From: Pelagibacteraceae bacterium AG-404-P08
GTDB taxonomy: Bacteria; Pseudomonadota; Alphaproteobacteria; HIMB59
Length of the DNA: 64,000 bases
NCBI GenBank assembly: GCA_003216195.1
Contig: QCJF01000001.1
Location: forward strand, 1 to 64,000
Reading direction: 5' to 3'
Shown: positions 1 through 64,000 of the stretch, one piece after another
Layout: the number at the start of each line of letters is the position of its first letter
Numbering within the stretch: position 1 is the stretch's first letter
The notes under the pieces: model-generated
What the model was told of the DNA's origin: nothing
Seen by the model: only the letters and a program-made list of their open reading frames with translations
Database searches by the model: none
Program-made: the position numbers and the translations under genes

Positions 1-928
1 AAAACGAAAAAAAAATACAAACATAAATATCTTTATTGTCCCTTTTTGGGGTGAAATATATACAAAATCATTTTTTGAGAATTTACTACCATCTTTGAAA
101 AGTAAAAATAATTTAGAATGGTTAAAAAAAAATTATAGTATAGAAATTCATTTATATACTGATTCTACTTTTAAAATCTTCCAAAAAAGATTTGGTATTA
201 CAAATAAATTTCTTAAATCTTATAATTTTAAAATAAACTATGTTGAAAATTTCATCGATAATAACAGAGATATAAACTCATCTAAAATTTTAAATCCATA
301 TATAGATCATGCAAAAAAATGTATTAAACGAAATGCTATGAGTATAAATATTTGTGCAGATTTTATTTTACCAGAAAATTATTTAAAAAATATTGCTTTG
401 ATTACTCATGGAAAACCTTTTTGTTATACACATACTCAAATTAGAGCTAATAAATCTATTTTAAAAGAAATAAAAAAATTTAGAAAAAATGATAAAATTG
501 AAATAGATAGCGAAAATCTTGTAAATCTCTCATTAAAGCATCCTTTTCATCATCTAGCTTATCAAAATGATAAACTTTCTAAAAACGCAACTCACTATGG
601 TATATCATGGAGAGAGATTGATCGTAAAACATATTCTATAGTTCACGGTATTCTTGGCACTTTTACTTTTAATTTTATAAAAGAAGATATTAATTTTTTA
701 CAAAATTTAAAAAAATGGTCGGGACATGATAGGATTCTACCTAATTATTTATTAACATCAAAAAGAATGAAGTATATATCCTCTAGTAATCTTGCTTTAG
801 TAGTTGAAATTACCTTTGAGAGTAATAGTTATATCTCTCTAAGACAAAATCTATTTAATGATATTACTAAATCAAACTCGCTTTCATCTAATATATGGAA
901 TACTGTAGTAGGGGTCTGGCATAAATGA
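1..928 (+). CDS. Hypothetical protein of the polysaccharide island, 5'-truncated by the window edge (the 95 TTG start in the ORF track is probably not the real start)
   Basis: Frame 2 is open from base 2 (..NIFIVPFWGEIYTKSFFENLLPSLKSKNNLEW..) into the listed ORF; overlaps the next gene by ATGA. Confidence 0.6.
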   Translation, partial: KRKKNTNINIFIVPFWGEIYTKSFFENLLPSLKSKNNLEWLKKNYSIEIHLYTDSTFKIFQKRFGITNKFLKSYNFKINYVENFIDNNRDINSSKILNPYIDHAKKCIKRNAMSINICADFILPENYLKNIALITHGKPFCYTHTQIRANKSILKEIKKFRKNDKIEIDSENLVNLSLKHPFHHLAYQNDKLSKNATHYGISWREIDRKTYSIVHGILGTFTFNFIKEDINFLQNLKKWSGHDRILPNYLLTSKRMKYISSSNLALVVEITFESNSYISLRQNLFNDITKSNSLSSNIWNTVVGVWHK

Positions 929-1905
929 ATAATCTTTTAAATAATAAAATTTTGTTAATAACTGGTGGAACTGGCTCATTTGGAACAAACTTTATTAAGT
1001 ATTTAGTCAAGTATTCTAAACTTAAAAAAATTATTATTTACTCAAGAGATGAAATTAAACAATGGGAAATGGAAAATAAATTTAAAAGTAGCAAACTAAA
1101 ATTTATAATTGGAGATGTAAGAGATAAAGAAAGATTAAACTTTGCTTTAAATAATGTTGATTTTTTAGTTCATGCAGCAGCAACAAAAATTGTGCCAACT
1201 GCTGAATATAATCCAATTGAATGTGTAAAAACCAATGTTATTGGAGCAAATAATATAATTGAAGCTTCAAAACAGAATAATATAAAAAAAGTGATTGCTC
1301 TATCAACAGATAAAGCATCCAACCCAGTAAATCTTTATGGGGCTTCAAAATTGGTTTCTGATAAACTTTTTATTGCAGCTAATAATAACACTAAGAGTTC
1401 CACAAAATTTTCAGTTGTTAGATATGGTAATGTTGCAGGATCAAGAGGATCTATAATCCCTTTCTTTTTGAGTTTAAAAAAAAATAATACTTTTCCAATA
1501 ACAGATAAGGAAATGACAAGATTTTTAATTAAATATGAGGATGCTATTGAACTTGTTATTCACTCAATTATTGATATGGAGGGAGGTGAAATATATGTAA
1601 AAAAAATACCCTCTGTAAAGATCGTTGATATAGCAAAAGCTATAAATCGGAATGCTAGATTTAAAATAATTGGAATTAGACCTGGTGAAAAATTACACGA
1701 ACAGATGATTTCACCTGAGGACTCTTACTATACTTATGAATACAAAAATTATTACAAAATTCTACCTTGTATAAATAATTGGGATAAAGACATTAAAAGA
1801 ATAAAAACAGGGAAAAAGGTTAAAAACGGCTTCTCATATACATCCTTAAATAACAAAAATTGGCTAAATATCAATGAAATTAAAAAATGGATAAAATCCT
1901 TGTAA
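925..1905 (+). CDS. UDP-N-acetylglucosamine 4,6-dehydratase-like SDR (PseB/CapE/WbjB type)
   Basis: GGTGSFG Rossmann motif; AAATKIVPTAEYNPIECVKTNVIGANNII; STDKASNPVNLYGASKL; ends with IRPGEKLHEQM. Confidence 0.88.
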   Translation: MNNLLNNKILLITGGTGSFGTNFIKYLVKYSKLKKIIIYSRDEIKQWEMENKFKSSKLKFIIGDVRDKERLNFALNNVDFLVHAAATKIVPTAEYNPIECVKTNVIGANNIIEASKQNNIKKVIALSTDKASNPVNLYGASKLVSDKLFIAANNNTKSSTKFSVVRYGNVAGSRGSIIPFFLSLKKNNTFPITDKEMTRFLIKYEDAIELVIHSIIDMEGGEIYVKKIPSVKIVDIAKAINRNARFKIIGIRPGEKLHEQMISPEDSYYTYEYKNYYKILPCINNWDKDIKRIKTGKKVKNGFSYTSLNNKNWLNINEIKKWIKSL

Positions 1906-2780
1906 CAGGGGGCACTGGGTTTTTTGGCCTTAATTTTCTAAAAATCTTAAACAAAAATATCTTTCTGCTTGGAAACAAAAAAAGATTAAAGAAAAAAAAT
2001 AAACAAATAATTTTTGTTGATAAGATCAACAAAAAAAACTTAATCAAAGTTATAGATTCACTAAATATCAAAATTATTATTCACGCAGCTGCTATTACGG
2101 ATTTAGAGTTTGCTGAAAAAAATAAATTATTAACATATAACACAAATTTTAGATTGACAAAAACTATTTCAGATATTGCCAAGTTACGTAATTTAAAATT
2201 AGTCTTTATATCAACAGATCAACTTTACGATAATACCCTAGGATATAGTAAAGAAACTCAAAAAATTAAAATTCAAAATTACTATTCATTTACAAAGTAT
2301 TTGTCGGAAAATTATATAAAAAACAATAATAACAAATATTGGATTATTAGATGCTCATTTTTTGGTTGGGGAACTAATTACAAAAAATCTTTATCTGATT
2401 TTATTTATACAAATCTGAAAAAAAGAATTGTGATTAATTTATGGAATAATATTTATTTTAATCCAATTTATGTGACAGAATTAATTAAGATATCTATGAA
2501 GATTAGTAAATATCAAAAGGGTATTTATAACATTGGATCAAATAAAAAAATATCAAAATTTGATTTTGGCATGTTAATCGCAAAAGAATTTGATCTAGAC
2601 TCTAGAAACATCAGATGTGTAAACTATGAAAATAAAGAATTAATTAGACCAACTGATATGAGCGTTGATGTAAATAAAATAAAAAAAATACTTTATAAAC
2701 CTAACTTTAATATTAAAAGTCAAATTAAATTACTTAAAAATGACTATAAAATATTTAGAAATGAAATTTTAAAATATTAA
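1887..2780 (+). CDS. RmlD-like NDP-4-keto-sugar reductase (SDR)
   Basis: GGTGFFGLNF; LVFISTDQLYD; YSFTKYLSE (YxxxK); RmlD-like length and order. Confidence 0.75.
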   Translation: MDKILVTGGTGFFGLNFLKILNKNIFLLGNKKRLKKKNKQIIFVDKINKKNLIKVIDSLNIKIIIHAAAITDLEFAEKNKLLTYNTNFRLTKTISDIAKLRNLKLVFISTDQLYDNTLGYSKETQKIKIQNYYSFTKYLSENYIKNNNNKYWIIRCSFFGWGTNYKKSLSDFIYTNLKKRIVINLWNNIYFNPIYVTELIKISMKISKYQKGIYNIGSNKKISKFDFGMLIAKEFDLDSRNIRCVNYENKELIRPTDMSVDVNKIKKILYKPNFNIKSQIKLLKNDYKIFRNEILKY

Positions 2781-2785
2781 AATTC

Positions 2786-3442
2786 ATGAAAAAAATAATC
2801 TGTATTATAAATGCAAGAGGTGGTTCAAAAAGAATAAAAAATAAAAATATTATTTCATTTAAATCTAAACCTTTAATATATTGGACCATAAAATCTGCTC
2901 AAGAGTCAAAAATATATGATCATATCTTTGTTAACACAGACTCTAGAAGTATTGCAAAAATAGCTAAGTATTTTGGAGCTAAAGTACCTTTTCTGAGACC
3001 CGATTTTCTATCTGGAGACAAAACATCTAGCGTAGACTCAACGAAGTTTTTTTTAAATAAAATAAGTGAGTCAGTTGATAATTTTGATATGTTACAACCA
3101 ACTTCTCCCCTCAGAACTAAAAGAGATATAATTAACTTTCACAAATTTGTTGAAAAGTATGATTTTAAGTCTGTTGTGTCTATAAGCAAATTACATAATC
3201 CCTCATCGAAACAATATATATTAAAAGATGATTTTACTATTAGAAGACTGAATCAAAATGATTTATCAAAAAAAATTAATGTATTCTTCTTGAATGGATC
3301 AATATACTATAACGATATTGACTCATTTCTTAAATATGAAAAGTTTATTTTTAAATACACAAAAGGTTTTAAAATGACAAAAAAAAACTCTATTGATATT
3401 GATACTTTTGAAGATCTTGAATTAGCCTTGAAGTCTAAATAA
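2786..3442 (+). CDS. Acylneuraminate cytidylyltransferase-like (NeuA/PseF/LegF family)
   Basis: IINARGGSKRIKNKNI N-terminus; LQPTSPLRTKRDI; IDIDTFEDLELA C-terminus. Confidence 0.88.
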   Translation: MKKIICIINARGGSKRIKNKNIISFKSKPLIYWTIKSAQESKIYDHIFVNTDSRSIAKIAKYFGAKVPFLRPDFLSGDKTSSVDSTKFFLNKISESVDNFDMLQPTSPLRTKRDIINFHKFVEKYDFKSVVSISKLHNPSSKQYILKDDFTIRRLNQNDLSKKINVFFLNGSIYYNDIDSFLKYEKFIFKYTKGFKMTKKNSIDIDTFEDLELALKSK

Positions 3443-3448
3443 ATTAAC

Positions 3449-4447
3449 ATGAAAAAAGTTCTCGTAACTGGATCAGATGGGTTTATAGGTTCTCACTTAG
3501 TAGAGCATTTAGTAAAAAAAGGATATTCTGTAAAAGCCTTTGTTTATTATAATTCATTTAATAAAAAAGGTTGGTTAGATAAAATTGATGGAAGGGTATT
3601 GGCAGACACTGAAATCTTTTTTGGAGATATCAGAAATATTGACAGCACAAAACTAGCAGTAAAGAATTGTGGATCAGTATTACACTTAGCTTCTCTAGTT
3701 GGAATACCTTACTCTTATGATACTCCTCAGAGTTACTTGGACACAAATATCAGAGGAACTTTAAATATTTTACAATCATCTCTTAGCACAAATATTGAAA
3801 ACTTTATTCACACATCAACAAGCGAAGTGTATGGTAAAAGTAAAATATTCCCAATAGATGAAAAGCAACCTTTAGTTGGAAAGTCACCATATTCTGCATC
3901 TAAGATAGCTGCTGATCAGTTAGCATATTCTTTTTATAGCTCGTTTGATTTACCTGTACGTATTATAAGACCATTTAATACTTATGGACCAAGACAGTCT
4001 TTAAGGGCAATAATACCCACAATCATTTCACAAGTACTTTACTCAGAGAAAGACTATATAAAGTTAGGTTCTTTAACTCCCAAAAGAGATTTAACTTATG
4101 TCTCAGATACAGTAAGAGCTTTCGAAATGATGCTTTTGAATAACAAAATTAATGGTGAGGTAATAAATATTGGCTCAGGATTTGAAATTCAAATCAAAAA
4201 CTTAGCAAATCTAATTGCAAAATGTTGTAATAAAAATATCAAGTTTATCTTAGATAAACAGAGGATAAGGCCACTAAATAGTGAAGTTAACAGACTTTTA
4301 TGTGATAATAAAAAAGCTAAAAAAATTCTTAAATGGACTCCAATGTATCCAAAATTAAAAGGTTTAGAATCGGGCTTAAAAGAAACAATTGATTGGATAA
4401 AAAATAATTCTGATAATAGTTATAAACAACAAAAATACATAAAATAA
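3449..4447 (+). CDS. NAD-dependent nucleotide-sugar epimerase/4,6-dehydratase (LegB-like)
   Basis: TGSDGFIGSHL; LVGIPYSYDTPQSYLDTNIRGTLNIL; STSEVYG; YSASK. Confidence 0.82.
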   Translation: MKKVLVTGSDGFIGSHLVEHLVKKGYSVKAFVYYNSFNKKGWLDKIDGRVLADTEIFFGDIRNIDSTKLAVKNCGSVLHLASLVGIPYSYDTPQSYLDTNIRGTLNILQSSLSTNIENFIHTSTSEVYGKSKIFPIDEKQPLVGKSPYSASKIAADQLAYSFYSSFDLPVRIIRPFNTYGPRQSLRAIIPTIISQVLYSEKDYIKLGSLTPKRDLTYVSDTVRAFEMMLLNNKINGEVINIGSGFEIQIKNLANLIAKCCNKNIKFILDKQRIRPLNSEVNRLLCDNKKAKKILKWTPMYPKLKGLESGLKETIDWIKNNSDNSYKQQKYIK

Positions 4448-4451
4448 ATTT

Positions 4452-5498
4452 ATGAAAAAAAAATTAAATTGGCAAGTAATAAGCCCTAAAGACTCTATTA
4501 AAAATGCAATGGTATTACTTAATAAAACACCAATTAAAACTTTATTAGTACTCGATAAAAATAAGTTAGTAGCCACTTTGTCTGACGGAGACATTAGAAG
4601 AGGCATAATTAAAGGTAAAAAAATAGAGTCTCATATAAGTGAAATTTGTAATTATGATTTTAAATTTGTTAATAATTTAAATGATAAATCAAAGATTCAG
4701 GATATATTTCAAAAGTTTGATTTACCTTTAATTCCTGTTATTAATAAAAAAAATAAAATATTAGATATTATCTACAAAGACTCTGTAAGTTTAAATAACT
4801 TATATAAAGATAATTTTATTTTCATTTTGGCAGGTGGAGAAGGAACAAGGTTGATGCCTTTAACAAAAAGTCTTCCAAAACCAATATTAAAAGTGGGGAA
4901 ATTATCAATAATAGAAATTATATTTAATTTTTTTAAAAATTGCGGATACAATAATTTTATAGTTTCTTTAAATTATAAAAAAAATGAATTTAAAAAATAT
5001 TTAGCTAAAACTAGTTCAATTAAATATAGTGTAGTTGAAGAAAAGGAACAATTAGGAACAGCAGGTTCACTAAGTTTGCTAAAAAATATAAAAGAACCAT
5101 TTTTTATTATAAATGGTGATATAATATGTAATACTAATTATTCTTCATTAATGGAGTTCCATAAATCTAACAAGGCCAAATTAACCATAGTAACAAGAAG
5201 AATAGAAAAAAAATCTCAATACGGGGTATTAAAAATTAACAACAATAATATTGTAAAAAATATTACTGAAAAACCTGTTGATTACGATTTTATTAATGCT
5301 GGTATTTATGTTGCAGACCCATCTATATTAAAACTTCTTAAATATGGCCAAAAGATAGATATGCCAGATTTTATTAGAATTCTAATTAAAAATAAATTGA
5401 AAGTCATTTCATACGAAATTTATGATTATTGGAGAGATATTGGCACTATTGAAAATTTAAATGAAGTAAGATCTGCAATTTCTCATATGATTAAATGA
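4452..5498 (+). CDS. Sugar-1-phosphate nucleotidyltransferase with N-terminal CBS pair (PtmE-like)
   Basis: CBS signature LSDGDIRRGI followed by FILAGGEGTRLMPLTKSLPKPIL. Confidence 0.85.
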   Translation: MKKKLNWQVISPKDSIKNAMVLLNKTPIKTLLVLDKNKLVATLSDGDIRRGIIKGKKIESHISEICNYDFKFVNNLNDKSKIQDIFQKFDLPLIPVINKKNKILDIIYKDSVSLNNLYKDNFIFILAGGEGTRLMPLTKSLPKPILKVGKLSIIEIIFNFFKNCGYNNFIVSLNYKKNEFKKYLAKTSSIKYSVVEEKEQLGTAGSLSLLKNIKEPFFIINGDIICNTNYSSLMEFHKSNKAKLTIVTRRIEKKSQYGVLKINNNNIVKNITEKPVDYDFINAGIYVADPSILKLLKYGQKIDMPDFIRILIKNKLKVISYEIYDYWRDIGTIENLNEVRSAISHMIK

Positions 5499-6646
5499 AA
5501 AAAAAAATATATTTTTTATCTGTTTCGAGATCGGATTTTGACAGATATTCTCCAATAATTAAAGCACTTAACAAATATAATAAATCAATCAACACAGTTT
5601 TAATTTCTGGATCTCATTATTCCTCAAAATTTGGAAATACTCATAAAATAATTCAAAAAAGTGGATTTAATTACATTAAAGCTATTGATAAAAATTATAT
5701 TACAAACATAAGTAAATATTCATCTAATTTAGTAAATATAACATCAAAACTATCAAAAATTTTTAATAAAAAAAGACCTGATATTTTAGTCATTTTAGGT
5801 GATAGGTATGAGATGATTGCCGGGCCTATAGCTTGTCTAGATAAAGATATCCCTATAATTCATATTCATGGTGGCGCCGTTACATATGGTGCCATAGATG
5901 AAAATATAAGACACTCACTTACTAAACTTTCAAATTTTCACATAGTATCTCATGAAAAATATTTAAAGAGAATTATGCAAATGGGAGAAGAAAAATGGAG
6001 AATTAAAAATCTTGGAGCACCTGGTCTTGATTTCGTAAAAGAGAAAGGAAAAAAACCAATAAATAAAAGTATCATTAATAAATATAATATAAAAAAAAAT
6101 AATTATATTTTGATTTGTCTTAATCCTGAAACAAGGGCTCTAAGAAACTTAAAAAAAGATATTCAAGAATTATTGAAATTTTTAAAATTGAGAAAAGAAA
6201 TTAAAATATTCACATATCCTAATTCTGATCCAGGATGTGAATTAATAATTTCCTCTTTCAAAAAATATGTCTCTATAGATTCAAAGAGTTATTTAATAAA
6301 AAACTTTGAAAATAATGATTTTTATTCAATTTTGAATAATTGTAAATTTCTTATTGGTAACTCATCTGTTGGAATAGTCGAAGCAGCAAGTTTTAAAAAA
6401 CCAGTAATAAACTTAGGAGAAAGGCAATCAGGAAAAATTCATCCCTATAATGTTATTAATTCAAGATATTCACTATTATCGATTACAAATAGTCTTAAAA
6501 TAATTGAGTCTAAAAAATATTTGACTAAAATTAAGAAAATAAAAAACCCATATGGCGATGGAAATTCGGGCACTAAAATAGCTCAACAAATATTAAAAAT
6601 AAAAATTAATAACGTATTAATGAAAAAAAAATTTATTGATATATGA
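5495..6646 (+). CDS. UDP-N-acetylglucosamine 2-epimerase (hydrolysing; NeuC/LegG family)
   Basis: SRSDFDRYSPII; LGDRYEMIAGPIACLDKDIPIIHIHGG; GNSSVGIVEAASFKKPVINLGERQSG. Confidence 0.88.
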   Translation: MKKKIYFLSVSRSDFDRYSPIIKALNKYNKSINTVLISGSHYSSKFGNTHKIIQKSGFNYIKAIDKNYITNISKYSSNLVNITSKLSKIFNKKRPDILVILGDRYEMIAGPIACLDKDIPIIHIHGGAVTYGAIDENIRHSLTKLSNFHIVSHEKYLKRIMQMGEEKWRIKNLGAPGLDFVKEKGKKPINKSIINKYNIKKNNYILICLNPETRALRNLKKDIQELLKFLKLRKEIKIFTYPNSDPGCELIISSFKKYVSIDSKSYLIKNFENNDFYSILNNCKFLIGNSSVGIVEAASFKKPVINLGERQSGKIHPYNVINSRYSLLSITNSLKIIESKKYLTKIKKIKNPYGDGNSGTKIAQQILKIKINNVLMKKKFIDI

Positions 6647-7803
6647 AATTTAAAAAAAAAATATCTGAGTCTATAGAATCAAGATTTAGTAAACTAGCCA
6701 AAAAAAAAAATACTAACAAAGAAAAAATTTATTCTTTAGGTTTAGGAGAGCCTTATTTTGAAACACCAAAGTCAATATCTAAAAAAGCATATGCTTCAAT
6801 CAATTCTGGTAACACTAGATACTCTGACCCAAAAGGTAGTTTTAATTTAAGAAAAATAATTTCAGCTAAGTATAATAAAAAATATAATCTTGACTCAAGT
6901 CCAAATCATTTTCTAATAACCCCTGGATCGAAGTTTGGACTTTATCTTGTCCTAAAATCTATTCTTAATCCTGGAGACTCAATTATTAATATAAATCCAT
7001 GTTATCCAAGCTATGAGCCACAAATTTATTTATCTGAGCCAAAAGCAAAAATCATATCGATCAATCTTGAGAAAAATTTTGAAATAAATATTAGTAGTTT
7101 AAAAAAAAAAATTACTAAAAAAACTAAAGCTATAATAATAAATTCGCCTAATAACCCCACTGGTAAAATTTATTCAGAAAAAGAATTAGTTGAAATTTTT
7201 AACTTACTTAAAAAAAATAAATGTTGGATAGTAATGGACTTAATTTATGAAGATTTAAGTTATTTAAATCATAATATTATTAGTAATAAAAATATTCTTA
7301 ATTATGAAAAAATAATTTTAGTGAGCGGATTTTCAAAATCTTATAGTATGACAGGATGGAGAATTGGTTACGTTTATACGAAAAATAAATTATTGGACAT
7401 AATGTTTAAAATTAATCAACATCTTATAACAAATGTCCCATTGTTCATACAAGACGCCTCTATTGAAGCGCTTAAAAATCATGACAACCAAATCAAAAAA
7501 TTTAACAAAGAACTTAGATTAAATTATGAATATTGTTTATTAAAATTATCAAAATTAGGTTTTAAAATTCCCTCATATGTTGGAGGAATGTTTATTTTTA
7601 TTGATATAAGCAGATTTGGACTTAGATCAGATATTTTTTGTGAAAAGTTACTCAGTGAGTATAAAGTAGCTGCCACTCCGGGTATTTTTTTTGGTTCTAA
7701 TTGGGATAGTCATATAAGAATTTCCTTAAGTAATTATAAAAATGAATTTAAAATAGCTATAAATAAATTAGTTAATTTTATTTCTTATTTGAAAAATACT
7801 TGA
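6643..7803 (+). CDS. Class I/II PLP-dependent aminotransferase
   Basis: SLGLGEPYFETP; INSPNNPTGKIYS; SGFSKSYSMTGWRIGY (PLP lysine). Confidence 0.88.
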   Translation: MKFKKKISESIESRFSKLAKKKNTNKEKIYSLGLGEPYFETPKSISKKAYASINSGNTRYSDPKGSFNLRKIISAKYNKKYNLDSSPNHFLITPGSKFGLYLVLKSILNPGDSIININPCYPSYEPQIYLSEPKAKIISINLEKNFEINISSLKKKITKKTKAIIINSPNNPTGKIYSEKELVEIFNLLKKNKCWIVMDLIYEDLSYLNHNIISNKNILNYEKIILVSGFSKSYSMTGWRIGYVYTKNKLLDIMFKINQHLITNVPLFIQDASIEALKNHDNQIKKFNKELRLNYEYCLLKLSKLGFKIPSYVGGMFIFIDISRFGLRSDIFCEKLLSEYKVAATPGIFFGSNWDSHIRISLSNYKNEFKIAINKLVNFISYLKNT

Positions 7804-8738
7804 GAATATTACTTACAAATGTTGGTAGACGAACTTATTTTATAGACTATTTAAATGATTTAATTAAAAATAATAAAGATATAGAAATATACATTTCTGA
7901 TAGAACAAAAAAAGTTGCTAGCTACCATACAAATATTTCGAAATTTATAGTATTGCCAAAAGTTATTGGTAATACAAAAAATTACATTAATAGTTTATTG
8001 AAGAAATGTTATGAAAACAAAATTGATTTAATTGTACCACTGTCAGACTTAGATTTACTTCCCTTGAGTTTAAATAAACTAAAATTTAAAAAGTTTAATT
8101 GTGATATTCTTGTTTCAAAACCAAAAATTATCAAAATTTGTGAAAATAAACTTGAACTTAATAACTTCTTAAAAAAAATTAATATTAAATCCCCATATCA
8201 GTTTGAAAATATTAAAGATATGATTTTTCCTCTTATTTCTAAACCTTTAACAGGCAGTGGATCAAAAAATATTTTTTTATATAAAAAAAAAAATGAATTA
8301 CCATCTAAATTAGAAAAAAATTTTATTTATCAAAGATTTATTAAAGGACAAGAATATGGCTTAGACATATTAAATGATTTTAATGGAAGGTTTGTCTCGT
8401 ATTGTTTGAAGAAAAAAATCGAAATGCGATCAGGAGAAACTGATAAAGCAATCACAGTCAATAGTAAAAGAGTTTATAATTTATCTAAAAAAATTTCTCA
8501 AAATTTGAGACATATTGGTAATTTAGATTGTGATTTGATAATAGATAAAAATAATAATATCTTTATTCTAGATTTTAATTGTCGATTTGGCGGAGGTTAT
8601 CCATTTACTCACTCTGTTGGCCATAATTTTATTGAATATTTAATAAATCAAAAACTTGGATTAAAAAACTCTAAATTTCCATTAAAATATAAAGAAAAAT
8701 TTATAGCTAAAGGTATTAAAATTTTCAATGACCACTAA
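7800..8738 (+). CDS. ATP-grasp domain protein (carbamoyl-phosphate-synthase-like/PylC-like)
   Basis: ILLTNVGRRTYFIDYL; ISKPLTGSGSKNIF; QRFIKGQEYGLDIL; DFNCRFGGGYPF. Confidence 0.8.
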   Translation: MRILLTNVGRRTYFIDYLNDLIKNNKDIEIYISDRTKKVASYHTNISKFIVLPKVIGNTKNYINSLLKKCYENKIDLIVPLSDLDLLPLSLNKLKFKKFNCDILVSKPKIIKICENKLELNNFLKKINIKSPYQFENIKDMIFPLISKPLTGSGSKNIFLYKKKNELPSKLEKNFIYQRFIKGQEYGLDILNDFNGRFVSYCLKKKIEMRSGETDKAITVNSKRVYNLSKKISQNLRHIGNLDCDLIIDKNNNIFILDFNCRFGGGYPFTHSVGHNFIEYLINQKLGLKNSKFPLKYKEKFIAKGIKIFNDH

Positions 8739-9732
8739 AGTAATTGCTGAAATTGGACCAAATCACAATGGTGACATAAAATTAGCTAAAGAACTTATTT
8801 TATCCTTAAAAGACTCTGGTGTTGATTATATAAAATTTCAATTAGCAATTCCTGATGAAGTTTATTCTGACGACTCTTTTTTTGCTAATTATCAAAGGAA
8901 AAATTCTAAACAGAAGTCGATAATTGAAATGAGTAAACAAATTCAATTAACTTACCCCCAGCATAAAATTCTTTTTGAATTATGTAATAAAAATAACTTA
9001 AGGTACTCTTGTTCTGCTTTTGACTTAAAAAGTTTAAAATTTATTTTCAAAAATTTTAATTTACCATTCTTTAAAATACCATCAGGAGAAATATTTTCAT
9101 TAGATATGCTAGATTTTATAAAAACTAAAAAATTGCAAATTTTATTGTCTACCGGAACATCTAGTCTTAAAGAAATTGAATACACAGTTAATTATTTTGG
9201 TGAAAAAAACAAAAACAGATTAACATTAATGCATTGCATAAGTTCCTATCCTGCTAAAAAATCAGAATTAAATTTAAATTATATGAATTATTTAGCCAAT
9301 AAATTTGGTGTTGACGTAGGTTATTCTGATCATAGCTTAGGTCCAGAAGCCTGCATAGTAGCTGCATCAATGGGCGCTAAATTTATAGAAAAACACGTAA
9401 CCATTGATAAATCTTTACCTGGGCCTGATCATAAATCTTCAATGGAATTGAATGAGTTTATTAAATTAATTAAAGAAATTAAAAGTATTAATATTATTAA
9501 AGGTAAAAGTAAAAAAGTTTTATCAAAAGAGACTAAAAATGTAAAAGATGTTGCATTGAAAAGTTGTGTTTCAAAAAAATTAATTAAAAAAAATGAAATA
9601 CTTAAAAAAGAGTATATTTGTTTTAAAAGACCAGGTAATGGTATTCTACCTAATCAATTAAATTTTTTTATAGGAAAAAAAATAAAAGTAACGGTCAAAA
9701 AAAATAAAGTTTTAAAAAAAGAATTTTTTTAA
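8728..9732 (+). CDS. neuB: N-acetylneuraminate/legionaminate synthase (NeuB family) with C-terminal SAF domain
   Basis: IAEIGPNHNGDIKLA; FKIPSGEI; GYSDHSLG; FIEKHVTIDKSLPGPDHKSS; FKRPGNGI. Confidence 0.92.
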   Translation: MTTKVIAEIGPNHNGDIKLAKELILSLKDSGVDYIKFQLAIPDEVYSDDSFFANYQRKNSKQKSIIEMSKQIQLTYPQHKILFELCNKNNLRYSCSAFDLKSLKFIFKNFNLPFFKIPSGEIFSLDMLDFIKTKKLQILLSTGTSSLKEIEYTVNYFGEKNKNRLTLMHCISSYPAKKSELNLNYMNYLANKFGVDVGYSDHSLGPEACIVAASMGAKFIEKHVTIDKSLPGPDHKSSMELNEFIKLIKEIKSINIIKGKSKKVLSKETKNVKDVALKSCVSKKLIKKNEILKKEYICFKRPGNGILPNQLNFFIGKKIKVTVKKNKVLKKEFF

Positions 9733-10415
9733 ATTTTTTTTGCTGTAATTATGGACTCATGTTCAAAACTGTCAAAAACTTTCCAGTGGCTATAACCTAT
9801 ATCAATAATTTTAAAATTATTTTCTCTTAGATCATTTTCAACACTTTTATTAGTTTTAGGAAAATACATACTTATTTGTTTGTCAGTGCTTTTATTTGGT
9901 AAAGTTTTTTTAACATCATTTTTATTTGAGGTTATATTTGTATAATTATTTTTATCTCTTAAATTAAAATCTAATATTAAGTAGGAGTTTTTCTTTACTA
10001 TCCTATTAAATTCTCTAAGATTTTGTAAGGCATGTTCTCTATTAACAAAATTGTTATAAACACTCATACAAATTATTAAATCGAAGTAATTACTTTTATA
10101 TGGCAATTTACTGATCGTCGGATCTATTAGAGTATACTCAGATTTTTTTTTTAAATTATTATTTATTTTTGACTTTACTAAATTTATAGCATTCAAAGAA
10201 ATATCTGCAAAATGAACATTATTAAAATTATTTAAGAAATGCATCCCATTTGATCCAGGGCCACATCCAAAATCAAGTATATTTGAATTTTTTGGTAATT
10301 TTATATTTGAGGCTATTCTTACTAATTCAATACTTGGATATTTTTTATCATATCCTTTTGAATATATATCTTCAAAAGATTCAATTGAGTTTAAAACTTC
10401 AGTTTCAATATTCAT
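9729..10415 (-). CDS. SAM-dependent methyltransferase (class I)
   Basis: ILDFGCGPGSNGMHFL; DLIICMSVYNNF. Confidence 0.75.
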   Translation of the reverse strand: MNIETEVLNSIESFEDIYSKGYDKKYPSIELVRIASNIKLPKNSNILDFGCGPGSNGMHFLNNFNNVHFADISLNAINLVKSKINNNLKKKSEYTLIDPTISKLPYKSNYFDLIICMSVYNNFVNREHALQNLREFNRIVKKNSYLILDFNLRDKNNYTNITSNKNDVKKTLPNKSTDKQISMYFPKTNKSVENDLRENNFKIIDIGYSHWKVFDSFEHESIITAKKI

Positions 10416-11334
10416 ATTTTTTACTTACAATATTATTTAGTTTTTTACCGTTAATAAAGTTTTCAATATTCATTAATATCAAGTTAAATCTCTCATTTTT
10501 GTCACTCCCCATACCAGCTGTATGATTTGTTAGTAATACATTTTTATATCTTTTTAAAGGATGTTTTTTTGGAATTGGCTCCGTGTCTAATACATCGAGA
10601 CCAACAGCTGTAAATTTATTTTTATTTAAAAGCTTAATTAAATCTTCGGTATTCAGTATTTTTCCTCTAGAAATATTAATCAAGTATGAACCCTTTTTAA
10701 TTTTATTCATTAGCTTGTAATCAAAATAATTTTGTGTGTGTGAAGTTAGTGGTGCAGCAATAAAAATAATATCAAATTTAGCTAAATCATTAATAAAGCT
10801 TTTATTTGTATAATTCTTTTCAATAAAATTAAAATTTGGTTTAATACTATTTGAAACTGAATAAATCTTACAACCGAATGAAAAACATTTTTGTGCAATA
10901 CTTAAACCAATACCTCCAAGTCCATATATTAAAACTTTTTTATTTTGTAAAATAGTAGGGGTAGTAATGTATTTTCCATTAGAGTCAGAGTTTAACCTTG
11001 TTAAATATAAAAGCATTGCTAAAGCATGTTCAGAAACATTTGAACCTTGAATTATTTTACCACAAGTAAATTTTATATCTGTTTTTTTGATATAATTTGT
11101 ATATTCCTCAACACCTGCTATAGATAAATGTACCCATTCTAATTTTGGATATTTTAAGAAATCTTCATTAATTATAAAATTATGAATAATGTCGTGAGAA
11201 AAAGAAATTATAGCATTATATTCATGAATATTCTGTATTTTATTTATTAAATCAAAATCAATATTTTTAAATGTTTTTTTTAAAATCCTAAGTTGATCTT
11301 TATTTATTGAAACTAAAGCAATTTTTTTTTTCAT
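10405..11334 (-). CDS. D-isomer-specific 2-hydroxyacid dehydrogenase
   Basis: VLIYGLGGIGLSIAQKC; NISRGKILNTEDLIKLL; GLDVLDTEPIPKKHPL. Confidence 0.85.
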   Translation of the reverse strand: MKKKIALVSINKDQLRILKKTFKNIDFDLINKIQNIHEYNAIISFSHDIIHNFIINEDFLKYPKLEWVHLSIAGVEEYTNYIKKTDIKFTCGKIIQGSNVSEHALAMLLYLTRLNSDSNGKYITTPTILQNKKVLIYGLGGIGLSIAQKCFSFGCKIYSVSNSIKPNFNFIEKNYTNKSFINDLAKFDIIFIAAPLTSHTQNYFDYKLMNKIKKGSYLINISRGKILNTEDLIKLLNKNKFTAVGLDVLDTEPIPKKHPLKRYKNVLLTNHTAGMGSDKNERFNLILMNIENFINGKKLNNIVSKKYEY

Positions 11335-11410
11335 ATATATTTTAATGTATGTAATTATATAAGATACTTAACAAATATATTAAACTATCTAAGATTTAAA
11401 AGAATTATTA

Positions 11411-12352
11411 ATGATTAAAGTCTCAAATAACAATATTTATGTAATTATGTATCATTACGTGAGACCTATTAGAAATACAAAATTTAAAAATTTAAAAGGA
11501 TTAGAATACAATTTATTTAAAAAACAAATTAATTATTTTATAAGTAAATTTAATGTACTATCCAATGACGATTTTTTTGATATTTTAGAAAATAAAAGAA
11601 TACCAAAAAAACCATCAATTTTACTCACCTTTGATGATGGATACAAAGATCATTATGATTACGTTTATCCACATTTAATGAAAAAAAAAATTTCTGGCAT
11701 TTTTTATCCTCCAATCAACATACTAATTCATAAAAAAGTTTTAGAGGTGAACAAAATTCATTTTATATTAGAAAAAGTAAAAGATATTAAACTTTTACTT
11801 GATGATTTAATCTTACATTTAAAAAAAAATTATAATGAAACTTTTAAAAAAATAAATTTTAAAAAAATTTCCCTAATCTCTAGATTTGACGATAAAGAAA
11901 CAATTTTATTTAAAAAATTACTTCAAACTTATTTACCAACTGATACAAAAACTAAAATTATTAATTATTTATTCGATAAATATACAGATCTTTCAGAAAA
12001 AGATTTATCATCAATATTATATTTTAATAAAAATGAAATGACGGAAATGTTCAAAGATAAAATGATATTTGGATCACACGGTTGTAATCATGAAAGATGG
12101 AACTATTTAAAAAATATCAACTTGAATAGTGAAATTTCAAATTCTATTCAATTTTTTAAAAAAAATAAAATTTATGATAATAACTTTTCAATAAGTTACC
12201 CATATGGTGGATACAATAATAAAGTTATAAATGTTGTCAAAAAATATAATATAAAATTTTGTTTGACTACTGAGGTCGATAGTGTAAACAAACTCAATAT
12301 TAAAGATCGATATATGATTCCTAGATATGATACTAATGATTTTGTGTTATGA
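11411..12352 (+). CDS. Polysaccharide deacetylase family protein (NodB-like)
   Basis: YVIMYHYVRP; ILLTFDDGYKDHYDYVYP; GSHGCNHERW; SYPYGGYN. Confidence 0.85.
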   Translation: MIKVSNNNIYVIMYHYVRPIRNTKFKNLKGLEYNLFKKQINYFISKFNVLSNDDFFDILENKRIPKKPSILLTFDDGYKDHYDYVYPHLMKKKISGIFYPPINILIHKKVLEVNKIHFILEKVKDIKLLLDDLILHLKKNYNETFKKINFKKISLISRFDDKETILFKKLLQTYLPTDTKTKIINYLFDKYTDLSEKDLSSILYFNKNEMTEMFKDKMIFGSHGCNHERWNYLKNINLNSEISNSIQFFKKNKIYDNNFSISYPYGGYNNKVINVVKKYNIKFCLTTEVDSVNKLNIKDRYMIPRYDTNDFVL

Positions 12353-13221
12353 AATATAAACAGCAAGACCAGACAAAAACTTTTTTTGAAAAAGATGCTA
12401 CCAATTGGAAAAAAAAATCAATTTTTTCTAAAAATAAACTCCTTAACACTATTACTGAGAGAAATCTTTATGTGATTTCACAAATTAAAAAGTATAAACT
12501 TAGATCTTTAATTGATGTAGGTTGTGGTACTGGTGACCTTTCTTACGAGGCTTCAAAATTTACAAAATACAGTCTTGGATTAGATTTTGCTAAAAGCATG
12601 ATTAAACTTGCTAATAAAAAATTTAAAAATAAAAATTTAGAATTTATTGAAGGATCTTTATTTAACTTTGAAACATCGTCTAAATTTGATTGTGTATCTG
12701 CGAACGGCTTTATTGAGTATATATCTCTCAAAGATATTGAAAATTTTATTGATATTTCTAGGAATTTATTAACTAAAAATGGTTACCTAGTTTTTGGTAC
12801 CAGAAATAGATTATTTAATTTATTTTCATTAAACAAGTTTTCTGTATCTGAATTAAAAAAAAGAACTTATAGAAATTTTTTTGAAGAGTCTGTCCATCTA
12901 ACCCATTTAAATTTTAAAAAATTCATTAAACTTAAAAAGACAAAATTTGAAGAGGTTCCATTTAAACAACCAAACACTGGAGTGAATGTTGATAAAAGAC
13001 ATCAATTTTCACCATTACAACTAATTGATATTTTAAACAAAAAAAAATTTAAAATTGTAGATATACATCCAATCAATTATCATCCAGTCCCACCAACAGT
13101 TTATAGGACTAATGATAATTTTAGACTATTTTCAAACTACATTTTTAAACTTAATTCAGATAATAAATTACCTTATATTCCCTTTTCATCATCATTTATG
13201 ATATCTGCTAAAAAAAAATAA
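12349..13221 (+). CDS. Class I SAM-dependent methyltransferase
   Basis: LIDVGCGTGDLSYEASKFTKYSLGLDFAKSMI. Confidence 0.82.
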   Translation: MKYKQQDQTKTFFEKDATNWKKKSIFSKNKLLNTITERNLYVISQIKKYKLRSLIDVGCGTGDLSYEASKFTKYSLGLDFAKSMIKLANKKFKNKNLEFIEGSLFNFETSSKFDCVSANGFIEYISLKDIENFIDISRNLLTKNGYLVFGTRNRLFNLFSLNKFSVSELKKRTYRNFFEESVHLTHLNFKKFIKLKKTKFEEVPFKQPNTGVNVDKRHQFSPLQLIDILNKKKFKIVDIHPINYHPVPPTVYRTNDNFRLFSNYIFKLNSDNKLPYIPFSSSFMISAKKK

Positions 13222-13227
13222 TTAGTT

Positions 13228-13842
13228 TTAATTTTTAATAAGTTTTTTTAAAAGATTAAGACCATTGGTACCACTTTTTTCAGGATGGAATTGTATTCCA
13301 TAAATATTTTCATTTCTAATTATGGCAGGTATTCTTATATTATGACTATTATAATAATAAATTAAATTATCTTTTTTTTTACATGAAAAGTAGTACGAAT
13401 GAAGAAAATAAAAAGTTTCATTTTCAATTTTTAAATAATCATTTTTTAAAGAATTTATTTCAAACCAATTCATTATAGGTAGTCTTTCACCTTTAATCTT
13501 TTTTATTTTTTTTACTTCTCCTTGAATAAAATTTAAACCTTTTGTAACTTTATTTTCATAACCTTTTGTTCCTAAGATTTGCATGCCAACACATATACCA
13601 ATAATTTTTTTTTGTTTTTCCTTTGATTTTTGTAAAACTTTTAATAATTTTTTCTTTTTTAACATACTCATAGCTTTATCAAAAGAACCAACTCCTGGTA
13701 AAATTATAGTATCTGCATGCTCAATTTTCTCAATTTTATCAGTTACAACATGATTTATGTTTAGTTTAATTAAAGCGTTTTTTAAAGATGATATGTTGCC
13801 TACCTCATAATCAATTATTACTAAATTATTTTTATCTGACAC
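13228..13842 (-). CDS. HisH-type glutamine amidotransferase (HisH2 of a sugar amidotransferase system)
   Basis: VIIDYEVGNISSLKNAL; ILPGVGSFDKAM; GICVGMQILG; GIQFHPEKSG. Confidence 0.88.
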   Translation of the reverse strand: MSDKNNLVIIDYEVGNISSLKNALIKLNINHVVTDKIEKIEHADTIILPGVGSFDKAMSMLKKKKLLKVLQKSKEKQKKIIGICVGMQILGTKGYENKVTKGLNFIQGEVKKIKKIKGERLPIMNWFEINSLKNDYLKIENETFYFLHSYYFSCKKKDNLIYYYNSHNIRIPAIIRNENIYGIQFHPEKSGTNGLNLLKKLIKN

Positions 13843-14587
13843 TTATTTTTTTTCTTTTTAAATTTTTTTTAATTTTCTTAATATCATAATTTATTTCATA
13901 TAAAAAACTTGACATAGATACGGCATTTAATGAGCCAACTTCTTCTTTTAAATCGATTATATGATTAATCGATCCACACCCTCCATGAGGTATTACAGGG
14001 ACTTTTACAATATTGCATGCTTTATTAATTAATTCATTTTCATAACCATCTCTACTTCCATCATTATCTACAGAACTAAGTAATATTTCTCCAACCCCAA
14101 GTTGTTCTGCTTCTTTTATCCAACTGAAAACTTTTAAGCCAGAGTTTTCCCTTGAATTATCTGTGAGACAAAAGTATTCATCATTTATCATTTTTGACTG
14201 AACAAATAAAACAATGCATTGACTTCCAAATTCTCGAGAGGCTTCTTTTAGCAATTTTTTATTCTTAATTGCATGTGTATTTATACAAACTTTGTCAGCA
14301 CCAGCCCTAAGAAGTTTATAAATATCTTTCAGGCTTTTAACTCCCCCACCTACGGTAACAGGTATAAAGATTTTTTTTGAAGTATAATTTATAACTTGAA
14401 ATAAGTTGTTTCTTTTGTACAGAGAAGCAACAGTATCAATCAAAATTAGTTCATCGGCTCCATTATTGAAGAGTTCTTCAGCAACAAACTTAGGGTCACC
14501 AATTTTTCTTACCCCTTCGTACTGGAAACCTTTTACCACATAGTTTTCTTTTATTTCTAAATTAGGAATAATCCTTAATTTATCCAT
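13832..14587 (-). CDS. HisF-like TIM-barrel protein (HisF2)
   Basis: FIPVTVGGGVKSL; RAGADKVCINTHAI; FGSQCIVL; GVGEILLSSVDNDGSRDGYE. Confidence 0.87.
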   Translation of the reverse strand: MDKLRIIPNLEIKENYVVKGFQYEGVRKIGDPKFVAEELFNNGADELILIDTVASLYKRNNLFQVINYTSKKIFIPVTVGGGVKSLKDIYKLLRAGADKVCINTHAIKNKKLLKEASREFGSQCIVLFVQSKMINDEYFCLTDNSRENSGLKVFSWIKEAEQLGVGEILLSSVDNDGSRDGYENELINKACNIVKVPVIPHGGCGSINHIIDLKEEVGSLNAVSMSSFLYEINYDIKKIKKNLKRKKISVR

Positions 14588-14597
14588 AGTATCTAAG

Positions 14598-15758
14598 TTA
14601 AATAATTTTGGTTGTAAGTTTCCACTTATTGTTAGTTTTTTTCCATAGTTTTTTATTTCTCCAACTATCAGCTATAGTGAAAAATTCTTCTTTAGTTAAA
14701 TTTGTGTATTCTAAAAAATCTTTAAAGTATTTTTTTGGAAATTCACTGTCATATCTTTTTACTAATGAAACTGCTTCTTTTCTCGTTCTAAAGCCTTCTC
14801 TTACCTCTCTAGAAGCATTAGCAGTGCATCTACTAATCCCAAATTTTAAAAGTGAAAACCAGTGATGAAAAGTATCTAACTTATCATCAATTGAAGAGTA
14901 TTTTGTAAATGTTCCCTCAGTCCTCTCTGGATTAGGCTGAAAATTTGTATATTTTTTAGCGTAATAATAGTTCGAATGATTTGACCAGTTTCTAAAATAA
15001 CCATAAAAATATTTCTTTACATTTGAAAACTTTTTTAAATTTGAGGTGTCAATCATTTGCAACTCTTGAAGTGAGTAACCTTTATTAAGCCAATATTTTA
15101 CTGCATAGTTTGAAAACCAAAATTTTTCATATTCACTAATTGATATATGGGATTTGTTCCACGAACTTTTAGGCCCCCCATATTCAGCTTGAGCGTTTTC
15201 ACCAACAAAAACTAGTTTTATTCCATATTCTGCTGCGATCTTCATCGGAAAAAGAGCTTGCCCATATATGAAAGGTTGAAAAGGATCGCCCATTTCGATG
15301 GTGGCATCCCTACATAATCTTCGAGTAGTGTCACCTCTCATCATTCCCAAAATAACATCAAAACCGGCTTTATTAAAACCTATAAGATTTTTAAAACCTA
15401 TTTCAGTATAAACTAGTGGAGACCAAGTTACTGTAAGAGGATTCATTCCATATTTTGTCTTTAGTTCATGTGCAACATAAGCAGAGTCTTTGCCACCTGA
15501 AGAAGGCACCACACAATCATAACTAGAATTTTTACTTCTATTTTTATCTAAAATTTTTTTTAATTCTTCCTCTCGTTTTTTAAAGGAAATAGTTTTCTTA
15601 TATTCGAAATATCTACAAGCAGCACAAATACCTTTTTCATCAAAATCTATTTTTGGTCTTTGGTTTGAAATTACGCAAGTCTTACAAAAAGCAACTTTCT
15701 TAGGCAATTTATAGATTTTATCAATATTAATTTTTTTTAGTTTTATTGCTTTTTTCAT
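14598..15758 (-). CDS. N-acetyl sugar amidotransferase (WbpG/PseA-like)
   Basis: CKTCVISNQRPKIDFDEKGICAACRYFE; VPSSGGKDSAYVAHEL PP-loop; next to hisH/hisF homologues. Confidence 0.9.
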   Translation of the reverse strand: MKKAIKLKKINIDKIYKLPKKVAFCKTCVISNQRPKIDFDEKGICAACRYFEYKKTISFKKREEELKKILDKNRSKNSSYDCVVPSSGGKDSAYVAHELKTKYGMNPLTVTWSPLVYTEIGFKNLIGFNKAGFDVILGMMRGDTTRRLCRDATIEMGDPFQPFIYGQALFPMKIAAEYGIKLVFVGENAQAEYGGPKSSWNKSHISISEYEKFWFSNYAVKYWLNKGYSLQELQMIDTSNLKKFSNVKKYFYGYFRNWSNHSNYYYAKKYTNFQPNPERTEGTFTKYSSIDDKLDTFHHWFSLLKFGISRCTANASREVREGFRTRKEAVSLVKRYDSEFPKKYFKDFLEYTNLTKEEFFTIADSWRNKKLWKKTNNKWKLTTKII

Positions 15759-15804
15759 AGTATTCTCCCAAATATTGAACTTTTATTTATAAAATAAATT
15801 TAGA

Positions 15805-17427
15805 ATGTATTTATATATAAAAATATTAATTAATAGACTATCACTAAAAGATATATTTTCAATTAGATCTGGTAAAAAAATAATTGAAAACAAGCATGGA
15901 AGTCATCATAACTTTCTTGAAAATTTATTTATAGAGCTTGAGAAATCATACCATAACACGGATACAAAATACTTAAATTATTTTTTATTCAAAGATATAA
16001 ATAAGAATTTGTTTCTTTCACAGTTTTTTTCTAAAGATCTTAATACTTACAGATTTACGAAAGTGATACTTATATCTTTAGCAAGAAAAAAACAAATAAT
16101 TTTACCTATACCAAAACATTGGTACAAAATATTTGAAAAAAATGGTTTAAAAATATCAAAAATTGGATGTAAAATTTTATTTTTTATTCAGGGTTTGTTT
16201 AGATTATTAATATGTCTGAAAATATTTTTAGAATTAATAATTTATAAACTTGTAAATATTAATAATAAAAAATCAAAATTAGATTATATGTTTTTTAATT
16301 TACCCTTGGAAAGTTTTCCTTATACAAAAGATTTTAGTGATTTTTCACTCTTTTCTGAATTCATCAATAAGAAAATAATATCAAAAAATTCTACTAGTTT
16401 ATTTTTTATTAAGAATAATTTAACAAGATTAAAAATAAAAAAAAGGTTAGAGCATAATAACTATAATTTTAAATTCAGTCATTTTAATTTCCCGCTAAGC
16501 TTATCCTTTTTTAAATTAATTTTATTAATTTTTATAATAGTTTTGATTTTTACTTTTTCTTTTATATATCTTTTAGTAAATAGGTTTGAAGTTATTAATT
16601 TTTCAGATGAGATTTTAAAATATTACATTGTTAAATTAAGTAAAAATAACAAAATACCAAAAAAATATTTTTTCAATAATACCACATATAGATATAGACC
16701 TTTATGGACTTATCTTTCAAAGGAAAAAAATTTTGAAGTTATTGTTTATTTTTATTCATTATCTGAACTTGATTATAAAAATGATAAGTATGATTACAAA
16801 TTACCTCAAAGTTTATATAGTTTAAATTGGGAAAATTATTACACTTGGAATAGTTCTCACACAGAATTAATAAAAAAAATATCAAAAGTTGAAACTACAA
16901 TTGATCAATTTAATTCTTTTTCCCTTAAAGATAGTAGTGCAATAATACCAAAAGATATTGATTTTAATAATTCAATTGCTGTCTTTGATGCAGCTCCTTA
17001 TAAAAAAATATTTTCTACATACTTCGCAATGTTTTCTTCAGATTATAGATGTTATGAAAATATCTTAAAATTTTTATTAGATATCAATGAGATTTGTTTG
17101 AAAAATAACTTAAATATAATTTATAAACCTAAAAAATCAGACTCTAATCAAATAAGTAAATATTTTTTGAGTAAAACAAAAAATTTATTGAGTCAAAATA
17201 ATTTTTATATCTTAGACGAGAGCATTTCACCAAAAAAATATATTAATAAATGTATTTGCACAGTAAATTTTCCATTTACTTCTACAGCTCATTTAAATAA
17301 TAACGCCGAAAAATCTGTATATTATGATCCTACAGGTGAATTGTATTTAAATGACAATGGTTCTCATGGAATTAAAATTATAAATAATAAAAAAGATTTA
17401 GATTTTTATATTCAAAATATGAGTTAA
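15805..17427 (+). CDS. Putative surface polysaccharide biosynthesis protein, PFTS-motif type, with hydrophobic segments
   Basis: C-terminal CTVNFPFTSTAHLNNNAEKSVYYDPTGEL; long hydrophobic segment LSFFKLILLIFIIVLIFTFSFIYLLV. Confidence 0.6.
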   Translation: MYLYIKILINRLSLKDIFSIRSGKKIIENKHGSHHNFLENLFIELEKSYHNTDTKYLNYFLFKDINKNLFLSQFFSKDLNTYRFTKVILISLARKKQIILPIPKHWYKIFEKNGLKISKIGCKILFFIQGLFRLLICLKIFLELIIYKLVNINNKKSKLDYMFFNLPLESFPYTKDFSDFSLFSEFINKKIISKNSTSLFFIKNNLTRLKIKKRLEHNNYNFKFSHFNFPLSLSFFKLILLIFIIVLIFTFSFIYLLVNRFEVINFSDEILKYYIVKLSKNNKIPKKYFFNNTTYRYRPLWTYLSKEKNFEVIVYFYSLSELDYKNDKYDYKLPQSLYSLNWENYYTWNSSHTELIKKISKVETTIDQFNSFSLKDSSAIIPKDIDFNNSIAVFDAAPYKKIFSTYFAMFSSDYRCYENILKFLLDINEICLKNNLNIIYKPKKSDSNQISKYFLSKTKNLLSQNNFYILDESISPKKYINKCICTVNFPFTSTAHLNNNAEKSVYYDPTGELYLNDNGSHGIKIINNKKDLDFYIQNMS

Positions 17428-17438
17428 TTTAAAAATAG

Positions 17439-18377
17439 ATGAAAAAAATACTATTAGTTGGTTTTAATAAAGAAGAAAAAGATTATTTACACAATAAGTT
17501 TTATAAGAAGAATTTTGTTACCTCAATGAAAAACGAAAAAAAAATAAGTGCTATTATTTGCTCAAAAAGAAAAAATTTTCAAAATATTTTAGAAAAAAAA
17601 TTTTTTGATAAAATAAATCATTTGGATTGGGTTCATTTACCTGGTGCTGGTATAGAAGAATATTTATTTTTAGATAAATATAATATTAATCATTTTACAA
17701 ATATTAAATCTATTCAAGGAAATCATGTAGCAGATCATGCTATGGCTCTATTATTAGCTCTTACCAGAAAAATTTCATTTATCGTTAAACAAGGACAAAA
17801 CAAAAAATTCGACTTCAGACCGATAGAATTATTTAATAAGAGAGCACTTATAGTTGGTTTCGGAAGTGTGGGCAGAAATATTGCAAAAAGAGCACACAGT
17901 TTTGGACTAAAAATAACTATTGTTAGCGATAAATATAAAGATAATAAAAGTTTTATTCTTAAAACATATAAATATAGTTACCTTGAAAAAGCTGTCACTA
18001 ATGCTGATATTATATTTATTGCAGCACCACTAACTAATAAGACCCAGTTTCTATTTGATGAAAAAATTTTTAAAAAATGTAAAAAAAACTCTATTCTCAT
18101 AAACGTTTCTAGGGGAAAAATTATTTTAACTGATATTTTAATTAAATATTTAAATAATAAGAAAATATTAGCCGCTGGACTAGATGTAACGTTTCCTGAA
18201 CCATTGCCAAAATATAATAAGCTTCTTAAAATGGATAATGTTATCATAACCCCACATATTGCTGGAATATCAGAAAATTTCTCTAATAGACACTTCGCTC
18301 TAATTGAAAAAAATATCAAAAGATATCTAAATAATTTAAATTTAGTGGATAAAGTAAATTTAAAAAGGGGTTATTAA
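17439..18377 (+). CDS. D-isomer-specific 2-hydroxyacid dehydrogenase (paralogue of 10405..11334)
   Basis: ALIVGFGSVGRNIAKRA; LINVSRGKIILTDIL; GLDVTFPEPLPKYNKLL. Confidence 0.85.
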   Translation: MKKILLVGFNKEEKDYLHNKFYKKNFVTSMKNEKKISAIICSKRKNFQNILEKKFFDKINHLDWVHLPGAGIEEYLFLDKYNINHFTNIKSIQGNHVADHAMALLLALTRKISFIVKQGQNKKFDFRPIELFNKRALIVGFGSVGRNIAKRAHSFGLKITIVSDKYKDNKSFILKTYKYSYLEKAVTNADIIFIAAPLTNKTQFLFDEKIFKKCKKNSILINVSRGKIILTDILIKYLNNKKILAAGLDVTFPEPLPKYNKLLKMDNVIITPHIAGISENFSNRHFALIEKNIKRYLNNLNLVDKVNLKRGY

Positions 18378-18391
18378 AAAACCTTATTATT

Positions 18392-19003
18392 ATGATAAAA
18401 AAATCTAAAAATAAAACAAAACAAAAAAGCTTTTACTTGATAGGGGCAGGAGGACATGCATATTCATGCATAGATGTAATATTAAGTTGTGGATATAAAA
18501 TAAAAGGTATTTATGGATTGAAAGCTGATGTTGGTAAAACTCTTCTTGGTTACAATGTCAAAGGTACACAATATGAGTTAAGTAAATCCATTAAAAAAAA
18601 TGATAATTTACATATAGCAGTAGGACATACATTTTCTAAGAATGAAAAGCATAAGATTTTTAAATTATTTAAAGATAAATGTAATTTTCCAAAAATTATT
18701 TCTCCGTTTAGTATTGTCTCACCATATTCAAATATTGATTCCGGAACAATAGTAATGCATGGTGCAAAAGTTGGTGTAGATTGCTATGTTGGGGAGCAAA
18801 CAATAATAAACACAAACTCATCTATTGACCATAACACTTCTGTTGGAAATTTTTGCCATATTTCTACCTCAGTAACAATTAATGGCAATGTAAAAATAGG
18901 TAATAATGTTTTTGTTGGAAGTGGCACGGTTGTAAAAGACTCAACAAAAATCTCAAGTAATCAGTCAATAAAAATGTGTTCAAAAATCATAAAGGATAAA
19001 TAA
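18392..19003 (+). CDS. NeuD/PglD-family sugar O-acyltransferase (left-handed beta helix)
   Basis: YLIGAGGHAYSCIDVI; hexapeptide-like repeats IDSGTIVMHGAKVGVDCYVGEQTIINTNSSIDHNTSVGNFCHIS. Confidence 0.85.
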   Translation: MIKKSKNKTKQKSFYLIGAGGHAYSCIDVILSCGYKIKGIYGLKADVGKTLLGYNVKGTQYELSKSIKKNDNLHIAVGHTFSKNEKHKIFKLFKDKCNFPKIISPFSIVSPYSNIDSGTIVMHGAKVGVDCYVGEQTIINTNSSIDHNTSVGNFCHISTSVTINGNVKIGNNVFVGSGTVVKDSTKISSNQSIKMCSKIIKDK

Positions 19004-19006
19004 TTC

Positions 19007-19792
19007 TTGATAATAAAAAAAATTTATAATTACATGTCTAACAAATTTATAAAATTTTTTTTAGATAAAAAAATCTTTTTATTTTATGAAAAAAATGTGA
19101 AGCACAAAGACATAAGCTTGAAATTTAAAATAGTGAATTATATTTCATATTATAGAGCTAAAACTTTTTCTTATAAAGAACCTGAAACACTGAATTGGAT
19201 AGATAATTTTGAAGAGGGATCAGTTTTTTTTGATATTGGAGCAAATATAGGTTTGTATTCAATTTATGCTGTAAAATCCAGAAACTGTGATGTTTTTTGT
19301 TTTGAACCTTCAGTTTTCAATCTTGAACTTCTAGTAAGCAATATAATGATAAATAATGTAAGTCATAAAACTAACATAATTCCAATTGCGCTTTATAGTA
19401 AAAATTTAATACAAAATTTTAACCTCTCGAATTTAGACAATGCAGCTGCTCTATCAAATTTTGGTAATAACTTTGATCAATATGGTAATGAGATGAAAAT
19501 TAAAGGTTCCTACAATACAACTGGTATGAGATTAGATTTCTTTGTCAATATTTTTAAAATAAAAAAACCTGATTATATAAAGATTGATGTAGACGGTATA
19601 GAGCATCTTATTTTGCAAGGTATGGGTGAAATATTAGATGATGCAAAAAGTATCTTAATTGAGTTGACAAGTTCTTTTAAAGATCAGTATGAAACCTCAC
19701 AAGAAATTCTTAAATCTAAAAATTTTATATTAGATAAAAATAGAAATTTATCTTCTGAAACAAGCAATCAAATATGGATAAAAAATAAATGA
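19007..19792 (+). CDS. FkbM-family methyltransferase
   Basis: VFFDIGANIGLYSIYAVKSRNCDVFCFEPS; PDYIKIDVDGIEHLILQGM; ILIELTSSF. Confidence 0.85.
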   Translation: MIIKKIYNYMSNKFIKFFLDKKIFLFYEKNVKHKDISLKFKIVNYISYYRAKTFSYKEPETLNWIDNFEEGSVFFDIGANIGLYSIYAVKSRNCDVFCFEPSVFNLELLVSNIMINNVSHKTNIIPIALYSKNLIQNFNLSNLDNAAALSNFGNNFDQYGNEMKIKGSYNTTGMRLDFFVNIFKIKKPDYIKIDVDGIEHLILQGMGEILDDAKSILIELTSSFKDQYETSQEILKSKNFILDKNRNLSSETSNQIWIKNK

Positions 19793-20571
19793 ATTATTTT
19801 TTTTTCTTAAATCATCCAGATCCTGACCTGGAATCAAGTATCGAACTATTTAACAGAGCTCCAATGGATATATTTTCAAATGAAAAAAAAGAGTCTAAGA
19901 ATATTTATTTATTTTATATAGAAAATCAAAAGTGGAAAAATGAACTATATATGAAAATTCAATATAATACTTCAATTTTGATCAAAAAGTCAGATCTTTT
20001 ACCAAAATTTAAAGATAAATCTGTTTTTGTATCAATGACAGATAGGGAATTAAATGGTGATGAAGCTCCATTCAACGATAACACTATGCAAAGTATACCT
20101 GCATGGAGATCAAATATTAAAATTTCAAGTAAATTTACAGCAACCTCGTATCAAGGAGAAATACCAGGATCTTTTTTAAATTTAAATTTATCTTTAACAA
20201 GCTGTAGTCCTTTTTTACAGTTTGGAGAAAATATTGAAAATTATTTTTATCTAATAAATTTGAATTCAGATCCAATCGAGAGAGAATTTAAAATTGAGAT
20301 TTTAGATAAACACAAACAATTGATTGATAAAATTATTTGTAGAACAAATTATGTTAATGTTTTTAATTTAAAATTTCTAAAAAAATTAACTGATGATTAT
20401 ATGTATATTTTTAGGTCAAAAGGATTTGGGGGAATCCCAATCTATTTTGCAAGAACTATAGATAATAAATCATTCTCTTTAGAACATACACATCCGCCAC
20501 AAGAATATTTATTTTTAGGTAATAGAAACTTATATCAAAAGAAAAAAAAGAGTTTTTGGTTAGATGAATAA
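19789..20571 (+). CDS. Hypothetical protein, island-specific
   Basis: 260-codon ORF overlapping both neighbours; no family recognised. Confidence 0.6.
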   Translation: MNYFFFLNHPDPDLESSIELFNRAPMDIFSNEKKESKNIYLFYIENQKWKNELYMKIQYNTSILIKKSDLLPKFKDKSVFVSMTDRELNGDEAPFNDNTMQSIPAWRSNIKISSKFTATSYQGEIPGSFLNLNLSLTSCSPFLQFGENIENYFYLINLNSDPIEREFKIEILDKHKQLIDKIICRTNYVNVFNLKFLKKLTDDYMYIFRSKGFGGIPIYFARTIDNKSFSLEHTHPPQEYLFLGNRNLYQKKKKSFWLDE

Positions 20572-21373
20572 TTTAATAATTAACAATATTAAAAAATCAA
20601 AATTCGTAAACATAATGCGAAATAAATTGCTATTTAGACCTAGCTTATATTTAAAACCAAAAAAAAATAATTTAGCGGTGAGTGACTTCTTTTTTTGGAG
20701 TTGTAAAGATTCATTTCAAACAAAGTTCTACATTACAAATCTTGCATCTCAAATTTTACCAGATATACCCCAAGATGATCAAATTAACATTTTAATATAT
20801 GATAACTTAGGTAATAAAATTGATGATATTAATTTAATATTAAATCCTTTTGAGACACATGAATTTATTTTTGATAAAAAAAAATTTCAAAATATTTATG
20901 GATCTTTTTTCATATTTCATAAATTTAAAAACTTAGGAGATTTAATTAGAAACCAATGCCATGTGGCTGAAAGAGGTTATACCGGATATAAAAAACAAAA
21001 TGGTGTATGGAATTTTGTTCATGGAAATCATTATTCTGCTTCTTTGCTTCCAAACAAAGAAATTCAATCATTAGTCAGTACTTCATTCTTTAAATCAAAT
21101 TATAAAATGCAAGTGAGTTTCAAAGACTCAATAAAACAAGAGTTAGTAATTAATAATCCAGACAATAAGAAAGTTTTATTTGAGATTTTGTATTATGATG
21201 AAAAAATGAAATATATTAATAAAGATAATCTTTCATTAAACGGCCTAAATACTACAATTCATAAACTCACACAGAATAATTTTAAATATATAGAAATTAA
21301 ATCAAATATTATTTTCTGTAGACCATTAGTTATAAAATATTATGATCAATATTTTGATGTATTTCACGCATAG
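20564..21373 (+). CDS. Hypothetical protein, possibly distantly related to the upstream gene
   Basis: 269-codon ORF; FYITNL../VHGNHYSAS resemble FYLINL../LEHTHPPQ of the preceding ORF. Confidence 0.6.
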   Translation: MNNLIINNIKKSKFVNIMRNKLLFRPSLYLKPKKNNLAVSDFFFWSCKDSFQTKFYITNLASQILPDIPQDDQINILIYDNLGNKIDDINLILNPFETHEFIFDKKKFQNIYGSFFIFHKFKNLGDLIRNQCHVAERGYTGYKKQNGVWNFVHGNHYSASLLPNKEIQSLVSTSFFKSNYKMQVSFKDSIKQELVINNPDNKKVLFEILYYDEKMKYINKDNLSLNGLNTTIHKLTQNNFKYIEIKSNIIFCRPLVIKYYDQYFDVFHA

Positions 21374-21386
21374 AAATTAGGTAATT

Positions 21387-22259
21387 TTGAAACAAATAAA
21401 AATTAAAGTCAAAAATAACGAATTTATAATTGGTGGTAGTAAAGATTTAAAACTTATTGCCGGACCATGTGCTATTGAGTCTTTAGATCATTCTATGTTT
21501 ATGGCTGAGAAAATTAATAATATATGTAATAAGTTATCCATTAAGTGGATTTTTAAATCATGTTATGACAAAGACTGTCGTTCATCACCTGATAGTTTTC
21601 ATGGTGTAGGAATTACAGAAGGTCTAAGAATTCTAGAGAAAGTCAGAAATGAATTTGAAATTCCAGTTACATCTGATTTTTCTGACCCGATGTGGGCGAA
21701 AGAGACTGGTGAGGTATGCGATATAATCCAAGTACCAGCTTATTTATGCAGACAAACTTCTATTTTAAAAGCAGCAGCTGAAACAAATAAACCTATAAAT
21801 ATAAAAAAAGGTCAATTTATGAGTCCTTGGAACATGAAAAATTCTGTTAAAAAAGTTGAATATTATGGTAATGAACAAATAATTTTAACAGATAGAGGTA
21901 CTTTTTTTGGATATAATATGCTTGTTAATGATATGAGATCATTGCCTATAATGAGAGAGACTGGATATCCTGTTTGTTTTGATGCAACACACTCAGTTCA
22001 GCAACCAACCTCAATGGGGAATATATCTGGTGGTCAAAGAGAATTTATTCCTCATTTAGTCAGAGCCAGTTGTGCTACAGGTATAGATGTTCTTTTTTTG
22101 GAAGTGCATGATAACCCTAAAAACGCACTTTCTGACAAAAATACTGTTTTAGATTTAAAATTTCTAGAAAGGGTATTGAGTGAAGCAAAAAGTATCAGTG
22201 ATACTCAATCAGATTTAGAGGATAAATATGGAAAAGAGTATATTAAACATGACTCTTGA
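21387..22259 (+). CDS. kdsA: 3-deoxy-8-phosphooctulonate synthase-like (KdsA family)
   Basis: LIAGPCAIES; QVPAYLCRQTSILKAAAETNKPINIKKGQFMSPWNM; DRGTFFGYN; FDATHSVQ; GGQREF; TTG start. Confidence 0.88.
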   Translation: MKQIKIKVKNNEFIIGGSKDLKLIAGPCAIESLDHSMFMAEKINNICNKLSIKWIFKSCYDKDCRSSPDSFHGVGITEGLRILEKVRNEFEIPVTSDFSDPMWAKETGEVCDIIQVPAYLCRQTSILKAAAETNKPINIKKGQFMSPWNMKNSVKKVEYYGNEQIILTDRGTFFGYNMLVNDMRSLPIMRETGYPVCFDATHSVQQPTSMGNISGGQREFIPHLVRASCATGIDVLFLEVHDNPKNALSDKNTVLDLKFLERVLSEAKSISDTQSDLEDKYGKEYIKHDS

Positions 22260-22671
22260 AAATTTGGTTGTTAAAAATTGTATGATTAATATCGGGTATT
22301 TCCCTGTTGTAAAATTTAATCAAATTTTAAAAGAAGCTGTAGATTATATGGACGAGTATAAATTAGGTATAATAAGTATTGTAGACAATAATTTTAAATT
22401 ATTGGGTGTAATAACAGATGGAGATTTAAGAAGAGCTATTTTAAGAAGTCAAAAACCTCTTTCAGCAATGTTAGTTGATGATGTTATTGATTACAGTATT
22501 AAAAATCCTTTAGTCATATCAGAAGATGATTTACTAATAGACTCAATTAAATTAATGAATGAAAAACAAATATGGGACTTACCAGTTTTAAATAAAAACA
22601 AAGAATTAATTGGTTTACTTCACCTACATTCAGCAATTAAAAATTATATTGAAAAAAATGATGTCAGATAA
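22228..22671 (+). CDS. Stand-alone tandem CBS-domain protein similar to the C-terminal half of KdsD/KpsF, without a SIS domain
   Basis: GVITDGDLRRAILRSQKP and LPVLNKNKELIGLLHLHSAIK; no SIS domain in the ORF. Confidence 0.82.
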   Translation: MEKSILNMTLENLVVKNCMINIGYFPVVKFNQILKEAVDYMDEYKLGIISIVDNNFKLLGVITDGDLRRAILRSQKPLSAMLVDDVIDYSIKNPLVISEDDLLIDSIKLMNEKQIWDLPVLNKNKELIGLLHLHSAIKNYIEKNDVR

Positions 22672-23449
22672 TCTTTTAAAACTAAGAAATAATTTGAAAA
22701 AAAAATTTAGGTCTAGAAAAAAAATGTTTGGAGGTTGGATATCATATAGCCACCCATCTATTACAGAAACATTTGCTAGAATGGATATTGATTTTATTGC
22801 TATAGATATGGAACACTCAACTATATCGTCCCAAGAGGCTCAGCGAATAATTTCATCATCTCAGGGTTTAAATATACCTTGTTTACCAAGACCTGTATCT
22901 CAATCAAATGATATTTTCAAACCTATTCTTGAGTCCGGATGTGATGGATTAATTGTTAGTACAGTTGAAAATACTGATCAATTAGACTCAATTATTTATA
23001 ATTTTAAATATCCACCATTAGGCAAAAGACCTTTTGGAGTAAATAGAGCTCAAGGATATGGGCACAATACAGACGATTACTATAATAATTGGAATAATTC
23101 CTCTAGCCTCATAATACAAATTGAGAATGTTGAAGGCTTAGAAAATTCTGAAGCATTAATTAAAAATAAGAATGTTGATGGTGTTATGATTGGTCCATAT
23201 GACTTATCTGGTTCTTTAGGAATACCTGGTGATTTTAAAAATAGAAAATATGAAAATGCATGTAAAAAAATTATAAGTTTATCAAAAAAATATAAAAAAA
23301 GTTGTGGAACTCAAATAACAAATATTACAAAAGATTTGATAATATATAATAATAAATTAGGTTTTAATTTTATAGTTTTAGCTTCAGATTTATTTGTCTT
23401 AACCGATTGGGCTAAAAATACAAATAATATTATTCAAAAATTAAAATGA
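22658..23449 (+). CDS. HpcH/HpaI aldolase/citrate lyase-family protein (start moved from 22610 to 22658)
   Basis: GGWISYSHPSITETFARMDIDFIAIDMEHS; IQIENVEGLEN; GVMIGPYDLSGSLGIPG. Confidence 0.85.
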   Translation: MMSDNLLKLRNNLKKKFRSRKKMFGGWISYSHPSITETFARMDIDFIAIDMEHSTISSQEAQRIISSSQGLNIPCLPRPVSQSNDIFKPILESGCDGLIVSTVENTDQLDSIIYNFKYPPLGKRPFGVNRAQGYGHNTDDYYNNWNNSSSLIIQIENVEGLENSEALIKNKNVDGVMIGPYDLSGSLGIPGDFKNRKYENACKKIISLSKKYKKSCGTQITNITKDLIIYNNKLGFNFIVLASDLFVLTDWAKNTNNIIQKLK

Positions 23450-24231
23450 ATTACTTAGATAAACTATTTAATTTAGAGGATAAATTTGCTGTAATTATTG
23501 GTTCAGGTGGGCATATTTGCTCTGAAATTTCTAAGGGTCTTAATATGGCTGGATGCAACTTGCTACTTTTAGATATCAGAAATAATAAAAATATAGTTTT
23601 AAAAAAATATATAACAAAACTTGGCTTCAATAATAAGGAGATATTAAATTTCAAATTTGATGCAAATAAAAAAAATGATTATTTAAAAATATTAAATTTT
23701 TTAAAAAAAAAGAAAAAAAAAATTGATATATTAATTAATGGTGCAGGAATAAATTCCCCTAAAAATGTTTTGGATTTCGAAATCGAGGAATGGAATAATG
23801 TAGTACAATCTCATATAAACACTACTTTCCTATCATGTAAGTATTTTGGAAAACTAATGATTTCTAATGGATCAGGAAGTATTATAAACTTTTCATCTGC
23901 CTCTGCTGGTCCACCTTTATCAAGAGCATTTCCGTATTCTATAGCTAAAGCAGGTGTTAAAAACTTTACACAAAATTTAGCAAGAGAGTGGGCGCAATAT
24001 GGAGTCAGAGTTAACTGTATTAGACCTGGTTTCTTTCCAACAAAATGGAACTTAAAAAATTTTATAGATAATAAAAGAAAAAAGGCGATTTTGAACCATA
24101 CACCTTTAGGAAGATTTGGTAAGGTTGATGAATTAATCGCACCTATATTACTTTTAGCTTCTGATAGTTCCTCATTTATCACTGGATCTGAATTAACGGT
24201 GGATGGAGGTTTTTCATCCATGACTATTTAA
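23446..24231 (+). CDS. Short-chain dehydrogenase/reductase
   Basis: VIIGSGGHICSEIS; INGAGINSP; YSIAKAGVKNFTQNLAREWA; ITGSELTVDGGF. Confidence 0.87.
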   Translation: MNYLDKLFNLEDKFAVIIGSGGHICSEISKGLNMAGCNLLLLDIRNNKNIVLKKYITKLGFNNKEILNFKFDANKKNDYLKILNFLKKKKKKIDILINGAGINSPKNVLDFEIEEWNNVVQSHINTTFLSCKYFGKLMISNGSGSIINFSSASAGPPLSRAFPYSIAKAGVKNFTQNLAREWAQYGVRVNCIRPGFFPTKWNLKNFIDNKRKKAILNHTPLGRFGKVDELIAPILLLASDSSSFITGSELTVDGGFSSMTI

Positions 24232-24235
24232 ATTT

Positions 24236-24979
24236 ATGAAAAATAAAACAGTAATTGTGATCGGAGGTTCAAAAGGTTTAGGTAGTGCAATATGTAAAAA
24301 ATTTTTGGAAAATGAATACATTGTAATTAATGGATCTAGATCAAAACCAAACATCAACCACAAAAATTTTCATTCTTTAAAGCTTGATGTTAGAAAAGAA
24401 AAAAACTTTCTCTCATTTTATAAAAAAGTCAAAAAAATTTCAAAAAATATTGATGTTTTAATTAATAATACCGGTATATCTGAATGGAAATCTTTAGAAA
24501 ATATATCTAATAATTTTATTTATAAATTATATGAAACAAATGTTTTTTATATTTTTTGGTCATGCAAATATGCTCTTAAGCTTTTAAAAAAAAATACTTC
24601 GATAATAAACGTATCAAGCATTGCAGGTAAAAGAGGAAGTAAAAATAATTCTGTATATTCGTCAACTAAATTTGCAGTAAATGGAATTACACAATCATTA
24701 GCTAAAGAATTAGGTAATAGAGCAATACGTGTAAATGCCATTTGTCCAGTATTAGTAAAAACAAAAGGTTTAATTTCTGCTTTAAAACATAAAGACTCTC
24801 CAGCCTACAAGATAGGTATTGATAAATTTTTTAGAGATTTTTGTAAAAACAATTCTGCTACTGGAAAGCTACCAACTGAAAAAGATGTTACAGACCTAAT
24901 CATATATTTAGCCTCAGATAGAAATCAATCTCTTACAGGTCAGTGTATAAATTTAGATAGTGGGGTTTTTCCACAATAA
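24236..24979 (+). CDS. Short-chain dehydrogenase/reductase
   Basis: VIGGSKGLGSAIC; NNTGISEW; YSSTKFAVNGITQSLAKELG; LTGQCINLDSGV. Confidence 0.87.
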   Translation: MKNKTVIVIGGSKGLGSAICKKFLENEYIVINGSRSKPNINHKNFHSLKLDVRKEKNFLSFYKKVKKISKNIDVLINNTGISEWKSLENISNNFIYKLYETNVFYIFWSCKYALKLLKKNTSIINVSSIAGKRGSKNNSVYSSTKFAVNGITQSLAKELGNRAIRVNAICPVLVKTKGLISALKHKDSPAYKIGIDKFFRDFCKNNSATGKLPTEKDVTDLIIYLASDRNQSLTGQCINLDSGVFPQ

Positions 24980-24981
24980 AT

Positions 24982-25749
24982 TTGAAAAATAAAGTTATAG
25001 CAGTAATTCCTTGCCACATGGCATCTATCAGGTTTCCAAATAAAATTCTTTTAAATTTGCATGGCTTACCAATGGTCGAACATGTTAGAAGGAGAGCTTT
25101 AATTTCAAAATATTTAAAAGAAGTATATATTGCTACATGTGATAATATTATATTAAATAAATTATCTAAATTTGGTGTAAAAATAATAAAAACTTCAAAA
25201 TCCCACAAAAATGGAACAACAAGAGTTGCTGAAGCAATTGATAATTTAAATTGTAGTCATGTAATTTTGTTGCAGGGTGATGAACCACTTCTACTTCCAA
25301 ATTATATTGATCTAATTTACAAAAAAATTTTCAATCAACCCAAAGTAAAAGCATGGAATTTAACGGCACCAATTTTAGGTACTAATCAATTTAAAGATAG
25401 GTCAATTGTTAAATGCAGAGTGAACAACAGAAATGAAATTTCTGAATTACAAAGATTTTATAATGTAAATGAAATTACAAATATTAAAAGTTATAGAAAA
25501 ATATTAGGTATAATTGCATATAGAAAAGACTTTTTGTTAAGACTTGTAAAATTAAAAGAGTCAAAAAATGAAAAAAAAAATATTATTGAACAATCACGTA
25601 TTATCGATAACAAATATATATTAAAGTCTGTAAATGTTCCTAAAACTCTCCCTTCAATTAATTTAAAAAAAGATAAAAAAATAGTCATTGATTATTTAAA
25701 TCAAGATTACAATCAAAAAAAATTATTAAATAAAATTCTGTCCTTATGA
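24982..25749 (+). CDS. 3-deoxy-manno-octulosonate cytidylyltransferase-like (KdsB family, divergent)
   Basis: VIPCHMASIRFPNKILLNLHGLPMVEHVRRRA; GTTRVAEAI; LQGDEPLLLP; TTG start. Confidence 0.82.
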   Translation: MKNKVIAVIPCHMASIRFPNKILLNLHGLPMVEHVRRRALISKYLKEVYIATCDNIILNKLSKFGVKIIKTSKSHKNGTTRVAEAIDNLNCSHVILLQGDEPLLLPNYIDLIYKKIFNQPKVKAWNLTAPILGTNQFKDRSIVKCRVNNRNEISELQRFYNVNEITNIKSYRKILGIIAYRKDFLLRLVKLKESKNEKKNIIEQSRIIDNKYILKSVNVPKTLPSINLKKDKKIVIDYLNQDYNQKKLLNKILSL

Positions 25750-27152
25750 GAATTTATAAAGAAAACATACTATTTGAACAATTTTCAAAAATATTAAATT
25801 TAAAAAATGATCTTATTTATTCAGTACCTTGGATTCAGCCAGTAAAAATAGATGACAAATTAATTAAGGATTACAGTTTTATTTACAAATTTAATATTTT
25901 AAATTTTCTTTTTAATTTTTTAAAGTCAGTGTATGAAATTTTTATTTGTTTAAATAAGCTAATTATCAGTATTTTTATAAAAGAAAAAAAAAAAAATATT
26001 GATAGTAATATATTAATACTCAGTCATTTAATAAGTAGTAAACATTTAAATTCAAAAAATGATTTCTACTTTGGAAACCTAGAAGATAATCTTAATAAGT
26101 TAGGACACAAAACAAACAAATATTTTCTAAATCATACAAATTTGAAAAAAAATATGATTTCGAATAGCAAATTTCAAGTTCTTCCAAAAATAGACAACTT
26201 TAAAATTGAATTTGAGGTCTTCATTAATCAAATTAAATTATTTATTTTTTTCTTATCTAATTTGTTCTTTCTTATAAAAAAAAATCAAAAGTTGAGTATT
26301 ATATTAATATTCATCCTTAAAATATTCTCTTACCACACACAGTCGGCTTTAAGAATTGGAATACAGCTAAAATCTATAACCAAAAATAAAAAAGTAAAAT
26401 ATTTATTCATTACTTTTGAGGGTCATAGTTATGAAAAAATGATTAGTTTATATAATAAAGATACCTCAATCATAGCTTATCAAAATACACCTTTAAGCAT
26501 TTGCCAATACTCAATCAAGTTTTATAGTAATAATACTTTGCCAAAGATCTTATTGGTCAAAAATGAAATTTATAAAAAATTTTTAGAAAAAAACTTAAAA
26601 TTAAATACTAAAATTTTAAATTTTGGTGATTTAAATTATAAAGAAATTACTAATTCAATATCATATAAAAAGAGAGTTTCTTCAATATTATTTGTTCCTG
26701 AAGGAATTAATAATGAGGTAAATACAATGATCGATTTTATTAAGAGAAATTATAAGGCTAACCCAAATGTATATTTTACTATAAGATTTCACCCTGTATT
26801 TCCCAAGCAACTTATAAATAAATATAAATCTTTATTTTATGATGCCTCAAATGTTGTCTTCTCTGATAATACTCCACATGAAGATTTCTCTAATAATACT
26901 TATGTCATTTTTAGAGGCTCAAGTATAACTTTCGATGCAATTAGGGCAGGCCTAATACCAATTTATTTAAATAAAGGGACAAATATTAATATTTTAGATT
27001 TATTTGAATTATTTAATTATGGTATCAATTTTGATAGTAAATTAAATATTACTCATTTAAAAAAATTAACTTTAGATAGTGATGCCGCAGATAAATTTAC
27101 AAACTTATTCTATCCTGCGAAATTTGAGAGATTATTCAATGAGATCAGTTAA
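25746..27152 (+). CDS. Putative surface carbohydrate biosynthesis protein/GT-B-like transferase
   Basis: Membrane segment then a GT-B-like C-terminal half (YFTIRFHPVFPKQL; FRGSSITFDAIRAGLIPIYL). Confidence 0.5.
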   Translation: MRIYKENILFEQFSKILNLKNDLIYSVPWIQPVKIDDKLIKDYSFIYKFNILNFLFNFLKSVYEIFICLNKLIISIFIKEKKKNIDSNILILSHLISSKHLNSKNDFYFGNLEDNLNKLGHKTNKYFLNHTNLKKNMISNSKFQVLPKIDNFKIEFEVFINQIKLFIFFLSNLFFLIKKNQKLSIILIFILKIFSYHTQSALRIGIQLKSITKNKKVKYLFITFEGHSYEKMISLYNKDTSIIAYQNTPLSICQYSIKFYSNNTLPKILLVKNEIYKKFLEKNLKLNTKILNFGDLNYKEITNSISYKKRVSSILFVPEGINNEVNTMIDFIKRNYKANPNVYFTIRFHPVFPKQLINKYKSLFYDASNVVFSDNTPHEDFSNNTYVIFRGSSITFDAIRAGLIPIYLNKGTNINILDLFELFNYGINFDSKLNITHLKKLTLDSDAADKFTNLFYPAKFERLFNEIS

Positions 27153-27966
27153 CTATGAAAACCTTAATGATGTCACTGTTGTTATCCCATCGATAGGTAG
27201 AAATGATGATCTTGATGAGACAGTAAAATTTCTAAATCAAGGTAATGATAAGCCTAAACAAATTATAGCGATTATCCCAAAAGCAGAATTAATAGGTCTT
27301 AATTTAAGAAAGCACAAAAACTTAATTATTTTTATTTCAGATCATTACGGTCAGGTTAATCAAAGAATACATGGTTTCAATTTATCAAAGACTAAATTTA
27401 CACTTCAATTAGATGATGATTGTTTTATATCTCAAAAGAGCATCTTAGAATTAAAAAAAACTCTTATAAAATTGGGAAAAAAAAACTGTGTTGGCCCAAT
27501 CTTCTTATCAAAAAGAAATAAACCACTTCATAAATACAACAAAAATTTCTTATCTGATATCCTCTCTTTAATTTTTGAAATTCCAATTGGTAAAAAAAAA
27601 ATGGGCAAAACAAATTATATGAACTTAAATTATGGTATTGATCCAGATATTAGCAAAAAGGATTTGTTATCAGTTCAATGGATACCTGGTGGATGCAAAT
27701 TAATGTATACATCAGAATTAATTAAAAAAAAATATTATAAATTTTCAGGTAAAGCTTATTACGAAGATATTATTCATAGTAAATTGTTAAAAGAAAAACA
27801 TATTAAAATGTGGATTGTAAAGAAAAGTATTTGTAAAACTGATACAGTTAATTTTACTTATAAAGAAATTCCTTTTATAAAAAATATTGTTAGATCTAAT
27901 TTTGGAAATAAATTTTTTAAATATTGGATTTGGCTTTTACTTGTAAAGCTTAAAAAAAGTATATGA
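27139..27966 (+). CDS. Glycosyltransferase family 2 (start moved from 27079 to ATG 27139)
   Basis: VTVVIPSIGRNDDLDETVKFL; LQLDDDCFIS. Confidence 0.8.
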   Translation: MRSVNYENLNDVTVVIPSIGRNDDLDETVKFLNQGNDKPKQIIAIIPKAELIGLNLRKHKNLIIFISDHYGQVNQRIHGFNLSKTKFTLQLDDDCFISQKSILELKKTLIKLGKKNCVGPIFLSKRNKPLHKYNKNFLSDILSLIFEIPIGKKKMGKTNYMNLNYGIDPDISKKDLLSVQWIPGGCKLMYTSELIKKKYYKFSGKAYYEDIIHSKLLKEKHIKMWIVKKSICKTDTVNFTYKEIPFIKNIVRSNFGNKFFKYWIWLLLVKLKKSI

Positions 27967-28757
27967 TTGGTTTTGTTACACCTTGCAGTTATGAGAATAG
28001 AAATAATATTCTCAGGATTTCAAAATTTTTTTCAAATAAAAGAAATATATTATTATGTCTTATTGTAAATAGTCGTTTAAAAAAATTTCTAGAAATAAAA
28101 AAAATTAGCAATAAAAATATTAAATTAATTATAAATGAAACCAAAAATGTTTCACACAAAAGAAATTTAGGAATAAATTTTTTTTTACGTATAAATAAAA
28201 TTAAATGGATTTCCTTTTTTGATAGTGACTGTGCTATCGATATTGAAAATTTTACAAAGATAAAAAATTTTTTAGAGATTAATTATTTTGATATTGTATT
28301 TGTTAATTTGATATCACCAAAAGGAAATAAAATTGGAAATACATTAAATAATTTACCTTTATTAAATTTTATCAATATTTACAGAGCAGGAACTCCCTCG
28401 GTTATAATAAAAAAAAAATTTATTACAAAGCTATTTGATACTAAATTTGGGATTGGAACACCAAATTATTCAGCTGAAGATACAAAGTTTTTAATTGATA
28501 ATTTTACTTTTAACGTGTCTGTAATCAAAAATGCTTATATTTTTCATCCTGATCAGGATATAGATTTAATAAAAATTTCTAAATATAGTTATGGCCAAAA
28601 ACAATTAATTCGAAATATTAAAGTTACTCATTCAGTTATTTTTTTTATGACTATTTTTTTTAGACCTTTATTTGGCTTACTCTTTAACTTTATAAAGTTA
28701 GACATTTATCTTCTAAAAATTTACTCTAAACGAATTAAGATTTTATTGTATGGATAA
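27963..28757 (+). CDS. Glycosyltransferase family 2-like
   Basis: ISFFDSDCAID; ATGA coupling with the upstream GT2. Confidence 0.65.
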   Translation: MIGFVTPCSYENRNNILRISKFFSNKRNILLCLIVNSRLKKFLEIKKISNKNIKLIINETKNVSHKRNLGINFFLRINKIKWISFFDSDCAIDIENFTKIKNFLEINYFDIVFVNLISPKGNKIGNTLNNLPLLNFINIYRAGTPSVIIKKKFITKLFDTKFGIGTPNYSAEDTKFLIDNFTFNVSVIKNAYIFHPDQDIDLIKISKYSYGQKQLIRNIKVTHSVIFFMTIFFRPLFGLLFNFIKLDIYLLKIYSKRIKILLYG

Positions 28758-29859
28758 AAAACAAATTATTTTTTTTAACTCTGCTTCTTCAATTGATTTA
28801 ATTGGTGGTTCACAAAGATCTATAGATTATTTGATTTTAAATTTATATAAAATTTACAAGATATTTTACATTTGTTGGAATTTTAAGAGTAATAAATTAG
28901 AGATTAATAAATTAGATACACATACTATAATTAAAATTCCACATCCAAAAAAGAATCTATTATCATTTATCTCTATTTATCCAAAAATTACTAAAATCTT
29001 TAAAAATATATTAAATAAAAATACATTAGTTTGGGTACACTCTCCATTACCATTTTTTTTCTTCAAAATAGCTAAAACAATACCTTATAAATATTTATAT
29101 TCAGTTCACGGTCCATTAATAACCGAAATAAATTATTATAGATCTAAAAAAGTTAACAATATTATAATTAATACAATTTATAGTTATATTTTGAAAAAAG
29201 CTAAAAAAATTATCTTTAATTCTTTTTACACTTTAAAAACATCAATGCATGAAAGTAATTTTTTGCATTCAAAAAATCTAGAAGTTAAAGAACTTTTAGT
29301 TGATGAAAAAAATTTTATAAATCGATATAGAAAAATTAAATTGAATTATAGAAAGTCAGAATTTGATAACGGAAATTTTTTTTTAATACCAAGGAGGTTA
29401 GTGCAAAGAACTGGTGTGTATAAATTCATCAAACATATAATTAAAAAAAAAATTAATCTAAAATATAAATTTTATGTAACTGGTGAAGGAGATCAATATC
29501 GCGATATAAAAAATTTATGTGATAAGTCTGTAAATATTAATTTTCTTGGCAATATTGATCAAGATTTACTTACATATTTATTGTCTATATCTAAGGCTAT
29601 TATTATCCCTAGCCTTGAGGCTGAGGGATTTTGTATTGTCGCTAAAGAGGCAAGATTACTAAATAAATTTGTAATCCATACTAATCAAGGCGGATTGAGA
29701 GAGTCATTAGCAGGATATGAAAAACAATTTATTTTTGATTTTTCTAATATTAATATCAGTATGTTTTCATTAAAAAATTTAAAGCTTAATGAAAACAAAA
29801 TAATTTATGAAAAAAATATTTCATTTTTTGAAAAAGTAAGTGAGACAATTAAATTTTGA
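28750..29859 (+). CDS. Glycosyltransferase family 4-like
   Basis: IGGSQRSIDYLIL; VTGEGDQYRDI; IIPSLEAEGFCIVAKEARLL. Confidence 0.8.
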   Translation: MDKKQIIFFNSASSIDLIGGSQRSIDYLILNLYKIYKIFYICWNFKSNKLEINKLDTHTIIKIPHPKKNLLSFISIYPKITKIFKNILNKNTLVWVHSPLPFFFFKIAKTIPYKYLYSVHGPLITEINYYRSKKVNNIIINTIYSYILKKAKKIIFNSFYTLKTSMHESNFLHSKNLEVKELLVDEKNFINRYRKIKLNYRKSEFDNGNFFLIPRRLVQRTGVYKFIKHIIKKKINLKYKFYVTGEGDQYRDIKNLCDKSVNINFLGNIDQDLLTYLLSISKAIIIPSLEAEGFCIVAKEARLLNKFVIHTNQGGLRESLAGYEKQFIFDFSNINISMFSLKNLKLNENKIIYEKNISFFEKVSETIKF

Positions 29860-30965
29860 TTTTACAATTTTTATTGCAAGATATAATTATAAATCTTTTT
29901 ATAATTGTTCTTTCTATTTTAATTATCACTAGAATTAAAATTTTTGACAACGTAAAAGCTTCACAATCATTATTTATTTATTTTTATCATTCAATTTTTA
30001 TGATTGTTATGGTTATTTATAATTTCCGAAATCCTGGAGATTCAAATTTCATTTGGAGATCTGTAGATAATTATAATTTTGATTTGTTTATTTCAAATGG
30101 TTTTATGAAATTTATTTTATTTTTTTTAAAAAATATAATTCATTTATCATACTCAAATTTAATATTAATAGTTAATTTAATAGGAACAATTGGAATTTTA
30201 TTCTTTTTTGATTTTTTAAAAAATAATTTATCAAAAAAAAATATTATATTAATTTTTTCAATAATATTATTACCCTCATTACACGTATGGACTAACACAT
30301 ATATTAAAGATTCTTTTATTTTAACATTATTATTTATTTTTTTCTGGGCTGATAATCAAAAAAAAAATTATAATTTAATTCAAATCTTTCTTCTTATTTT
30401 AGTTTTTGCTATTAGACCTTATTTGGGTATCCTTTTATTATTACCCTTTATACTTAAAATTTATATAAATTCGAAAAATAGAATTTTATTAACTTTACCT
30501 TTTATTTTTTTTTCAATGTTATTTTTTTTATTTCTTATTATATTTTTAAGACATCATACCATAGATATTCCTTCATTAAATCCTATTGAAACAATTAGTT
30601 ATATTTTAAGTAGATTTGAGTCAATACAACATGGATCTTCATTTATAAATACTGATAAATTTTTTTTAATAAATATGATTTCATATTTATTTTCACCAAT
30701 TTTTTATCCAATTATATCAATTAATCCATTTAATCTTATTCTTATATGTGAAAATTTATTATTAATTATTATATTTTTTTATTTGTTTAAGAATTTTGGC
30801 AACAATTTTACATTAATAAAATTATTCTACTTGCTTAGTTTACTTCTACTTCTTTTTATTGTGTCAGAAACAACAACTAATATAGGTATAGTTATTCGAC
30901 AAAAATGGACAATTTTGGTTTTTTTTATTTATATTTTAGTAGATGGTCAAAAAAAAAAATTATAG
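29856..30965 (+). CDS. Polytopic membrane protein, possible polysaccharide polymerase (EpsG/Wzy-like)
   Basis: Multiple hydrophobic segments; location among glycosyltransferases; TTG start. Confidence 0.5.
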   Translation: MILQFLLQDIIINLFIIVLSILIITRIKIFDNVKASQSLFIYFYHSIFMIVMVIYNFRNPGDSNFIWRSVDNYNFDLFISNGFMKFILFFLKNIIHLSYSNLILIVNLIGTIGILFFFDFLKNNLSKKNIILIFSIILLPSLHVWTNTYIKDSFILTLLFIFFWADNQKKNYNLIQIFLLILVFAIRPYLGILLLLPFILKIYINSKNRILLTLPFIFFSMLFFLFLIIFLRHHTIDIPSLNPIETISYILSRFESIQHGSSFINTDKFFLINMISYLFSPIFYPIISINPFNLILICENLLLIIIFFYLFKNFGNNFTLIKLFYLLSLLLLLFIVSETTTNIGIVIRQKWTILVFFIYILVDGQKKKL

Positions 30966-32100
30966 AAAAATTATAATTTCTACATCAAGTTTTATCAGTG
31001 TAGAGGCATTTTTGCTAGCGTTTATTAAAAAGCTTTCAAATAATTTTGAAGTTTTTGTAATTACTAATTTAAATCAATTAAGTAAAGATGAAATAAATAA
31101 TTATAAAAAAAAATATAATTTTAAATTATTACATATACCCATTAAGAGAAAAATAAATTTATTTTACGATTTTATAACTTTGTTAAGAATTATTTATTTA
31201 ATTTACAGGATTAAACCACAAATATCTGTTTCTTTAAACCCCAAGGCTGGTTTATTAACATCTATATCAGCGTACATCAATATGATTAATTTTCGAGTTC
31301 ATATTTTTAATGGACAAATTTGGTACAATAAAATTGGTTTTAAGAAAAAATTTCTTAAATTTTTTGATTATCTTACATTTCAACTTTCAAATCATATATT
31401 ATGTGAAAGTTTTTCTCAAAAGAATTTTTTGGTAAAAAATGGTTTTTCGAATAAAGATATTAATATTTTAGGTTACGGTTCTATGATGGGTGTTAACACT
31501 TCACATTTTAAACCAAATTTAAAACTAAGAAATATTTTAAAAGAAAAATTTAATATAAAAAAATCTGACAAAGTATGCATGTATGTAGGAAGAATTAATT
31601 ATGATAAAGGATTAAAATTAATAATTCATGCTAGTCATCATTTTGCAAATAGAGACAATATTTTTTTTGTTTTAGTTGGTGATAATGAACTTGAAGATTT
31701 TGAATTTTTTAATTTAATTAATAGTCAAAATAATATTATTTATCTTGGTCACCAACAAAAAGTTAATGAAATTCTAAATATTGCAGATCTAGTAATGTTA
31801 CCTAGTTTAAGAGAGGGATTCGGTATCAGCGTAATAGAGGCTGCTAGTTTAGAAAAAGCTACTATCGTTTCGGATATAGATGGCCTCAAAGATACTGTTT
31901 TAAACCACGAAACTGGATTATTATTTGAGGTAAACAACAAAAATGATTTTATAAAAAAAATTACTTTTCTACTTGATAATGAAAAGATAGTTAAAAAAAT
32001 GGGTAAAAAAGCTAGAGAAAATGTTTTAAAAAAGTATGAGAGGAAAACTGTTATAAATCTCTATACTCAATATTTAGTTGATCTATGCAAACATATCTAA
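30943..32100 (+). CDS. Glycosyltransferase family 4
   Basis: VCMYVGRINYDKGLKLII; VMLPSLREGFGISVIEAASLEKATIVSD. Confidence 0.87.
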   Translation: MVKKKNYRKIIISTSSFISVEAFLLAFIKKLSNNFEVFVITNLNQLSKDEINNYKKKYNFKLLHIPIKRKINLFYDFITLLRIIYLIYRIKPQISVSLNPKAGLLTSISAYINMINFRVHIFNGQIWYNKIGFKKKFLKFFDYLTFQLSNHILCESFSQKNFLVKNGFSNKDINILGYGSMMGVNTSHFKPNLKLRNILKEKFNIKKSDKVCMYVGRINYDKGLKLIIHASHHFANRDNIFFVLVGDNELEDFEFFNLINSQNNIIYLGHQQKVNEILNIADLVMLPSLREGFGISVIEAASLEKATIVSDIDGLKDTVLNHETGLLFEVNNKNDFIKKITFLLDNEKIVKKMGKKARENVLKKYERKTVINLYTQYLVDLCKHI

Positions 32101-32684
32101 TTATAAAAGAAATTTTTGATAAAGTTGTATCAATAATATTTATAATATTTTTTTTTCCATTATTTATAATTTTAATTTTATTTAATTTGTTATTCAATGG
32201 AAAACCAATATTCTATATTCAAGAGAGATCAGGTAAAAATAAAAAAAAAATAAACTTAATTAAATTAAGAACAATTAAATTAGACAATGATGATCTCACA
32301 AAAGTAAAATATACAACTTTTGGACTTTTTTTTAGAAAATCAGGATTAGATGAAATTTTTCAGTTATTTAATATTTTAAAAGGAGATCTTAGCTTAGTTG
32401 GCCCAAGACCCTTATATATGAAATATAATGATTTGTATGATGAACAACAGATCATTAGATTGACTGTCAAACCTGGATTAACAGGATTAGCACAAATTAG
32501 ACAACATAATGATATATCATGGGAGCAAAAAATTAAATATGATTTGGAATATGTTGAAAAAATGAATCTCTTGCTAGATATAAAGATTATTCTTAAAACT
32601 TTATATAAATTAGTTCAAAGAATATTCGACTCAAATTTTTTAACTATTTCAAATGAATTTAAGGGAAATTCGAAGGATGAATAA
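32085..32684 (+). CDS. Initiating sugar transferase (PglC/WcaJ-type phosphoglycosyltransferase)
   Basis: PIFYIQERSGKNKKKINLIKLRTIK; LSLVGPRPLYMKY; VKPGLTGLAQI; N-terminal hydrophobic segment. Confidence 0.9.
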   Translation: MQTYLIIKEIFDKVVSIIFIIFFFPLFIILILFNLLFNGKPIFYIQERSGKNKKKINLIKLRTIKLDNDDLTKVKYTTFGLFFRKSGLDEIFQLFNILKGDLSLVGPRPLYMKYNDLYDEQQIIRLTVKPGLTGLAQIRQHNDISWEQKIKYDLEYVEKMNLLLDIKIILKTLYKLVQRIFDSNFLTISNEFKGNSKDE

Positions 32685-33831
32685 AAAATTATTTAATTCT
32701 TCATGGCCAAGTTTCACTCAAGATGAAATCAACCAAGTATCATTAATATTAAAATCTGGAAAAATAAATTATTGGACTGGCAAATATTGTAAAATTTTTG
32801 AAAAAAACTTTTCCACATATCATAAAATAAAGTACAGCGTGACTGTTAATAGTGGAACAAGTGCTTTAGAGTGTGCAATTAAATCTCTAAACCTTAAAAA
32901 AGGTTCAGAAATTATTACAACTCCAAGATCGTATTATACCTCTGCTTCATCAATAATTAACTGTGGTATGAAACCAAAATTTTCAGATATTTCAATTAAT
33001 AGTCAAAATTTAGATCCAATAAAACTTAAGGCCGCAATTAATAAAAAAACAAAGGCAATAATATGTGTCCATCTCTCAGGATATCCATGTGATATGAAAA
33101 AAATTTTAAAAATAGCTAAAGATAATAAAATTTATGTTATTGAAGATTGCTCACAAGCACACGGTGCTTCAATTTTAAATAAAAAGGTAGGATCTTTTGG
33201 CGATATATCTGCATGGAGTTTCTGTCAAGATAAGATCATAAGCACAGGTGGTGAGGGAGGTATGGTTGCAACTAATCGCTTTAATTTATATAAAAAAATT
33301 TTATCAATTAAGGACAATGGAAGAAATTACGAAAAAATAAAGAATATAAAATACTCGGGTTCATTTAATTATATACATGATTTCATTGGTAGTAATTATA
33401 GAATGACAGAAATTCAAGCAATTATAGGTATTTCACAATTGAAAAGATTAGATGAGATGATTTCTAGAAGAAATTCAAATGCCAAAATTTTTGATAACTA
33501 TTTTAGCGATCTAGATAATATTTTTCTGTTACTAAAAAATTATAATTTTACAAATGCTTATTATAGATATTATTTATTTGTTAAAAAAAGCAAAAATCAA
33601 AAAATATTAATTAATAAAATACGCTCAAAAGGAATTGAATGTATAGCTGGTAGTTGTCCAGAAATCTATCTTGAAAAATATTTTAAAGACAATTTTAAAA
33701 TTAGAAAAATGCCAGGTGCTAAATATTTAGCAACTAGATCGGTTTGCCTTAAAGTTGATCAAACTATGGATGAAAAAAATATTGAATTACAAGCAAAAAT
33801 TATAAGAAAAGAAATACAACAACTTGATTAA
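32677..33831 (+). CDS. DegT/DnrJ/EryC1 (PglE-like) sugar aminotransferase; start moved from 32653
   Basis: VNSGTSALECAIKSL; VIEDCSQAHGA; WSFCQDKIISTGGEGGMV. Confidence 0.88.
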   Translation: MNKKLFNSSWPSFTQDEINQVSLILKSGKINYWTGKYCKIFEKNFSTYHKIKYSVTVNSGTSALECAIKSLNLKKGSEIITTPRSYYTSASSIINCGMKPKFSDISINSQNLDPIKLKAAINKKTKAIICVHLSGYPCDMKKILKIAKDNKIYVIEDCSQAHGASILNKKVGSFGDISAWSFCQDKIISTGGEGGMVATNRFNLYKKILSIKDNGRNYEKIKNIKYSGSFNYIHDFIGSNYRMTEIQAIIGISQLKRLDEMISRRNSNAKIFDNYFSDLDNIFLLLKNYNFTNAYYRYYLFVKKSKNQKILINKIRSKGIECIAGSCPEIYLEKYFKDNFKIRKMPGAKYLATRSVCLKVDQTMDEKNIELQAKIIRKEIQQLD

Positions 33832-35671
33832 TTTATTAAAATTCTTACAACAAAATCTAAATATTAAACAAAAAAAAATAATTGTTACAATATTTGATAT
33901 TTTATTACTAATAATTGCAATTATTGCCTCTTTTATAATTAAGTATGAGTCATTTGATATATATCTAAGTGACAATATTTATGTTTTTATTTTGGGAATT
34001 TTAATTTTTGTAATTAATTCTTTAATATTTAATTTAAATCAACAAATCATTAGAACATTTAATATTTCAAATGTAATTTTCTTATCTAAGTTTGTTATTG
34101 TATTTACATTTATATTTACAATAGTCACATTTTTATTCAATTTTTCAAATAGTCCAAGATCAATACCAATTTTTATTGGCCCAATATTCTTTTTTATTTT
34201 TATTGGCTCCAGACTAATATTAGTTTTTGCAACTCAAAATATCGATAGTCACAATGAAAAAATTCCAATACTAATTTATGGTGCTGGATCAACAGGTGTT
34301 TACTTTAATCAAATACTAAACTCAACAAAAAAAATCGTCGGTTATATAGACGACGACAATTCAAAAGTTGGCAGAAAAATCAATAATATTAATGTTTTTT
34401 CCTATAAAGATATAAATTATTTAGTGAAATCAAAAAATATAAAAGAAATTATAGTAGCTATTCCGAGATTAAATGTAAGAGAAAGAAAAAATTTTTTAAA
34501 AAAATTAAATAAATTTCAATTAAAGATAAATTTTATCACTTTAGGGCAAAATCAAAATAAAACTGAATTTAATTTAAATTTAGATAATATTAGGCTATTT
34601 GACCTGATAGAAAGAGATCTAAAAGTAAATTATGATCTCAATAAAGAGTTTTTTGATAAATCAGTCATTATCACAGGCGCTGGAGGAAGTATCGGTTCTG
34701 AACTATCTAGACAAATTTTAATGTCTGAGCCTAAAAATTTATATTTAATAGATTTTAGTGAATTAAACCTTTTTAATCTAAATAAGCAATTAGATTTGAT
34801 TAAAAATCAATTTAAAATAAATACATTAATTAATCTCAAACTTTTAAATTTAGTTGATAAAAAAAATTTGGAATTATTTTTTGATGAAATAAGCTTAAGT
34901 ATTAAAAAAATTGATTTTGTTTTTCATTGTGCAGCTTACAAACATGTTAATTTAGTTGAAGATAATAAGATGTTTTCTTTTAAAAATAATATGTTATCTA
35001 CAATTAACATAGCTAATAAATCTATAAATTCTTATGTAAGAAAATTTGTTTTAATTTCATCTGACAAGGCTGTAAAACCAAAAAGCATGATGGGGATCAC
35101 AAAATATTTATCTGAAGTTTATATTCAAAAAATTAGTAAAAAATCTGAGACAACAAATTTTTCTATTGTAAGATTTGGAAATGTACTAGGTTCATCTGGT
35201 TCAGTATTACCAATCTTCAAAAGCCAAATTGAAAATGGGGGGCCTATTACCGTAACTGATCCAAATGCAACAAGATTTTTTATGACAATCGAAGAGGCTT
35301 CATATCTGGTAATTCAAGCATCAATAATTGCAGAAAAATCAGAAATCTTATTAATTAATATGGGAAAACCAGTGAAAGTTATAGATTTAGCAAGAAAACT
35401 TTTATCGTTTTATGGTTTAAATGAAAAAACTCAAAACGATCCTGATGGAATTGAAATTAAAATAACTGGATTAAAAAAAGGAGAGAAACTTCACGAGGAA
35501 TTATTAACTAATAAAAACAGTATTAGTACAATTAACGAAAATTTAATGATCGCAAATGAAGAAGATAAAATCAAAGTTTCTTTTGAAGAATTTAAAATAC
35601 TTTTAAATGAAATTATAGAAAATAATTCCGAAAGCTATCTTATTGAAAAGTTAAAAGAATTAAATTTATAA
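33824..35671 (+). CDS. Membrane-bound nucleoside-diphosphate-sugar 4,6-dehydratase (FlaA1/CapD/WbpM type)
   Basis: N-terminal hydrophobic segments; ILIYGAGSTGVYF; ITGAGGSIGSELSRQI; SSDKAVKPKSMMGITKYLSE; GNVLGSSGSVLPIF. Confidence 0.9.
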   Translation: MINLLKFLQQNLNIKQKKIIVTIFDILLLIIAIIASFIIKYESFDIYLSDNIYVFILGILIFVINSLIFNLNQQIIRTFNISNVIFLSKFVIVFTFIFTIVTFLFNFSNSPRSIPIFIGPIFFFIFIGSRLILVFATQNIDSHNEKIPILIYGAGSTGVYFNQILNSTKKIVGYIDDDNSKVGRKINNINVFSYKDINYLVKSKNIKEIIVAIPRLNVRERKNFLKKLNKFQLKINFITLGQNQNKTEFNLNLDNIRLFDLIERDLKVNYDLNKEFFDKSVIITGAGGSIGSELSRQILMSEPKNLYLIDFSELNLFNLNKQLDLIKNQFKINTLINLKLLNLVDKKNLELFFDEISLSIKKIDFVFHCAAYKHVNLVEDNKMFSFKNNMLSTINIANKSINSYVRKFVLISSDKAVKPKSMMGITKYLSEVYIQKISKKSETTNFSIVRFGNVLGSSGSVLPIFKSQIENGGPITVTDPNATRFFMTIEEASYLVIQASIIAEKSEILLINMGKPVKVIDLARKLLSFYGLNEKTQNDPDGIEIKITGLKKGEKLHEELLTNKNSISTINENLMIANEEDKIKVSFEEFKILLNEIIENNSESYLIEKLKELNL

Positions 35672-35674
35672 GAA

Positions 35675-36952
35675 ATGAATTTATTTAGTTATAGAAATAA
35701 TTTAATACCAAAATATTTATTTTTTCTTTTACCTTTAGGTTTAGTAACAGGTCCTTTTTTACCTGATTTATTTTTATCTCTTATAGCTTTAATATTTATT
35801 TTAGAATCATTCAAAAAAAATGAATTTAAGTATTTAAAATCAAAATTTTCAATAATTTTTTTCTCATTTTATTTTTTTTTAGTAATAAGTTCGTTACTTT
35901 CTAATCATATTATATTTTCATTAGAGAATTCAGTTTTATATATAAGATATTTTTTTTTTGCTATCGGGGTTTATTATCTTTGTAACAATAATCCAGATAT
36001 AATAAAAACATTTTTTAAATTTGTATTTTTCACTGTTTTAATTGTAGTAATTGATGGTTATATAGAGTTTATTTTTGGAAAAAATATTTTAGGAAGAGGT
36101 TCACCTGATCCATCAAGAATCTTAAGTTTTTTTCATGCAATGATAATAGGTAGTTATTTGTCTAAAATATTACCTTTGATGTTTATTTTTTTAATTCTTC
36201 AACAAAAATCTACAAATTTATATAAACTAATTTATTTATTTATTGGCTTAACATATATATTAATTTTTTTAAGTGGTGAGAGATCAGCATTTATTCATGC
36301 ATCTATAGTATTTGTTTTTTTGTCATTAATTATCAAAGATACTAGAAAACTTTTTATATTCTTATCAACTTTTATATTTATGCTTTTAATAACACTTGTA
36401 AGCACTAATGATATTATTAAAAAAAGAATGTTTTTAAGTGTATGGGATGGTTTAAATAATCAAAATCTTAATCAATCATTTACATATGATGATATTATTT
36501 TTTTTACTCCTGTTCATGATAGATTTATCAGAGCATCAATTGACATATTTAAAGATAATAAAATTATAGGATCAGGTCCAAATACCTTTCGATATGAGTG
36601 TAAAGATTATTCTCAAACAATAGATTATTGGAATGGTAAAGAAACACTGAAAATAAGTTGTGCTACGCATCCTCATAATACATATGCTCAACTTTTATCA
36701 GAGACTGGTATAATTGGCTTCTCTTTTGTTGTTTGCTTATTCTTATATCTTTTATTTTCTCTTCTCAAATATATTACTTACAAAAAAAATGAAGATCGGT
36801 ATTTTATTATTTGTCTTATAATGTATTTTCTAATTGCATTATTTCCGTTAGCTCCAACAGGTAACTTTTTTAATAATTGGGTATCTGCTATTTACTTCTT
36901 GCCTCTAGGATTATTCTTATCTAAATTCAACTCATATGGTAAAAAAATCTGA
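35675..36952 (+). CDS. O-antigen ligase/polymerase family membrane protein
   Basis: Polytopic; LSGERSAFIHASIVFVFL; CATHPHNTYAQLLSETGIIGF. Confidence 0.75.
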   Translation: MNLFSYRNNLIPKYLFFLLPLGLVTGPFLPDLFLSLIALIFILESFKKNEFKYLKSKFSIIFFSFYFFLVISSLLSNHIIFSLENSVLYIRYFFFAIGVYYLCNNNPDIIKTFFKFVFFTVLIVVIDGYIEFIFGKNILGRGSPDPSRILSFFHAMIIGSYLSKILPLMFIFLILQQKSTNLYKLIYLFIGLTYILIFLSGERSAFIHASIVFVFLSLIIKDTRKLFIFLSTFIFMLLITLVSTNDIIKKRMFLSVWDGLNNQNLNQSFTYDDIIFFTPVHDRFIRASIDIFKDNKIIGSGPNTFRYECKDYSQTIDYWNGKETLKISCATHPHNTYAQLLSETGIIGFSFVVCLFLYLLFSLLKYITYKKNEDRYFIICLIMYFLIALFPLAPTGNFFNNWVSAIYFLPLGLFLSKFNSYGKKI

Positions 36953-37514
36953 ATTTCAAATAATCTTAAAAAATATTAAAGATAAACTTGTTTTTTTTAT
37001 ATCATTAAATGTATTAGTTTTAATTTCTTTTTTCTTTTTTTACGAAAATACTAAAACTATTAAAAATGAATTTATACCTATAAAACTTGTGACAGATGAT
37101 TTTCCAACAGTTACTGATATGATGTATAATATAAAATTTTATATTGAATTCGTTACTGATTATGAGTTAGATGTAGCAAACAGAACTTTCACTTCCTCTG
37201 TAAATAAAACTCTTAGCAAAAATGAAATTTATGAATATCTAGATGAATATATGGATAATTATCATAATAGTGTTAATTCTTTAAAAGAGTCAATAAGAGA
37301 TAATGAATTACAAGCACAAGTTTCAAACTCAATTGACTTTTATTTCCAAAAAATAAAATTATTTGACAGGGTATATAAACTTGGAGATATTTATTCGAAA
37401 TATAAATATGAACCTATAAATTATTTGACTATAATTTTTTCATTAATTCTTTTTTTTAATTTCTTATTATATTTATTAATTTTGACTTTTGACTATGTAA
37501 AAAAAAATAAATGA
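36936..37514 (+). CDS. Small membrane protein with two terminal TM segments, possible chain-length-determinant (Wzz-like)
   Basis: TM near each end flanking a ~110-aa polar domain; follows the ligase gene. Confidence 0.45.
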   Translation: MVKKSEFQIILKNIKDKLVFFISLNVLVLISFFFFYENTKTIKNEFIPIKLVTDDFPTVTDMMYNIKFYIEFVTDYELDVANRTFTSSVNKTLSKNEIYEYLDEYMDNYHNSVNSLKESIRDNELQAQVSNSIDFYFQKIKLFDRVYKLGDIYSKYKYEPINYLTIIFSLILFFNFLLYLLILTFDYVKKNK

Positions 37515-38389
37515 AGTCACTACTCAATATTAGTGATTTAAAAAAACAAGATATCATAGATATTTTTAATTTTGCTGATGAATTAAAAAGTAACAGCACG
37601 CAACCCCTAAAAAATATGAATGTTGGAATGATATTTGAAAAATATTCTACTAGGACTAGGATTTCATTTCATACAGCAATTAATAATCTTGGAGGTGAGC
37701 CAATAAAAATAGATTTTGATGAGATGAATATTAAAAGAATTGAGTCTTTTGAGGATACATTTGAGATACTTTCTTGTTACCTTGATATGATTGTGTATAG
37801 AACTGATAGTCATAAAAAACTTGAAATTGCATCTAAATATTTTAGCAAACCCGTTATAAATGCCCTTTCAGATTTTTCACATCCTTGCCAGGCAATATCT
37901 GATATTTATACACTAAAAGAGCATTTTGGTTTTTTGAATAATATCTCAATTTCATGGTTCGGTGATATGAATAATGTGTTGTACAGTCTTTGTGAAATAA
38001 CAAATATACTTGGAAATATTAAATTGAATATATTTACCGATGATCAAATTTATAAAGAAAAAAAAAATATTTTTAATTTTGACAATTTAAATATTTTTTT
38101 TGATATTAATAGGAAAGTAATATCTGACACTGATTGCTTTATGACTGATGTTTATACATCAATGAATGATAAAGATAATTCGAAAGAAGAAAAATTAAAA
38201 AAATTTCAAGTTAACTCCAATCTAATTAATCTTGGAAAAAAAGATTCAATATTTATGCATTGTTTACCCGCAAATATTAATTTGGAGGTCACAAGCGATA
38301 TTATAAAAAGTAAAAAATCTATTGTAAAAAAACAGGCATATAATAGGTATGTTGCCCAGAAGGGAATTCTTAAATGGCTAAGTATTTAA
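37511..38389 (+). CDS. argF: Ornithine carbamoyltransferase-like (divergent)
   Basis: FEKYSTRTRISF; SHPCQAISDIYTLKEHFG; WFGDMNNVLYSL; IFMHCLPANI; NRYVAQKGILKWL. Confidence 0.8.
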   Translation: MKSLLNISDLKKQDIIDIFNFADELKSNSTQPLKNMNVGMIFEKYSTRTRISFHTAINNLGGEPIKIDFDEMNIKRIESFEDTFEILSCYLDMIVYRTDSHKKLEIASKYFSKPVINALSDFSHPCQAISDIYTLKEHFGFLNNISISWFGDMNNVLYSLCEITNILGNIKLNIFTDDQIYKEKKNIFNFDNLNIFFDINRKVISDTDCFMTDVYTSMNDKDNSKEEKLKKFQVNSNLINLGKKDSIFMHCLPANINLEVTSDIIKSKKSIVKKQAYNRYVAQKGILKWLSI

Positions 38390-38865
38390 TAATATTTTTC
38401 TTATTTCTTTTATATGGATGTGAAACTTACAGCGAGCAAGTTATTGAAAAAGAACATTATTCTTTTGATGATATAAAGTTTAATGCTGTATCAAAAAAAC
38501 TTATTTTCAAAAATAATAATGAAAATAATGATATTGAAGTTGTAAAAGAAAAAATTTCTAGATGGTTCAATAATAAAATTAAATTAGATGGCTTTGAAGG
38601 CGAGCTTGAACTGAAAGTAAATGCCATTATTGTTAATAAGATAAAAGAGGATCAATTTTATAAATATCAAGTTGAACTAAATATTGATTTTACAGAAAAA
38701 AATCAAGTTATGAATTTCAAAAAAACATATAATTTAAATTCAATAGAATATGGAACTATAAAAGGTGACTTTACAATTAATGATCAAGAGAGATTAAATA
38801 ACAATATTATTAATAAAAGTTTGGAAAGTATAACAAATGAAATGTTATCAATAAATAGTAATTAG
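38374..38865 (+). CDS. Putative lipoprotein of unknown function
   Basis: MAKYLIIFFLFLLYGCETYSE signal with lipobox-like LYGC. Confidence 0.6.
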   Translation: MAKYLIIFFLFLLYGCETYSEQVIEKEHYSFDDIKFNAVSKKLIFKNNNENNDIEVVKEKISRWFNNKIKLDGFEGELELKVNAIIVNKIKEDQFYKYQVELNIDFTEKNQVMNFKKTYNLNSIEYGTIKGDFTINDQERLNNNIINKSLESITNEMLSINSN

Positions 38866-40310
38866 TCTTTCCAAAAAGAAGGTATGAGAAGCATCAAAAT
38901 TGTTAACATTTCAAGCCTGCCAAGAAACATCGTACTTATCAAAACAATTTTTGAGTAAGAGTTTAGTCCTCCATAATGACCATCTGGTCCAATAACATTA
39001 CCTAAACCTGGACCAACATTAGAAATAGCAGACGCTGCTCCAGAAATACAAGTTAAAAAATCAAGTCCACTAAACGATAATAGCAAAGCAGATACAGAGA
39101 ATGTTAGAATATATAAAAAAAAGAAAATCATCACAGACTCATATGTAGAGTCAGGGACTTTTTTTTCATTAAATTGACTTACAACAACAGAATGAGGTTT
39201 TAGTATTCTCTTCAAATGTAAATTTATATACTTAAACAAGATTTGAAATCTAAATACTTTTATTCCACCCGTAGTTGATCCAGCACAACCACCTATGAAC
39301 ATTAAAATTAAGAAAAGAACTGATGCATAATTTCCCCAATTCTCAAAATTTTCACTCACGTAACCAGTTCCAGATATTATCGAAATTGTATTGAATGATA
39401 CGTTTATTAATTTAGATATAGCCCCTGATCCTTCAATAAAATCTTTGGCCAAAATATAAATTGTTGTAGTTGCAACAACCAATATGATTAAAAATAATCT
39501 CACTTGATGATCTTTAATTATTATAAATAAGTTTTTAAATGTAGTCCTTGCTATAACCATAAATGGGAGACTTCCAATTATCATGAATAATATTGAAATA
39601 AATAAAACTTTGTCGTCGAAAAAAGCAAAAGATTGATCATAATTAGAAAAACCACCTGTAGATATAGTTGTGAAACCATGTGTAATAGCGTCAAAAAAAG
39701 ACATACCAAAAACATAATAAAAAAGAATTAAAATAAATGTTAAACCTATATAAATGATAGATATCTTTTTAATAACCGAAGAAATTTTTGGTAAGAATTT
39801 ATCGTAAGGATCATCGCCTTCTAGGTGAAATAATTGCATTCCACCAACTCTTAAAAAAGGTAATATGAATAGAGCTATAATGACTATTCCAATCCCACCA
39901 ATCCATTGTAAATATGATCTCCATAAAAGTATTCCTTTTGGATAGGTGTCTAAGTTAGTCAGAACTGTAGAGCCAGTAGTTGTCACACCACTCATAGACT
40001 CAAAGAGTGCATCTATAAATGACAAGCTTATTTGAGTGTAAACAAAAGGTACTGCACATAGAAAAGTCAATAATATCCATGAAATTACAGTTATTACAAA
40101 AGCCTCTTTTAAAGAGATATTTAAATCAACATTTTTATTAGTTATAACAAGAGACCCACCAACAATAAGATATAATAATATTGGAACAGCATATGATTGC
40201 CAGGTTTCAGTTTTGTAAATTAATTCAGTTATTAGAGGAATAAATAAAAAAAATCCAACTGCACAGATAACAGTTCCACTTACCAATGCTATAGGTTTGA
40301 AATTAAACAT
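38862..40310 (-). CDS. trkH: Trk-type potassium uptake protein TrkH
   Basis: SMSGVTTTGSTVL; TTISTGGFSNYDQS; CAGSTTGGIKVFR selectivity-filter repeats. Confidence 0.92.
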   Translation of the reverse strand: MFNFKPIALVSGTVICAVGFFLFIPLITELIYKTETWQSYAVPILLYLIVGGSLVITNKNVDLNISLKEAFVITVISWILLTFLCAVPFVYTQISLSFIDALFESMSGVTTTGSTVLTNLDTYPKGILLWRSYLQWIGGIGIVIIALFILPFLRVGGMQLFHLEGDDPYDKFLPKISSVIKKISIIYIGLTFILILFYYVFGMSFFDAITHGFTTISTGGFSNYDQSFAFFDDKVLFISILFMIIGSLPFMVIARTTFKNLFIIIKDHQVRLFLIILVVATTTIYILAKDFIEGSGAISKLINVSFNTISIISGTGYVSENFENWGNYASVLFLILMFIGGCAGSTTGGIKVFRFQILFKYINLHLKRILKPHSVVVSQFNEKKVPDSTYESVMIFFFLYILTFSVSALLLSFSGLDFLTCISGAASAISNVGPGLGNVIGPDGHYGGLNSYSKIVLISTMFLGRLEMLTILMLLIPSFWKD

Positions 40311-40321
40311 TTTATGTATTT

Positions 40322-40714
40322 CTAATGTACGTTTTTTTTATTGTAAGGGCTGTCTAGTGAAAATGTTGGAATATCAATTTTAAGTTTTTCACCATTATCT
40401 TGAGAAACTAGGTAAAAGCCTTGCATAATTCCATTATTAGTTTTTAAAGGAGTTCCACTAGTATATTCAAAAGATTCACCTGGTTCAATAATTGGAAATT
40501 CTCCAACAACTCCCTCGCCTTGTACATTAATTACTTTTCCGTTTGCATCAATTATTAACCAATTTCTGTGATTTAGCTTAATCGAGGTATTTCCGGAATT
40601 TGTAATGTTGACTTGATATGCCCAAACAAAGTGACTTTCGTGAGGGGACGATTGATCATCTAAAAAATAGGGTGTAACGGTTACGGTCACCCCGTTAGTT
40701 GTTTTAGAATACAT
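40322..40714 (-). CDS. apaG: ApaG protein
   Basis: VTVTPYFLDDQSSPHESHFVWAYQVNITNSG; GEGVVGEFPIIEPGESFEYTSGTPL. Confidence 0.93.
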   Translation of the reverse strand: MYSKTTNGVTVTVTPYFLDDQSSPHESHFVWAYQVNITNSGNTSIKLNHRNWLIIDANGKVINVQGEGVVGEFPIIEPGESFEYTSGTPLKTNNGIMQGFYLVSQDNGEKLKIDIPTFSLDSPYNKKNVH

Positions 40715-40762
40715 TTAAATAATATACCCCATAAATGAGGTATAGAGAATTAAATAGATAAA

Positions 40763-42433
40763 TTAAAAAAGGCCTTGAATTAATCCCTTTTTATCTAACA
40801 TTATTGAATTGGCACTAGGTACTTTAGGTAGACCTGGCATTGTCATAATTTGACCTGTTACAACAACAATAAAACCTGCTCCAGCTGACAGTCTTACTTC
40901 TCTTACTGGAACAGTAAAACTATTTGGAGCACCTCTTAAAGATGGATTTGTTGAAAAACTATATTGTGTTTTAGCAATACAAATAGGTAGGTGACCATAA
41001 CCACTCTCTTCAAATCCTTTAAGTTGATCACTGACAGATTTATCTATCACGATATCATCAGCTCTATAGATTTTTTGTGCAACAGAGCGAATTTTTTCTT
41101 CTATCGATACGTTATCTTCATACATAAACTTAAATTTATTTGGATCGCTAGACTCACAAATTTTAACTACTTCCTCAGCCAATTCTAAAGTACCATTACC
41201 ACCATTTGCCCAGTGCGAACAGAGGATTGCTTTTACTCCCATTTTTTCACAACCTTCAGAGATAACTTTACCCTCAGCTTCAGTATCAAGAGTGAAACTA
41301 TTAATAGCTACAATTGGTTGAAGTCCAAAAGATTGAATATTTTCGATATGGCGTTGCAAATTCTCAAAACCTTTTTCAACGGCGGCTACATTTTCATTAT
41401 TTAACTCTGCTTTTTCAACACCTCCGTGTGATTTCAATGCTCTCACAGTAGCAACAATGACGACTACACTAGGTGTTAATCCTGCCTTACGACATTTGAT
41501 GTCTAAAAATTTTTCAGCACCTAAGTCTGCACCAAATCCAGCTTCAGTTACAACATAATCAGCAAGTTTTAGGCCTGTTTTTGTTGCAATTACTGTATTG
41601 CAACCATGAGCGATGTTTGCAAAAGGACCACCGTGAATAATAGCTGGATTATTTTCAAGTGTTTGAACTAAATTTGGCATTAAAGCATTTTTTAATAAAA
41701 CTGTCATGGGGCCATCAGCTTTTACATCACGAGCGTAGATTGGAGATTTGTCTCTTTTATAGGCAATTATTATGTCACCTATTCTTTTTTGCAGATCGTT
41801 TATATCATTAGCTAAACAAAAAATAGCCATGATTTCACTTGCAACTGTTATGTCGAATTTATCTTCTCTAGGAAATCCATTTGAAACACCGCCAAGATTG
41901 ACATTTACTTTTCTTAGAGACCTATCACCTAAATCAACAACTCTTCCCCAAGTAATTCTTCTTTGGTCTATTTGTAATTCATTTCCCCAATAAATATGAT
42001 TATCAATTAATGATGATAAAAGATTGTGAGCAGCTGTAATTGCGTGAAAGTCGCCAGTGAAGTGCAAATTTATTTCTTCCATAGGTACAACTTGAGCATA
42101 TCCACCTCCAGCAGCTCCACCCTTCATACCAAAACATGGACCAAGGCTAGGTTCTCTCAGGCAAACAATGGATTTCTTTCCAATTTTATTTAGGCCGTCA
42201 TTTAAGCCAACTGATGTAGTCGTTTTGCCTTCGCCTGCAGGTGTTGGATTAATTGCAGTAACTAAAATTAATTTTCCATCGGGGTTAGACTGACTTTTTT
42301 CAATAAAATCAAAATTTATTTTCGCTGCATCATGGCCATAAGGAACAAGATTTTCCTCTGGAATATTTACTTTAGCAGCAACGTCTCTTATGTGAATTTT
42401 TTTAGCAGCTCTTGCTATCTCTATATCTGACAT
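40763..42433 (-). CDS. fhs: Formate--tetrahydrofolate ligase
   Basis: [53 protein letters not shown]. Confidence 0.96.
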
Positions 42434-42460
42434 CTAACTTTAGATCCTTTCCCAAAAATC

Positions 42461-42477
42461 TGGTATACAATATACCA
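42461..42477. promoter_or_regulatory. Perfect 17-bp interrupted palindrome TGGTATA-CAA-TATACCA upstream of fhs (possible operator or leader hairpin)
   Basis: Read directly; starts 28 nt upstream of the fhs ATG. Confidence 0.5.
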
Positions 42478-42614
42478 ATATCTTCTTAAATTTTAACCTA
42501 TTTAAGATAAAAAAATTAGAATTTCCCTATTATTTTTAAGCCTATGTGTCGCATTAATTGATTAATCTTAATAAAAAATTCATTGTTCAATAATAAATTT
42601 ATAATAATTTAAAA

Positions 42615-43784
42615 ATGTTGAAAATATTAGTAGTAGGGCTTGGTTATGTGGGAACTGCAAACGCTGTCCTTTTATCACAACATAATGAAGTTACCTGCTT
42701 CGATTTAGATATCTCGAAATCAAATAACCTAATAAAGGGTATTTCGCCCATAGAGGATAAAGATATATCTAAATATTTATCATCTAAAAAATTAAATTTA
42801 AAATCAGCAGACAACTTTCCTACTGAAATTGATAATTTTGACTTTGTGATCATAGCCACATCAACAAATTATGATATCGAGACAAATAAATTTAATACTA
42901 CTTCAATAGAACAAACACTAGAAAGTATTCAAAATTCTAAATCAAATCCAACAGTAATTATTCGATCTACAGTTCCAGTTGGTTATGTGAATATAGTACA
43001 AAAAAAATTCCCTGATCTTGAAATTATTTTTGTGCCTGAATTTTTAAGAGAGGGAAAAGCTTTAAATGACAGTCTTAATCCTTCAAGAATTGTAATAGGC
43101 TCACATTCTGAAAAAGGAAAAGAGTTTGCAAAATTATTGATTGAGGCATCTCTAAATACAGAAGTTCAAACAATTTACACAAATTCTACAGAAGCAGAGT
43201 CATCAAAATTATTTTCAAATGCTTATTTAGCAATGCGAGTAACATTCTTTAATGAACTAGACTCATTTGCAATGTCAAAAGGTTTAAACACAAAAGAAAT
43301 TATTAAATCTGTAAGTCTAGATCCTAGGATAGGTGATTTTTATAATAATCCCTCGTTTGGATATGGGGGTTACTGTTTACCTAAAGATACAAAACAATTA
43401 TTAGCAAACTTTGATAAAGTCCCTCAAAAAATTATGGAGGCAATCATAGAGTCAAATTCAATGCGAAAAGATTTCATAGGATTAGAGATTGCAAAATTAA
43501 AACCTACAACAGTTGGTGTTTATAAACTCATTATGAAAGAGGGATCAGACAATATAAGAGAGTCAAGTATGCAAGGCATTATAAAAAGAGTTAAAGCTAA
43601 AGGTATAAGAGTAATTGTCTATGAACCTTTAATCAAAGACAAACAATTTTTCAATTCAGAGGTTTATCAAGATTTAGAATTATTCAAAAAAGATGCTGAT
43701 TTAATTCTTTGTAATAGAAGCCATTTAGAGCTAAATGATGTACAGGACAAGATTTTTACTAGAGACTTGTTTAATCAAGATTAA
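42615..43784 (+). CDS. UDP-glucose/nucleotide-sugar 6-dehydrogenase
   Basis: VVGLGYVGTANAVLLSQ; RSTVPVGY; FVPEFLREGKAL; FGYGGYCLPKDTKQL. Confidence 0.9.
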   Translation: MLKILVVGLGYVGTANAVLLSQHNEVTCFDLDISKSNNLIKGISPIEDKDISKYLSSKKLNLKSADNFPTEIDNFDFVIIATSTNYDIETNKFNTTSIEQTLESIQNSKSNPTVIIRSTVPVGYVNIVQKKFPDLEIIFVPEFLREGKALNDSLNPSRIVIGSHSEKGKEFAKLLIEASLNTEVQTIYTNSTEAESSKLFSNAYLAMRVTFFNELDSFAMSKGLNTKEIIKSVSLDPRIGDFYNNPSFGYGGYCLPKDTKQLLANFDKVPQKIMEAIIESNSMRKDFIGLEIAKLKPTTVGVYKLIMKEGSDNIRESSMQGIIKRVKAKGIRVIVYEPLIKDKQFFNSEVYQDLELFKKDADLILCNRSHLELNDVQDKIFTRDLFNQD

Positions 43785-43909
43785 GCCCTAAGATTATTAT
43801 TTTTCATAAATTCATGCAAAAAATACACGAATTATATAGGATTTTTATATTTTAGTTTCACTCAAGATAAGTCTATACTGCCGAAGCTTATATATATAAG
43901 GAGGAAACG

Positions 43910-44935
43910 ATGACAAAAATTAAATCATTGTTTATTTCTCTTGTTTTAACTTTAGGTGTTTCAACAGCTATCGCTGGTAGCCATGGAAGCACACTAGATT
44001 TAGTTAAAGAAAGAGGAAAGTTAATGTGTGGATCAAACACAGGTCTTGCGGGCTTTGGTGCTCCTAATGATGCTGGTGTTTGGGAAGGCATTGACGTGGA
44101 CGTTTGTAGAGCTGTTGCAGCTGCTGTTTTTGGTGATGCTTCAAAAGTTGAGTATGTACCAGTAACAACTAAAGTTAGATTTACAGTGTTACAATCAGGT
44201 GAAGTTGACTTATTATCAAGAAACACAACATGGACTTTATCAAGAGACGTTGATCTTGGTTTAGAATTTGTTGGTGTAAATTACTATGATGGTCAGGGTT
44301 TTATGGTTCCTGCTGCTTTAGGCGTGTCTAGTGCAACTGAATTAGATGGTGCATCAGTATGTATCCAAGTTGGAACTACAACTGAAATGAACTTAGCTGA
44401 CTACTTTAAAGCAAACGGTATGTCCTATGAGTCAGTTCCAGTTGAAACTAATGCAGAAGCTGATGCTGCTTATATTGCAGGTCGATGTGACGTTTACACA
44501 ACAGATGCATCTGGTTTATACTCAAGCAGAGCAGGTTATGCAGATCCATCTGCACACGTGGTACTGCCTGAAATTATCTCCAAAGAGCCTTTAGGTCCAG
44601 CTGTCAGACACGGAGATCATGAATGGGGTGATATTGTGAGATGGTCACTTAATGCAATGATCATTGGTGAAGAGCTTGGTATTACATCTGATAATGTTGA
44701 AGAGATGAAAAGTTCTAAGAACCCTGAAGTCTTAAGACTGTTAGGTGTTGAACCAGGTTATGGCGCTTACTTAGGCCTTGATAATGAATGGGCTGTTAAT
44801 ATTTTATCACAAGTAGGTAACTACTCTGAGAGCTTTGAAAAGCATATTGGTCCAAATACACCAATTAATATTCAAAGAGGTCTTAACGCTCTATACAAAG
44901 ATGGTGGTATTCTTTACGCACCTCCATTTAGATAA
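43910..44935 (+). CDS. aapJ: General L-amino acid ABC transporter substrate-binding protein (AapJ/BztA)
   Basis: Signal peptide; LMCGSNTGLAGFGAPNDAGVWEGIDVDVCRAVAAAVFGDASKVEYVPVTTKVRFTVLQSGEVDLLSRNTTWT; GGAGG Shine-Dalgarno at ~43900. Confidence 0.96.
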   Translation: MTKIKSLFISLVLTLGVSTAIAGSHGSTLDLVKERGKLMCGSNTGLAGFGAPNDAGVWEGIDVDVCRAVAAAVFGDASKVEYVPVTTKVRFTVLQSGEVDLLSRNTTWTLSRDVDLGLEFVGVNYYDGQGFMVPAALGVSSATELDGASVCIQVGTTTEMNLADYFKANGMSYESVPVETNAEADAAYIAGRCDVYTTDASGLYSSRAGYADPSAHVVLPEIISKEPLGPAVRHGDHEWGDIVRWSLNAMIIGEELGITSDNVEEMKSSKNPEVLRLLGVEPGYGAYLGLDNEWAVNILSQVGNYSESFEKHIGPNTPINIQRGLNALYKDGGILYAPPFR

Positions 44936-44943
44936 AAACTTTT

Positions 44944-44968
44944 GGGTATGGGTTTTCTACCCATACCC
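44944..44968 (+). other. Intercistronic stem-loop between aapJ and aapQ
   Basis: GGGTATGGGT-TTTCT-ACCCATACCC, perfect 10-bp stem, no following T-tract. Confidence 0.8.
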
Positions 44969-44985
44969 GAATAACAATCTCTTCC

Positions 44986-46155
44986 ATGAGTGCAAATTTT
45001 ATTAGAAGAATACTTTTCGATGAAAAATCAAGATCTATCCTAATACAAGCTCTTGTAATTGGAATTTTCGCTGTTTTTATTTATTTACTAGTCCAGCAAA
45101 CGGCAGCAAACTTGGAACGAAGGGGAATAAGTTCTGGGTTTGACTTTCTTGGAATGGGAGCTGGATACGATATTAGTATCAGACTAATCCCATTTACCAG
45201 CGAGGACACCCATTTGCGGGCTTATTTCGTAGGATTGCTGAATACTTTAATGATAGCTATATGTGGTTGTTTCTTGGCAACTATCCTTGGCTTTTTAGTT
45301 GGTGTTATAAGGTTATCCAGTAACTGGTTATTTAGAAATATCGCTTACGTTTATGTTGAATTTACAAGAAATGTTCCTGTTCTTCTTCAGATAGTTCTTT
45401 ATTACAGTATCTTACTTCACCTCCCCAAAATAAAACAAGCAATAGTTCTTTTTGACACCTTTTATTTAACAAATAGGGGTCTTTTCTCACCACTTCCAAT
45501 TTTTAAAGATGGTTTTGTAATTGTTTTAGGTAGTTTTTTTGTAGCAATTGTTGTCTCTTTTTTTGTAAAGAGATATTTAAAAAAAAAACAAGAAAATTTT
45601 GGTAAGCAATACCCTATATTCCTCATCAATAGTGCTATAATTATTTTTACACCTCTTTCCTTTTATTACTTAATGGGAATGCCAATAGAATTTGAGCAGC
45701 CTGTTTTAAAAGGTTTTAATTTCAAGGGAGGTATGGTCATACGCCCTGAATTTATTGGCATGCTATTAGGGTTATCGATCTATACTGCAGCGTTTATTTC
45801 TGAAACGGTTCGATCTGGCATAGTTTCAGTTTCAAAAGGTCAAAGAGAGGCCTCTCAAGCCTTAGGTTTAAAAAGTAATTTTATTATGAAATTGATAATC
45901 ATACCTCAAGCACTTCGAGTAATCATCCCACCTCTTACATCTCAATATTTAAATTTAACTAAGAATTCCTCATTAGGTATTGCTATAGGATATGCTGATT
46001 TGGTTCATGGCTTTGGTGGGATATCTCTTAACCAGACTGGTAGAGCAATAGAAATTATGCTCATGGTTATGCTTACATATTTAACAATAAGCTTAATTAT
46101 TTCTTTATTTATGAATTTATATAACAAGTCTGTTCAATTCAAAGGAAACGCATGA
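44986..46155 (+). CDS. aapQ: Amino acid ABC transporter permease (AapQ)
   Basis: RNVPVLLQIVLYY; QREASQALGLKSNFIMKLIIIPQALRVIIPPLTSQYLNLTKNSSL. Confidence 0.93.
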   Translation: MSANFIRRILFDEKSRSILIQALVIGIFAVFIYLLVQQTAANLERRGISSGFDFLGMGAGYDISIRLIPFTSEDTHLRAYFVGLLNTLMIAICGCFLATILGFLVGVIRLSSNWLFRNIAYVYVEFTRNVPVLLQIVLYYSILLHLPKIKQAIVLFDTFYLTNRGLFSPLPIFKDGFVIVLGSFFVAIVVSFFVKRYLKKKQENFGKQYPIFLINSAIIIFTPLSFYYLMGMPIEFEQPVLKGFNFKGGMVIRPEFIGMLLGLSIYTAAFISETVRSGIVSVSKGQREASQALGLKSNFIMKLIIIPQALRVIIPPLTSQYLNLTKNSSLGIAIGYADLVHGFGGISLNQTGRAIEIMLMVMLTYLTISLIISLFMNLYNKSVQFKGNA

Positions 46156-47264
46156 GTCTAAATTCATTAGAGAGCTTTACTCATAACAAATATTATAATT
46201 GGGTTATAAAAAATCTTTTTTCGTCATGGGTTAATTCATTATTTACAGTAATTGCCATAATTTTCTTATATAAAATAGGATCTTTCTTTTTGAATTGGGC
46301 ATTTTTTGAGGCCGATTTTAGAAATAACTTTCAAGGTGAATTAATAACAGATAGAACGTTTTGTTCAAAAAATATAAAACCAGGGGAATTTGGAGCATGT
46401 TGGGCAATCATTTATGCTAGATGGGATCAATTTATGTATGGTTTTTATCCAGTCGAGGAAATTTGGAGAGTAAATCTTACTTTTGCTCTTTTACCCCTTG
46501 CTCTTATTGGAATTCTTTTTGATAAAATACCTTTAAGAAAATATTTTATATATTTCACTTTTATATACCCTTTCATTGCATATTTCATGCTTTACGGCGG
46601 CCCAGGCTTAAATGCTGTTGGAACAAATAAATGGGGAGGCTTGTTAGTAACACTTTTTTTAGGCGTTACAGGAATTGGTCTTGCATTTCCGCTGAGTATT
46701 CTTCTCGCTCTTGGTAGAAGATCAAAAATGCCAATCATCAAATCATTATGTGTTGTGTTTATAGAATTTATTCGTGGAGTTCCTCTCATTACATTACTTT
46801 TCACAGCTAATGTAATGTTACCTCTTTTTTTACCAGAAGGTGTAAACCCTGATAACCTTCTTAGAGCATTAGTTGCTGTTACCTTATTTCAAGCAGCATA
46901 TATGGCTGAAGCGATAAGGGGAGGTCTGCAGGCTATTCCTAAAGGCCACATTGAGGCTGCAGAGGCACTAGGTTTAACATATTGGCAGACAACACGTAAA
47001 ATTATTTTACCTCAAGCTTTAAAGATAGCTATTCCTCCAATAGTCAACACGTGTATTGGTTTATTTAAAGATACCTCATTAGTATTAATCATTGGTTTAT
47101 TCGATTTATTAGGCATAGGTAGAGCTGCACTAGCAGATATGACTTGGACAAAACTTTATTATGAGGTTTATGTTTTCATTTCACTTGTATTCTTCATATT
47201 TTGCTTTGGTATGTCTCGCTATAGTTTATATTTAGAAAAGAAATTAAAAACGGACAACAGTTAA
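46152..47264 (+). CDS. aapM: Amino acid ABC transporter permease (AapM)
   Basis: [60 protein letters not shown]. Confidence 0.93.
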
Positions 47265-47265
47265 A

Positions 47266-48003
47266 ATGGAACAGGTTATTCAATTAGAAAAAGTCAATAA
47301 GTGGTTTGATGATTTTCATGTACTCAAAGACATTGATTTAACTGTTACTAAAGGCCAAAAAATTGTCGTTTGTGGGCCAAGTGGATCTGGTAAATCTACA
47401 ATGATTAGATGTATAAACAGATTAGAAGCTCATCAAAAAGGGCACATTGTAGTCCATGGCACTGAGTTAACTAACGATTTAAAAAATATTGATATTATTA
47501 GAAAAAATGTGGGTATGGTTTTTCAACAGTTCAATCTATTTCCTCATCTGTCTGTAATTGACAATATTTCATTAGCTCCAATTTGGGTGAAAAAAATGCC
47601 AAAAAAAGAGGCTGAAGAAATTGCTATGAATTACTTGGAAAAAGTCAAAATTCCTGAACAAGCACATAAATTTCCTGGGCAGTTATCTGGTGGTCAACAG
47701 CAACGTGTTGCTATTGCTAGATCATTAGCTATGAACCCTGACATTATGTTGTTTGATGAACCAACATCAGCTCTTGATCCAGAAATGATCAAAGAGGTTT
47801 TAGATGTTATGATTCAATTAGCGGAAGAGGGAATGACCATGTTAGTTGTTACACATGAGATGGGATTTGCAAAAACTGTAGCTGATCAAATGATATTTAT
47901 GGACGAGGGAAGAATAGTTGAACAAGCAACCCCAGATGAATTCTTTAATAATCCTAAAAGTGATCGAACTAAACTTTTCTTAAGTCAAATTCTTAATCAT
48001 TAA
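47266..48003 (+). CDS. aapP: Amino acid ABC transporter ATP-binding protein (AapP)
   Basis: GPSGSGKST Walker [32 protein letters not shown]. Confidence 0.96.
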
Positions 48004-48014
48004 AGTAGTTTAAG

Positions 48015-48641
48015 ATGAATGAAGTTGTAATGGCTTTATTATCTGGGTGGATAATATTTTATTTTGCTGTATTTTTGCCAGGACCTAACACATTTTTTGT
48101 GGCATCTGTTGGTATTAGTGGACAGAAAAAACAAATTTGGGGTGCTGCAGTTGGGACCGCAATTGGTTCTTTTACTTGGTGCTTACTTGCTACAACAGGT
48201 ATATCTTTTCTTATTTCAAATTTGATGGGTTGGGGTTTTATTGTATTAAAGATCCTAGCTAGTCTTTATATGATTTATTTATCATATCAAATTGGCAGCC
48301 AATACTTTAGCTCTGAAAATCAACTCATAAAACTATCCAATGAACGAAATTTTTTTAATAGTATGAAAAAAGCAATAATTGTTGCTTATACCAATCCCAA
48401 GGCATTTGCGTTTTGGTCTGCTCTAGCAACTTTACAATTTAGTGAAAACTTAAATTTTAGTATCGCTCTAACTTTTGCTACAGGTAGTTTTTTTATTTCA
48501 GCAATGAATTATTCAATTATCGGCCACTTTTTTGGTATTAAAAAGTTTTCAAATTACTTCAATAGACCTAAAAATATTGTCAATTTAATATTTGCTGGAC
48601 TTTTTATATTTGTAGCTATTGAAATTTGGGTGTTAGGCTAG
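48015..48641 (+). CDS. LysE-family amino acid exporter
   Basis: AVFLPGPNTFFVASVGISGQKK; polytopic; TNPKAFAFWSAL. Confidence 0.85.
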   Translation: MNEVVMALLSGWIIFYFAVFLPGPNTFFVASVGISGQKKQIWGAAVGTAIGSFTWCLLATTGISFLISNLMGWGFIVLKILASLYMIYLSYQIGSQYFSSENQLIKLSNERNFFNSMKKAIIVAYTNPKAFAFWSALATLQFSENLNFSIALTFATGSFFISAMNYSIIGHFFGIKKFSNYFNRPKNIVNLIFAGLFIFVAIEIWVLG

Positions 48642-48643
48642 GA

Positions 48644-48667
48644 AAAAAGCCCTAGATAGGGCTTTTT
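48644..48667. terminator. Bidirectional intrinsic terminator between LysE (+) and small ORFs (-)
   Basis: AAAAAGCCCTAGATAGGGCTTTTT with A/T tract on both sides. Confidence 0.85.
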
Positions 48668-48830
48668 AAAATTTTCTAATAAATCTTCTATCTAACTCTT
48701 TTTGTCTTCTTTCAAGATCAATCATGTCGATTGCTTGAGATAAATATGCTTCTTCTTTGTTAGACTTTGATTTTTGTTTAGTTTTTTCACTAATAACCAT
48801 GTTTCTAATAGATTTAAATAGATTGTCCAT
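48666..48830 (-). CDS. Small protein resembling DUF3563 (54 aa), absent from the ORF track
   Basis: Translation MDNLFKSIRNMVISEKTKQKSKSNKEEAYLSQAIDMIDLERRQKELDRRFIRKF; EAYLSQAxDxxDLERRxxxLDR signature. Confidence 0.75.
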   Translation of the reverse strand: MDNLFKSIRNMVISEKTKQKSKSNKEEAYLSQAIDMIDLERRQKELDRRFIRKF

Positions 48831-49009
48831 TATGCTGCCTCTTTCAAACTATTTGGAAATGACTGATTTTTTTGATACTCAGAGTAAGCCCATTGCCAAT
48901 CAGAGCCATATTCAACCTTACAAAAATTTATAATACTATCTTCTTTTCTACTAAAAAAAGATAACCAGAAACTTAAAGATCGTTCTGTAAATCCAAAAAT
49001 TTTATTCAT
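48830..49009 (-). CDS. Small hypothetical protein (59 aa), coupled to the downstream small ORF
   Basis: Translation MNKIFGFTERSLSFWLSFFSRKEDSIINFCKVEYGSDWQWAYSEYQKNQSFPNSLKEAA; TAATG overlap; AAGGA upstream of the ATG. Confidence 0.65.
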   Translation of the reverse strand: MNKIFGFTERSLSFWLSFFSRKEDSIINFCKVEYGSDWQWAYSEYQKNQSFPNSLKEAA

Positions 49010-49070
49010 ATTTTAATTTCCTTTCATACATATATATAGTTTCAAAAAGAGATTTTACTTTTGCTTAATT

Positions 49071-49087
49071 TAGACATCTGATGTCTA
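49071..49087. promoter_or_regulatory. Perfect 17-bp palindrome TAGACATC-T-GATGTCTA in a divergent intergenic region (putative operator)
   Basis: Read directly; lies between the small minus-strand ORF pair and the dipeptidase gene. Confidence 0.55.
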
Positions 49088-49167
49088 TTTATGAGACTGC
49101 AAACAAATTTATTAAATATTAAATTTGTATATAGCCTAAATAACAAAAAAAATGATAAATTTATAAT

Positions 49168-50244
49168 ATGGATTATAAAATTTTCGATGGCCACAATGAT
49201 GTATTATTTAGATTATTTTTAAAGAACAAACCTGAGTCCCATCTTGATTTTATCGATGGAGATAATGAAGGACATTTAGATCTTCCTCGAATGAACCAAG
49301 CTAATTTTAAGGGGGGCTTATGCGCCATGTATGTTCCTACTCCAGAACAAGATATCTCTGACTCTGATAAGTTGGTCAACTACAAAGATATGGAGCAAGA
49401 TGATTATTTACTACCACTTCCAAGACCAGTAGACGTAAACGATGCATTACCAGTTGTTTTAAATCAATTGTCTATCCTTTCAAAAATTGAGAGAAACTCA
49501 AAAAATAAAGTTAAGATTTGTTTATCTGGCAAGGATTTGGAAACTTCGTTCAAAAATGATGATCAATTATCTGTAGTAATGCATATAGAGGGCGCAGAAT
49601 GTATAGATAAAAATTTTTACAATCTCGAAACTTTATTTCGAGCTGGTCTTAGGTCAATTGGGCCAGTTTGGTCAAGGCCTAATATTTTTGCAGAGGGTGT
49701 TCCCTTTGCATTTCCAACTTCACCAGATATTGGAGATGGTTTAACCGAAATAGGAATAGAACTAATAAAAAATTGTAATTTACTGAATATGTTAATTGAC
49801 ACCTCTCATTTAAATGAAAAAGGCTTTTGGGATATAGCAAAATATTCAAATTCGCCCCTAGTAGCAACACATAGTAACGCTCATCAGATTTGCCCACACT
49901 CTAGAAACCTCACAAATAAGCAATTAGATGCAATCAAAGAAACCCAAGGGATGGTTGGAGTAAATTTTGCCCCAGCTTTTTTAAGGAAAGACGGAAAAAT
50001 GGTTTCTGATACAGATTTACAAATAATTGTTGATCATTTTAAGTACCTTATTGACTATTTGGGAGATGATAAAGTTGGATTTGGCTCAGATTTTGACGGT
50101 GCAATGATGCCAAAAGATCTAAATAGTGTTCTAGGTATGCATAAATTAATCGATCTATTAATTTCACAGGGTTTTAATGAAAACATAATGATTAAAATTT
50201 CACATTTAAATTGGATTAATCTTTTAAAAAGAGTTCTAAATTAA
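49168..50244 (+). CDS. Membrane dipeptidase (peptidase M19 family)
   Basis: FDGHNDVLFRL; MHIEGAECID; IDTSHLNEKGFWDIA; VATHSNAH; GFGSDFDGA. Confidence 0.93.
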   Translation: MDYKIFDGHNDVLFRLFLKNKPESHLDFIDGDNEGHLDLPRMNQANFKGGLCAMYVPTPEQDISDSDKLVNYKDMEQDDYLLPLPRPVDVNDALPVVLNQLSILSKIERNSKNKVKICLSGKDLETSFKNDDQLSVVMHIEGAECIDKNFYNLETLFRAGLRSIGPVWSRPNIFAEGVPFAFPTSPDIGDGLTEIGIELIKNCNLLNMLIDTSHLNEKGFWDIAKYSNSPLVATHSNAHQICPHSRNLTNKQLDAIKETQGMVGVNFAPAFLRKDGKMVSDTDLQIIVDHFKYLIDYLGDDKVGFGSDFDGAMMPKDLNSVLGMHKLIDLLISQGFNENIMIKISHLNWINLLKRVLN

Positions 50245-50300
50245 TAAATATTCAATGAAGTGAAACTTTAGTATCAAAAAAATTCTGATATAATCTTTTT

Positions 50301-50486
50301 ATGGGACTTCACTTTGACTACAAATCAAAAGCTGGTGAAAGAGCTATGGAAAAAGAGCGTAAGCGCCAAGAAAAACTTGCCGCTAAAAAGGCTAAAAGAG
50401 AAGCAAAAAGAGAAGCAGAAGAGTTAGCTGAATTAGAGCGCCTTACAGATCCAAATGCTCCAGCTGAGGGAAATCAGGAACAGTAA
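50301..50486 (+). CDS. Small highly charged conserved-type protein (61 aa)
   Basis: MGLHFDYKSKAGERAMEKERKRQEKLAAKKAKREAKREAEELAELERLTDPNAPAEGNQEQ; TGATATAAT immediately upstream. Confidence 0.75.
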   Translation: MGLHFDYKSKAGERAMEKERKRQEKLAAKKAKREAKREAEELAELERLTDPNAPAEGNQEQ

Positions 50487-50506
50487 TCTGATTACCTTCA
50501 AATATA

Positions 50507-51247
50507 TTAATTTTTTCGATCGCTAGTATCGACTCGGTTTTTTTTTATCTTATAAATTTTTTGATCGTCAGTCATAGATCTGACTTGCCTTTTATACCAT
50601 TCCTTAAAATCATTTGATGTGTCATCATAAAACATCACTTTCTTTCGAATTAAGAAAATACCAATATCACTTTCTGGAATTCCAATAAAAGTCTGTCTTT
50701 CTGTGTGCATCACTTTTACAGTTTCTTGCAAAGGTTCATGCTCACACAAATAATAACCATAATGCTCTCCCCAAACATATCTTATAATAGGAGTTGTTGC
50801 TTCAACCATCATCTCAACATATTTATCCTCATTTTTTAAAAAATTTTCCATACCTGGTACAGGTTGATGGATTTGAGCAAAACTAAGACCAATTTTTTCT
50901 TTAGGCACCCAAACAGAGGGAAATGAAATATGTAAAGCTATAAGTTTGTTACATCTGTGAAAAATTGCTATATCCTCTTGAAGATTATAACCAAGTTCTA
51001 CAAAGTTGTTAAAGTTAGAATTTTTAGATGGGTATTCTTTTTTTAATATAGAATTTAACTTCTCGCATACAGCTATATCAATTTCTTTTGTAAAATAATC
51101 ATCAAAAAAAATATTTTCTTTACATTTTTGTTTCAAACTTAAATATCTTTCTTCATGCTCATCAAATTCAATAATTGGAAGGTCTTTTATTTTTTTTATT
51201 CCAGGAGCTACAGAGTAAATAGGTCCATATGGTTCCCAGTCGATCAT
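50507..51247 (-). CDS. DUF3445 / heme-dependent oxidative N-demethylase alpha-subunit-like protein
   Basis: LIALHISFPSVWVPKEKIGLSFAQIHQPVPGMEN; HTERQTFIGIPESD. Confidence 0.7.
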   Translation of the reverse strand: MIDWEPYGPIYSVAPGIKKIKDLPIIEFDEHEERYLSLKQKCKENIFFDDYFTKEIDIAVCEKLNSILKKEYPSKNSNFNNFVELGYNLQEDIAIFHRCNKLIALHISFPSVWVPKEKIGLSFAQIHQPVPGMENFLKNEDKYVEMMVEATTPIIRYVWGEHYGYYLCEHEPLQETVKVMHTERQTFIGIPESDIGIFLIRKKVMFYDDTSNDFKEWYKRQVRSMTDDQKIYKIKKNRVDTSDRKN

Positions 51248-51957
51248 TTTGTAAATAAAATCAATACTCCAATTAAAGTGATAGCAATAATAATAAGTCT
51301 TTTAAATAGGATTTCCGGTATTTGTTTATGTATAAAATAACCCAGCCAAACACTCAACATAACTAAAAGAGCTATTGGATAGTACATTTTCACTATTTCT
51401 AAATAGCTTCCTCCCAAAAACACAAAAAATATTGCTCTCATAGAGTTTATAATAAAAAAATATCCAGCCATAGTTGATCGTAACTCTTGTTTTGAGGAGA
51501 AATAATCTTTATACCCCATTAATACAAATGGTCCTCCAATAGTATAAATGCCTTGAATAAATCCACCAAGAATTACAAAAAAATTTTTCAAGAATTTAGG
51601 AAATTTGATATCAGGAAAAAATAAGTTGAAACATCCGTAAACAATTAAAATTAATGCAAATATTTTTATTAAAACATCTGATGCAAAATAACTGATAAAA
51701 TATGTTCCAATTAATGCACCAGGAATTGTATAAATTAAAATTTTGATCAGATGTCTTAAAGAGACATATTTGTATGATTGAATTAAAACAGCAAAACCGG
51801 AGGATAGCCCAACAATCATTGCAAGCTTTAACAAAGAATTAAAGTCAAAGAAAAATCCACTAATTCCCAGAAAGATTATCGTACCACCAAAACCAAAAAT
51901 ACTTTCAATGGCATAAGCAAAACAAGCTATTAATGCAATAGTTGAAAAATTTGGCAT
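51244..51957 (-). CDS. Sulfite exporter TauE/SafE family membrane protein
   Basis: ESIFGFGGTIIFLGISGF; IPGALIGTYFI; FVILGGFIQGIYTIGGPFVLMGY. Confidence 0.85.
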   Translation of the reverse strand: MPNFSTIALIACFAYAIESIFGFGGTIIFLGISGFFFDFNSLLKLAMIVGLSSGFAVLIQSYKYVSLRHLIKILIYTIPGALIGTYFISYFASDVLIKIFALILIVYGCFNLFFPDIKFPKFLKNFFVILGGFIQGIYTIGGPFVLMGYKDYFSSKQELRSTMAGYFFIINSMRAIFFVFLGGSYLEIVKMYYPIALLVMLSVWLGYFIHKQIPEILFKRLIIIAITLIGVLILFTK

Positions 51958-52003
51958 TTAATTCTATTTAACAATTTAGAATGTTTTATGTTAAAAGTAA
52001 TCT

Positions 52004-52585
52004 ATGTATTTAAAAGTAATATTTTCTTTTATTGTAATATTCTTTCTTAAAACGAATTTATTGTATGCCCTTTCTCAAGATATTTCTTTAACAATCATGG
52101 TTCGTTCTACGTTGGGAACAGAATATATTCTTGCAAAAAGTATATGCAAAGTGTTGGATAGGGAACTTGAAATATCTCATAATTATGGTGGTTCTAACAC
52201 ACTAGAATGCAATACACGCCTTGATGATAGCGTTGATGAAATAATTAAAAAAATTGAACAAAATCAATTTCAATATGCAATTATTAAAAAATCAGATTTA
52301 CTCGATCGTCCTTCTAATTTATCGCTTCGTTCAATTTTAAATTTTCCCGCAGATAATGATTATCTTTTTATTTCAAACCAGAATGTAGATCCTAATGTAA
52401 TTAAGGATATAAATTTTGGAATTATGAATCATTTGCTTGAGTTTCGCTATCTCCATAAATCTTTTTTTGAATTTTCAGAAAATAATTTAATTGTTAAAGA
52501 AAAAATACCATTACACTTAGGTACTTTAAAATTTAGTGATGAGTGGAGTAGTGGTAAAAGAAGAAGGTTTACAGAGGTAGACTAA
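52004..52585 (+). CDS. Short secreted protein resembling part of a TAXI-type TRAP solute-binding protein
   Basis: N-terminal signal; LTIMVRSTLGTEYILAKSICKVLDRELEISHNYGGSNTLECNTRLDDSVDEIIKKIEQNQFQYAIIKKSDL. Confidence 0.45.
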   Translation: MYLKVIFSFIVIFFLKTNLLYALSQDISLTIMVRSTLGTEYILAKSICKVLDRELEISHNYGGSNTLECNTRLDDSVDEIIKKIEQNQFQYAIIKKSDLLDRPSNLSLRSILNFPADNDYLFISNQNVDPNVIKDINFGIMNHLLEFRYLHKSFFEFSENNLIVKEKIPLHLGTLKFSDEWSSGKRRRFTEVD

Positions 52586-52716
52586 TTTTTACAAAACCAT
52601 CAGTTACGACAAAAACAAATATCAAAGCAAAAAATATTCCACCAACAAAAACTTTCATAATGCAAACTTACTAAATAGATTTTAGGTGTAAAGTATATAA
52701 ACTGTGCAAAATTGTC

Positions 52717-53328
52717 ATGAACGAGTTTATTTTTGGTTTTTCAACAGGTTTAAGTTTAATACTTGCTATAGGTGCACAAAATTTATTTGTTATAGAGCAA
52801 GGTATAAAAAAAAATAATATTTTTTTAGTAACTTCAATATGTATAGTTGGTGATTTCTTATTGATTTTTTTTGGAATTTTCATATTTCACTTTATTAAAA
52901 ATTTTATCAATGATCTGATCAATTTACTATTATCTATAGGACTTGTACTCTTTCTTTTAAATTTTATATGGTCAAAAATAAAAACATTTAAACATGATAT
53001 TGTATTTTCACAAACACATACACAATCGTCAAAGTTAAAAATAGCCCTCCAGACACTTGGCTTTACTTTTTTAAACCCACACGTTTACTCAGACACTGTT
53101 TTTATTTTAGGAAATTTATCAAAAAATTTTCTAACTATTTCTGACAAGATTTTATTTGGATTAGGTGCAAGTCTAGCGTCATTTATTTTTTTTTATTTTT
53201 TAGGCTATGGTGCTCAATCACTAAGATTATATTTTTTGAACAAACAAGTTTGGAAATTAGTTAATATAGTAATAATTCTTTATTTACTAATACTTACCTT
53301 ATCTATTATTTTCTTGGAAATAATTTGA
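52717..53328 (+). CDS. LysE/ArgO family amino acid exporter
   Basis: GFSTGLSLILAIGAQNLFVIEQGIKKNN; FLNPHVYSDTVFILG. Confidence 0.88.
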   Translation: MNEFIFGFSTGLSLILAIGAQNLFVIEQGIKKNNIFLVTSICIVGDFLLIFFGIFIFHFIKNFINDLINLLLSIGLVLFLLNFIWSKIKTFKHDIVFSQTHTQSSKLKIALQTLGFTFLNPHVYSDTVFILGNLSKNFLTISDKILFGLGASLASFIFFYFLGYGAQSLRLYFLNKQVWKLVNIVIILYLLILTLSIIFLEII

Positions 53329-53431
53329 TTATTGATTTTTATTTATAAATTATTTCATCAGCTGTCTGTAAGTTGCATAGTTGTTATGCAATCATAACAC
53401 GAGTTTTTTAAAATATTATATGTATGAATTT

Positions 53432-53517
53432 ACTAGGAGCAGTTTTTAAAAGTTTCGATTAACTCCGTGTTGACATAGATACTTAGTTATTCCCTCCTAG
53501 TTATAACAAACTGCTCC
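53432..53517 (+). ncRNA. Candidate structured RNA/leader with two mutually exclusive long-range stems upstream of the DUF2721 gene
   Basis: ACTAGGAG (53432-53439) pairs with CTCCTAGT (53494-53501); GGAGCAGTTT (53436-53445) pairs with AAACTGCTCC (53508-53517). Confidence 0.5.
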
Positions 53518-53526
53518 ATTAATAAT

Positions 53527-53940
53527 ATGCCAAGTTTCACAACACTTTATCCTGCACTTTTGTTTCCAGCTATACCTTTAATGATGATATCGTTTGGTAA
53601 TAGATATACTTCTCTTGCTTCATTAATCAGAAAGATCCATGACACAATAATTACAAATAGACCAACTAGCAATATGGTTCAACATCACTTAGATCAAATT
53701 AAAGTACTTACAACCCGTTTAACATTAGTAAGGTCAGTTCAAACCCTCTCTGGGATCAGCTTTTTGCTAAATTTAATATCTATTTTTTTTAGCTATATCA
53801 AGATTTATGACTTAGCTTTAAACTTTTTTGGTTTGGGGATATTGATATTTTCAATAGCTATAGTGTTATTTATCTATGAGATACAATTATCTACAAAAGC
53901 TCTTAGTAAACATTTGGAAGACCTGAAAGATTTTAGTTAA
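53527..53940 (+). CDS. DUF2721 domain-containing membrane protein
   Basis: LLFPAIPLMMISFGNRYTSLASLIRKIHD; two or three C-terminal hydrophobic segments. Confidence 0.75.
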   Translation: MPSFTTLYPALLFPAIPLMMISFGNRYTSLASLIRKIHDTIITNRPTSNMVQHHLDQIKVLTTRLTLVRSVQTLSGISFLLNLISIFFSYIKIYDLALNFFGLGILIFSIAIVLFIYEIQLSTKALSKHLEDLKDFS

Positions 53941-55283
53941 TTTATTAAGATACTGGATTCTTTTTTAAATAAATATTTCATATGAAAAAAAACAAACACT
54001 GAGCCTAGTAAATTTGTAAAAAATATAGCCCACCAAATACCAATTAAGCCTTTTTCTAGAGTCTCAGAAAATAAATAAATTACAAATGGGGGAAGAAATA
54101 CCAATCTAATAAAAGTGTAGAACACATTTACAGAGGGTTTTCTTAAACCAGAAAGTACAGAATCACACCTATCAATAACTTGATATATAAAAGCCAAAAA
54201 AGCCACCATAAACAAGTAACTACTAGCAATAATTATCACTTCACTGTCTCTTGAAAAAAAACTAGCAATCCTTTCACCCGCAAATATAAGTACTAATGCT
54301 CCAAAAATCATCATTGTCATAGATAACCTTAATGAAATTAAAAAAGCTTCATAAATTCTATCAAAATTCTTCGAACCAAAATTTTGTCCTACCATACTTA
54401 ATAAAGCACTACTAAATCCTATTGCAGGTAATAAAATAATTTGCTCAATTCTTAAAGCTATACCATAAGCTGCACTAGCTGAGGCACCATAACTTGTAAC
54501 AAACTTTTGCATTATGAAGAAACCAACTGCAATCATGAACATATTCATACTAGAGGGTATAGATTGTCTTAGAATTCTTAATACGAATTTAGATTCTAAC
54601 CAAATATAATTGTAATTGAAATACTTAAACAAAGGACTGCGAATAGCATAATAGCTTAAAAAGAAAAAATGAAATAGTTGAGATATGACTGTTGCAAGAG
54701 CTATGCCGAGAGTTCCCAATGCAGGAAAAGGACCATAACCTAAAGATAAGAAAGGACTAAATATTAAGTTAATAAAAAAGCTTATGATTAATGCATTTCT
54801 ATTTTTTTTTGTATCTCCTTGTGCATATAAAAGAGAATTAACAACAAAAGAAACAATAAAAATTGGAGCACCAATTGAGAGTACTTTTATGTATCTTAGA
54901 CCATTGTTAAGAAAAATACCTTCTGCCCCAAAATATAAAAATACAGGTCTTGATAATAGAAACGTTGTTAGCCCTATGGCTATTGAAACCAATAAAGTGA
55001 TAACTAAAGCTTGAGTATGTATCTTAATTGCCTCATTAAATTTTTTTTTGCCAATAGCTATTGAAACAAGAGCTGTGGTGCCTTGTCCAAAACCTACAGC
55101 GAAGGCTAATAAAATAAAATACAAGGGGTAAGATATTGATAAGCCTGCAATAGACTCTGTGCTTATGAGACCTGCATAAAAAGTATCTACTACATTGTAA
55201 AGAGTATAAAACAAAAGACCCGTTCCTGCTGGAACAGCCATACTGATTAATTGTTTTTTTATATCCCCTTGGGTAAGATCCAT
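53937..55283 (-). CDS. MATE family efflux transporter
   Basis: VPAGTGLLFYTLYNVVDTFYAGLISTESIAGLSISYPL; GFGQGTTALVSIAIGKK; VGQNFGSKNF. Confidence 0.93.
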   Translation of the reverse strand: MDLTQGDIKKQLISMAVPAGTGLLFYTLYNVVDTFYAGLISTESIAGLSISYPLYFILLAFAVGFGQGTTALVSIAIGKKKFNEAIKIHTQALVITLLVSIAIGLTTFLLSRPVFLYFGAEGIFLNNGLRYIKVLSIGAPIFIVSFVVNSLLYAQGDTKKNRNALIISFFINLIFSPFLSLGYGPFPALGTLGIALATVISQLFHFFFLSYYAIRSPLFKYFNYNYIWLESKFVLRILRQSIPSSMNMFMIAVGFFIMQKFVTSYGASASAAYGIALRIEQIILLPAIGFSSALLSMVGQNFGSKNFDRIYEAFLISLRLSMTMMIFGALVLIFAGERIASFFSRDSEVIIIASSYLFMVAFLAFIYQVIDRCDSVLSGLRKPSVNVFYTFIRLVFLPPFVIYLFSETLEKGLIGIWWAIFFTNLLGSVFVFFHMKYLFKKESSILIN

Positions 55284-55287
55284 AAAA

Positions 55288-55704
55288 TTAAAAAGGTCTT
55301 ACAACTACAAGTATTACAATTAAAATTAGAAGAACAGTAGGCACTTCATTAATTATTCTTAGATATTTTGAGGTATAGTCTCTAAAATTACTCTCTAGAC
55401 TTTTTCTAATTTTACTTAAATACATATGAAATGCAGAGAGAATAAGAACTAATATAATTTTCAAAAAAAGCCATAATTCAAAACCTACATAATGGATAAG
55501 GGCTAAACCAAATACCCAAGTCAATATCATTGCTGGATTCATAATAATTTTTAGCAATTTATATTCCATTTTTTGAAATACACTATTCATTTCAGGATTG
55601 GTTATGTTTTCTACATGATAAACAAAAAGTCTTGGTAAATAAAATAACCCAGCAAACCATGATACAAAAGATATGATATGTAAAATTTTTAATAACTCAT
55701 ACAT
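55288..55704 (-). CDS. hemJ: Protoporphyrinogen oxidase HemJ (CopD-like)
   Basis: LKILHIISFVSWFAGLFYLPRLFVYHVE; LKIILVLILSAFHMYLSK; FRDYTSKYLRIINEVPTVLLI. Confidence 0.9.
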   Translation of the reverse strand: MYELLKILHIISFVSWFAGLFYLPRLFVYHVENITNPEMNSVFQKMEYKLLKIIMNPAMILTWVFGLALIHYVGFELWLFLKIILVLILSAFHMYLSKIRKSLESNFRDYTSKYLRIINEVPTVLLILIVILVVVRPF

Positions 55705-55708
55705 TTTG

Positions 55709-56530
55709 TTACCATTTAGCCTCTGGGGGCATTGACATTAATATAGCATCAATATTACCACCGGTTTTTAATCCAAATAATGTCCCTCTATCATAAAGCA
55801 AATTAAATTCTACGTAACGAGATCTTTTTTTTGAGAGAGCATCTAAGTCATCTTGATTAAAGTTAAAATCTTTTTTTCTTTTTGAGTTTTCAATTACAAA
55901 ATTAACAAAGAATTGCCCAACATCTTTTATGAATGATAAATCCTTATCAAAGTCTGTATTGATATAATCAAAAAAAATCCCTCCTATACCTCTACTTTCT
56001 TTTCGATGCTCTAAATAAAAGTATTCATCACATTGTTTTTTAAATTTTTCATAATAAGTTGAATTATGTTGATCACATGTTCGTTGGAGACCTTGATGAA
56101 AATTATCTGTTTCTAATTCTTCAGGTATTGCAGGGGTTAAATCACAACCACCACCAAACCATTGTTTTCCTTTCGTGGTTATGTACCTAGTGTTAAAATG
56201 AGCTGCAGCGATTTTCGGGTTTTTCATGTGAGCTACGACTGAGATACCACTGGCCCAAAAGCTTGGATCCTCTTCGGTTCCCGGCATTGATTTTTTAAAC
56301 TCTTCACTAAAATTACCATGCACTGTTGAAATATTTACTCCTACTTTTTCAAATATTTCTCCTTTTAGTAAGGACATCAAACCTCCACCACCACCAGGTC
56401 TTTGCCATTCATTTTCTATAAATTCAGACCCATCAAGCTTTTGTATTGATCCAACCATTTGATTTCGAAGTTCTCGAAACCACTTTTCTGCTTTAGTTTG
56501 TTGATTTTTTATTTGATCACTCATACCCAC
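55709..56530 (-). CDS. hemF: Oxygen-dependent coproporphyrinogen-III oxidase
   Basis: GGGGLMSLLKGEIFEKVGVNISTVHG; WFGGGCDLTPA; FNLLYDRGTLFGLKTGGNIDAILMSMPPEAKW. Confidence 0.96.
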   Translation of the reverse strand: MGMSDQIKNQQTKAEKWFRELRNQMVGSIQKLDGSEFIENEWQRPGGGGGLMSLLKGEIFEKVGVNISTVHGNFSEEFKKSMPGTEEDPSFWASGISVVAHMKNPKIAAAHFNTRYITTKGKQWFGGGCDLTPAIPEELETDNFHQGLQRTCDQHNSTYYEKFKKQCDEYFYLEHRKESRGIGGIFFDYINTDFDKDLSFIKDVGQFFVNFVIENSKRKKDFNFNQDDLDALSKKRSRYVEFNLLYDRGTLFGLKTGGNIDAILMSMPPEAKW

Positions 56531-57543
56531 CCATGTAGTTCGTTTTCTATCAACGAAGTGAGTAGGAGTATATGATCTTCTCGATCATTTAGACAAGGAA
56601 TATATCCAAATTCCTTTCCACCATTTTCTATGAATATTTCTCTATTTTCCTCGTTAAGTTCTTCTATTGTCTCGAGACAATCTGAGGAAAAAGCAGGACT
56701 TATAACATGAATGTGGTCAGTACCATTTTTTGCTAATCCCTCTATAGTTTTATCTGTGTAAGGTTGAAGCCATTCTGCTGGTCCAAATCTAGATTGAAAT
56801 GTGGTCATATAACTTTCCTCTGGTAAGCCCATGGTCTCTGCCACCAGCCTAGTAGTTTTTCTGCAAAAACAATGATACGGATCTCCTTTATCTAAATATT
56901 TTTTTGGAACACCATGATAACTAAATATGATTTTTTTTGGCTTTGAATTTTTTGTCCAAAATTCTTCAATGCTATTTTTTAGAGCTTTAATATAAAGTTC
57001 ATTTTCGTAATATCCTCCAATAAAACGAAGAGATGGTACCCAACGCCAACTTTTTAATTCTTCTGCAACAGCATCAAACGTTGAGCCCGTTGTAGCCGCA
57101 CAATATTGAGGGTATAAAGGTAAAATAATAATACGATCACAATTTTGATTTCTAAGATTATTTAAACCCATAGAGATGCTAGGATTCCCATAACGCATTC
57201 CAATATCAAATACGATATTTTGATATTTCTTATTAATAGATTCTTTTATTTTCGATAATTGGTTTTTTGTGTGGAATAGAAGAGGTGAACCTTCATCTGT
57301 CCAAACAGATTTGTAATTTTTAGCTGACTTCGCTGGTCGAGTATTTAAAACTATTCCATTAAGAATAGGCCACCAAATAGCTTTTGGTGTTTCTATGACA
57401 CGTTCATCTGATAGAAATTGTTTTAGATAAGTCTTTAAAGACGACTTAGTTGGTTCATCTGGTGTTCCTAAATTTGTGATCAAAATACCTGTCTTAAGAC
57501 CAGAGCCATGAACGAAGAGTTTATTACCTTTAAATGAAGCCAT
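56521..57543 (-). CDS. hemH: Ferrochelatase
   Basis: GILITNLGTPDEP; FLSDERVIE; MRYGNPSI; FSYHGVPKKYLDKGDPYHCFC; FSSDCLETIEE. Confidence 0.96.
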   Translation of the reverse strand: MASFKGNKLFVHGSGLKTGILITNLGTPDEPTKSSLKTYLKQFLSDERVIETPKAIWWPILNGIVLNTRPAKSAKNYKSVWTDEGSPLLFHTKNQLSKIKESINKKYQNIVFDIGMRYGNPSISMGLNNLRNQNCDRIIILPLYPQYCAATTGSTFDAVAEELKSWRWVPSLRFIGGYYENELYIKALKNSIEEFWTKNSKPKKIIFSYHGVPKKYLDKGDPYHCFCRKTTRLVAETMGLPEESYMTTFQSRFGPAEWLQPYTDKTIEGLAKNGTDHIHVISPAFSSDCLETIEELNEENREIFIENGGKEFGYIPCLNDREDHILLLTSLIENELHGWV

Positions 57544-57561
57544 TGAAAAACATTACGATTT

Positions 57562-58578
57562 TTATGATAACTTAGTTCTTATCTTTTCTATGAATAAATG
57601 AACATTAGCCTCAGGAGTAGTTTTTTTTACACCGTGATCGAGGCTAGCAATCCACCCAGATCTATGAGATGGCTCACTCTGTAAGCATTTCTCAATATAT
57701 TTATCAATATAATCAGAAAAGGATTTGGTGTCCTCCATAGCTAACAAATTATTTGAAAAATTCCCCTGTAAAGATAAATGTGTCTTTGGTAATTCAGTGA
57801 AAACCTCCATATTAGTTCCTAAAACTGTAAGTTTTAAATTTTTTAAATGTTGTAATTTATTAAATTTAGTTTTTGAAATTTCTTTAGTGAAATAGCCAAT
57901 TTTATTTGGATAACTATTTGAAATTTTAACTAAAAAAGGAATAACGAATTCATCAAAATCTTTATCATTTAGTTTATTTGCTTCAGTATCAAATATCATT
58001 AACAAATCAATGTCATTTTGTAACTGAATTTGTATATTTTTTTGTATTAACATTTCTAAAATGGGCAGGGTTTCTTGAAATAGTGTTTGTGATACAGGAT
58101 TATTCCTCGTTGCAAAATGGTATAAGGTTAAAGGTCCACCAGTAAATCCAATTAAGGATTTATCATTTGATAATTCATTTCTAATATGTTTTAGAGATAT
58201 ATTCTGAAAATCTATAAAACTTTCAAATTCATCAATATTGAATTCGGATATCATTTTTGAACTTAAATTTTTTTCAAATATCGGTCCAGGATTAAACTTC
58301 AAACTCATACCTAAATAATCTAAAGGAAAAAGAATATCACTAAACAATATTGCAGCATCAAAATCGAATTCAACAATAGGTCCAAGAGTTACCACACAAG
58401 CAAGCTCAGGCTCTTTACATAATTGTTCAAAAGAATATTTTTCTTTTAATTTTCTGTAATGCTGATGATATCGACCAGCCTGTCTCATAAACCAAATTGG
58501 AGGAATTTTTTGTTCAACTTTATTTAAGGCATTAAAAAAATTTTTGTTATAGGTATTTTGCAATATCTCTAGCTCCAT
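57562..58578 (-). CDS. hemE: Uroporphyrinogen decarboxylase
   Basis: PPIWFMRQAGRYHQHYRKLK; FDFDAAILFSDILFPLDYLGM; GFTGGPLTL. Confidence 0.94.
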   Translation of the reverse strand: MELEILQNTYNKNFFNALNKVEQKIPPIWFMRQAGRYHQHYRKLKEKYSFEQLCKEPELACVVTLGPIVEFDFDAAILFSDILFPLDYLGMSLKFNPGPIFEKNLSSKMISEFNIDEFESFIDFQNISLKHIRNELSNDKSLIGFTGGPLTLYHFATRNNPVSQTLFQETLPILEMLIQKNIQIQLQNDIDLLMIFDTEANKLNDKDFDEFVIPFLVKISNSYPNKIGYFTKEISKTKFNKLQHLKNLKLTVLGTNMEVFTELPKTHLSLQGNFSNNLLAMEDTKSFSDYIDKYIEKCLQSEPSHRSGWIASLDHGVKKTTPEANVHLFIEKIRTKLS

Positions 58579-59470
58579 AAGTAATAATAAAATCTGCTTC
58601 AGCTCTTTTGAGTACCGTTAAAGACTCTAGGAGCAAATCAACATAATTGCCAAATTTAGCTTTGCTGAGCATTTGTAAACTAGCATATTCACCGCTTACT
58701 TGATACGCACCCGTGGGAAGCAGTGTCTCCATTTTTATATCTCTTATTAAATCTATTGAAGACATTCCAGGCTTAACCATTAAATAATTTGCACCTTGAG
58801 CTGCATTACTAATTGAGCTTTTAATCGCCTTCACTTTGTCCTCAACAGGTAATTGATATGATGATCGATCAAATCCCTGTGGTGATGATTTTGCAACATC
58901 TCTAAAAGGGCCGTAGAAGTGACTTTTAAATTTTGTTGAGTAACTCATTATTTGAGAATTTGAAAAACCATTTTGAACAAATATTTTTCTCAAATATTTA
59001 GTCGTATTTTTCATCATGTCACTTGGTGCAATTATATCAGCTCCCGCCTCAAGATATGTATTTGCCGCTAATCCTAAAGAGTAATGTGTCTTATTAAGAT
59101 CAATTGATTTTTTATGAGTAACTCCACAATGCCCATCAACAGTTATTGAGCATAAGCATGTATCTATAAGTAAAACTATATCTTTTCCAAAATAATTTTT
59201 AATTTTTCTTATAACTTCATAGTGAAAGCTAAAATCCTCCGGATGTTTTTGTTTTTTATTTGGAACGATAAAAAGAAGAAATTTATTGATACCTTTTTTT
59301 AAATCCTTTTCAATTACCTTAATTATAGATGAAGATGACCAACTCTTATTATCACCTAATCCTTTAATTTCCTTTGAATTTTTTACCTTTTGATCCACAA
59401 ATAAAGGTTGAATTAAAATTTTCTTTTTAAGAGATTTAGACTGATCAATAGGGAAATAATTTTTAATCAT
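58547..59470 (-). CDS. hemB: Delta-aminolevulinic acid dehydratase (porphobilinogen synthase)
   Basis: LIDTCLCSITVDGHCGV; IAPSDMM; SHFYGPFRDVA; YLMVKPGMSSIDLIRDIK; YQVSGEYASL. Confidence 0.93.
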   Translation of the reverse strand: MIKNYFPIDQSKSLKKKILIQPLFVDQKVKNSKEIKGLGDNKSWSSSSIIKVIEKDLKKGINKFLLFIVPNKKQKHPEDFSFHYEVIRKIKNYFGKDIVLLIDTCLCSITVDGHCGVTHKKSIDLNKTHYSLGLAANTYLEAGADIIAPSDMMKNTTKYLRKIFVQNGFSNSQIMSYSTKFKSHFYGPFRDVAKSSPQGFDRSSYQLPVEDKVKAIKSSISNAAQGANYLMVKPGMSSIDLIRDIKMETLLPTGAYQVSGEYASLQMLSKAKFGNYVDLLLESLTVLKRAEADFIITYGARDIAKYL

Positions 59471-60945
59471 TTAAGTTCAAAATTTTTAAAATCATCATAA
59501 GTAAGATATACATTTAATTGATTTTTAGGAATAAATTTAGAAATTTGAAGATACGTTTGACCAGGTCCACACGAATTACGCTTATATAGTATTTCTGGTC
59601 TTAGTTGTATAGCTAATTTAAATGCAGAGAAGCTCATCCAATAAAAACTCTCCGCTACAAACAAATTATCAATCGTATTGTCATTAATCAAAGGGACTAA
59701 ACTATAGTGTGATATAACAGGAAATTTTTTATTTAGCATATTTCCTTCATATGTAAGTTTATAAGTAGGTTTTTGATTATCTTTATAAAAATTTTCAGTT
59801 TCTCGATAATTTTCACCAAAACTATCGAGAGAAGAATTTACAAGAATGCCCATTTTACTTATTTTTTTCCAAGAACTAACGCCGGAAGTTATAAGATTTG
59901 ATACACTTTTCAAAGATTTAAACTCTTTAAATTCTGATCTTGTGGCCAAAACATTTTTATTTTTTACTGTTTTATTAAATTCATGCAAATTTCTCTGAAA
60001 CATTTGATATTTTGATAAGCTTGAAGGAAATATATTTTTAACTTTTTTAACTTTTTTATTATTTAGATATTTTTTCTCTTTAAAATATTTTTTTGTTTTA
60101 TTATCTTTCCCTTGTGCAAATAAGATTTTTTCATTTAGAATATTTTCAATAGTTACACCTACATCTAAATTGCAACCACCTCCCCATTTGAATAAATATT
60201 TTCTCTCTCTTTGACAATCATCTAACGAAGGTAAATGATTAATTTTTTTCAATATATTTTCTATTTTTCGATCATCTCTCCTATATTCCAAAGCAATGCA
60301 TCCTTGTGCTGCTGCACTAGGAAATTCAGAAATTGGTAAAATTATTTTCTCAAACTTTTTAAATTTCAATTTAAAATTTCTATAATCTTTTTTATTAATT
60401 TTTTCTCCATATTTAAAAATTCTATCTATAGCAGCTTTAGCCATAAACACCCCATCCTCTTTTGAGGAATTTAATATTTTTTCCAGCCTAGATGGTACGT
60501 TTCCCCTAATGTCGAATGGCTTCAATTCTTCAAAGGGTAAAAACTTTCTTAATTTTTTTAAATAATATTTTCTTCTAGGAGAGGATGTCCCTATAACTAA
60601 TTTTTTTTTATTTAATGAATTCTTTTTAATAAGAATAACATCTCTTGGATCTTCTCTTTTTAGACAAATAAAAGAGGTCTTATTAAGATTTTTAACAGGA
60701 AGATCTTTGAATGAATGAACTACCACATCTACTTCTTTTAAGATTAATTTTTTTGAGAGTGAATTTGTAAATATTCCAAATCCATGTTGTTCCCAAGCTT
60801 TAGCTGACATGTCCGTGTCACCAACGCTTGATGAGTAATGCGTATCAATTATATTTTTTTGTATTTTATTAATTTCTATTTTCGCAATGTGAGTCTGAAT
60901 TTTAGCGAGAAAACTTTTTCTTGATAATAAAATAATCTTTTTCAT
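59467..60945 (-). CDS. hemC: Hydroxymethylbilane synthase with ~190-aa C-terminal extension (possibly HemD-like); start moved from 60981 to 60945
   Basis: VVVHSFKDLPV; SSPRRKYYLKKL; SAAAQGCIALEYRRDD; GGGCNLDVGV. Confidence 0.9.
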   Translation of the reverse strand: MKKIILLSRKSFLAKIQTHIAKIEINKIQKNIIDTHYSSSVGDTDMSAKAWEQHGFGIFTNSLSKKLILKEVDVVVHSFKDLPVKNLNKTSFICLKREDPRDVILIKKNSLNKKKLVIGTSSPRRKYYLKKLRKFLPFEELKPFDIRGNVPSRLEKILNSSKEDGVFMAKAAIDRIFKYGEKINKKDYRNFKLKFKKFEKIILPISEFPSAAAQGCIALEYRRDDRKIENILKKINHLPSLDDCQRERKYLFKWGGGCNLDVGVTIENILNEKILFAQGKDNKTKKYFKEKKYLNNKKVKKVKNIFPSSLSKYQMFQRNLHEFNKTVKNKNVLATRSEFKEFKSLKSVSNLITSGVSSWKKISKMGILVNSSLDSFGENYRETENFYKDNQKPTYKLTYEGNMLNKKFPVISHYSLVPLINDNTIDNLFVAESFYWMSFSAFKLAIQLRPEILYKRNSCGPGQTYLQISKFIPKNQLNVYLTYDDFKNFELK

Positions 60946-61062
60946 AACCATTGATGACATTAAGAAATAACAAATAATCAACGCTAATACAATTTAAGCG
61001 AGACTTATTGGTCAATATGTACTTATTTCAAAATATGTTATATCTAAATAACGTTTGAAATT

Positions 61063-61740
61063 ATGACACAAAAAGCAGTTTTAATTGTCGGAGCAGGATC
61101 AGGTTTAAGTGCTTCTCTGGCTAGAGCATTTAATTCAAAGGGGATGAAAATCGTACTTGCTGCCAGAAACATAGACAAACTTGACAGTTTAAAAAAAGAG
61201 ACCGACGCTTTAGTTATTAAGTGTGACTCAACGGAAAATAAAAGTGTTCAAAATTTATTTTTGCAGACTGACTCAACTATAGGCACTCCAGAAGTTGTTA
61301 TCTATAATCCATCTCTTAGAATTGTAAAACCTTTTATTGAATACGATCCTGATGAAATGCTTCAATCAATAAAAGTGAATAGTTATGGGGCTTTTTTAGT
61401 AGCGCATGAATCAGTAAAAAGAATGTTAAAAATAGGGAAAGGTAATATTTTTTTCACTGGATCATCTGCAAGTGTAAAGGGTTTTGCCAAATCTGCGTCT
61501 TTTGCTATGGGAAAGTTTGGTTTGAGAGGCTTAGCACAATCTTTGGCAAGAGAGCTGCACCCACAAAATATTCATATTGGTCATTTCGTTATAGATGGAG
61601 GAATTGGAAAAGAACCAGTTGGAAATTATCAAATGATACATCCTGATGAAATTGCAAAACAATACCTAAATTTTTATTTACAGGATAAAAAAGCTTGGTC
61701 TTGGGAAATTGAAATTAGAACAAACACTGAAAAATTTTAG
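61063..61740 (+). CDS. Short-chain dehydrogenase/reductase
   Basis: VLIVGAGSGLSASLARAFNSKGM; GNIFFTGSSASVKG; SFAMGKFGLRGLAQSLAREL. Confidence 0.87.
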   Translation: MTQKAVLIVGAGSGLSASLARAFNSKGMKIVLAARNIDKLDSLKKETDALVIKCDSTENKSVQNLFLQTDSTIGTPEVVIYNPSLRIVKPFIEYDPDEMLQSIKVNSYGAFLVAHESVKRMLKIGKGNIFFTGSSASVKGFAKSASFAMGKFGLRGLAQSLARELHPQNIHIGHFVIDGGIGKEPVGNYQMIHPDEIAKQYLNFYLQDKKAWSWEIEIRTNTEKF

Positions 61741-61749
61741 AAGGACACC

Positions 61750-62769
61750 TTGGAAATCGGTATAGACAGTTTTGCAGATAAAAGAGAGGGCTCAGATAGT
61801 GTTAAAGCCATTAATAATGTTATTGATAGAATTATTTTTGCAGATGAAGTTGGATTAAATTCATTTGGGATAGGAGAGCATCATAGAAAAGAATTTTTAG
61901 ACTCAGCACCATTTATGATATTATCTGCAGCTGCAGCACAAACAAAAAAAATTAAGCTAATAAGTGCTGTAACTGTTTTAAGCGCAGCAGATCCTGTTCG
62001 TGTATTTCAAAACTTGTCTACTCTTGATCTGATATCCGGAGGTAGAGCAGAAATGGTAGCTGGAAGAGGATCATTTTCTGAGGCCTTTCCATTGTTTGGT
62101 TTGGATTTCAAAGATTATGATGAATTGTTTATTGAAAAGCTCGGTTTGCTTTTAAAAATTAGAGAAAATGAATTTGTTAGTTGGTCTGGTAAATTTAGAC
62201 CTTCGATAAATAATTTACCTATTTATCCAAGGCCCATTCAAAACCCTGTCCCAATTTGGTTAGGTGTTGGTGGAACACCTCAATCTTTTGCTAGAGCAGG
62301 TTCAATGGGCTTACCTCTAATGATTGCCATAATTGGAGGCAATACTCATCGCTTTAGGCCTTTGGTAGATATTTATCGACAGGCGGGTAAAGAAGCAGGG
62401 CACCCCCCAGAAAAACTCTCCGTAGGACTTCATTCATTGGGATATGTTGCTAATAGTATGGATGAAGCAATAGATTTGTATTATGAGGGTTATCATAAAA
62501 TGTTCACAAAAATTGGAAAAGAAAGAGGCTGGGGTCCTGTGACGAGAGACCAATTTGACAATCAAATTGGTCCATTAGGAGCTATAGTTTTAGGCGATCC
62601 TGATCAGGTCGCTGAAAAGATTATCAGACATAGTCAAGCCCTTGGAGGTATTGATAGATTCCAATTTCAAATGGATATAGCTGATATTACCCATGAAAAT
62701 TTAATCAAATCTATTGAACTGATTGGCAAAGAAGTAATTCCTAGGATAAATAGGACAAAAAGCCCCTAA
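61750..62769 (+). CDS. LLM-class (luciferase-like) flavin-dependent oxidoreductase
   Basis: FGIGEHHRKEF; SAVTVLSAADPVRVFQNLSTLDLISGGRAEMVAGRGSF; TTG start after AAGGA. Confidence 0.9.
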   Translation: MEIGIDSFADKREGSDSVKAINNVIDRIIFADEVGLNSFGIGEHHRKEFLDSAPFMILSAAAAQTKKIKLISAVTVLSAADPVRVFQNLSTLDLISGGRAEMVAGRGSFSEAFPLFGLDFKDYDELFIEKLGLLLKIRENEFVSWSGKFRPSINNLPIYPRPIQNPVPIWLGVGGTPQSFARAGSMGLPLMIAIIGGNTHRFRPLVDIYRQAGKEAGHPPEKLSVGLHSLGYVANSMDEAIDLYYEGYHKMFTKIGKERGWGPVTRDQFDNQIGPLGAIVLGDPDQVAEKIIRHSQALGGIDRFQFQMDIADITHENLIKSIELIGKEVIPRINRTKSP

Positions 62770-62780
62770 TTAGAGGCTTT
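62757..62780 (+). terminator. Hairpin at the LLM oxidoreductase 3' end, possible intrinsic terminator
   Basis: AAAGCCCCTAATTAGAGGCTTT, one mismatch; overlaps the final codons. Confidence 0.5.
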
Positions 62781-62832
62781 ATGCGTCTTTATTGCAGTAT
62801 CTTTTAGATTAGTAAAAAATAAATTAATATTT

Positions 62833-64000
62833 GTGAAAAATCACAATTGGAAATCTAATTATTTAAGCACCCTTCAATCTGAAATTGATAAAATTAAGGA
62901 TGAAGGCCACTACAGAGTATTTAACAACATAGAAAGAAAAGCCGGACAGTATCCCAAAGCTACAAGACATAGTAATGGTCAAACCGAAGAGATTGATGTC
63001 TGGTGTTCAAATGATTACTTAGGCATGAGCCAGAACAAAGAAGTTATTTCCGCAATGCAATCTGCTGCTGAAAAGTTAGGGGCGGGAAGCGGAGGAACAA
63101 GGAATATATCAGGTACTACTAATTTCCATATTCAACTTGAAAAAGAAATCGCACTCTTACATAAAAAAGAAAGAGCTCTGGCATTTAATTCTGGATATAG
63201 TGCTAATGAGTCTGCACTAAAGTCTATTATATCTGCTTTTGATAATTGTTTAGTTTTAAGTGATGAACTAAATCACGCATCACTTATAGAGGGAATTCGT
63301 ACAAGTAAAAAAGAAAAAGCTATTTATCGTCATAACGATGTAAAACACTTAAAGGATATTCTAAAGGGAGTAGATTTTTCTCGACCAAAAATTATCGTCT
63401 TGGAGTCTGTCTATTCAATGGAAGCTGATTTTGCACCACTAGAAGACATTATTCAGGTTGCTCAGGATAATGGAGCATTAATATATTTAGATGAAGTTCA
63501 TGCTGTAGGTTTATACGGTCCCAATGCAGCAGGTGTAGCAGATCAAAAAGGATTATCTGAGCATATTGATATTATCAATGGAACATTGGCAAAAGCATTT
63601 GGTCTAGCTGGAGGTTACATAGCCTCGACAGAGACAATAATTGATTTTGTTAGAAGTTTTTCAAAAGGATTTATTTTCACAACGTCCATGTGCCCAGCAG
63701 TGGCTGCTGGAAGTCTAGAGAGCATCAGACAAGTAAAGAAAAACGATGAAATTCGATCTTCATTCTTTGAGAATGTTGATTTTGTTAAAAAAGAACTACG
63801 AACCGCAGGTATTCCTTTTTTAGACTCAGGTTCACATATAATCCCAGTATTAATTGGAGATAGCAAATTATGTAAAGAGATTAGTGATTTTCTTTTAAAT
63901 GAGCACCAGGTTTATGTTCAGCCTATTAATTATCCAACAGTCCCAAAAGGAACTGAGAGAATAAGAATAACTCCTACTCCATGTCATGACCCAGAGTCTA
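62833..64000 (+). CDS. hemA: 5-aminolevulinate synthase, 3'-truncated by the window edge (GTG start)
   Basis: Translation of bases 62833 to the end: VKNHNWKSNYLSTLQ..YRVFNNIERKAGQYPKAT..VWCSNDYLGM..GAGSGGTRNISGT..LDEVHAVGLYG..NGTLAKAFGLAGGYI..RIRITPTP. Confidence 0.93.
   Translation, partial: MKNHNWKSNYLSTLQSEIDKIKDEGHYRVFNNIERKAGQYPKATRHSNGQTEEIDVWCSNDYLGMSQNKEVISAMQSAAEKLGAGSGGTRNISGTTNFHIQLEKEIALLHKKERALAFNSGYSANESALKSIISAFDNCLVLSDELNHASLIEGIRTSKKEKAIYRHNDVKHLKDILKGVDFSRPKIIVLESVYSMEADFAPLEDIIQVAQDNGALIYLDEVHAVGLYGPNAAGVADQKGLSEHIDIINGTLAKAFGLAGGYIASTETIIDFVRSFSKGFIFTTSMCPAVAAGSLESIRQVKKNDEIRSSFFENVDFVKKELRTAGIPFLDSGSHIIPVLIGDSKLCKEISDFLLNEHQVYVQPINYPTVPKGTERIRITPTPCHDPES

Follow-up and report, generated by a model that had tools for sequence, protein, structure and literature searches.

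A conserved structured RNA with an anti-Shine-Dalgarno loop upstream of DUF2721 in HIMB59-type Alphaproteobacteria, a candidate regulator of substrate-binding protein genes

The stretch of 64,000 nucleotides analysed here, hereafter the window, belongs to a 1.24 Mb assembly of Pelagibacteraceae bacterium AG-404-P08 and carries, between a LysE-type exporter gene and a DUF2721 gene, a conserved structured RNA. With a probability of about two in three, this element acts in trans as a small RNA of HIMB59-type Alphaproteobacteria that does not depend on Hfq, is activated by a regulator of the LsrB/VtlR type, and represses genes for substrate-binding proteins through an anti-Shine-Dalgarno (anti-SD) loop. 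Specifically, an LsrB/VtlR-like activator of the LysR family would bind a dyad located about 61 bp upstream and switch on transcription, which would begin near the base of a long stem, at about position 53436. The stem would close and stabilise the RNA and expose one hairpin, or two in one lineage, with the loop UUCCCUCCUA; this loop would pair with the strong SD sites of the few genes bearing them and keep ribosomes off, the foremost putative targets being the periplasmic proteins that bind substrate for ABC, TRAP, and tripartite transporters. Transcription probably continues into DUF2721 in most genomes, so that the RNA would be released from, or double as, the 5' leader of that gene. The features of the locus are collected in Table 1; beyond DUF2721 lies a convergent MATE transporter gene.

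Table 1. Features of the RNA locus and its neighbours in the window
Feature	Position	Strand	Basis or remark
LysE-type exporter gene	52717-53328	+	upstream neighbour of the RNA region
Upstream dyad TTGCATAGTTGTTATGCAA	53373..53391	+	GCAT-N7-RTGC, in all 39 distinct leaders
Candidate -10 element TATGAA	53423..53428	+	read by eye; weak, no -35 consensus
Conserved structured RNA	53436..53517	+	covariance model matches, pair counts
Closing stem, 5' arm GGAGCAGTTT	53436-53445	+	pairs with 53508-53517; compensatory changes in relatives
5' hairpin TTAAC-TCCGT-GTTGA	53459..53473	+	variable; read from relatives' sequences; partly in folds
3' hairpin GTTAT / ATAAC (helix 2)	53486..53507	+	bears the anti-SD loop; 91% of cells paired
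Loop TTCCCTCCTA, anti-SD seed	53490..53499	+	CCCTCCTA unchanged in 32 of 33; complementary to SD sites
Closing stem, 3' arm AAACTGCTCC	53508-53517	+	pairs with 53436-53445; compensatory changes in relatives
DUF2721 gene	53527-53940	+	Pfam; downstream neighbour, ATG at 53527

Closing stem, alternative stem, and anti-SD loop

A sequence-only reading of the locus had described two mutually exclusive pairings, in which ACTAGGAGCAGTTT (53432-53445) binds either CTCCTAGT (53494-53501), forming an inner stem, or AAACTGCTCC, forming an outer one. Its letters and coordinates are exact: both pairings are perfect, GGAG is common to both, and the ATG that follows opens the DUF2721 protein. The outer stem is a real, conserved RNA helix that survives the replacement of its own sequence. 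Across 33 relatives, GGAGCAG/CTGCTCC turns into AGAGTGG/CCACTCT with pairing retained; the close relatives, whose DUF2721 proteins are about 91-100% identical, have the arms GGAGCAGUUU...AAACUGCUCC, and the more distant ones (72-77% identical) have AGAAGAGUGG...CCACUCUUCU or CCGCUCUUCU. The covariation analysis of the leaders that had been suggested as a check supports this helix: in the model-fitted alignment of the 33 members, changes on both sides of a pair occupy 25 cells versus 6.4 in shuffles, a count matched by 0 of 500 shuffles and consisting largely of one two-lineage change counted repeatedly, which leaves few compensations that are independent, in three core pairs. An alignment built without structure gives the same picture, with 14 both-side changes versus 5.0. 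Moreover, the fold of the window copy is moderately more stable than that of shuffled sequence (z = -2.5), and the corresponding values in four relatives are -4.4, -5.3, -2.2, and -4.3. The length of 82 nt given to the RNA is the span of the closing stem rather than the distance between mapped transcript ends.

Conversely, the inner stem is not conserved. Even close relatives differ in the bases preceding GGAG (ACTA, ATTA, AATA, ATAT, TTAA), the stem shrinks to the three pairs GAG/CUC in the second lineage, and in the alignment of relatives none of its pairs is changed on both sides, so the same covariation check leaves it without covariation. Its CUCC is conserved because it forms the middle of the loop UUCCCUCCUA, and the stem exists because this conserved loop happens to complement GGAG. 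The proposal of a two-stem riboswitch or attenuator acting on DUF2721 was therefore rejected: such a device needs two conserved exclusive stems, of which only the outer one is found, and a tie to the regulated gene, from which the RNA is free in five genomes that keep it in place without DUF2721. The other option of the same reading, in which a terminal stem closes a small RNA, gains support. No Rfam family matches at gathering score over the window.

Within the closing stem, the loop of the 3' hairpin is strongly conserved: CCCUCCUA inside UUCCCUCCUA is identical in 32 of the 33 members, while much of its surroundings has changed. The motif CCCUCCUA or UCCUCCUA is borne on a single hairpin or, in one lineage, on two. 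In that lineage (L053, L055, L024), a second anti-SD hairpin replaces the 5' hairpin and presents a similar loop, UUCUA-UCYUCCUAGU-UAGAA; the 3' loop of L024 has degenerated to CCACACUA. The minimum-energy fold of the window copy partly masks the anti-SD hairpin.

The strand of the RNA is read from its helix, since the pairs in the core include G-U pairs on the plus strand, which become A-C mismatches on the minus strand. It is thus very improbable that the functional molecule is a minus-strand RNA, or a decoy whose loop (UAGGAGGGAA) would mimic an SD site for the ribosome; the hairpin does fold on the minus strand too, with similar energy, but the mismatches in the core and the fixed distance of the upstream dyad both point to plus-strand transcription.

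Distribution and independence from DUF2721

Genomes were searched with a covariance model, R1. The RNA occurs once per genome in 40 of the 52 genomes of the genus (E 6e-16 to 5e-5), and no further copies were found within the window genome. R1 finds no RNA in the 110 other genomes of the order (162 in all), nor is there any outside the genus in a class sample of 385 genomes. Four weak R1 matches (E 0.3-0.7) inspected in G053, G064, and G012 lie inside coding sequence and were discarded. A scan of species genomes for CTYAGYTATTCCCTCCTA returned 33 stretches, one from a Clostridium and the remaining ones from assemblies of Alphaproteobacteria or Pelagibacteraceae; the viral contigs scanned for the same sequence gave no match.

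The RNA is also found INDEPENDENCE from DUF2721: five genomes (G010, G021, G046, G058, G060) are without the gene, with both the RNA and the upstream dyad intact. Their gene order is TauE, TAXI-like, LysE, RNA, MATE, and the RNA thereby keeps the same chromosomal place; conversely, G015 and G024 have DUF2721 without the RNA. That the two are found apart speaks against a purely cis-acting leader, in which the structure would be the 5' UTR of DUF2721 and would control that gene only, as a riboswitch, attenuator, or protein-binding element. The position of the RNA directly before the ATG in most genomes, with no terminator in between, is what such a leader would look like, but its alternative stem is not conserved and its conserved parts sequester neither an SD site nor the start codon, which together with the separate occurrences makes this explanation improbable. 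As no terminator was found behind the stem or between the RNA and DUF2721, co-transcription followed by processing is likely, and DUF2721 is best regarded as a neighbour that is probably co-transcribed with the RNA, yet not tied to it.

Two further observations concern the neighbouring genes. Where DUF2721 is lost (L089-L093), the MATE reading frame continues and ends antisense inside the 3' part of the RNA. In addition, a distant DUF2721 paralog (25-29% identity) occurs elsewhere in many genomes of the genus (L028-L038), and those of its leaders that were inspected are without the RNA.

Upstream dyad and candidate regulators

In 39 of 39 distinct leaders, the dyad GCAT-N7-RTGC precedes the stem, by 61-64 nt to its first base, across intervening DNA that has diverged, and the pattern occurs at one place only in the 64 kb window. 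Within it, GCATAGTTGTTAT (53375-53387) fits GCAT-N3-TG-N3-T, the proposed LsrB/VtlR box (PMC7486931), and with a transcription start at 53436 would occupy positions -61 to -49; the LsrB box of the Sinorhizobium meliloti abcR1 promoter is likewise placed at -61 to -49 (PMC8844928). The exact box is restricted to one lineage (30 of the 39 leaders), the TG being lost in the second lineage. A promoter scan returned nothing at the position of the candidate -10 element.

Candidates for the activator are at hand. Five LysR regulators are encoded in each of two genomes, and two paralogs per genome match Agrobacterium tumefaciens LsrB (PDB 9HH1, identified as such in PMC11975290) with scores of 232-233 bits, the next structure scoring far lower. 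These LsrB/VtlR-like paralogs (L246/L249 and L247/L248) represent a lineage outside the Rhizobiales, the order to which LsrB has been described as unique (PMC11975290). The L249 type contains no cysteine and is therefore unlikely to sense redox state as LsrB does. Another pattern to which the dyad conforms is TGC-N11-GCA, which has been named as an NtrC motif (PMC10746234); sigma-54/NtrC-type activators were not found in G000, G004, G040, and G063, with 13 of 14 controls positive, and NtrC was set aside as regulator. Hfq was not found in the same four genomes either, three of which are >90% complete, with positive controls; a long closing stem would suit an RNA in genomes without detected Hfq.

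SD sites, putative targets, and known anti-SD RNAs

SD motifs ahead of open reading frames (ORFs) are near chance level, AGGAG preceding 1 of 68 ORFs of the window. The stricter pattern AGGAGG-N3-9-ATG occurs 60 times in the window genome and 76 times in G040, a single-contig relative of 1,410,127 bases, versus 39 and 35 times in the reversed control. The gene set examined consists of these pattern matches and their surrounding stretches from the two genomes, rather than of a full annotation, and once sites inside larger ORFs were dropped, it comprises 56 distinct proteins of at least 60 aa. Judged by Pfam families and signal sequences, 24 of these 56 are periplasmic substrate-binding proteins, versus 1 of 67 ORFs of the window; membership in the class was partly decided by hand on the basis of the family table, orthologs of the two genomes were both counted, some sites will be chance matches, and the control is a single region, so that the Fisher p of 4e-9 overstates the strength of this enrichment. 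The single strong SD site of the window, AGGAGGAAACGATG (43899-43912), precedes a gene for an amino-acid substrate-binding protein.

The loop of the RNA is complementary to the SD sites of these genes. Any anti-SD loop would match SD genes, and complementarity alone is thus no evidence of target specificity; the substrate-binding genes match the seed slightly better than the other SD genes do (p = 0.03). Seed matches to an orthologous TRAP substrate-binding protein reach 13 bp in G040 (L168), where this length is shared with another gene as the maximum, and 11 bp in the window genome (L214), where no other match is as long. Since most other SD genes match over 6-9 bp, the RNA could be a narrow regulator of one or two mRNAs, chiefly that of this TAT-signal protein; this is unlikely, considering that for known anti-SD RNAs seeds of about 8 nt suffice to act on numerous mRNAs of transporters (PMC8844928, PMC10746234).

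A broader proposal is tentative and carries clearly less weight than the assignment of the RNA itself: this SD-poor, streamlined lineage without detected Hfq may have kept strong SD sites mainly for nutrient-binding and a few abundant proteins, with one anti-SD RNA under LsrB-type control switching the uptake class. If so, SD use itself would mark the regulon, and abundant ocean bacteria would possess an Hfq-free post-transcriptional control of nutrient uptake with targets readable from the genome. The circuit from LsrB to an anti-SD RNA, studied in symbionts and pathogens of plants, would, moreover, reach free-living bacteria with streamlined genomes, and would either predate its rhizobial counterpart or be independent of it.

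The closest known counterpart is NfeR1 (alpha-r14, cuckoo RNA) of S. meliloti, which is activated by LsrB, independent of Hfq, and silences mRNAs of periplasmic binding proteins (PMC10746234). Both RNAs present the anti-SD motif in single-stranded regions of hairpins with sequence-variable stems; NfeR1, however, has three hairpins in a row, each with the ultraconserved CCUCCUCCC, a pattern absent from the RNA described here, which has a long closing stem and one or two hairpins with CCCUCCUA. AbcR1/AbcR2 (alpha-r15, RF02345) likewise carry anti-SD seeds, which they direct against transporter mRNAs, and the LsrB box of the AbcR1 promoter has the location of the candidate box here (PMC8844928), but they have two different seeds (CUCCUCCC, UUCCCCUC) and another fold, and there is no lsrB linkage here. 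RF02345 gives no match at the locus, and no alpha-r family matches up to E = 10 over 53329-53560; a class-wide alpha-r15 search says nothing on absence, as its controls also gave no match. Given the missing Rfam match, the other hairpin number, and the other motif, the RNA is not assigned to the NfeR1 or AbcR families, and a literature search on HIMB59 small RNAs returned no paper naming HIMB59. CcsR RNAs carry anti-SD loops as well. In Rhodobacter sphaeroides, RNase E releases them from a single transcript that also includes a gene for a small protein (PMC10253847), an arrangement resembling the co-transcription proposed for the RNA and DUF2721, although there a DUF1127 gene is followed by four RNAs and a terminator is present, whereas here a single RNA lies ahead of a gene for a membrane protein.
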